DNA of 33,519 bases from a bacterium (GTDB lineage Bacteria > Electryoneota > JAOADG01), in NCBI GenBank assembly GCA_026417415.1, contig JAOADG010000022.1:1-33519 (forward strand). The letters run 5' to 3'. The notes beneath the pieces are model-generated. The model searched no databases. It was not told the DNA's origin and saw only the letters and a list, made by a program, of their open reading frames with translations. This document shows, piece after piece, positions 1-33,519 of the stretch (position 1 is its first letter; each line of letters starts with the position of its first letter). Position numbers and translations under genes: made by a program.

Positions 1-521
1 AAGTACACTTTTTAATAAATATTATAGAAATAATAGAATCAATCGTTCTATAAATAAAAGGATTAATTTACAAGGCACTTCATCCCAAATTCTTTTTTAA
101 ATTGTCTATTCTGGAGAAATGTGTATGAACTTCGTTTTTAAAAAACGGCTAAATTTTCAACAACAGAAAACATACGATTTGCTATCAGTACAATATCAAG
201 TTTTTTTTTTAAAGTTTCGTCCTGTCATTTTTCTTAACTAAATTGCAATATTATTAAGTATTTCATAAGATAAATGAAATGTCAAATCATTAGTATTTCA
301 ATCAAAAATAGTAAAATTTATAGTGTTATGGAGCAGAAAATTTAATTATCAGAGGTGCATCTTATCTAACTGGAATAGGAAAGTAGAATAATAAAAAGAA
401 TTGACCAGAAAAAGAAATAATCGTAATACAGTATTTATTTCCAAATCATCTTTTTTTCAATTTAAATTCTATATTCTTCAGAACTAACCAAAGTAGTTTA
501 CATTAAATGCCTTTTCAAAGT
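1..521. other. Gene-poor AT-rich intergenic region
   Basis: No reading frame of 60 codons or more and no recognisable RNA gene is visible here. The DNA is very A+T rich with homopolymer runs, including ten T at 201-210. One 38-codon frame at 125-241 has a GGAG eight bases upstream but runs through the T10 tract and looks accidental. The only organised signal is a promoter-like pair at 401-429 that faces the terminator at 522-558. Confidence 0.6.
401..429 (+). promoter_or_regulatory. Possible promoter upstream of the 522-558 terminator
   Basis: TTGACC at 401-406 and TAATAC at 424-429 are 17 bases apart, a good match to a housekeeping-sigma promoter. No protein frame follows before the terminator hairpin at 522-558. 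If the promoter is active, the product would be an untranslated RNA of roughly 120 nt. In DNA this AT-rich such matches also arise by chance. Confidence 0.3.
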
Positions 522-558
522 AAAAAAGACGCAAAGTCCTCGCCCTTACGTCTTTTTT
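522..558. terminator. Bidirectional intrinsic terminator
   Basis: AAAAAAGACG (522-531) pairs perfectly with CGTCTTTTTT (549-558) around a 17-base loop. The plus strand ends in seven T and the minus strand in six. On the minus strand it lies just past the 3' end of the fMet tRNA and would end that transcript. On the plus strand it would end anything started at 401-429. Confidence 0.75.
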
Positions 559-562
559 TGTG

Positions 563-636
<74 letters not shown>

Positions 637-693
637 TCAAACGTGAATGGATAATAATAAAAAAAAATGAAAAAAGCAATACCAATTAAGCTT

Positions 694-1704
694 TTAAGTT
701 AAAGCTGCAGCAATAATACAGGTTTTTGCAATTTCTTCTGAACTAGCACCCCGCGATAAATCAAACGCAGGTTTATTTAATCCTTGCGAAATCGGACCAA
801 TGGCTTCTGCACCTGCCAATCGGTTAACCAATTTGTAACCAATATTTCCTGAATTTAAATCAGGAAAAATAAGTACATTTGCTTTTCCTGCCACTTTGCT
901 ATTAGGTGCTTTGCTTGCGGCCACTTTTGGTACTATTGCAGCATCCAATTGCAATTCGCCATCCATCTCAATATGAGGTGCCAATTCTTTTGCTATAACT
1001 AATGCTTTACGAACAGCATCAATAGAAGGACCTTCTGCACTGCCTTTAGTTGAATAGGATAAAAATGCAACCAACGGGGTCTCGCCAGTTAATTTTTGAT
1101 GGGTTTCTGCTGCAGAAACTCCAATGGATGCTAATTCTTCAGGCGTTGGATTGGGAATATAGGCAGGATCTGCAAAAGTAAAGATTCGTCCATCAGGCAT
1201 GACCATTAAAAAACTACTGGAAAGTACTTTTATTCCCGGCGCAAGTCCAATTAAATGGAGTGCAGCGCGAATGGTATCTGCAGTAGGGTGTGCACATCCT
1301 GCAACGCTTCCATCCGCTATACCTTTCCGTACTAACATAGAACCATAAAAAATAGGATGTTGCAGCTGTTTTTCAATTTCTTCTAGAGTAGGGTCCGGTA
1401 CATTTTTCCCTTTTAATCTAGATCGTGCAGCAGCTTCTTTTCTTAACTCCAAATACTCCAATATGTACGAAGACCAATTTTGTTCGTTTTTCCAATGTTT
1501 AATCACTGCACCATCAATAACAACTTGATGTTCCAGAGCTATTTGTTGAATTTTATCAAACTCACCAATTAAAATAGGTGTACAAAAATTTTCTTTTAAA
1601 AGCATACCAGCAGCTTTAATAACACGAGGATCTGTTCCTTCTGGCAATACAATTTTGGCACGTTTCTCACGAGCAATCAAATGAAGTCGTTCAAAGGGAT
1701 TCAT
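694..1704 (-). CDS. pta: Phosphate acetyltransferase
   Basis: This is a 336-residue single-domain phosphotransacetylase, which interconverts acetyl-CoA plus phosphate and acetyl phosphate plus CoA in the cytoplasm. It has the short-form length (about 320-340 residues) without the N-terminal regulatory domain of the long enterobacterial enzyme. Visible family blocks are KIVLPEGTDPRV near the N-terminus, AGCAHPTADTIRAA mid-protein, FPDLNSGNIGYK, GPISQGLNKP, and DLSRG (315-319), whose Ser317-Arg318 match the catalytic Ser-Arg. The ATG start has GGAG seven bases upstream. No acetate kinase gene is adjacent, so the partner must lie elsewhere if the Pta-Ack route operates. Confidence 0.95.
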   Translation of the reverse strand: MNPFERLHLIAREKRAKIVLPEGTDPRVIKAAGMLLKENFCTPILIGEFDKIQQIALEHQVVIDGAVIKHWKNEQNWSSYILEYLELRKEAAARSRLKGKNVPDPTLEEIEKQLQHPIFYGSMLVRKGIADGSVAGCAHPTADTIRAALHLIGLAPGIKVLSSSFLMVMPDGRIFTFADPAYIPNPTPEELASIGVSAAETHQKLTGETPLVAFLSYSTKGSAEGPSIDAVRKALVIAKELAPHIEMDGELQLDAAIVPKVAASKAPNSKVAGKANVLIFPDLNSGNIGYKLVNRLAGAEAIGPISQGLNKPAFDLSRGASSEEIAKTCIIAAALT

Positions 1705-1788
1705 AGCAATGCTCCAAAAATAGATTTAAGTAATGAAAACTAATTTGTGAAAAATTGTACATTAAAAATTAAAAAAATCAAAAATCAT

Positions 1789-2685
1789 TTACTTACTCGA
1801 TTCACGAAGTTCTTCTAAAGTATCCAAAAAGTCCTTTAACCATATTCTTACCCCTTGGTTACGTGCAGAAGGACAAATGAAATGAACAAAGTCAAATAAA
1901 TTCTCACTTGCATCTTCTACAGCTACGCTAATTTTTGCTGAACGTAGCATAGTTAGATCATTTATTGCATCTCCGATGCAAACACTGTTTTGCCAACTCC
2001 ATCCGTAACGATTTAAAATGGCTTCTATACCAATTTTTTTGGAAATTCCTCGAGGCATCGTTTCAATGTAATCAAGTGTACTTTCTTTGTATAATGTAGG
2101 ACGAACAATTTCTTGGTCAGAAACAAATTGATACAATTTTTGTTCTGTAAAATGGATTCTGTCGGGTGAACCGATTGCTAAAAACTTATTGACTCCTTTT
2201 CTAACTACATAATCAAGCCGTCCAATAGAAGTAGGATATACATTGGGTTTCGCTAAATGCTTTTCTACGTATTCATTCCATTCATCAAAATGATATTCAT
2301 CATTGACTTCTAAAAGAATAGCACCTGGATTTCCCATTCTAAGTGCATTGAGAACTCTGGTTGCAGTGTTTGCATCCATTCTGAAATCACATAACTTTTG
2401 TCCGTCGGCATCCTCTGCGTAACCTCCATTGTATGAAACGAACGGAATTTTTCGTTCAATTTGTTGTACAAATGGTTTTGTTGATCTTGGTGGACGTCCA
2501 GTTGCAAGGAGGATACGATATCCCATATCGCATGCACGACGTAACTCAAGAACAGTTTCTGTGTGTAACTGTTTGTCAGGTCCAATTAACGTTCGATCAA
2601 GATCAAAAGCCAACCAACGAATGGCAAGTAAGTCATCTTGATGAAAGTGTATTTGATTCTTCGGATTTTGATACTTTGTCAACAT
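1789..2685 (-). CDS. HAD-superfamily (Cof-like, class IIB) phosphatase
   Basis: This 298-residue cytoplasmic hydrolase has all four haloacid-dehalogenase motifs: DLDRT (nucleophile Asp28, acid/base Asp30), LLATGRP (motif II), a lysine in KKIGIEAI (motif III), and GDAINDLTML (Mg-binding GDxxND, motif IV). The cap between motifs II and III is of class IIB (Cof) type. Substrates of this group are usually sugar phosphates, but the sequence does not say which. About 20 residues precede the usual family start. The ATG used here has no Shine-Dalgarno and sits 16 bases after the hairpin that terminates the upstream protease gene, so its own promoter is unclear and read-through may feed it. Confidence 0.88.
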   Translation of the reverse strand: MLTKYQNPKNQIHFHQDDLLAIRWLAFDLDRTLIGPDKQLHTETVLELRRACDMGYRILLATGRPPRSTKPFVQQIERKIPFVSYNGGYAEDADGQKLCDFRMDANTATRVLNALRMGNPGAILLEVNDEYHFDEWNEYVEKHLAKPNVYPTSIGRLDYVVRKGVNKFLAIGSPDRIHFTEQKLYQFVSDQEIVRPTLYKESTLDYIETMPRGISKKIGIEAILNRYGWSWQNSVCIGDAINDLTMLRSAKISVAVEDASENLFDFVHFICPSARNQGVRIWLKDFLDTLEELRESSK

Positions 2686-2692
2686 GCTTTTT

Positions 2693-2725
2693 TAAAAAAA
2701 TGAGCTCGTCAAAACTGACGAGCTC
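2693..2725 (-). terminator. Intrinsic terminator of the S8 protease gene
   Basis: On the minus strand a perfect 10-bp stem, GAGCTCGTCA / TGACGAGCTC (2702-2711 with 2716-2725), closes a GTTT loop and is followed by A and seven T. It lies 26 bases after the protease stop and just before the HAD start. Confidence 0.85.
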
Positions 2726-2751
2726 TTCTTTAGAATGAATTCACCATAGCC

Positions 2752-5469
2752 TTATTTCAAGAAGAGTGTTTTACTTGTACGAACAATTCCGCTTTTAGTG
2801 GTTAAAGTAACCAAATAAACTCCACTTGCTAAACAGTTCGGTGTCCAATGAATGGTATGATTTCCTGCATCAAAGGTTTGCGAAGTAATGGTCTGCAGCA
2901 TTCTACCTGAAACATCGTATACTGAAATTGTAATTTGCTCAGAACGAGGCAAAGCAAACTGAATGGAAGTTTGTGAATTAAAAGGATTCGGATAAATAGC
3001 AGAGATACGATAATCATCAGGTACTACAGTTTGGTCAGAAAGATTTACATCTAATCCTCTAAATTGACTTAAAACACGCTGTAAAAAGGCTGCACGCGTT
3101 GAATAATTCGGTGCATTATGGATACTTTCTACAGGAAAACCACAATAGACCAAACGTGTGCGGTTACCTGAAGTATAATAAATTGCTGCGGGTTGTTGAC
3201 TGTTGTTGTAAATCCAACAAGCTTGTGAGCCGTTGATAGGATTCAAGATATTGGGACTAGTATAGTTGTTTGCACCTGAAGATCCACTTAAAAAGAGATT
3301 GATCCCTTCAGAAAGAGCATTTCCCGCAATTCCATTAGCACGACGATCGCTGGAAGAACCTGCGCTAGAATTTGCACGTAGCACTTGCTGGTGAAATGCC
3401 GAATTACCGATTTCTTCACCAATATTTTGTCCGGAGAGTAAAACAGATTTATTGTTATTTAACAACCACTGAATAAGTAGTTGTTCATCAGATGTTAATG
3501 TGTTGGTCGTTTGATCACCAGTCCACCAAATAAATTCTGAGTATCTTGTTATATCTGAAACGTCAGGTAATCCTTGTGTAGCAATGTTCCAATAATCCCA
3601 TGCTTCACCAACACTGTCTAATGCAGTTTGATAAAACTGCTCATAAGGTACTCCTCCATCATCATCAATTAGAATCACGCTTGGATAACCTACCATTATA
3701 GTAGAGGTAAAGGTTTGACTATATGAAACATCATAGGGATTTGTTCCACGAATAGTAAAGTTTAATGTTGCACGATGTGATGGTGAATTCGTTGCGACCT
3801 GTATCCTCAAACCAGTAACGGTTGTAGAAGCTCCAGAAATAATATCGCCGATCCATAAAGAATCACTTTGAATGATTAGATATGGATCATTGGTAGATAA
3901 ACGTACACGCGTATTGTATGAATCGGTGCGATTTGAATTAGCAGTAAACGTTAATCGTAAAGCAGCAGTTTCGCCTGCTACTGCACGACCATCACCATTG
4001 CTATTACCAATTGTGTCACGTATAATAGTTTGTACTAATTGTACTAAAGGAAATTGACTTTCAACAGCATTTCCAACGTTAATGAGTCCCACACCTAATT
4101 GATTCTGATAATTTGGATTAGATGCATTGATATTAGTAGACGTTTCATAAAGAACATTACGCACCTCGGAATTCATTGCACCCGGCATAACACTCCACAA
4201 CAATGCTGCACATCCTGCTGCAACAGGGCTGGCCATTGAAGTTCCATCTGAATTATCGTAGGAGTTATGAGTAGTATTGACCGTTGACCAAATAGTCGTA
4301 CCAGGAGAACTGATTTCTACCCAAGTACCAAAAGAAGAAAAAGATGCCTTTTGATCGCTTTGATTTGTAGCTGCGACAGAAATACTATTAGCATAATTGG
4401 AAGGATATCGTGGAACGTTATTGTTCTCGTTACCTGCAGATCCAAAAATTAACATACCTGAGTTCCAACAAGATGTGATAGTATTTTGTTCAGCTTGACT
4501 ATACGACGCACCTCCCCAACTGTTATTGATAATATTTGCACCAGAAATACGTGAATAACTCCAAGCGCTATGACCTAACGCACCATTAATTGTACCCGGA
4601 TTATTGGCAGAACCACAACGATTAGACATTATTCTAGATCGTCCGCCAGGAGAAGCAACACCCATACCATTGTTAAGTACTGCAGAAGCACATCCCGCGA
4701 CATGGGTTCCATGTCCACCTGTAGTCCATAAATAAGGATCAGTTGGATCATTATCATTCCCAGTAAAATCCCAACCATAAAAATCATCTACTTTGCCATT
4801 TCCATCATTATCTACACCATTGATTTCGGAAGGTTGAATGATGCCATCACCATTTAAATCTTCACCAGGATTTACCCAACGATTAGCGATTAAATCTTCA
4901 TGTAAAATATCTACTCCACTATCTACAATTGAGATCACAATTTCAGTACTACCCAAAGTATAATCCCATGCACGATGAGCACCGATTCTTGTTAAGTGCC
5001 ATTGTGCTGAAAACAATGCATCGTTAGGAATAAAATCTAAGTAACGGACAAAATTCGGTTCAGCAAAATCTACGAAAGGTAATTTTTCCAATTCAGTAAC
5101 CACATCATTTACAGTAACATCTAAAGGAAAATGAAGCCAGAATGTCCAACGTAAATCAATTGGATTATCTTTGGTGGGTGCTGTTTCCCAAGGAACTAAG
5201 TTGACTGCGTAATAAACTCCATATTTAGCGAAAAGTGCATCTAAAGAGTAATCTCCTAAAGAAACGGGAGTATAATCTTTGTTGTAGGCATCAGGAAAAG
5301 CACGTGTAAAGCGAACCACCGCTTGACCTAAAAATGTTTCACCATCAGGTGAAATGATATCCATTGGACGGTATCCATTTTCAGGACCACCAATAGGTGC
5401 ATATTCAGAACCGTAAACTCCGATATGGACAAATACAAGAATTAAAAGTAATGCAGTTCTAAAATTCAT
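2752..5469 (-). CDS. Secreted subtilisin-like (S8) serine protease with type IX sorting domain
   Basis: The protein has 905 residues. Residues 1-20 form a signal peptide. About 30-150 look like a propeptide or fervidolysin-type N-terminal region. The S8 catalytic domain (about 155-470) carries Asp183 in VDSGVD, His253 in GHGTHVAG, oxyanion Asn347 in AGNE and Ser411 in GTSMASP. An insert at about 205-245 is rich in D/N/G and resembles calcium-binding loops. After the catalytic domain come a beta-type region (about 480-600), an alpha/beta domain resembling class I glutamine-amidotransferase folds (about 600-815), and a C-terminal sorting domain (about 830-905) starting IYPNPFN and ending with a basic KTLFLK tail. 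It is inferred to be exported by Sec, moved across the outer membrane by the type IX system, and released or anchored. AGGAG precedes the ATG. Confidence 0.93.
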   Translation of the reverse strand: MNFRTALLLILVFVHIGVYGSEYAPIGGPENGYRPMDIISPDGETFLGQAVVRFTRAFPDAYNKDYTPVSLGDYSLDALFAKYGVYYAVNLVPWETAPTKDNPIDLRWTFWLHFPLDVTVNDVVTELEKLPFVDFAEPNFVRYLDFIPNDALFSAQWHLTRIGAHRAWDYTLGSTEIVISIVDSGVDILHEDLIANRWVNPGEDLNGDGIIQPSEINGVDNDGNGKVDDFYGWDFTGNDNDPTDPYLWTTGGHGTHVAGCASAVLNNGMGVASPGGRSRIMSNRCGSANNPGTINGALGHSAWSYSRISGANIINNSWGGASYSQAEQNTITSCWNSGMLIFGSAGNENNNVPRYPSNYANSISVAATNQSDQKASFSSFGTWVEISSPGTTIWSTVNTTHNSYDNSDGTSMASPVAAGCAALLWSVMPGAMNSEVRNVLYETSTNINASNPNYQNQLGVGLINVGNAVESQFPLVQLVQTIIRDTIGNSNGDGRAVAGETAALRLTFTANSNRTDSYNTRVRLSTNDPYLIIQSDSLWIGDIISGASTTVTGLRIQVATNSPSHRATLNFTIRGTNPYDVSYSQTFTSTIMVGYPSVILIDDDGGVPYEQFYQTALDSVGEAWDYWNIATQGLPDVSDITRYSEFIWWTGDQTTNTLTSDEQLLIQWLLNNNKSVLLSGQNIGEEIGNSAFHQQVLRANSSAGSSSDRRANGIAGNALSEGINLFLSGSSGANNYTSPNILNPINGSQACWIYNNSQQPAAIYYTSGNRTRLVYCGFPVESIHNAPNYSTRAAFLQRVLSQFRGLDVNLSDQTVVPDDYRISAIYPNPFNSQTSIQFALPRSEQITISVYDVSGRMLQTITSQTFDAGNHTIHWTPNCLASGVYLVTLTTKSGIVRTSKTLFLK

Positions 5470-5505
5470 TCTAAATCTCCTAATACAATAATCTAAAAAT
5501 GTAGA

Positions 5506-5529
5506 AAAGGTATAATACCTTTAAGGTAT
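5506..5529. repeat. Overlapping inverted repeats (AAGGTAT half-sites)
   Basis: AAAGGTA/TACCTTT (5506-5522, loop TAA) overlaps a second palindrome, ATACCTT-T-AAGGTAT (5515-5529). The result is three alternating half-sites in the gap between the MFS exporter 3' end and the protease start, upstream of the protease. This could be an operator or a weak hairpin; no T tract follows on the minus strand. Confidence 0.35.
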
Positions 5530-5549
5530 CAGAAAAGTAAAATTTAAAT

Positions 5550-6938
5550 TTAATCTTTCTTTCTTGTATACAAAAATGTTCCAATTCCGGTTATCAACGC
5601 AAACAGTGCTGCACACAACATTGACCAATGCATTCCAATTAAAAAGCCACTATCCTCTTGTACATTTCCGGTGAAATGCCGAAAAAATTGAATCAACGCT
5701 GCTGCTATAGCAATACCCATAACCATTCCTATATTTCGGATTAAAGCCATTAAACTACTTGCAATAAAAAGAAACTTTTGTGGGACTGAAGTTAGCAGCA
5801 TTTTATTGTTGGCAGGTACGAATACAGCACCACCAATTCCACTGATAACAATTCCAGAAAGGATATACATCGATGAGCTAGTTTCATTTAGAAAAGATAA
5901 GATCAACAATCCAGATGCTTGGATTATAGGGCCAAAGAAAGAGGGTAATCGCGAGCCCAAACGATCTGTTAAACGACCAGATAATGGTGCTATCACCGCT
6001 AAAGCCAAAGGCCAAGAAGTTAAAAACAAACCTGTTGTAACGACATCAAATTGACGAACATGTTGTAAGTAAAAAGGCATCGTTAAAAAAGATTGGATAC
6101 TTGCTGAATTGTTTAGTAAACCGAATAATATTGAAGAAGTAAATAAACGATTTTTAAACAAATGTAAAGGAAGCATTGGCGTTGAATGTTTACGTTCAAT
6201 GTGTAAAAAATACAAAAACAGGAACACAGACAGCAGAAATCCAACGAAAGTAGTGAGAGTACCGATGTGCATAGCTTCTGATAAAGATAGCAATAGGAGG
6301 ATTAATACAATTGAATAAATCAATAATCCGTGATAATCAAACGTTTTTCTAATACTATCAGTAGGAAAATGGGGAAGCCAACGGTTAGCCAAGAATAATG
6401 TCAATGCTCCAATGGGAAGATTAATCCAAAAAATCGCTTCCCATCCCCAGAATCCTGCAACAAACCCACCTAATATAGGACCAGTAATTGAACCTGCGGC
6501 AACCATCATTCCGATTGAACCTAAAGCCATTCCACGTTTAGATTCGGGAAACACAGAAGCGATGATTCCTCCTCCTAAGGCAGAAGTCAGTGCAGCACCA
6601 ATTCCTTGTAATGTTCTTGAAAAAATTAAACTCAATAAATTGGTTGAAATAGCACAAAGAAAAGAAGAAAAAGTAAAGAAAAAGATACCCAAACGGAAAA
6701 TTCTATCTTGACCCCAACGTGTAGCTACGGCACCTACAGGTAGGAGTAAAATGCAAATGACTAATAAGTATATGGTAGAAACCCATTCAATTCTTGTAAT
6801 GGGCGCTTCAAATTCTGCAGACAACAAAGGCAAAATTAAATTCACGGCTGAACTATCTAACGTGGCCATGTAAACATTTAGCCCTACAACACCAAATACT
6901 AACCAGGGATTGTGATGACCGTTAGAATGATGATCCAA
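5550..6938 (-). CDS. MFS multidrug exporter, DHA2 (EmrB/QacA) type
   Basis: This 462-residue polytopic inner-membrane protein shows about 14 hydrophobic segments, as in the 14-TM proton-coupled drug antiporters. Family marks are MATLDSSAVNLILP in TM1, RTLQGIGAA, and the antiporter motif C region GSITGPILGGFVAG followed by FWINLPIG. The substrate cannot be read from sequence. The start is TTG, with no good Shine-Dalgarno and 8 bases after the preceding stop. The first ATG (codon 24) falls inside TM1, so the TTG start or close to it is needed. It is probably co-transcribed with the DivIC-like gene and clpX. Confidence 0.9.
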   Translation of the reverse strand: MDHHSNGHHNPWLVFGVVGLNVYMATLDSSAVNLILPLLSAEFEAPITRIEWVSTIYLLVICILLLPVGAVATRWGQDRIFRLGIFFFTFSSFLCAISTNLLSLIFSRTLQGIGAALTSALGGGIIASVFPESKRGMALGSIGMMVAAGSITGPILGGFVAGFWGWEAIFWINLPIGALTLFLANRWLPHFPTDSIRKTFDYHGLLIYSIVLILLLLSLSEAMHIGTLTTFVGFLLSVFLFLYFLHIERKHSTPMLPLHLFKNRLFTSSILFGLLNNSASIQSFLTMPFYLQHVRQFDVVTTGLFLTSWPLALAVIAPLSGRLTDRLGSRLPSFFGPIIQASGLLILSFLNETSSSMYILSGIVISGIGGAVFVPANNKMLLTSVPQKFLFIASSLMALIRNIGMVMGIAIAAALIQFFRHFTGNVQEDSGFLIGMHWSMLCAALFALITGIGTFLYTRKKD

Positions 6939-6946
6939 GGATTGTT

Positions 6947-7327
6947 CTACTTTTGTAAAGATTTAGGAATGAGTTGGATTAAACGTTCTCGTTCGCGTAC
7001 TAATAAAAATTTACTAACTGCAATGTTTTTGATCACTTCAGGATTATTGTCTTGAACCTGTTTAATGATGCTATCGGCTTCAGCAATTTTACGGTTAATG
7101 ATTGCGATTTCAGTTTTCAATGAATCATTCAATGCTTTTTGTTTTGCTAATGCTTGATAGGAATGATAAAGTTCTTTACTTAAAAAGAAAGACAAAATAA
7201 AAAAAGTAATGAAGAAGCCATATCGTTTAAAAAACGATTTAACTTTGTATGGAAAACGATTGGAATAGCTTTCCTGATGAACACTTGAAACATCTGAAAC
7301 AAAAATGTCAAATATTTTCCATTTCAT
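6947..7327 (-). CDS. Septum-formation initiator-like (DivIC/FtsL-type) membrane protein
   Basis: The protein has 126 residues: a basic cytoplasmic N-terminus, one membrane span (about 33-50, FFITFFILSFFLS), a coiled-coil segment (about 55-95, KALNDSLKTEIAIINRKIAE), and a C-terminal patch IAVSKFLLVRERE that resembles the conserved region after the coiled coil in FtsB/DivIC proteins. That topology matches bitopic divisome proteins acting in the periplasm at the septum. It lies 6 bases after clpX and is probably translated from the same message. The family call rests on architecture rather than a diagnostic motif. Confidence 0.6.
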   Translation of the reverse strand: MKWKIFDIFVSDVSSVHQESYSNRFPYKVKSFFKRYGFFITFFILSFFLSKELYHSYQALAKQKALNDSLKTEIAIINRKIAEADSIIKQVQDNNPEVIKNIAVSKFLLVRERERLIQLIPKSLQK

Positions 7328-7333
7328 AGTTTT

Positions 7334-8587
7334 CTATGCTGCTACTTCTGAGCGCCGAAGTAAAATCGGCTCAGCTTGGTGAAGAACAGTTTCTCGAGTA
7401 ATAGTGATTTGAATTAAATCATTTTCTGAGGGTAAACGATACATCCATTCTGTCATCACGTTTTCTAAAATTGAACGCAAGGCGCGTGCACCTGTCCGTT
7501 TTTGGGCTGCCAGTTCAACAATCGCTTGAATAGCACCTTCTTCAAAAACCAAACGTATTCCATCCAATGCAAACAATTCCTGATATTGTTTAATTAAAGC
7601 ATTGCGAGGTTCAATTAAAATTTTTCTTAAAACCTCAGGCGACAATTCTGATAAGGCAGTAACCACCGGTAACCGTCCCACCAATTCAGGAATTAAACCA
7701 TAGCGAATTAAATCCAACGGTTGGATTTGGGAAAGTAATTCTGTTACAGATAGATCACGTTTTGTTCGAATTTCAGCACCAAATCCAATGCTACTTTTAC
7801 CTAATCGATCAGCAATAATTTTATCAATTCCTTCAAATGCACCACCACAGATAAAAAGGATTTTTTTGGTATTGATATAAACCAATTTTTGTTCAGGATG
7901 TTTCCGTCCACCTTCAGGTGGAATACCTGCAACTGTTCCTTCCAATAATTTTAACAGCGCTTGCTGTACACCCTCACCGGATACATCTCTTGTAATGGAT
8001 GGTGATTCTTGTTTTCTAGAAATTTTATCAATTTCATCAATATAGACAATTCCCATCTCTGTCAGCGAAACATCATAATCCGCCGCTTGATACAAACGTA
8101 CAAGTACATTTTCCACATCTTCACCGACATAACCTGCTTCTGTTAATGTAGTTGCATCTGCAATGGCAAAAGGTACTTGTAAAAATCTTGCCAGCGTTTG
8201 TGCAAGCAATGTTTTACCAGTACCAGTAGGACCAAGCAATAAAACATTGGATTTTTCTATTTCAACACTATTTTCAACGGAGGGATATTTAATTCGTTTG
8301 TAATGATTGTATACAGCTACTGCTAAACGTTTTTTAGCATCCTCTTGACCAACCACGTACTGATCTAACTCTTGTTTAATTTCAGTCGGTTTTGGTAGAT
8401 GATCAAGTTTTGGATGTTTTGTGCTACTTGCACGTCGTACAATCTCTGAAGCGGCTTTAATGCATTGATCACAAATAGATACATTCGGACCTGCGACAAG
8501 AATTTTTGTCTGTGAAACAGTACGTCCACAAAAGCTACATTTTTCTGGGTTCGTAGCTTTGGTGTGAGGCGGGTAATTGGTATTCAT
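7334..8587 (-). CDS. clpX: ATP-dependent Clp protease ATP-binding subunit ClpX
   Basis: This 417-residue AAA+ unfoldase feeds substrates to ClpP in the cytoplasm. The N-terminal zinc domain has Cys17, Cys20, Cys39 and Cys42. Walker A is GPTGTGKT (119-126), the pore-1 loop lies in GYVGEDVEN, Walker B is [10 protein letters not shown], and the RKH substrate-gripping loop is visible in EGGRKHPEQ. The C-terminal small domain holds the sensor-2 region GARALRS. Full length for the family. Its ATG overlaps the TGA of the upstream 59-codon ORF as ATGA, implying translational coupling. Neither clpP nor tig is adjacent, unlike many genomes. Confidence 0.98.
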
Positions 8588-8763
8588 TTATTCTTTCTTT
8601 GTAAATACTCATACCAGCAAAATGCTATGGCTTGTGCTGGCATCATCGTTAGCATTCGCGTACGAACACAGCCCAATAGTTCTTTTTCTGCTTCTGATGG
8701 AAATTGTATTCCATATGCTTTTGCAAGCTCAAGAATTTCTTCATCTCGAATGGAAAGTAACAT
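8584..8763 (-). CDS. Small 59-residue protein, unknown, coupled to clpX
   Basis: A 60-codon frame runs from ATG at 8763 to TGA at 8584, and its stop overlaps the clpX start (ATGA). An AAAGGAG Shine-Dalgarno lies 11 bases before the ATG. The product begins [20 protein letters not shown], has a charged helical N-terminal half ([19 protein letters not shown]), a Met/Ala-rich stretch ([15 protein letters not shown]) and a basic end (YLQRKNK). No signal peptide, clear membrane span or known motif is seen. The ribosome site and four-base overlap argue that it is a real gene. It may help set clpX translation or act with ClpX, but the function is unknown. Confidence 0.7.
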
Positions 8764-8829
8764 AAAACCGATTGCTCCTTTGATAAAGAAACAATAAACA
8801 AAATACTAAACAAAAAAGTTGTTTAAAAA

Positions 8830-9963
8830 TTATCCTCTTTTAAGTTTTTCAACGTAATCCAAACGTTCCCATGTAAATTCTGGCAATTCGCGACCAAAAT
8901 GACCATACGTAGATGTTTTACGATAAATAGGACGCCTTAAATCCAGTCGATCAATAATACCTGCCGGTGTCATATCAAACAACTTTGAGACCAATTTTGA
9001 TATTTCTTCATCAGGCATAATTCCTGTATTGTAAGTATCTACCATAAAACTTACAGGTTCAGAAACGCCAATGGCGTAAGCAACTTGAATAAGGCATTTC
9101 CGTGCTAATCCTGCTGCAACGACATTTTTTGCAATGTGTCGTGCTGCGTAAGCTGCAGAACGATCTACTTTTGTCGGATCTTTACCACTAAAAGCACCGC
9201 CACCATGTGGTGCTGAACCACCATAAGTATCCACGATAATTTTACGACCCGTCAAACCTGCATCTCCTTGTGGACCACCAATCACAAAAGTACCAGTAGG
9301 ATTAACATGGTACTGAATGGTTTTTGAACGCATTTCTGCAGGGATTACATATTCAATCACGTTTTCAATAATGTCATTTTGAATTTTTTTGTACGGTATT
9401 CCTTCATCATGTTGACAAGAAACCACTACAGCAGTTACTTCAGTCGGTCTTCCGTTCACATACCTTAAAGATACTTGCGCTTTCCCATCTGGTCGAAGAT
9501 AATCAAGTACTTGCGTTTTTCGTACTTCCGCTAAACGTTTGGTTAATTGATGGGCTAAAGTAATTGGCAACGGCATTAATTCAGGCGTTTCATCTACTGC
9601 AAATCCAAACATCATCCCTTGGTCACCTGCACCAGCGCGATCTACACCTTTTGCAATATCAGGAGATTGTTTGTCAATGGTAACCATGACAGCACAAGTT
9701 TCCCAATCAAAACCATAATGAGAACTGGTATATCCGATATCTTTAACAACTTGACGAACGATATCGGCTACAGGCACATAAGTGGTTGTAGTGATTTCAC
9801 CACCGACTATAACCAATCCTGTAGTTGTAAATGTTTCGCAAGCCACTCTTCCGAATGGATCATCGGTTAAAACAGCATCTAAAACCGAATCTGAAATTTG
9901 ATCTGCAATTTTATCAGGGTGACCTTCAGTAACCGATTCAGAACTAAAAAAATATTCACTCAT
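8830..9963 (-). CDS. metK: S-adenosylmethionine synthetase
   Basis: This enzyme makes S-adenosylmethionine from methionine and ATP. The start is placed at the ATG at 9963 (377 residues, [18 protein letters not shown]), because AGGAG lies about ten bases upstream and this matches the family's usual N-terminus. A longer in-frame ATG at 9996 would add 11 residues inside the leader hairpin. Visible motifs are [12 protein letters not shown] (ATP/methionine site), [12 protein letters not shown] (the signature hexapeptide region) and [19 protein letters not shown] (phosphate-binding loop). Full length. Located between the small ORF/clpX pair and a nucleotidyltransferase, all on the minus strand. Confidence 0.98.
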
Positions 9964-9993
9964 TTGTAAGTATCTCCTATTTTGATGGATATA

Positions 9994-10021
9994 CACACAT
10001 AGCGCCTGCCATCTATGCGTG
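9994..10021 (-). promoter_or_regulatory. Hairpin in the metK leader
   Basis: In the minus-strand transcript CACGCATAG (10021-10013) pairs with CTATGTGTG (10002-9994) over nine pairs including one G-U, around the ten-base loop ATGGCAGGCG. It lies between the nucleotidyltransferase stop and the metK Shine-Dalgarno, and has no U tract, so a simple terminator is unlikely. I do not recognise a known SAM-riboswitch consensus. It could be a processing site or a leader control element. Confidence 0.4.
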
Positions 10022-10031
10022 ATGAAAATAA

Positions 10032-11024
10032 TTAAAGTTGTAGTTTAAATTCTGACGAATCAGAAATATTCAAAGAAAAATATGACCCTTCTACTTTTGC
10101 ATTTGGTCCAATGATTGACGAACTCAAAAGAATTGTGTTCACTTTGGCAGAATTTTCTACTATACAATTACGTAAAATGCTATTGCAAACCGTTGCATCT
10201 GCACCAATACTTACATAAGGACCAATAATACTGTTACGGACATTTGCTGTTGAAGCAATGGAAACTGGAGGAATGATGACAGTGTCCAAACAATGTGTTG
10301 GAATTTTGTGACCTTCTTGATATCGTTTTTGTAGAAAATAACGATTGGTTTCTAATAACGTTTCAACTTTTCCACAATCAAACCATCCTTGTACATCAAA
10401 ACTGGTCATTAAGCAACCTTGTTCTACCAATTTTTGTAATGCTGTAGTTAATTGAAACTCACCTTTTACACGTTCATTTTGCTGGATCATTTCTTTAAGT
10501 ACATTTCGCAACCACGTGCCATTTTTTAACCAATATATCCCTACAATTGCTTCATTACTGGGTGGTAAATCTGGTTTTTCTAAAAATTCGGTGATAAATA
10601 AACCATTTTTAATAACAACACCAAATCGCCTTGCATCTTCTACGATATGTGTTCCAATTGAACTGAATTCACCTTGAACAACTTTTTTAAGATCTGTTTC
10701 AAAAAGTGTATCTCCCAAGATGATTAGGACTTCTTTATCACCTTCATCTAATCCAAGATAGATTGCTTGACCAAGGCCCTCCGGATTATGCTGAAAACGA
10801 AATTCACAGGGAAGTTCAGGGTAATTCGTTTCAATATGTTTTTGGATCATTTCACCTAAATGGCCAATGATAAAGACAATTTTTTCCGGAAATAGAAGTT
10901 CTACTTCGTGTATGATATAATCAATCAGTGGAGCACCTGCAACTGTTAACAATGCTTTGGGTGTTAAATAAGTATGGGGTTTTAAACGACTACCTATACC
11001 TGCGACCGGAAGAATAACTTTCAA
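10032..11024 (-). CDS. Sugar-phosphate nucleotidyltransferase (RmlA/GlmU-like)
   Basis: The protein has 330 residues. The N-terminal Rossmann-like transferase domain has [22 protein letters not shown] (split over the nucleotide-binding G-x-G-x-R-L and PK motifs), an HNPEGLGQA segment and metal-binding ILGDTLF. From about residue 245 there are hexapeptide-like repeats ([26 protein letters not shown]) typical of a left-handed beta helix. Such enzymes couple a sugar-1-phosphate to NTP; glucose-1-phosphate thymidylyl-, uridylyl- or mannose-1-phosphate guanylyl-transferase are all possible. The start is TTG at 11024, supported by GAGGAG six to seven bases upstream that overlaps the isomerase TGA. 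The pairing with the isomerase gene suggests one nucleotide-sugar route. Confidence 0.88.
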
Positions 11025-11034
11025 AGCGAACTCC

Positions 11035-12048
11035 TCAGCTTGATAATCTCGTTTTGAACTTTTCTATAGAAGGAATAGGAGTAGGAAGTATTCCTTTATA
11101 TTTAGCAAGTTTTATGCTCAAAAAATCTCCCAAAAGGACTAAATAAAGTAATCCTGAAATGGATGGATCAGTCCTTCGAAATACAAGTGGTTGAATGCCT
11201 GACTCTTGGAGTATTTCTTTGGCAATAATAAACGATTTGGTCTCTTCTTCAATTAGAAAAATTGGTTGCACCAGTTCTTTCGTTTGTGGATTATCACATA
11301 ACCCGACGATTTCGTTATGAAACACTTCAGGAACTACATTCCAATGGGCAAGAAGTTTTGAATTTTCTGAAAACTGGTTTGCCCAGCGACGTGCTACGCT
11401 GCTTAATCGCGATGAACTCCATATCCAGAGAATTTTATCAGTCATAAGTTGAATAAGATTGTGAAATGGTGATACATCATTTGACTTCAAACGAAAGCCC
11501 TCGATTGCACCACATAAAGTTTCAGCAATGTCGGAAATGAGAAAATTTGGTGACGGCGCTATATGGAGTAGATGTGCTAATCTCCAAACACCAGTAAATA
11601 GGTATCCTAATGCAGCTCGAGGAGCATAACCTGGGGGTACAGAAATGTAAAAAACTTTATTCGTTTTAGCCCATTCAAGGAGTTTACCACCGGAAGTAAC
11701 CACTCCAATTGAAGCTTTTCTAAATTGCGCGATATCAATTAAAGATAAAGTTTCAGATGTATTTCCAGAGTAAGAAAGTAAGATAATCCCAGAATGTTCG
11801 TCTGCTTCTAAAGGTAAAACGGAATCCCGTACAATGCATGTAGAAACTGCGAGTCGTCCACTTAATCCTTCAGCAAATAATTCACCACTGATCGCTGAAC
11901 CACCCATTCCACATAAATACAATTTGGTAATAGTAGATTTTGGGATTGTTCCGAGTATAGGAAGTTCAAGGGTATGTTTTAATTGATAGGGAAAAGCATA
12001 AAACCACTCTTCCATTTTATCAATATTGTCGGTTAATGTTTCGTGCAT
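11035..12048 (-). CDS. Bifunctional phosphoglucose/phosphomannose isomerase
   Basis: This 337-residue protein belongs to the SIS-domain PGI/PMI family known from archaea and some bacteria. It interconverts fructose-6-phosphate with glucose-6-phosphate and mannose-6-phosphate. Visible motifs are CGMGGSAISGEL (first SIS loop), SYSGNTSETL (phosphosugar-binding Ser/Thr loop), PPGYAPRAALGY, and FHNEIVG (catalytic His/Glu region in the second SIS domain). Length is usual for the family. It heads a two-gene unit with the nucleotidyltransferase 10 bases downstream, so the pair could direct hexose-6-phosphate toward an activated sugar; a phosphomutase is not present here. Confidence 0.9.
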   Translation of the reverse strand: MHETLTDNIDKMEEWFYAFPYQLKHTLELPILGTIPKSTITKLYLCGMGGSAISGELFAEGLSGRLAVSTCIVRDSVLPLEADEHSGIILLSYSGNTSETLSLIDIAQFRKASIGVVTSGGKLLEWAKTNKVFYISVPPGYAPRAALGYLFTGVWRLAHLLHIAPSPNFLISDIAETLCGAIEGFRLKSNDVSPFHNLIQLMTDKILWIWSSSRLSSVARRWANQFSENSKLLAHWNVVPEVFHNEIVGLCDNPQTKELVQPIFLIEEETKSFIIAKEILQESGIQPLVFRRTDPSISGLLYLVLLGDFLSIKLAKYKGILPTPIPSIEKFKTRLSS

Positions 12049-12183
12049 TGGATTACCAAATCAAGATAAAGTTTAATAAATTCAAGTAAGAAATTTTATA
12101 GGTTTCTATTCAAATTTCCAAACTTAACGATTTGAATTGAATTGTCGTATAACAAAATGTGAATGAAGGAACGAATTTAGAAA

Positions 12184-12381
12184 ATGAAACGAAAGAAGCA
12201 AATAGAAGAACCAGTACGTGTTGTTGAAATTCATACTGAAAAGTTTGGAAATCAATATCGTGCGATAATCAAATTGAGCAATGGTGAAGAAAGAGAAGCA
12301 ATTGCAGACGATCCCACTACAGCCCAAATAAAAGTATTGCATGGGTTAGAATTTGAGTGGTCTTTAAATTTGATTAGTTAA
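12184..12381 (+). CDS. Small 65-residue conserved-looking hypothetical protein
   Basis: The frame encodes a basic start (MKRKKQ) followed by alternating beta-like segments (VRVVEIHTEK, QYRAIIKLSNGEEREAIADD) and a short helical end (TTAQIKVLHGLEFEW). AAGGAA lies about 13 bases upstream of the ATG, a rather long spacing. The amino-acid composition looks like a real compact soluble protein, and the overlapping minus-strand frame does not. No family recognised. It sits alone between the divergent isomerase gene and the secreted hydrolase. Confidence 0.55.
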   Translation: MKRKKQIEEPVRVVEIHTEKFGNQYRAIIKLSNGEEREAIADDPTTAQIKVLHGLEFEWSLNLIS

Positions 12382-12488
12382 TTGTGAATTCGTTAAAGTA
12401 AAAACGATAAAACGCAATTTATTTGTTCTTTCTATTGAAAAGATTTGGTTGTGTGTGTACCTTGCAATCAAAAAAGTTGGAGGTACCA

Positions 12489-14027
12489 ATGATGAAGAAA
12501 CAGTTTATTCTCCAAATGTTGTTTCTTCTATATTTCATCACTCCCTCTTATTCTCAAACCGTTATTGTTGATTCGATACGATTACCGTCCAACTATTATG
12601 AAATGTACTGGCTTCAAATTCCGAGAAACTATTCACCTCTCAATCCACCTCCATTACTAATAGGTTGTCATCAATACAGTGGCACTTGTTTTGAATTCAA
12701 TGGTACTGGCTTTCCTGCGGTAGCTAATGAACGGGGTTGGCTTGCATTGGCAATAACAGGTGTGCCACCGGGGTATAATGGGTATACGCATTGGTGGAGT
12801 AAACGAGTTCAACAGCAATTGGATTTGGTTTTGGATACGGTGTTTCGTGCTTATCCCTTTGATTTACAGAGAATTTACATTGTCGGTGGAAGTATGGGTG
12901 GTGCTGCTGGTATGCAATATCATCACAATCATTTAGATCCAAATGGATATATGGTCGCTGCAACTGCAGGTGGAAGTGGTATCATTGATTTAGCGAGAAG
13001 GGCAAGAGAACAAGGAATAAATTATTCCATGAGGTATGAATTTGGTCCATTGGATTCTTTACCAGGTATCAATTTTCAGTACAAAAGAAATTCTGCAGTT
13101 GTGTTCTGGGATACTACTAACTCTCTACATTACAATTTAAAATGGTTGCCAACAAGAATGTCTGCAGGGGTCCTTGAACCGCATTATATCCATGCCATGG
13201 ATTTAGATACCTTGTATGGTGATCAAATGATGAGGTATGAGGTGCTTCCTGCACCGGGGGGTAATCATGGATGGATAAATCTTCAACCGGATACTACTGT
13301 GGAATGGTTATCCCAACAACCTCCTGTTATTCGATATCCTACCTTTCAAAACATTGCAGTTGACGAACCAAGAAGATGTTATGATGTAGAAGTAATTGCA
13401 ATGCGAAGTGATACCAATATGGCAAGGGCAATTCTCACCGCAGATAGTATTTGGATAAACGGTCGTTATGATTTAATCAATCACAGTTTATCAATATTAC
13501 GAAATATACAAGATGTAAAACTCCATATTCGAAATGATTTACCAGAATACAATATCAATCTAAGAAACTATGACACAGCTTCGGTAGGATTATCAATATT
13601 TTTACCTCATTCAGTAGGCCAACCTGTAATATCAATTACACCACCACTAAACCATGTATTTTATACTCAAACGAGAATATTACGCATCAATAATATTCCT
13701 TCAAATTATTCTGGTTTGATACAACTTCAATTTCCAGCTTCAAATGTTTCGTCCTATATCCAAAGTTTTTTAAACTCATTTCAACTGTTTCCAAATCCAT
13801 CAAACAACCAAACGACGATTCAATTTGAGTTAAAGAGTCCAGCCGTTGTTCAATTGAATGTTTATGATATGCTTGGTAGAAAAGTTGAATCGATCGCAAA
13901 GCAAAACTATATGACAGGGCAACATCAAATATCATTCAATCATTTAAATATATCCTCTGGAACTTATTTTATTGTGGGTAGAATTGACCAGGAAGTAATT
14001 AAAAAATCATTTACCATTTTGAAATAA
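12489..14027 (+). CDS. Secreted alpha/beta-hydrolase (esterase/depolymerase-like) with type IX sorting domain
   Basis: The start is set at the double ATG 12489/12492 because TTGGAGGT ends five bases before it. A longer frame from 12423 would bury the signal peptide. The 512-residue product has a signal peptide (about 1-23, ending SYSQ), an alpha/beta-hydrolase domain with an oxyanion-type start (PPLLIGCHQYSG), nucleophile Ser135 in GGSMGG, and a candidate catalytic His260 in PGGNHGW. The overall look resembles polyhydroxybutyrate-depolymerase or feruloyl-esterase folds. A beta-rich middle follows, then a C-terminal sorting domain (about 435-512: LFPNPSNNQTTIQF, VYDMLGRKV, SSGTYFIV, KKSFTILK). 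It is likely a secreted carbohydrate- or polyester-ester hydrolase; the substrate is not evident. Its stop codon overlaps the convergent membrane-protein gene by 17 bases. Confidence 0.82.
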   Translation: MMKKQFILQMLFLLYFITPSYSQTVIVDSIRLPSNYYEMYWLQIPRNYSPLNPPPLLIGCHQYSGTCFEFNGTGFPAVANERGWLALAITGVPPGYNGYTHWWSKRVQQQLDLVLDTVFRAYPFDLQRIYIVGGSMGGAAGMQYHHNHLDPNGYMVAATAGGSGIIDLARRAREQGINYSMRYEFGPLDSLPGINFQYKRNSAVVFWDTTNSLHYNLKWLPTRMSAGVLEPHYIHAMDLDTLYGDQMMRYEVLPAPGGNHGWINLQPDTTVEWLSQQPPVIRYPTFQNIAVDEPRRCYDVEVIAMRSDTNMARAILTADSIWINGRYDLINHSLSILRNIQDVKLHIRNDLPEYNINLRNYDTASVGLSIFLPHSVGQPVISITPPLNHVFYTQTRILRINNIPSNYSGLIQLQFPASNVSSYIQSFLNSFQLFPNPSNNQTTIQFELKSPAVVQLNVYDMLGRKVESIAKQNYMTGQHQISFNHLNISSGTYFIVGRIDQEVIKKSFTILK

Positions 14028-14913
14028 TCTTAGTGTGCCTTTTTAGTGCTTTTTTCATGATAATCATCCCAAGTAGTAAGGATAAATAAATTGCCCCGTT
14101 TAAAAGTGATAAAATGAGAAAAGTAAAACTGCAATAGGGTAGAACACGATTGAGAAAACTGATCCCCAATTTAAATGATGGTTGAATGAGATTTAGAATA
14201 GAAACGACAAGACATATTGTCAGCAGTAACAATAAAAGCACTACGAAAGGTTTTCTAAAGTTATACCAATCTTGTTTAGAGGGGAACATGTATTGTGCTA
14301 TACAAATAACAAAATACATAGCGACCCAACTTTTCCATGATAGCAATAATGATGGTTGCCAAAACTGCGAGAGAATAATCAACAATATTTGAAAGTTCGA
14401 AATTGTAAAATTAATCCAGTTTTGAAGATTGATGATATTTTGAAATGAAGATTCTGTCCATAAAGTTTGGTGATTTTGTAACGAAATTGGTGTTATGAAA
14501 AAACGAATGATGAAATAAATAGCAACGCTACCACCTATAAGTGGAGCTATTGAAATGAAAAATCCTCCAAAGTAATTTTGATACCAACTCGTACGTTTAA
14601 ATTTTGACTCAACAATTCCTAACTGACCTGTGCGTGGATTAGGTGAAAAAAGTGCAAATTGAATAATTTGATGACCCGATAAAAGTGCAGCAATGAAATG
14701 AAAAAATTCGTGTACCGGAACCCCAATCCAAGCAGTAATGAATTGAACTTTAAATCCACCTAATTTGAGAATTGTTTCATTCGTTTTACGGCTTATCCAA
14801 CCCGCTATCATTATGAATAGAGTCACAGGGACAATACCACTTAAAACAAAAAAAAGAAAAAATTGAAATCCTTGGGATAGTCTTGAGAGAAACAGTAGGA
14901 TGAATTCATTCAT
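14011..14913 (-). CDS. Polytopic membrane protein with HEXXH motif (M50-like metallopeptidase candidate)
   Basis: Strongly hydrophobic protein of about 300 residues with six to seven likely membrane spans. An HEFFH sequence (residues 68-72 from the ATG at 14913) within VPVHEFFHFIAALLSG fits the zinc-binding HEXXH of intramembrane site-2-type proteases, and a GGFFISIAPLIGG hydrophobic segment follows. I do not see the distal NPDG/LDG ligand motif, so catalytic status is open. The frame can also be read from a TTG at 14928 that abuts the cutA TAA, but neither start has a clear Shine-Dalgarno. Same strand as cutA and the SANT-repeat gene, likely one transcript. Its 3' end overlaps the convergent hydrolase gene. 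Confidence 0.65.
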   Translation of the reverse strand: MNEFILLFLSRLSQGFQFFLFFVLSGIVPVTLFIMIAGWISRKTNETILKLGGFKVQFITAWIGVPVHEFFHFIAALLSGHQIIQFALFSPNPRTGQLGIVESKFKRTSWYQNYFGGFFISIAPLIGGSVAIYFIIRFFITPISLQNHQTLWTESSFQNIINLQNWINFTISNFQILLIILSQFWQPSLLLSWKSWVAMYFVICIAQYMFPSKQDWYNFRKPFVVLLLLLLTICLVVSILNLIQPSFKLGISFLNRVLPYCSFTFLILSLLNGAIYLSLLLGMIIMKKALKRHTKIISKW

Positions 14914-14928
14914 CTCGAAAAAATTCAA

Positions 14929-15246
14929 TTATTGTACTGTTTCAACCATCCACGTTAAATACTTTTCTGCTGCAGAGATCTGAATCGATAGGATTTCTGG
15001 TGTAGAATAATGATGGAAATTTTCAATCGTACGAACGATTTCTTCAAAATGAAGCTGAAAAGTTTTTAATATCCATAAACTTTCTTTTGCAGTTTCCAAT
15101 TTCCCTTGCCACCAATAGATTGATTCACAGTTTGAAATTCGCGTAGCACAAGCAATTAGTTTTCTCTCCAATAAAGCGTCAACCCAAACGGGTCTTGTTT
15201 CTTGATCTGTAGTACAAAAAATTAAAATAGGATCTTCTTTTTTCAT
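14929..15246 (-). CDS. cutA: CutA1-like divalent-cation tolerance protein
   Basis: This 105-residue protein has full CutA1 length and the typical blocks: FCTTDQETRPVWVDALLERKLIACATR, then SIYWWQGKLETAKESLWILKT and HHYSTPEILSIQI, ending YLTWMV. CutA1 forms trimers of ferredoxin-like subunits and was linked genetically to copper tolerance, though its real role is uncertain. It starts four bases after the SANT-repeat gene and runs directly into the HEXXH membrane-protein gene, so the three are probably co-transcribed. Confidence 0.95.
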   Translation of the reverse strand: MKKEDPILIFCTTDQETRPVWVDALLERKLIACATRISNCESIYWWQGKLETAKESLWILKTFQLHFEEIVRTIENFHHYSTPEILSIQISAAEKYLTWMVETVQ

Positions 15247-15250
15247 ACAG

Positions 15251-15904
15251 TTACATATGAGTTAATTTTTTTGGAACTTTAATGATCACCCACTCTGTTC
15301 CATTCCATACTTTAAATTGCGTGGACACTTCACCTTCAACATTTTTACCACGTGGATTGATTGGTCTATTTTGAGAGGTTGTTGGTGGTGTAGGTGAAGA
15401 TTCTGGTTTTGATGTTGTTTTTGGTGGTTCTGGTTGTACTTTAACTCTTGTTGTTTTCAGAATGGATTCTTTTTCTTTAGGGACTGTTGTGGAAGAAGTT
15501 GTACTTGTTTTGGTGGGTTCAGAAGTATCTATAGATTTTGGTTCTATTTGAGAAAATCTTTTCTTCACTTTCAATAACTTGACTGATGCAGCTTTTTGTG
15601 TAACGTTGAAATATGCCGCAATTTTATCAGTTTTCCATCCTTTGAGGTACATTTCATACATCAGTTTTTCATCTTCAGGTGTCCAACGTTTGGCTTCGCC
15701 ACCTTTAGAGATCCTTGTTCTAGGTATATTAGCAACACTTTTCGTATTATGGACTTTGAGTGCACGACGAATTTTTTGGAGTTTAACGGAAACCGATTTT
15801 ACTGTAACATCATATTTTTTGGCTAACTCTTCAAGTGTTTTTTTTTCTATATCAAATAGGCGGAGCAATTCTTCTTCTTCCTCAATGGTCCACCGTTTTG
15901 GCAT
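15251..15904 (-). CDS. Protein with two SANT/Myb-like DNA-binding repeats
   Basis: The 217 residues start with two related helical repeats, about 3-49 (KRWTIEEEEELLRLF ... SVSVKLQKIRRAL) and 72-118 (KRWTPEDEKLMYEMY ... AASVKLLKVKKRF). Both share KRWT-x-E-x-E, a leucine-rich helix, a K-x-(I/L)-A-x-x-(F/Y)-x-V-T segment and a basic final helix, the layout of SANT/Myb or homeodomain-like helix-turn-helix units. A linker of about 70 residues rich in Ser, Thr, Pro and Lys follows, then a short C-terminal patch QFKVWNGTEWVIIKVPK. It probably binds DNA in the cytoplasm; targets are unknown. AGGAG precedes the ATG by eight bases. Its start is divergent from a lytic transglycosylase only 51 bases away, and cutA follows. 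Confidence 0.75.
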   Translation of the reverse strand: MPKRWTIEEEEELLRLFDIEKKTLEELAKKYDVTVKSVSVKLQKIRRALKVHNTKSVANIPRTRISKGGEAKRWTPEDEKLMYEMYLKGWKTDKIAAYFNVTQKAASVKLLKVKKRFSQIEPKSIDTSEPTKTSTTSSTTVPKEKESILKTTRVKVQPEPPKTTSKPESSPTPPTTSQNRPINPRGKNVEGEVSTQFKVWNGTEWVIIKVPKKLTHM

Positions 15905-15928
15905 ATGAATCTCCTAAAGTTTATCTTG

Positions 15929-15946
15929 TATAAGTATAAGTATAAG
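15929..15946 (+). repeat. Three tandem TATAAG hexamers
   Basis: TATAAG is repeated three times without interruption in the 51-base gap between the SANT-repeat gene and the lytic transglycosylase. The repeats run straight into the transglycosylase ribosome site (AAGGAT). They may supply overlapping -10-like elements or be a slippage-prone spacer; nothing shows which. Confidence 0.6.
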
Positions 15947-15955
15947 GATCTTAAG

Positions 15956-16903
15956 ATGAGTAAAAAAAAGTTTTATCTTTTTCTTTTCTTTCTCATTGTA
16001 CAAAATTTAATTGAACTACAAAACTCGTACGCAATGACCGCACTAAAATTACCTGACACATTGACCTTTGCTGGTCAAAAAGTACCACTTGAAGACCCTT
16101 TTGTCAGAGAACATTTTGATTTATTGTTCACTACAATGGCATATAATCAAAAGGGTCAACTGTTATTATGGTATAAAAGAGCAAACCGTTATATTCCTAT
16201 CGTTAAAAAAATATTGCAAGATAAAAACCTACCCACTGATTTGGCCTATATTATGGTTGCCGAAAGTGATTTAGTACCCAGGGCACTTTCGCCTTCATCT
16301 GCCTATGGAATTTGGCAGTTTATTCCTTCAACGGGAGAGCATTTTGGGTTAAAACAAATTCAAGGTTGGGATGAAAGGGGTGATTTTTTTCGTGCAACCG
16401 ATAAAGCAATCCAATATCTTACCAAACTTTATAAAGAATTTAATCAAGATTGGTTTTTAGCTATGGCTGCTTACAATTGTGGGCCAACCAATCTTAAAAA
16501 AATGCTAAGTATTCAAAAAGCAAAATCTTATTGGGAATCGGTACCCAATCGTGAAACCAATGTATATGTTCCAAGAATTATTTTAATTAAAACATTTTTT
16601 GATAATCCATCAATATTTGGTGTAAAAAACGAAGAATTGTTAAGCTACCCTCAATACGAATACATCCAAGTTCAATTTCAGTTAGAAAAACCGATAAAGT
16701 TTGCTGAAATAGGTGAATGGATAGGAATTAGTTATAGAACCTTGTATTGGTTAAATCCACATATTTTCGTGAAATCTTATTTGGAGGATGCGACTTTACC
16801 TCAACATAAACCGCTATTTTTGAATATTCCTAAAGGAAAAGGTGAAATATTTAATAAAGCTATAGATGAATTTAACAGAAAGTCAAAAGCATCATCAAAA
16901 TGA
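15956..16903 (+). CDS. Lytic murein transglycosylase (MltD-like, SLT domain)
   Basis: The start is placed at the ATG at 15956 (315 residues) because a signal peptide follows directly (MSKKKFYLFLFFLIVQ, to about residue 26) and TAAGGAT lies upstream. The in-frame ATG at 15905 would add a non-signal extension overlapping the divergent gene's start. The SLT domain (about 75-200) has catalytic Glu103 in MVAESDLVPRALSPSSAYGIWQF and the later motif AAYNCGPTNL. The C-terminal part (about 240-300, FAEIGEWIGISYRTLYWLNPH) resembles a degenerate LysM-like region. It cleaves peptidoglycan glycan strands in the periplasm, forming anhydromuropeptides. Confidence 0.9.
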   Translation: MSKKKFYLFLFFLIVQNLIELQNSYAMTALKLPDTLTFAGQKVPLEDPFVREHFDLLFTTMAYNQKGQLLLWYKRANRYIPIVKKILQDKNLPTDLAYIMVAESDLVPRALSPSSAYGIWQFIPSTGEHFGLKQIQGWDERGDFFRATDKAIQYLTKLYKEFNQDWFLAMAAYNCGPTNLKKMLSIQKAKSYWESVPNRETNVYVPRIILIKTFFDNPSIFGVKNEELLSYPQYEYIQVQFQLEKPIKFAEIGEWIGISYRTLYWLNPHIFVKSYLEDATLPQHKPLFLNIPKGKGEIFNKAIDEFNRKSKASSK

Positions 16904-16909
16904 AAAGAG

Positions 16910-16938
16910 TTGCGATTCCATTTTCTAAATTGTATCTT
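16910..16938 (+). promoter_or_regulatory. Possible promoter of the rplM-rpsI-rpsB-tsf run
   Basis: TTGCGA (16910-16915) and TATCTT (16933-16938) are separated by 17 bases, with TG just before the -10. It lies 32 bases upstream of rplM, directly after the transglycosylase stop, where a ribosomal promoter is expected. Confidence 0.4.
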
Positions 16939-16970
16939 AGCAAACTTCAAAAAAGAAATAAATACGGTGA

Positions 16971-17435
16971 ATGAAGGTTATGATTCAAACAAAACATAAA
17001 AATAAACAAACGGTTACTCGTACCTGGTATTCAATGAATGCAGATGGAATCACTTTAGGTAGATTGTCAAGTGAAGTAGCAAGAATACTTAGAGGAAAAC
17101 ACAAACCAATTTGGTCACCACACGTGGACACAGGCGATTTTGTTATCGTGTACAATGCTGAAAAAGTGGTGCTTACCGGTAATAAAAGCACTTCTAAAAC
17201 CTACTTTATACAATCACCAAGACCAGGAAGTAGCAAGCATATTCCTTATCAAGTGATGCTTAAAAAACATCCGACTGAAGTGATAAGACATGCTGTATGG
17301 GGTATGTTACCAAGAGGTCCTTTGGCAAACAGAATGATAAGAAAGTTAAAACTTGTAGTTGGACCTGATATAACCAAATTTAGAGCACAGAAACCAACTG
17401 AAGTGTCGGTTGAAAATTTTAGAAAAATATCGTAA
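16971..17435 (+). CDS. rplM: 50S ribosomal protein L13
   Basis: This 154-residue protein of the large ribosomal subunit has the family blocks TWYSMNADGITLGRLSSEVA, LRGKHKPIWSPHVDTGDFVIV, NAEKVVLTG, HAVWGMLPRGPLANRMIRKLK. A second in-frame ATG at 16980 is also possible, but AAGG lies too close to it to decide. It opens the usual rplM-rpsI pair, with rpsI starting 29 bases after its stop. Confidence 0.98.
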   Translation: MKVMIQTKHKNKQTVTRTWYSMNADGITLGRLSSEVARILRGKHKPIWSPHVDTGDFVIVYNAEKVVLTGNKSTSKTYFIQSPRPGSSKHIPYQVMLKKHPTEVIRHAVWGMLPRGPLANRMIRKLKLVVGPDITKFRAQKPTEVSVENFRKIS

Positions 17436-17464
17436 AGTGTTAATCAAAGGGTAATTCAAGGAGT

Positions 17465-17857
17465 ATGAAACCACCATTTTATTACGCAACAGGTAGAAGA
17501 AAAACAAGTGTAGCAAGAGTTTATTTATCACCCGGTTCTGGTAAAATAACTGTCAATAACAAATCTCTTAGCGAATATTTTCGTCGTGAAATTCTTAAAA
17601 TGATGATCATGCAACCACTGGAAGTACTCAATGCACAAAATAAATTCGATATTGAGGCATTTTGCAGTGGTGGTGGTTTATCTGGACAAGCAGGCGCTTT
17701 GAGATTAGGGATGTCAAGAGCAATTGTTAAATTTGATGAAGAACTTAAGTCAGAACTTAAGAAATTTGGTTTTCTGACAAGAGATCCACGTTCCGTTGAA
17801 CGAAAGAAATACGGACGGCCGAAAGCAAGAAAACGTTTTCAATATTCTAAACGTTAA
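17465..17857 (+). CDS. rpsI: 30S ribosomal protein S9
   Basis: The 130-residue S9 has the N-terminal [14 protein letters not shown] block, central [18 protein letters not shown], and the conserved basic C-terminal tail ending KRFQYSKR, whose last residues reach the ribosomal P site. AAGGAG abuts the ATG closely, an unusually short spacing, while AAAGGG further upstream is an alternative ribosome site. Cotranscribed with rplM and probably rpsB. Confidence 0.98.
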
Positions 17858-17890
17858 ATATTTCTTATCTGTTTTCAAAGAAAGAGGGTT

Positions 17891-18718
17891 ATGGAAAAAA
17901 TTACTGTCGAAAAGTTAGTAGCGGCACAAGCACATTTCGGTCATTTAACTAGCCGATGGAATCCCAAAATGAAACCATACATCTTTACGAAAAAAAACGG
18001 GATTCACATTATAGATTTATTAAAAACCGCAGAATTACTTGAAAAGGCCTGTGAAAAAGCAAGAAATGTACGTGCTTCTGGTGAACAGATACTTTTTGTA
18101 GGAACTAAAAAGCAAGCAAAAGATCTCATTCGTGATGAAGCCATTCGTTGTAATCAACCGTATGTTTGTGAACGCTGGTTAGGTGGAACTTTGACCAATC
18201 TTCAAACCATACGAAAATCAGTGAAGATGATGCAGACCATCGAAAAACAAAAAATTGATGGTACTTATGAAAAATTAACAAAGAAAGAACGTTTGTATAA
18301 AGACCTTCAATTAGAAAAATATCGTTTGACTTTAGACGGTATTCGTGATATGAAAACACTACCCGGCGCACTGTATGTTGTGGATATTGTTACAGAGGAA
18401 ATTGCTGTCAGAGAAGCGCGACGTTTAGGAATACCAGTGATTGGTATTGTGGATACCAATGCTGATCCTACCATGGTAGATTTTCCAATCCCTGCAAATG
18501 ATGATGCTTTCAAAAGCATTTGGGTGATCACCTCTGCAATCGCAGAAGCAATAATGGAAGGAAGTGAAATTGCAAACCAATTAAATGCTGCTGAAGTGGA
18601 TAAACAGACGGAAGAACCTGTGAAACAAGAAGATGCAGTTTCAAGGCCTCGTGAAAGAGTGAGAAGAAGGGAACGTCCAACTGCTGATAAAAGTTCAGAA
18701 AACCAAACAACGGAATGA
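17891..18718 (+). CDS. rpsB: 30S ribosomal protein S2
   Basis: The 275-residue S2 has the family motifs AQAHFGHLTSRWNPKMKPYIF, LFVGTKKQAKDLI, ERWLGGTLTNL, LPGALYVVDIVTEEIAVREA and DTNADPTMVDFPIPANDDA. The core ends near residue 228. The last ~45 residues form a charged tail with acidic (VDKQTEEPVKQEDA) and arginine-rich (RPRERVRRRERP) parts, longer than in E. coli. AGAGGG precedes the ATG. tsf follows after an 89-base gap containing a hairpin. Confidence 0.98.
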   Translation: MEKITVEKLVAAQAHFGHLTSRWNPKMKPYIFTKKNGIHIIDLLKTAELLEKACEKARNVRASGEQILFVGTKKQAKDLIRDEAIRCNQPYVCERWLGGTLTNLQTIRKSVKMMQTIEKQKIDGTYEKLTKKERLYKDLQLEKYRLTLDGIRDMKTLPGALYVVDIVTEEIAVREARRLGIPVIGIVDTNADPTMVDFPIPANDDAFKSIWVITSAIAEAIMEGSEIANQLNAAEVDKQTEEPVKQEDAVSRPRERVRRRERPTADKSSENQTTE

Positions 18719-18742
18719 AATTCAAAAGTGTAAACTAAGGAG

Positions 18743-18765
18743 AACGACCCCTGTTTGGGGTCGTT
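18743..18765 (+). promoter_or_regulatory. Hairpin between rpsB and tsf
   Basis: AACGACCCC (18743-18751) pairs perfectly with GGGGTCGTT (18757-18765) around TGTTT. Only three T follow before GCG, so it would be a weak terminator or attenuator and could let tsf be expressed at a different level from rpsB. An AAGGAG sequence lies just before the stem with no start codon after it. Confidence 0.6.
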
Positions 18766-18807
18766 TGCGTGTAAAGAAAAAGAAATAAACAGAAAAGGAG
18801 AACAATC

Positions 18808-19665
18808 GTGCCAATTTCAGCAAATGCAGTAAAAGAGTTACGTGAAAAAACAGGCGCTGGTATGATGGATTGTAAAGCAGCTTTAGAAGCCACTAATGGT
18901 GATTTTGAGGCTGCAGTAGATTGGCTGAGAAAAAAAGGGATCTCAAGTGCAGCTAAAAAAGCAGGAAGATCTACATCAGATGGTTTAATTTCAATCGAAA
19001 TTTATCAAAATGGGACACGAGCGGTACTGTTGGAAATCAATTGTGAGACCGATTTTGTGGCCAAAACAGAAGATTTTAAAGAATTTATCAAATTTACTTC
19101 CCAATTGATCGCAAACCTCTCAGAGTTACCGAATTCAGTTGATCAACTACCACTAGAAGTTGAAAATAAAAGGGCAGCAACAGTTGGAAAATTAGGTGAA
19201 AATATCGTTATTAAAAGGTTTGACTGTTTGGATGTTGGTCAGAATGCTCGATTTCATTCCTACATTCATCCAGGTGGGAAATTGGGTGTATTGGTAGAAG
19301 TATCCAGTAAACAAAAAGAAACATTGGACAAACCAGAATTTCTAAATGTTTGCCAAGATTTAGCTTTACAGATAGCTGCTGCATCACCCATTTCTATAAG
19401 TCGAGATACACTTCCACAAAGTATTATCCAACACGAATTAGAAATTGCAAAAGAACAAGCAAGATCTACAGGAAAACCAGAAAACGTAATTGATAAAATC
19501 GCGTTAGGAAAAATGGAAAAGGTTTACTCTGAATTGTGTTTATTAGAACAAGAATTTGTAAAAGAGCCAAAGATTCGAGTTCAGGATTATATCCATTCTA
19601 TTGAAAAAGAGTTAAAGGACGAAGTACAAGTAAGAAGATTTATCAGATATAAATTGGGAGAATAA
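18808..19665 (+). CDS. tsf: Elongation factor Ts
   Basis: This 285-residue nucleotide-exchange factor recycles EF-Tu-GDP. The N-terminal UBA-like region carries ELREKTGAGMMDCKAALEA and WLRKKG; the core has the EINCETDFVA block. The start is GTG at 18808, with AAAGGAG seven bases upstream, and matches the family start. Length is normal. Followed by the 19668-19691 terminator. Confidence 0.98.
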   Translation: MPISANAVKELREKTGAGMMDCKAALEATNGDFEAAVDWLRKKGISSAAKKAGRSTSDGLISIEIYQNGTRAVLLEINCETDFVAKTEDFKEFIKFTSQLIANLSELPNSVDQLPLEVENKRAATVGKLGENIVIKRFDCLDVGQNARFHSYIHPGGKLGVLVEVSSKQKETLDKPEFLNVCQDLALQIAAASPISISRDTLPQSIIQHELEIAKEQARSTGKPENVIDKIALGKMEKVYSELCLLEQEFVKEPKIRVQDYIHSIEKELKDEVQVRRFIRYKLGE

Positions 19666-19667
19666 TT

Positions 19668-19691
19668 AAAGGGGCACGTGAGTGCCCCTTT
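19668..19691. terminator. Hairpin terminator between convergent tsf and rpsT
   Basis: AAAGGGGCAC (19668-19677) pairs perfectly with GTGCCCCTTT (19682-19691) around GTGA. It starts two bases after the tsf stop and lies 22 bases past the rpsT stop on the other strand, so it can serve both transcripts. T tracts are short on both sides. Confidence 0.8.
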
Positions 19692-19713
19692 GAATTTGAT
19701 TCGAAAAATTATA

Positions 19714-19971
19714 TTAAGCAGGCAATCGATTGAAAAAGTTCATCAATGTTGACTTTTTATTTGCTGCGTTATTTTTATGAATGATTCCTTTTTGTGCCAT
19801 TTTATCTAAAACAGAAATGGCTTCTCGAACCAATGGTTCAGCTTCCGCTTTTGTTTTAGCTAATAGTACTTTTTTTGTAGCAGTTTTTATTTGTGACTTA
19901 CCGCTACGGTTTTGAAGATTTTCTTCTTTCGAAGTTCGCATTCTTTTTTTGCAAGAAAGATGATGTGGCAT
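19714..19971 (-). CDS. rpsT: 30S ribosomal protein S20
   Basis: This 85-residue basic helical protein binds 16S rRNA early in assembly. It has the family pattern (KKRMRTSKEENLQNRSGKSQ, then LDKMAQKGIIHKNNAANKKS with the conserved H-K-N-x-A-A-x-K-K-S block). AGGAA lies about ten bases before the ATG. It is a single gene convergent with tsf and divergent from the sirtuin gene. Confidence 0.97.
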   Translation of the reverse strand: MPHHLSCKKRMRTSKEENLQNRSGKSQIKTATKKVLLAKTKAEAEPLVREAISVLDKMAQKGIIHKNNAANKKSTLMNFFNRLPA

Positions 19972-20064
19972 TGTAACTGTTCCTTAAATATCCTTAATTT
20001 TTAAGTACGTAATATAGAAACAGAGAATCCAGTTGTCAAATCAAAAGCATAATCGGTTCTATTC

Positions 20065-20796
20065 ATGAAAAATTTAGCAGATGTACTTTTAAAGAGTAAC
20101 TCTATTTTAGTTTTTACTGGAGCAGGAGTTTCTGCTGAATCAGGAATTCCTACATTTCGAGATCCTGAAGGAATTTGGGCAAAGTTTTCACCGGAAGAGT
20201 TAGCAAGCAGGGAGGGGTTTCAAAAAGATCCTATTAAAGTTTCAAATTGGTACCTTCATAGAAGAAATATTATTCGAAATGTGCAACCCAACCCCGGTCA
20301 TTATGCCATTACTCAATTACAAAACCTTCTTTCTAATGTGAACGTTGTAACCCAAAATGTAGATGGATTACATCAAAAAGCTGGAACGAAAAATGTAATT
20401 GAACTTCACGGAAACATCTTTTATGATAAATGCTTCCAATGTGAGAAGTATTATAGCAAAGAGTATGATGAAAAGGAATACACAAATCTTCGTTGTGAGT
20501 GTGGCGGTCGAATTCGTCCTGCAGTCGTTTGGTTTGGTGAATTATTACCCTATGAAGAATTCAGTAGAGCAGAACATTTAGCCGAAACCTGTGAGACCAT
20601 GTTAATCGTTGGTACTCAAGCATCTGTTTATCCTGCTGCAGGTTTGGTGCATATTGCGAAATATTCACATGCAACTCTAATTGAAATCAATCCTTCTGGT
20701 TCTGAGGTATCACCTTATTGTAAGTTCGTGATACGACAACCATCTGGCATCGCTTTACCTAAAATAATTGAAGAAATTACTGAATTGATGAAATAA
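20065..20796 (+). CDS. cobB: NAD-dependent protein deacylase (sirtuin)
   Basis: This 243-residue Sir2 protein removes acyl groups from lysine using NAD. GAGVSAESGIPTFRD (19-33) and QNVDGLH form the NAD site, His115 in ELHGN is the catalytic base, and Cys123/Cys126 with Cys144/Cys146 hold zinc. A Y-x-x-R motif (Tyr63, Arg66 in WYLHRR) matches the class III feature that lets CobB/SIRT5-type enzymes accept succinyl- and malonyl-lysine, so desuccinylase activity is likely. No clear Shine-Dalgarno precedes the ATG. The next gene begins two bases after the stop, so this may be the first gene of the long array. Confidence 0.95.
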   Translation: MKNLADVLLKSNSILVFTGAGVSAESGIPTFRDPEGIWAKFSPEELASREGFQKDPIKVSNWYLHRRNIIRNVQPNPGHYAITQLQNLLSNVNVVTQNVDGLHQKAGTKNVIELHGNIFYDKCFQCEKYYSKEYDEKEYTNLRCECGGRIRPAVVWFGELLPYEEFSRAEHLAETCETMLIVGTQASVYPAAGLVHIAKYSHATLIEINPSGSEVSPYCKFVIRQPSGIALPKIIEEITELMK

Positions 20797-20797
20797 A

Positions 20798-22912
20798 ATG
20801 AAAAAATTCCCATTAATTACGAAAGTACATGTATTGCTTTTGGGTTTCACTTTAATTGCTTTTGGATGTGCATATTACAATAGTTTATACAATGCGAAGA
20901 AGAACTTTGAAAAGGGAATGAAAGCAAGACAACAACCTAATGCAACCGCTGCATCTGGAAGAATGGAATTTGAAAAAGTCATTGATGGATGTGCTACATT
21001 ATTAGAGTTTTATCCTAAATCCAAATGGGTACCAGATGCATTATTATTAATGGGGAAAGCATATTTTGAAACGGGACAGTTATCAAAAGCGGAGAGAAAA
21101 TTCAAAGAATTGTTAACTAATTTTCCTAATCATCCATTGAAAGGTGAAGCAACATTAGAATTGGGAAGAACTTATATCTTATTAAATAGAAAAGATGAAG
21201 GTAGAGCATTGCTCAGTTCTCTTCAAAATGAAGGTAATAGCGATCTTCAAATCACTGCAGGGATTGTACTTGCTAAAACACTAATTGAAGATTCTTTGTA
21301 CACCCTTGCACTCAATCGTTTAGAAGTGTTGTCCAAACAAGCGACAAACAAATCTAAAAAACTTCAAATTGATTTAGAAAAATTATTTTGTTATGAGCAA
21401 TTAAAACAAACTCAAGAAGCTTTAGAACTATCAAATACAATTCTAAAGGATTACCCATTACATAGAGCCCAAGAATATGATTTAAGGTACAAAAGAGCAA
21501 ACTTTTGTAATGAATTAAATCAACCTGAATTAGCGATAAAAGATTTAAAAAAATTACTAAAAGACTCTGATTTTAAAACATATCGTGATAAAACTAAAGT
21601 GATCTATGGACAATCGTTAATTAATAGTGGTAAAATTGAGGAGGGTTTAAAAGTATGGGAAGAATTGCTTGCTGATGAAAAAAATCGTTCTGAAGAGACA
21701 GCTACAGCAGCATATTTAAGAGCGATGTATTTCAGACAAAATCAGCAAAATGATACTTTAATCATCAGAGATTTAGAAAGAGTAAAACGTGATCGCCCCG
21801 GATCGGTGTATTCAATTAGTGCAGATTCACTATTAAGACAAATTAGAACCTTATCACAAATCACTTTAAATTTTGAAGCAATATATCAAAAATTGTCTTC
21901 GTTTCAGAAACTACTTAAAGGTGATACAGTACCAGATTCTTTACGACGTATTTACAGTAGGCAGAAATTAGTCACTGAAAAAAAAGTAGTTCTTTCCTCG
22001 AGCGATAATCTTCTACAAATCGATTCTTTAGATCAAAAGGATTCAATATCCATCATATATCAAGGAACACAACAAGATGATCAGAATTTAGAAACTACGG
22101 TAGATACATCATATGTAACTACGTTTCTAGATACAATAAAAGTTCTTGATGCCATGAATTCAATTCAAAAAGAATTGGTTGAAGTAGCAGCTCAATTAAA
22201 GGACTTTTATCTCACCATTAAGGATACAATGAAAACGATTTATTATTATGATATGATACTAAATCTTGCAACAGGTAAAAAGCTTAATTCATTTCGATAT
22301 GACTATGCACTTTTTTTACAAAATATCAAAAAAGACCATATTGCTGATTCATTATATTATGTTATTGCTCAAGACACTACCGATGTCCAATTGAGCAATC
22401 ATGTTCGAAAACAATTAAAAATGGAATTACTTTCCTTACCGATCGATTCGATAAGAGAAGATTTTCTAAAAGCCGAGAGATATTTATTCGAACAATACGA
22501 TACTCTCAATGCGTTGAAGTTCTATAACAAAGTATTTCAAAGTGATTCTGGTGTTTATGGTAAGAAAGCTATGTATGCAATAGCACTTTTATCTGAAAAT
22601 TTAATCAGTGCTGATTCATTGAAATCATTGTATAATAAGTCATTACAATTTCATTCAAATTCTGTTTCAAGAAATTATATTCAAAAAAGATTAAGCTGGT
22701 TAACCCAAGATCAAACAAAAGATACAGTTGCTACTGATACTATGGATTCAAACAATAAAATTAATGATACTACTGCATTTTCTCAACCGGACATAAAAGA
22801 AATGATTCCTAACGAAGAATCTAAAGAAGAAATAGAAAAAAGTGATCTTTCACCTATCGATTCTACTTTTCTAAAACCTACTGTTCCAACCCAAATACCA
22901 TATGAAGAATAG
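20798..22912 (+). CDS. TPR-rich outer-membrane lipoprotein (BamD- or PorW/SprE-like)
   Basis: The 704-residue product begins with a lipoprotein signal peptide ending AFGC (Cys24). The mature N-terminus has AYYNSLYNAKKNFEKGMK, then repeated helix-turn-helix TPR units (for example about 75-155: KWVPDALLLMGKAYFETGQL and GEATLELGRTYILLNRKDEG, continuing past residue 330). A long middle and C-terminal part is rich in charged residues, Ser and Asp, with further TPR-like helices near 560-640 and a low-complexity tail. The architecture (lipid anchor plus many TPRs, Y-N-x-x-F/Y-N start) resembles BamD-type assembly lipoproteins and the type IX secretion lipoprotein PorW/SprE. Which one it is cannot be settled here. 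The end overlaps pyrK by 11 bases. Confidence 0.7.
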   Translation: MKKFPLITKVHVLLLGFTLIAFGCAYYNSLYNAKKNFEKGMKARQQPNATAASGRMEFEKVIDGCATLLEFYPKSKWVPDALLLMGKAYFETGQLSKAERKFKELLTNFPNHPLKGEATLELGRTYILLNRKDEGRALLSSLQNEGNSDLQITAGIVLAKTLIEDSLYTLALNRLEVLSKQATNKSKKLQIDLEKLFCYEQLKQTQEALELSNTILKDYPLHRAQEYDLRYKRANFCNELNQPELAIKDLKKLLKDSDFKTYRDKTKVIYGQSLINSGKIEEGLKVWEELLADEKNRSEETATAAYLRAMYFRQNQQNDTLIIRDLERVKRDRPGSVYSISADSLLRQIRTLSQITLNFEAIYQKLSSFQKLLKGDTVPDSLRRIYSRQKLVTEKKVVLSSSDNLLQIDSLDQKDSISIIYQGTQQDDQNLETTVDTSYVTTFLDTIKVLDAMNSIQKELVEVAAQLKDFYLTIKDTMKTIYYYDMILNLATGKKLNSFRYDYALFLQNIKKDHIADSLYYVIAQDTTDVQLSNHVRKQLKMELLSLPIDSIREDFLKAERYLFEQYDTLNALKFYNKVFQSDSGVYGKKAMYAIALLSENLISADSLKSLYNKSLQFHSNSVSRNYIQKRLSWLTQDQTKDTVATDTMDSNNKINDTTAFSQPDIKEMIPNEESKEEIEKSDLSPIDSTFLKPTVPTQIPYEE

Positions 22913-23717
22913 CAAAATTTTTCAAGAAATCGGAATGATCGTTGATAAAGAAGAGTTAAATTCAACGACAGCAATTGTACATGTACATTCGCCAAATATT
23001 GCAAAACATTCCATTCCAGGTCAGTTTGTACACATTCGCATCAGTGATACATTTAATCCATTGTTACGCAGACCATTTTCAATTCAAAATGTTATTGAAC
23101 AAGATAACATTGAATTGTTGATACGAAGTTATGGAAGAGGTAGTTCTTATCTACTTCAAAAAAAAATAGGTGATGAAGTCAATTTATTAGGTCCTTTAGG
23201 TAACGGTTGGTCTGTACCTTCACGCTTCAAGACCATTGTTGGTGTTTCAGGAGGAGTAGGTGTAGCGCCTATACTGTTTCTTCAAAATCATTTTCCAGAA
23301 AATTTTATACACATATTAGGAGCAAAAACTGTTGGCGAGTTACCTGTATCAAGGAAAATGATTCAGCAATACGATTTGAAAATAGCAACAGAAGATGGAT
23401 CATATGGATTTTATGGAAATGCTATTGATCTATTTTTAGAGTATATCCAACAATTGGATGTTCACTCAACTTTTTTAGTGACTTGTGGTCCTTGGAAGAT
23501 GATGCACGAATTGCAAAAGATAGCGAAAAATTTCAATTTAAGTGGGGCCATTTCTGCAGAAGCACGTATGGGATGTGCTGTTGGTGTATGCCAAGGTTGT
23601 GCAATCACTTTGGTAACGCCATCCAAATTGAATTCTTGTTTTGCATTGTGTTGTAAAGACGGTCCAATTTTTACACTAGAACAAATTAATATGGAGGTAA
23701 ATCCGTTTGGGAATTGA
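22902..23717 (+). CDS. pyrK: Dihydroorotate dehydrogenase electron-transfer subunit
   Basis: This 271-residue protein of the ferredoxin-reductase family passes electrons from PyrD to NAD. FAD is bound through RRPFS (56-60) and the LIRSYGRGSSYL segment, NAD by GVSGGVGVAPILFL, and a [2Fe-2S] cluster by Cys225, Cys230, Cys233 and a later cysteine (246, 250 or 251). It lies directly upstream of pyrD, as in class 1B systems of Gram-positive and many FCB bacteria. It overlaps the TPR gene by 11 bases at its start and pyrD by 11 at its end. Confidence 0.95.
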   Translation: MKNSKIFQEIGMIVDKEELNSTTAIVHVHSPNIAKHSIPGQFVHIRISDTFNPLLRRPFSIQNVIEQDNIELLIRSYGRGSSYLLQKKIGDEVNLLGPLGNGWSVPSRFKTIVGVSGGVGVAPILFLQNHFPENFIHILGAKTVGELPVSRKMIQQYDLKIATEDGSYGFYGNAIDLFLEYIQQLDVHSTFLVTCGPWKMMHELQKIAKNFNLSGAISAEARMGCAVGVCQGCAITLVTPSKLNSCFALCCKDGPIFTLEQINMEVNPFGN

Positions 23718-24660
23718 CACGTCCTGTAAAATTGGAAAACTACAGTTAACTACACCAATCATTGCTGCATCTGGATGTTTTGGATATGGTACAGAATACA
23801 GTGAAATTTGCGATTTAAAGGCATTTGGGGCAATTGTTACCAAAACCATTACTCCACAACCGAGAGTAGGGAATTCCACTCCAAGAATTTGGGAAACACC
23901 TAATGGTGGAATGTTAAATAGTATTGGTTTAGCAAATGTAGGTATTGATTGTTATATAAAACAGAAATTACCAGAACTAAAAAACTACCCTACCAAAATC
24001 ATTGTATCAATTGCAGGTAACACCATCAGTGAGTATGGTGAGATGGTAGAAAAATTAGATGCTTCAGATGTTTGGGCTGCTTTGGAGATCAATATCTCTT
24101 GCCCGAATGTTAAGGAAGGAGGAATTAGTTTTGGGACAAATACACGAATGACTCAAGACCTTGTTAAAATTTGCAGAGAAAAAACCACTAGACCGATTAT
24201 TGTGAAACTTACTCCTATGGCTACATCATTATCTGAAATTGCAAAAGTTTGTGAAGATAATGGAGCCGATGCTGTATCATTAGTTAACACGTACGTGGGT
24301 ATGGCAATAGATATTTACTCGCTAAAACCAAGAATTGCGACAATCACTGCTGGCTATAGTGGTCCACCGATAAAACCGATGGCACTTGCGAGAGTATGGG
24401 AAGTAGTCAATGCAGTATCCATTCCAGTAATTGGGATGGGCGGAATTTGCTGTGGGGAAGATGCTATAGAATTTTTTTTAGCAGGTGCAACTGCGATTGA
24501 AATTGGTACAATGATTTATGTAGAACCAAACATTGCTAAGAATATTCTGAATGATATTACTCATTATTGTACATTAAAAAATTTAGTTTCTACATCACAG
24601 CTCGCAGGTTTATTTTTAAAAACTAGAGAATTCAATACTACATGCACAATATCTGGATAA
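23707..24660 (+). CDS. pyrD: Dihydroorotate dehydrogenase, class 1B catalytic subunit
   Basis: This 317-residue FMN enzyme oxidises dihydroorotate to orotate in pyrimidine synthesis. Class 1B features are the catalytic Cys132 in NISCPNVKEGG, FGYGTEYSE near the N-terminus, SIGLANVG, KLTPMAT and the FMN-phosphate loop GMGGICCGEDA. The start is TTG at 23707, supported by GGAGG nine bases upstream inside the pyrK reading frame. With PyrK it forms the NAD-linked cytoplasmic heterotetramer rather than a quinone-linked class 2 enzyme. Confidence 0.96.
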   Translation: MGIDTSCKIGKLQLTTPIIAASGCFGYGTEYSEICDLKAFGAIVTKTITPQPRVGNSTPRIWETPNGGMLNSIGLANVGIDCYIKQKLPELKNYPTKIIVSIAGNTISEYGEMVEKLDASDVWAALEINISCPNVKEGGISFGTNTRMTQDLVKICREKTTRPIIVKLTPMATSLSEIAKVCEDNGADAVSLVNTYVGMAIDIYSLKPRIATITAGYSGPPIKPMALARVWEVVNAVSIPVIGMGGICCGEDAIEFFLAGATAIEIGTMIYVEPNIAKNILNDITHYCTLKNLVSTSQLAGLFLKTREFNTTCTISG

Positions 24661-25094
24661 ATACTTTCCTTGTTTTATTTCTTATGTTTTTTGGATGTTC
24701 CAGTGCGCCCCGTTTTTACCAAAAAACTGTACAAAAACCGATTAAAAAGGAGCAACAACATCAAACCATATTAGATGCAACAATTCAAAAAGGGGACACA
24801 TTCATAGGATTAGCATCTTTTTATGGTTATGAGTTTGCAGGAAGAAAAACTGCAAGCGGTGAAGTGTTTGATCCAGAGGGTTTGACTGCTGCACATTTAA
24901 CTTGGCCATTTGGAACTATTGTTAAAGTTACCTCACTAAACACAAATAAAAGCGTTATTGTGAAAATAAACGATCGCGGTCCCTTTACAAACTGTATCAT
25001 TGATTTATCTTATGGTGCTGCAAAAAAAATAGGTCTTCTTAGTAATGCTGAAGTTAAAATTGAAATTTTAAAAGTTGGAACAACATCCAAATGA
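24642..25094 (+). CDS. rlpA: RlpA-like septal-ring lipoprotein
   Basis: This 150-residue protein has a lipobox-type signal (FLVLFLMFFGC, Cys at about 19) followed by a double-psi beta-barrel domain: GLASFYGYEFAGRKTASGE, LTAAHLTWPFGTIVKV and VKINDRGPF, including the conserved Asp of NDRGP. RlpA proteins cleave or bind denuded peptidoglycan at division sites. The SPOR domain found in many RlpA proteins is absent. Its ATG overlaps pyrD by 19 bases with no clear Shine-Dalgarno. Its end overlaps cdsA in an ATGA. Confidence 0.9.
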   Translation: MHNIWINTFLVLFLMFFGCSSAPRFYQKTVQKPIKKEQQHQTILDATIQKGDTFIGLASFYGYEFAGRKTASGEVFDPEGLTAAHLTWPFGTIVKVTSLNTNKSVIVKINDRGPFTNCIIDLSYGAAKKIGLLSNAEVKIEILKVGTTSK

Positions 25095-25921
25095 TAATCG
25101 ATCAAGTATTGCTCCGAAGAATTGGTGTGGCTGTTTGGGGGATACCTTTAATTTTAATTCCTACAGTTTTAGGAGGTTGGTGGTTCGTTTTTTTAATTGC
25201 TTTAATTGCTTTTTTAGCAACTTATGAATACATGAATTTGTTGAGAATTTTAGGGGTACATGTTTTTAGAACAATTACAGCAACTTTTGCAGCAGTATTG
25301 GTAGTGTCGGTAAAATTTTCTCCGATGATTACTTTACAAATTTTTATATTCGCTTCTATTCTTTTCTTTATGGTATCATTAAAGGGTGCAAAATCACAAC
25401 AAACTCTACACGTAGTTGGATCAATTAGTGGATTGTTATACATCTCAGGTTTTCTATCACTTCTTGCATTAGTGAGAATCTATTTTAAAATTCAGGAAGG
25501 ATATTTAGCTGGATGGTTCCTCTTATCTTTTATTGTTATGATTTGGATTTGTGATACTGCTGCCTATTTGGGTGGAAAAACATATGGTAAACATTTGTTA
25601 GCACCAACTATTTCACCTAAAAAAACCGTAGAGGGTGCAATCTTTGGTATGTTAGGTGCATTGTTATGCGGTGTCGTTTTAGTCTTTCTTTTCAAAAATC
25701 AATTAAATGAATGGTACATTCTTTTATGTTCATTTATTGTTGGTACAATTGGACAAGGAGGAGATTTAGTTGAATCGCTTTTTAAGCGAAATGCTGGCGT
25801 AAAAGATTCTGGAGAAATGCTATTTGAGCATGGGGGTATTCTCGATCGATTTGATAGTTTAATTATGACCTCACCTGCAATTTTTCTCCTATCGTATTGG
25901 TTTCAACTTTTGAATTTATAA
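25091..25921 (+). CDS. cdsA: Phosphatidate cytidylyltransferase
   Basis: This 276-residue inner-membrane protein has about eight hydrophobic segments and makes CDP-diacylglycerol from phosphatidate and CTP. The C-terminal family signature is clear: WICDTAAYLGGKTYGKH, SPKKTVEGAIFG, and GQGGDLVESLFKRNAGVKDSG followed by HGGILDRFDS, with the metal-binding acidic residues present. It supplies substrate for the CDP-alcohol transferase encoded at 30794-31432. Confidence 0.96.
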   Translation: MIIDQVLLRRIGVAVWGIPLILIPTVLGGWWFVFLIALIAFLATYEYMNLLRILGVHVFRTITATFAAVLVVSVKFSPMITLQIFIFASILFFMVSLKGAKSQQTLHVVGSISGLLYISGFLSLLALVRIYFKIQEGYLAGWFLLSFIVMIWICDTAAYLGGKTYGKHLLAPTISPKKTVEGAIFGMLGALLCGVVLVFLFKNQLNEWYILLCSFIVGTIGQGGDLVESLFKRNAGVKDSGEMLFEHGGILDRFDSLIMTSPAIFLLSYWFQLLNL

Positions 25922-25925
25922 TTTA

Positions 25926-27821
25926 ATGGAAATGCCAAATAAAACGATTGTGATTGGTACAGCAGGCCATATCGATCATGGTAAATCAACATTAGTACGC
26001 GCAATTACCGGAACTGATCCCGATAGACTGCCTGAGGAAAAAGCGCGTGGTATGACCATAGATTTGGGGTTCGCTTTTTGGGAAGAACATTTTGCTTTCG
26101 TAGATGTTCCCGGACATGAAAAATTTATTAAGAATATGGTTGCAGGTGCATATGGGATTGATGCAGTACTGTTCGTGATTGCAGCTGATGATGGCATAAT
26201 GCCTCAAACTCGTGAACACTATGATATCATTCATTTACTTGGCATTCAAAAAGGAGTAGTGGCAATTACAAAATCAGATCTTGTTGATTCAAGTTGGTTA
26301 GATTTAGTGAAAGAAGAGGTGGCAAGTTTTTTAAAAACTGGAAGTTTAAAAGATGCTCCAATCATTGAAGTAGATTCAATTACTCACCGTGGTATTGACC
26401 AATTAAAAGATGAATTGAAAAAGTTATTACAACTAAAAGATACAAACAACGATCATTTACCATTTCAGTTACCTATTGACCGAGTTTTTGTAAAACAAGG
26501 ATTTGGTGTGGTTGTTACAGGTACTATCGTTCAAGGAACGATTAAAGTTGGTGATACATTAGAGCTTTTACCTACTGGGAAAAGAGTTCGAGTTAGAGGG
26601 ATTCAATCAAAACTGAAAAATTTAGAAGTTGCTTATAGCAGTATGAGAGCTGCATTAAATATAACAGGTATAGAAAGCACAGAAGTGGAAAGAGGGTACC
26701 GTCTATGTCAAGTTGATGTTTGGAAACCGACAAAAATTTTTGATGTTAGGTTATCAACATTGAACAATTATCCACTGAAAAATAGGACTCGCGTCCGTTT
26801 ACATATAGGAACTGCTGAATTAATCGGTAGATTAACTTTTCTTGATGAGCAGAAAGAATCAAATTTTATCATTGCAAGATTTCATTCAGAAACAAATACT
26901 GTTGTAAATTATCGTGAGCGATTTATTATAAGAAGTTATTCACCTATACAGACAGTGGGTGGAGGTGTTGTTTTGGTGCCTATCGGAGCAGATAATCCTA
27001 AAAACCAAAAAGCTCTTTTATCTGAACTTGCAAAAACGAACGATGCTAATGAGATAGGAATATATTTGAATCATAGTCAAAATAAAGCCATTTCATTAAA
27101 CGAACTTCAAGTGTTACTATCCAAAGATTATAAATTTCTCCAACGTTCCATTTTAAATTTTCATAATACAATTGTTCAAGAAGGCGATTTTCTTCTATTA
27201 AAGGAAAGTATTTCGTTTTGGAAATCACAAATTATAAATGAACTTACCAACTATCATCAACAACATCCTGAGCGTTTAGGAATGTCTGTTGCATTATTGT
27301 ACAATCAATTTCTTCAAAAAATTGGGAAAAGTTTTTTAGAAAAATTTCTTAAAGAACTAGAATGCGAAAAACAAATTATAGTATCCAACTCACTGGTTCG
27401 AAAATTTAATCATAAAACTCAACTATCACTATCCGATGAAAAAATGACTCAAAAATTAATTGAATGGTTAGAAGCAAAATCATTTAATCCCCAATCTATA
27501 TCAGTGATTGCAAAAGAATTAGATGTCAATGAAAAAGAACTTCAACGAATAATTGATTTACTACGTGAGTATGGTGTAGTAATCATATTGGAAGGAAAAA
27601 TCCCTTTTTTAAAAGAATTGTTTGAAAAAGCAAGCACCATCATTCAGAATTTTATCAAAGAAAATGGAAGTATCACTATCGGTAAAACCACTGAATTACT
27701 AAATACTTCAAGAAAGATTGCAGTCGCATTATTGGAATTCTTAGATAAACTTAACATTACAAGAAGAATTGATGATCTTCGCGTTTTAGTCAATGAAACT
27801 ACCATCCGCAATTTTAAATAG
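25926..27821 (+). CDS. selB: Selenocysteine-specific elongation factor SelB
   Basis: The 631 residues contain an EF-Tu-like GTPase ([12 protein letters not shown] at 11-22, [16 protein letters not shown]), two beta-barrel domains (about 180-350), and a C-terminal half made of winged-helix units that in E. coli SelB read the SECIS hairpin. Length matches E. coli SelB (614). It delivers Sec-tRNA to in-frame UGA. No selA, selD, tRNA-Sec or UGA-containing selenoprotein frame is visible in this window. No Shine-Dalgarno is evident; a second ATG lies two codons on. comF overlaps its end by 29 bases. Confidence 0.93.
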
Positions 27822-28458
27822 TTTTTTCCCGCTGTTTTGTATAAATTGTGAAAAAATCATTTCTGAAGGATGGATATGCGAAAGTTGTTATCAATCCGTA
27901 CGGAAGGATATCAATTTTACTGATCCACATCCTTCAATACAGTTACTGATCGTAAAATTTCATTATGAAGGTGCTATTCGACGTGCGATTGAAATTTGGA
28001 AATATTATCCTTCTCCTAAATTTGGTAAACTGTTTCTGAAAAGCGAGATTCAAAAAGATTGGATTGATGCTTCATTAAAAGGTGAAAGTTATGATTGTAT
28101 TGTTCCTATACCTCCACATCGGTCACATGTTAGAGAACGCGGCTTTGATCCTATTGAACAATTGTCAAAATTTATATCTAATTTGACACAAATTCCAATA
28201 CAAAAAGCACTAAAACGAACAGGAATTCAGAAACCACAAACTCAGCTAAACGATTACCAAAGGTATCAGAATGTAATCGGAATATTTCAATCCAAACAAG
28301 TAGTCAAGAAGAAAATCATTGTAGTGGATGATGTAATGACTACAGGAAGTACTATTTTAGAAGCATCTGAAACTTTAATAAAAAATGGTGCTGAAAAAAT
28401 CGCAGTAATGGCTGTCGCGGCAGCATTATCAAAACTTCGTTGGTTTAAAAATGGATGA
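27793..28458 (+). CDS. comF: ComF-family phosphoribosyltransferase-like protein
   Basis: This 221-residue protein has a short N-terminal zinc ribbon (Cys16, Cys19, Cys29, Cys32), the linker HYEGAIRRAIEIWKY, and a type I phosphoribosyltransferase domain with IVPIPPHRSHVRERGFDP and the PRPP loop VVDDVMTTGSTI. ComF/GntX proteins are linked to DNA uptake in some bacteria, though the biochemical role is unclear and no other competence gene is nearby. The ATG lies 29 bases inside selB and the stop overlaps purF by eight bases. Confidence 0.93.
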   Translation: MKLPSAILNSFFPLFCINCEKIISEGWICESCYQSVRKDINFTDPHPSIQLLIVKFHYEGAIRRAIEIWKYYPSPKFGKLFLKSEIQKDWIDASLKGESYDCIVPIPPHRSHVRERGFDPIEQLSKFISNLTQIPIQKALKRTGIQKPQTQLNDYQRYQNVIGIFQSKQVVKKKIIVVDDVMTTGSTILEASETLIKNGAEKIAVMAVAAALSKLRWFKNG

Positions 28459-29881
28459 CATACAGTCAATGAAAATAAAATGTGAATCAATCATTCAAAA
28501 CGACTCATTGCAAGAAGAATGTGCAGTATTCGGAATCTGGAATCATCCGAATGCATCGGAGATTACGTATTTAGGTCTTTATGCATTACAACATCGTGGG
28601 CAAGAAGCAAGTGGAATAGTTAGTTCCGATGGGAATACATTTTACATTCATAAAAATGTAGGATTGGTTGCAGATGTTTACAAACCTCATATATTAGCCA
28701 CATTAAAAGGATATCATGCAGTAGGCCATAACCGTTATTCTACTACAGGAGCATCAAATATTAACAATGTTCAACCTCTATTTTCTGTTGGTAAAGATGG
28801 GCCGATCTGCATTGCTCACAATGGCAATTTAGTCAATGCAAAAGAACTCCGCGATGAATTGGCAAAAATGGGTGCCTTATTTCAAACTACAACGGATACA
28901 GAAGTTGTTTTACACTTATTAGCAAGAACCATTGGAAACTGGAAAGAAAGATTTAAACAAGTAGCAGAGAAAATTATTGGTGCATATACTTTAATCTTAA
29001 TGACAAAAAATGAACTTATTGGAATTCGGGATCCCAATGGAATTCGACCGCTGGTTTTAGGAAAATTGAATGATTCATTCGTTTTGGCTTCAGAATCTTG
29101 TGCTTTTGATTTAATTGGTGCAGAATATATTCGTGCTATTGATGCAGGAGAAATCATCATCATTAATGCCAAGGGTTTACATAGTGAATACTTTGCAAAT
29201 GTGAGAAAAACAACTCCCTGTATTTTTGAATTGATTTATTTTTCTAGACCAGATAGTCAAATGTTTAATGAAAGTATAGATCGTACAAGAAGGGAAATGG
29301 GAAAACAACTAGCTTTAGAAAGTCCAGCCAATGCAGATTTTGTAATTTCTGTTCCGGATTCTTCAAATGCTGCAGCTTTGGGGTATGCACAAACGTTAGG
29401 AATACCCTATGAACATGGTTTAATACGCAATCATTATGTTGGAAGAACTTTTATCAATCCTACAACCGAGTTAAGAAAAGCAGGCGTCAAAATCAAGTTT
29501 AATCCAGTTGCTACACTTGTGAAAGAAAAAAGAATCATCGTTGTTGAAGATAGTATTGTTAGAGGTACTACACTTAAACAATTAACCAAACTCTTACGTT
29601 CTGCTGGCGCTCGAGAGATTCATGTTCGTGTGGCAAGTTCTCCGATATACTTCCCGTGTCCTTATGGAATGGATTTTCCAACCAAAGAAGAATTAATTGC
29701 CAATCATTATAGCATAGAAGGTATAAGAAAAGAAATAGGTGCAGATTCACTTGCATATCTTTCCTATGAAGGGATGGTAAGTGCTTGTCCTGATTACAAT
29801 GGAGGATATTGTACTGCATGCTTTAATGGTGTTTACCCATTGAACTACGAAAGTTATTCCGGAAAGTTTAGCTTGGAGTAA
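28451..29881 (+). CDS. purF: Amidophosphoribosyltransferase
   Basis: This 476-residue enzyme starts purine synthesis by making phosphoribosylamine from PRPP and glutamine. The N-terminal nucleophile Cys24 (EECAVFGI) implies removal of a 23-residue propeptide, or 17 if the ATG at 28469 is used. GHNRYSTTGAS and HNGNLVNA mark the Ntn glutaminase; VVEDSIVRGTTL is the PRPP loop. Cysteines in TPCIFELIYF, YFPCPYGMD and CPDYNGGYCTAC match the four [4Fe-4S] ligands of the B. subtilis-type, oxygen-sensitive enzyme. Confidence 0.97.
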   Translation: MDDIQSMKIKCESIIQNDSLQEECAVFGIWNHPNASEITYLGLYALQHRGQEASGIVSSDGNTFYIHKNVGLVADVYKPHILATLKGYHAVGHNRYSTTGASNINNVQPLFSVGKDGPICIAHNGNLVNAKELRDELAKMGALFQTTTDTEVVLHLLARTIGNWKERFKQVAEKIIGAYTLILMTKNELIGIRDPNGIRPLVLGKLNDSFVLASESCAFDLIGAEYIRAIDAGEIIIINAKGLHSEYFANVRKTTPCIFELIYFSRPDSQMFNESIDRTRREMGKQLALESPANADFVISVPDSSNAAALGYAQTLGIPYEHGLIRNHYVGRTFINPTTELRKAGVKIKFNPVATLVKEKRIIVVEDSIVRGTTLKQLTKLLRSAGAREIHVRVASSPIYFPCPYGMDFPTKEELIANHYSIEGIRKEIGADSLAYLSYEGMVSACPDYNGGYCTACFNGVYPLNYESYSGKFSLE

Positions 29882-29885
29882 TTGT

Positions 29886-30803
29886 TTGTCCAAAACTTTG
29901 TTACGCTTATTGGATTGGATTTTTGTTTTAAGACCTACCTTACTCATTCCTGTTTGTACAGTATTTCTTTGTGGTTACTCAAAAGGTGAACCAGAACTAA
30001 GTGCAATTCAATGGTTAGTTTTTACTATCGGATCCATTTCTATGGGGGGTGCAGTTTATCTATTTAACACTATCTATGATCAACGATCAGATGAAGAAAA
30101 TGATAAAAACCTGTTTCTTGTTAAAGGGATATTCACAGAGAAAACCTTATTCATTTATGCATTGATTCTTTCAATGGTTGGCTTAGCTTTGTTGTTGTGG
30201 ATTTTTCAAAAACATTTTTTGACAGTACTTCTGGGTTTTTTATTTACAGGTATTTTCTATAACATACCTCCATTCAAATTGAAAGATCGAGTGGGTACAG
30301 ATGCTGCAGTTGCAATGTTAGGTGGTGGATTGACTTATTGGTGTGCATTACGCTTAAGTAATGCATACCCAATTGAAACCATAATTCCTTATTTATTTGC
30401 ATTCACAGGCGTGTCATTATGGACGCAAATACCAGATATTCAAGGCGATAAACTTGCAAAGAAAAAAACCTTTGCTGTGCATTATGGAGCAAAAAAAACA
30501 GCAATCGTAGGATGGATTTTTATACTCTGTTCAGTATTGTCAAGTATTATTACAAAAGAAAAAATTATGCTCCAAGCATCTATTCTTACTTTAATAGTGA
30601 GTAGTAAATTGATATGGAATACGGATGAATTTTGGGCTGGTTTAAGTTCACGGTTTGCGATTTTTATTTTAACATTATTTATTGCGTTGGAATTCCCAAT
30701 TTACTTATTTTCGTTAATCATTTATTATTGGGTAGCAAGAATTTATTATCAAATAAGGTTTGAGATTAGATATCCAACATTGTTTGGGACAAAATGGATT
30801 TAG
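29886..30803 (+). CDS. UbiA-family prenyltransferase
   Basis: This 305-residue membrane protein has about eight or nine spans. The two aspartate-rich motifs of aromatic/lipid prenyltransferases are present: NTIYDQRSDEEND (about 61-73) and IPDIQGDK (about 183-190). The acceptor could be a quinone precursor (MenA- or UbiA-like) or another lipid, and the sequence does not decide. The start is TTG at 29886, supported by GGAG seven bases upstream; it is four bases after the purF stop. Its 3' end overlaps the next gene by 10 bases. Confidence 0.88.
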   Translation: MSKTLLRLLDWIFVLRPTLLIPVCTVFLCGYSKGEPELSAIQWLVFTIGSISMGGAVYLFNTIYDQRSDEENDKNLFLVKGIFTEKTLFIYALILSMVGLALLLWIFQKHFLTVLLGFLFTGIFYNIPPFKLKDRVGTDAAVAMLGGGLTYWCALRLSNAYPIETIIPYLFAFTGVSLWTQIPDIQGDKLAKKKTFAVHYGAKKTAIVGWIFILCSVLSSIITKEKIMLQASILTLIVSSKLIWNTDEFWAGLSSRFAIFILTLFIALEFPIYLFSLIIYYWVARIYYQIRFEIRYPTLFGTKWI

Positions 30804-31432
30804 ATAACAATAAACATCAAGAAAATGTAAGATTTCTAGATGTTGTCCATGATCTTGATTTACGCCAACTTTGGAATGTTTCCAATCTACTAAGTTTATC
30901 CAGAGTTGTTCTTATTTTCCCAGTATGTTTTTATTTAATCCGTGACGAATCAAATGACAAATATATTGCACTTATTTTAATGATCGTTGCTGCATCAACC
31001 GACTTTTTAGATGGTTATCTGGCAAGAAGGTTTAACCAAGTTACCAATCTTGGAAAAGTATTAGATCCATTAGCAGATAAAATTTGTCTTTTAGCAGTTT
31101 CCCTATGTCTTGCGCTACCTAATCGTGAAGTAAGAATTCCGTACTGGTTGTTGATAGTTGCTGGTGCAAGAGATTTAATCATCGTTGTGTTAGGATATTG
31201 GATTTATCGGGAAAAAAATATCATCATGGTTTCAAATATCTGGGGAAAATGGACAAGTACGATTTTAGCTATACTAACGATTCTCGTAACACTTCAAGTA
31301 AATCAATTGCCATGGTATTTAATCATTTTTGATGTAGAATATTTCATATGGATTGTTTTACTAATGTTAGTATTTTCTTCATTAAGTTATTTATTAAAAT
31401 TATTAGATGTAGTTTCTGATACAAATTCCTAA
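30794..31432 (+). CDS. pgsA: CDP-alcohol phosphatidyltransferase (PgsA-like)
   Basis: This 212-residue membrane protein carries the full CDP-alcohol transferase signature D-x2-D-G-x2-A-R-x8-G-x3-D-x3-D in FLDGYLARRFNQVTNLGKVLDPLADK. LWNVSNLLSLSRVVLIFP before it resembles the N-terminus of phosphatidylglycerophosphate synthase, the most likely activity, which uses CDP-diacylglycerol made by CdsA in the same array. A different alcohol acceptor cannot be excluded. It overlaps the UbiA gene by 10 bases. Confidence 0.85.
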   Translation: MDLDNNKHQENVRFLDVVHDLDLRQLWNVSNLLSLSRVVLIFPVCFYLIRDESNDKYIALILMIVAASTDFLDGYLARRFNQVTNLGKVLDPLADKICLLAVSLCLALPNREVRIPYWLLIVAGARDLIIVVLGYWIYREKNIIMVSNIWGKWTSTILAILTILVTLQVNQLPWYLIIFDVEYFIWIVLLMLVFSSLSYLLKLLDVVSDTNS

Positions 31433-31437
31433 AACTT

Positions 31438-32853
31438 ATGCCATTACCGATTCGTTTATATGATTCACTATCCCGCAAACTAACTTTGTTAGAACCTGTA
31501 GATACACAAAGAGAAAAGGTTACCATATATACCTGTGGCCCAACGGTTTACAATTATGCACATATTGGTAATTTACGATCTTATTTATGGGAAGATTTTT
31601 TAACAAGGACTTTGCGATTATTTGGATACGAAGTTATTCATGTAATGAACATAACAGATGTAGATGATAAAACCATTCGTGATGCAAAAGCTGCAAACTT
31701 ACCTTTAAAAGAATTTACAAATCGCTATACTGAAGCATTTTTTCAAGATATCTCTGCATTAAAAATACACCCTGCAAATCATTATCCTCGTGCTACAGAT
31801 TTTATTTCTCAAATGCAGACAATAATTACCTACTTGCTTCAAAATGGATATGCTTATGTGAGTGAAGAAGGTTCTGTGTATTTTAAGATTGATGCTTTTG
31901 CTGATTATGGAAAACTATCGGGTAGAAAAAATGTAACATCTCATAAACACCGAATTGCTACTGATGAGTATGATGATAAAGAAGGTTTACACGATTTTGC
32001 ATTATGGAAAACATGGAAAGAAGAAGACGGAGATGTTTATTGGGACTCACCCTGGGGCAAAGGGCGACCGGGTTGGCATATCGAGTGTTCTGCGATGGCA
32101 ATGCATTATTTAGGTGAGACCATTGATATTCATTGTGGTGGTGCAGACAATCTATTTCCTCATCATGAAAATGAAATTGCACAAAGCGAAGCATACACAG
32201 GAAAACAATTTGTTAAAATTTGGTTACATGGTGAGTGGCTATTGGTAGATGGAAAAAAAATGTCTAAATCATTGGGGAACTTTTTCACATTAAGAGATTT
32301 AATGGAAAGAGGAATTTCTCCAAGAACATTTCGATTTTTCGTTTTATCTACTCATTACCGATCGCCCATCAATTTCACGTTTGATGCAATCCAAGATATT
32401 GAAAATCGTTTAAAGAAAATGGATGAGTTTTGGTATAGTTTAGTAAAGAATTCGGATGATAAAGGTGATAACATTGAAGAAATTCTATTCTTTGAAAATA
32501 AGTTCATTCAAGCCCTTGCTGAAGATTTAAATACTTCCAAAGCATTGGCTATTCTTTCTGAATTTATAAAATTCGTAAATCAACTTAGAGCAAATGCAAA
32601 ACTGAGTCAGAAGCTCTTAAATGAAATTAAAAGAGTATGGTTAAAGTTTGATCAAGTTTATCAATCTTTAGTCCCGTGGGAAACTAGGCAGTTTCTCTCG
32701 GAGGTTGAAATTCTAAGTAAAATACAAGAGAGAGAATTAGCCAGAAAAAACAAAAATTTTGATATTGCGGATAAAATTCGCCAAGAATTGTATCAACAAG
32801 GTGTGATTTTAGAAGATACACCCAAAGGTACAATTTGGAGATGGCGCTCATAA
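31438..32853 (+). CDS. cysS: Cysteinyl-tRNA synthetase
   Basis: This 471-residue class I synthetase charges tRNA-Cys. Zinc ligands Cys33 (TCGPTVYNY), the cysteine in WHIECSAM and the HHENE motif are present. The ATP motifs are HIGN (42-45) and KMSKS (274-278). The C-terminal DALR-like helical domain ends normally. It starts five bases after the phosphatidyltransferase stop and is the last protein gene of the array before the tRNA cluster. Confidence 0.98.
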   Translation: MPLPIRLYDSLSRKLTLLEPVDTQREKVTIYTCGPTVYNYAHIGNLRSYLWEDFLTRTLRLFGYEVIHVMNITDVDDKTIRDAKAANLPLKEFTNRYTEAFFQDISALKIHPANHYPRATDFISQMQTIITYLLQNGYAYVSEEGSVYFKIDAFADYGKLSGRKNVTSHKHRIATDEYDDKEGLHDFALWKTWKEEDGDVYWDSPWGKGRPGWHIECSAMAMHYLGETIDIHCGGADNLFPHHENEIAQSEAYTGKQFVKIWLHGEWLLVDGKKMSKSLGNFFTLRDLMERGISPRTFRFFVLSTHYRSPINFTFDAIQDIENRLKKMDEFWYSLVKNSDDKGDNIEEILFFENKFIQALAEDLNTSKALAILSEFIKFVNQLRANAKLSQKLLNEIKRVWLKFDQVYQSLVPWETRQFLSEVEILSKIQERELARKNKNFDIADKIRQELYQQGVILEDTPKGTIWRWRS

Positions 32854-32875
32854 TCAAGATTCTCAAAATAGAAAC

Positions 32876-32902
32876 TTGACAAAGTCAGTTTCTGAATATA
32901 AC
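32876..32902 (+). promoter_or_regulatory. Possible promoter of the tRNA-tuf unit
   Basis: A consensus TTGACA (32876-32881) is followed after 15 bases by TATAAC (32897-32902), or after 17 by TAACTT. It lies about 45 bases before the first tRNA. The -10 region falls in one arm of the inverted repeat at 32892-32920. Confidence 0.45.
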
Positions 32903-32920
32903 TTCCATTGCTATATTCAG
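32892..32920 (+). repeat. Inverted repeat at the tRNA-tuf promoter
   Basis: CTGAATATA (32892-32900) and TATATTCAG (32912-32920) form a perfect nine-base inverted repeat with an 11-base spacer. No T tract follows, so it is not a standard terminator of cysS. It overlaps the likely -10 and start region and could be an operator or a leader hairpin. Confidence 0.55.
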
Positions 32921-32947
32921 ACACGATTACGGTCTGAAGTGTAAAAT

Positions 32948-33020
32948 GCTGACGTAGCTCAGTTGGTAGAGCTCCCGACTTGTAATCGGAAGGTCGTCGG
33001 TTCAAATCCGACCGTCAGCT
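32948..33020 (+). tRNA. tRNA-Thr (UGU)
   Basis: Full cloverleaf with acceptor GCTGACG/CGTCAGC, D arm with AGCTCAGTTGGTAGAGCT, anticodon TGT in loop CTTGTAA, T arm with GTTCAAATC, and U73. CCA is not encoded. It is the first gene of a cluster whose order matches the E. coli thrU-tyrU-glyT-thrT-tufB operon. Confidence 0.96.
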
Positions 33021-33029
33021 CGACGGTCG
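33009..33029 (+). other. Hairpin spanning the tRNA-Thr(UGU) 3' end
   Basis: CGACCGTC (33009-33016, T stem and acceptor 3' strand) can pair perfectly with GACGGTCG (33022-33029) in the trailer around AGCTC. This would compete with the normal acceptor stem, so it may affect 3' processing or be a chance copy of tRNA sequence. Confidence 0.4.
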
Positions 33030-33045
33030 TAAGAACCTTAATAAG

Positions 33046-33078
33046 ACCGATTGAGTAGCGTTCAGTCGGTTTTTATTT
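33046..33078 (+). terminator. Terminator-like hairpin between tRNA-Thr and tRNA-Tyr
   Basis: ACCGATTGAG (33046-33055) pairs with TTCAGTCGGT (33061-33070), with G-U pairs, around TAGCG. It is followed by TTTTATTT, a typical intrinsic terminator tail. It sits inside the tRNA-tuf unit, so it would either be leaky or separate the first tRNA from the rest. Confidence 0.6.
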
Positions 33079-33097
33079 ACTTTATTTATAGTCAAAA

Positions 33098-33181
33098 GGG
33101 GAGGTATCCAAGAGGTCAAAGGATGCTGACTGTAAATCAGACGTGCGCCGCACTTCGTAGGTTCGACTCCTACCCTCCCCA
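33098..33181 (+). tRNA. tRNA-Tyr (GUA)
   Basis: A class II tRNA of 84 bases: acceptor GGGGAGG/CCTCCCC, anticodon GTA in CTGTAAA, a long variable arm with stem GTGC/GCAC, T loop GTTCGACTC and A73. CCA is not encoded. It lies six bases before tRNA-Gly. Confidence 0.95.
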
Positions 33182-33186
33182 CATTA

Positions 33187-33259
33187 GCGGGAGTAGCTCA
33201 GTTGGTAGAGCTTCAGCCTTCCAAGTTGAATGTCGCCGGTTCGAGTCCGGTCTCCCGCT
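33187..33259 (+). tRNA. tRNA-Gly (UCC)
   Basis: Cloverleaf with acceptor GCGGGAG/CTCCCGC, anticodon TCC in loop CTTCCAA, T loop GTTCGAGTC and U73. CCA is not encoded. It lies six bases before the next tRNA-Thr. Confidence 0.96.
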
Positions 33260-33264
33260 CAATG

Positions 33265-33337
33265 GCTGACGTAGCTCAGTAGGTAGAGCACATCCTTGGT
33301 AAGGATGAGGTCACCGGTTCAATCCCGGTCGTCAGCT
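33265..33337 (+). tRNA. tRNA-Thr (GGU)
   Basis: Cloverleaf with acceptor GCTGACG/CGTCAGC identical to the UGU threonine tRNA, anticodon GGT in loop TTGGTAA on stem CATCC/GGATG, T loop GTTCAATCC and U73. It ends 41 bases before tuf, so the tRNA is probably cut from the tuf message. Confidence 0.96.
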
Positions 33338-33378
33338 CGTTTTAGTTAAAATTCTTTGGTGAAGAAAGGAAAATTTAA

Positions 33379-33519
33379 ATGTCCAAAGTGAAATTTGAGC
33401 GTACGAAACCGCATGTGAATATCGGTACGATAGGTCATGTGGATCACGGGAAGACGACCTTAACAGCGGCGATCACGTTAGTTTTATCTAAGCGTGGTTT
33501 AGCCCAATATCGTTCGTTT
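33379..33519 (+). CDS. tuf: Elongation factor Tu (5' part, cut by window end)
   Basis: The first 47 codons of EF-Tu: [20 protein letters not shown] followed by the P-loop [13 protein letters not shown] and the start of switch I. AAAGGA precedes the ATG by eight bases. Four of the six Thr codons are ACG, and Ala codons include GCG and GCC, a more G+C-rich usage than most genes here. The rest of the gene is outside the window. Confidence 0.97.

Follow-up and report, generated by a model that had tools for sequence, protein, structure and literature searches.

A terminator-like hairpin between the first two tRNA genes of a bacterial tRNA-tuf operon

Organization of the locus

The stretch of DNA analysed here (the window, 33,519 nucleotides) closes with a tRNA-tuf operon of the tufB type, in which tRNA-Thr(UGU), tRNA-Tyr, tRNA-Gly(UCC), tRNA-Thr(GGU) and tuf follow one another in a single orientation, and which is directly preceded by cysS, named from its own sequence and its matches (Table 1). 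The same four tRNA genes and tuf form thrU-tyrU-glyT-thrT-tufB of Escherichia coli and Salmonella in the same order; an earlier note made from this sequence had stated that order for E. coli tufB, the E. coli record agrees with it, and the Salmonella order is given in PMC6134099. In the E. coli record the five genes are separated by 8, 116, 6 and 114 nt, the first spacer thus being 8 nt long as against 76 nt in the window, and the terminator score described below reveals no hairpin with a T-run in its Tyr-Gly or Thr-tuf spacers. The site named in the title of van Delft et al. reportedly lies before tufB, not after the first tRNA. The tufB regulatory region, as named in PMC6134099, is the start of the tufB coding sequence and not a site after the first tRNA.

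Two genomes of the class entered the comparison in all, that of the window and one from a sister genus (G001). tRNA-Thr(UGU) was found once in the window's genome, and tRNA-Tyr(GUA), tRNA-Gly(UCC) and tRNA-Thr(GGU) each occur in one copy among the tRNA genes found in it (44) and in G001 (39); as the tRNA lists are incomplete (that of the window's genome has no tRNA-Asn), the single-copy state of these three is only likely. The same 141 bases of tuf close both the window (33379-33519) and contig C39 (G000:C39:14583-14723), as expected if two identical tuf copies had collapsed during assembly.

Table 1. Positions of the features discussed; f3 and f4 positions are given as locus, range and strand.
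Feature	Position	Strand	Basis and remarks
Predicted promoter of the operon, TTGACA-17-TAACTT	32876-32904	+	matrix score 17.6
tRNA-Thr(UGU)	32948-33021	+	ARAGORN; Rfam RF00005, 73 bits; CCA not encoded; anticodon TGT in DNA
Trailer hairpin	33009-33016 with 33022-33029	+	8 perfect bp, 5-nt loop, -13.1 kcal/mol
Predicted intrinsic-terminator hairpin	arms 33043-33055 / 33061-33073, loop 33056-33060	+	folding, scan, score
Terminator stretch able to pair with the tRNA 5' half	33046-33066	+	predicted minimum-energy fold; interaction P = 0.01
T-rich tail of the terminator	33070-33088	+	sequence; T-tract score 4.35
tRNA-Tyr(GUA)	33098-33182	+	ARAGORN and Rfam; beyond the terminator; found once
tRNA-Gly(UCC)	33187-33260	+	ARAGORN and Rfam; found once
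tRNA-Thr(GGU)	33265-33338	+	ARAGORN and Rfam; found once
tuf (EF-Tu), start	33379-33519	+	window ends inside the gene
f3 hairpin	L054:948-1026:-, L072:1040-1113:-, L065:859-929:-, L073:632-700:+, L059:645-718:+, L064:930-1002:-
f4 element	L050:233-330:+, L051:534-633:-, L061:471-570:+, L063:1185-1283:-, L069:1554-1653:-, L074:407-505:+

Promoter matches around the first tRNA gene

The region upstream of tRNA-Thr(UGU) holds one outstanding promoter match. The pattern TTGA(C/T)N, 16-18 nt, TA...T was sought upstream of 40 operons and is present in 34, the window itself among them; with the matrix built from these 34, the next best score in 31001-33519 is 5.7 as against 17.6 for the predicted promoter. 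Downstream of tRNA-Thr(UGU) the same sigma-70-type matrix finds no good promoter, the best score for a first hexamer in 33022-33350 being 0.9. A generic promoter scan returned 7 sites on both strands (6.6 expected), including a weaker one before the first tRNA (32918-32947) and none after it; the predicted promoter of Table 1 was not listed because its second hexamer misses the rule of that scan.

A terminator-like hairpin in the first spacer

Within the spacer between tRNA-Thr(UGU) and tRNA-Tyr, a stable hairpin (33043-33073) is directly followed by a U-rich tract, which is the anatomy of an intrinsic terminator. Its 13 pairs include G-U pairs and pairs with the T-run, and its tail reads TATTTACTTT; the hairpin with a T-rich tail that the earlier note had reported downstream of the tRNA is indeed present and terminator-like. 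Of 200 shuffles of the 57-nt stretch 33022-33078, 197 fold less well than the stretch itself. With a simple terminator score (hairpin energy plus a weighted T-tract, threshold 20), the spacer attains 24.3, and 0 of 40 spacer shuffles reach the threshold. In a joint list of 83 tRNA-downstream stretches from the two genomes, 52 of which are devoid of any terminator site, the stretch behind tRNA-Thr(UGU) ranks 19th for the window and 10th for G001, and the score in the window is comparable to those of other tRNA terminators in these genomes. A simple consensus scan over 2120 bases gives 1 terminator-like site where 1.6 are expected; the pattern alone is therefore not rare at this scale, and the case rests on position and conservation.

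The comparison with G001 bears on the latter. tRNA-Thr(UGU) is identical in the two genomes, and the spacer behind it, 76 nt in the window and 101 nt in G001, has diverged in its first part. Its best conserved part is the 3' arm together with the T-run, where GTTCnGTCGGTTTTT is common to both genomes, 23 nt (window) and 19 nt (G001) before tRNA-Tyr. The 5' arms pair with this shared 3' arm in both genomes, in a slightly shifted register, and G001 has a strong stem of its own; the G001 spacer reaches a terminator score of 27.3, a threshold of 20 also being attained by 30% of its shuffles.

The predicted leader between the promoter and tRNA-Thr(UGU) contains a 7-bp inverted repeat, TTCAGAC/GTCTGAA (32916-32938). 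As read from the sequence, the terminator 5' arm contains AGACCG, to which a CGGTCT overlapping this repeat could pair.

A leaky internal terminator as the probable role of the hairpin

On balance, we think it probable that the hairpin is an ordinary intrinsic terminator which, being leaky and internal to the operon, sets the ratio of tRNA-Thr(UGU) to the downstream genes. One outstanding promoter match lies upstream and the downstream tRNAs were found once, so the genes past the hairpin appear to depend on a transcript that crosses it; as no promoter was found behind the terminator and the tRNAs beyond it were found once, the stop should be leaky or regulated. A single strong sigma-70-type promoter ahead of tRNA-Thr(UGU) would drive the operon, and RNA polymerase would meet the intrinsic terminator after the first tRNA. 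Part of the polymerases would stop there to give a short tRNA-Thr(UGU) transcript, and the remaining ones would go on to transcribe tRNA-Tyr, tRNA-Gly, tRNA-Thr(GGU) and tuf. The tRNA would fold first and remain folded, and the terminator would act as a fixed polarity element that determines how much of the first tRNA is made relative to the other genes. What is observed are the sequence elements, the single outstanding promoter match, one find each of the tRNAs past the terminator, the retention of the terminator in the sister genus and the recurrence of terminator-like hairpins in this operon elsewhere in the phylum (see below); actual termination, its leakiness and its purpose are inferred.

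The arrangement resembles leaky internal terminators and attenuators of operons, in which a hairpin with a T-run likewise lies between seemingly cotranscribed genes with no promoter found behind it; here the predicted terminator is placed between two tRNA genes. In the literature searched, no terminator situated behind the leading tRNA gene of a tuf operon is announced. If the terminator works in this manner, it would provide the bacterium with a way to set unequal amounts of tRNAs from a single operon, and a very conserved tRNA-tuf operon would have gained inner RNA elements that differ between lineages.

The hairpin may instead be a processing or stability element, serving as an endonuclease boundary or an exonuclease block while the precursor is cut into tRNAs. 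We regard this as unlikely though by no means far-fetched, as the downstream tRNAs seem to be made from the same transcript and longer inner spacers in other families are structured with no clear terminator (e.g. in f4, see below). However, the T-run is best conserved along with the 3' arm, as expected of a terminator, and the Tyr-Gly and Gly-Thr junctions of the window (4 nt each) manage without a hairpin.

Predicted pairing of tRNA-Thr(UGU) with its trailer and with the terminator

The earlier note had also stated that the 3' end of tRNA-Thr(UGU) can pair with its own trailer (33009-33029), and the stem is found as described (Table 1). The gain from this pairing has P = 0.01 in the window against 200 dinucleotide shuffles of the spacer. 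When tRNAs of the window's genome are combined with one another's spacers, 1.8% of the non-cognate combinations equal the cognate trailer pairing and a perfect stem of at least 8 bp arises in 0.66% of 1806 swaps (∼0.3 expected among 43 tRNAs); the trailer hairpin is therefore improbable only to a modest degree (1-2%), and one 8-bp trailer stem among 43 tRNAs is not very surprising. The trailer of G001 begins with GCTGACG and can pair with CGTCAGC of the acceptor stem, in another register than in the window and more weakly (P = 0.245 against shuffled spacers). Across 36 operons of the phylum sample (spacers cut at 110 nt; L041, L045 and L053 left out for spacers of <20 nt, L076 for its other order and L075 as 100 bases with no tRNA), trailer pairing is not enriched, with P ≤ 0.05 in 3 where 1.8 are expected. 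These genomes thus give no evidence of a conserved pairing, and the trailer hairpin is most likely incidental. Strong trailer pairing of tRNA-Cys in both genomes was considered as a parallel and rejected, the pairing sequence looking like the start of the next tRNA.

Minimum-energy predictions for the window place native tRNA plus terminator at -45.8 kcal/mol and an alternative fold at -51.5 kcal/mol, i.e. better by 5.7 kcal/mol. The alternative combines the trailer hairpin with 19 pairs between the tRNA 5' half (32948-32967) and the terminator (33046-33066), and is predicted to open the tRNA and sequester the terminator, the two states being mutually exclusive in silico. In folds of growing prefixes, completion of the trailer suffices for the trailer hairpin to appear (0.94 at 82 nt), and the terminator is suppressed. 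In swaps, the interaction of tRNA-Thr(UGU) with its own spacer comes first of 43 spacers for the tRNA and first of 43 tRNAs for the spacer. The spacer-tRNA interaction reaches P ≤ 0.05 in the Thr-Tyr spacers of 8 of the 36 operons (1.8 expected). When the four tRNAs of an operon are compared on the Thr-Tyr spacer, tRNA-Thr(UGU) comes first in 21 of the 36.

Such folds would permit an attenuator governed by tRNA folding, in which a native tRNA frees the terminator and leads to a stop, whereas pairing of the trailer (33022-33029) to the tRNA 3' end and of the tRNA 5' half to the terminator leads to read-through, the balance being set by folding or by RNase P or RNase Z cleavage. A switch of this kind is possible in the window as modelled, where the switched state is the minimum-energy fold, but it finds no comparative support in G001 or in the trailer pairing of the phylum sample, and we consider it distinctly improbable. 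For G001, the predictions give -57.0 kcal/mol for native tRNA plus terminator and -57.2 kcal/mol for the best fold. Its acceptor stem is predicted to open at 88-95 nt, to be largely native or in a mixed state in prefixes of 105-165 nt (0.47-0.93) and to open again at full length (0.16), where the trailer hairpin reaches 0.80; both full-length folds retain the terminator hairpin, so that nothing is switched. Pairing of the terminator with the tRNA 5' half is not seen in G001 (interaction P = 0.665), which in these predictions shares the tendency of the trailer to open the tRNA, without sequestering of the terminator. Another tRNA of the window's genome, tRNA-Gln(UUG), shows a stronger interaction with the stretch behind it than tRNA-Thr(UGU) does (-6.3 versus -5.6 kcal/mol). 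A native tRNA, moreover, is transcribed first and would need to be unfolded, and the energies ignore tRNA tertiary structure, modification, bound proteins and kinetics; an easily misfolding tRNA could equally produce the first rank in 21 of 36 operons. As to the attenuator proposed in the earlier note, a terminator-like hairpin inside the operon is supported and is kept in the sister genus, and exclusive folds are predicted in the window, whereas control of read-through by the folding or processing of the tRNA is not supported.

A broader form of the switch, which we hold to be very unlikely, would make tRNA-Thr(UGU) a sensor whose 5' half is the antiterminator arm and whose 3' trailer is the switch, its folding or maturation state setting read-through to three tRNAs and EF-Tu; in other families, different RNA elements of the first or second spacer, e.g. 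the f4 element, would have taken the place of the device. Were the switch true, the making of the translation apparatus would be governed in cis by a tRNA that senses its own quality, and we know of no such case. T-box riboswitches would likewise tie a tRNA to termination; they sense tRNA in trans through a conserved leader. Membership of the hairpin region in the T-box or another known RNA family was rejected, as only tRNA matches reach the Rfam gathering threshold in the window and 18 loci; at E ≤ 3, the matches in five loci including G001 are either to tRNA itself or low in score, the latter overlying tRNAs or extending into them.

A second promoter or chance as improbable alternatives

If the terminator were full, it would end a one-tRNA unit, and the rest of the operon would need a promoter of its own that the scans missed. 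The terminator score is good and TATAGT at 33087-33092 resembles a -10 box, but the best downstream score in these sigma-70-type scans (0.9) stands against 17.6 upstream, tRNA-Tyr lies only 23 nt past the T-run, inspection by eye shows no -35 box for TATAGT, and TATAGT is absent from that place in G001; we judge such a unit highly improbable. Least likely of all is that both hairpins are chance structures devoid of function: terminator-like consensus sites are common and 8-bp trailer stems are expected at the rate given above, but the position, the family conservation and the T-run speak against it.

Structured RNA in the spacers of other tRNA-tuf operons

The order Thr(UGU)-Tyr-Gly-Thr(GGU) is found in 32 of 32 loci read among 39 genomes of the phylum, these loci having been picked from clustered matches with G005, G010, G020, G029, G030, G034 and G038 left out of the 39. 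In the inner spacers of the 32 operons (13 spacers of <20 or >330 nt not counted), terminator-like sites occur in 15 of 83, against 4.3 expected from shuffles: in 5 of 32 Thr-Tyr spacers (1.8 expected), 8 of 23 Tyr-Gly spacers (1.7) and 2 of 28 Gly-Thr spacers (0.7). The sites of other phylum members sit in differing spacers and are not demonstrably homologous to that of the window.

Two families illustrate that the first two spacers of the tRNA-tuf operon repeatedly hold structured RNA. In f3, the Tyr-Gly spacer of six aligned genomes carries a long hairpin whose lower stem covaries and whose tail is T-rich, both partners having changed in 5 of 11 predicted pairs; its model (R2) matches only its six training sequences among 36 loci, with none in the window region. 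In f4, the Thr(UGU)-Tyr spacer of 6 of the 7 genomes contains a structured element of ∼84 nt with the pattern GGTGAC..GCAGGGAG..CAGCANAGG..ACCTGGAT..GTCACC, in which GCAGGGAG, CAGCA and ACCTGGAT are invariant. Its cells pair to 91.9% with a covariation score of 0.277 (0 of 500 shuffles for both), and 6 of 27 pairs have changes on both sides (reached by 27 of 500 shuffles); further pair types are no more numerous than in shuffles. The f4 model, built from the six genomes, recovers these six once each, nothing in the other 33 genomes of the phylum and, with stricter filters, no further genome among 290. The element is without an Rfam match at the gathering threshold in the six loci and, at E ≤ 3 over the element, in two. 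This RNA of ∼84 nt may merit more attention than the tRNA and terminator hairpins of the window. Homology of the window hairpin to the f3 and f4 elements was rejected, models R1 and R2 having no match in the window region.

Records of one FCB bacterium of uncertain placement and of two Marinimicrobia have the same cysS-tRNA order, with first spacers of 36, 67 and 66 nt in which an evident hairpin with a T-run is absent by eye and by fold, which counts against the leaky-terminator reading. In f6 (L044, L047, L055), the last 15 nt before tRNA-Tyr contain stretches such as CTCCTTTT or CTCTTTTT, and the L057 spacer contains GGCTCTTTAACAATTG; these are boxA-like and might load antitermination factors. 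Finally, the 313-nt Thr-Tyr spacer of L058 is bounded on one side by repeated GGATTTT-type units and on the other by the complement of these, giving a very long predicted stem of -132 kcal/mol that encloses inner hairpins and resembles a mobile or assembly-related insertion.
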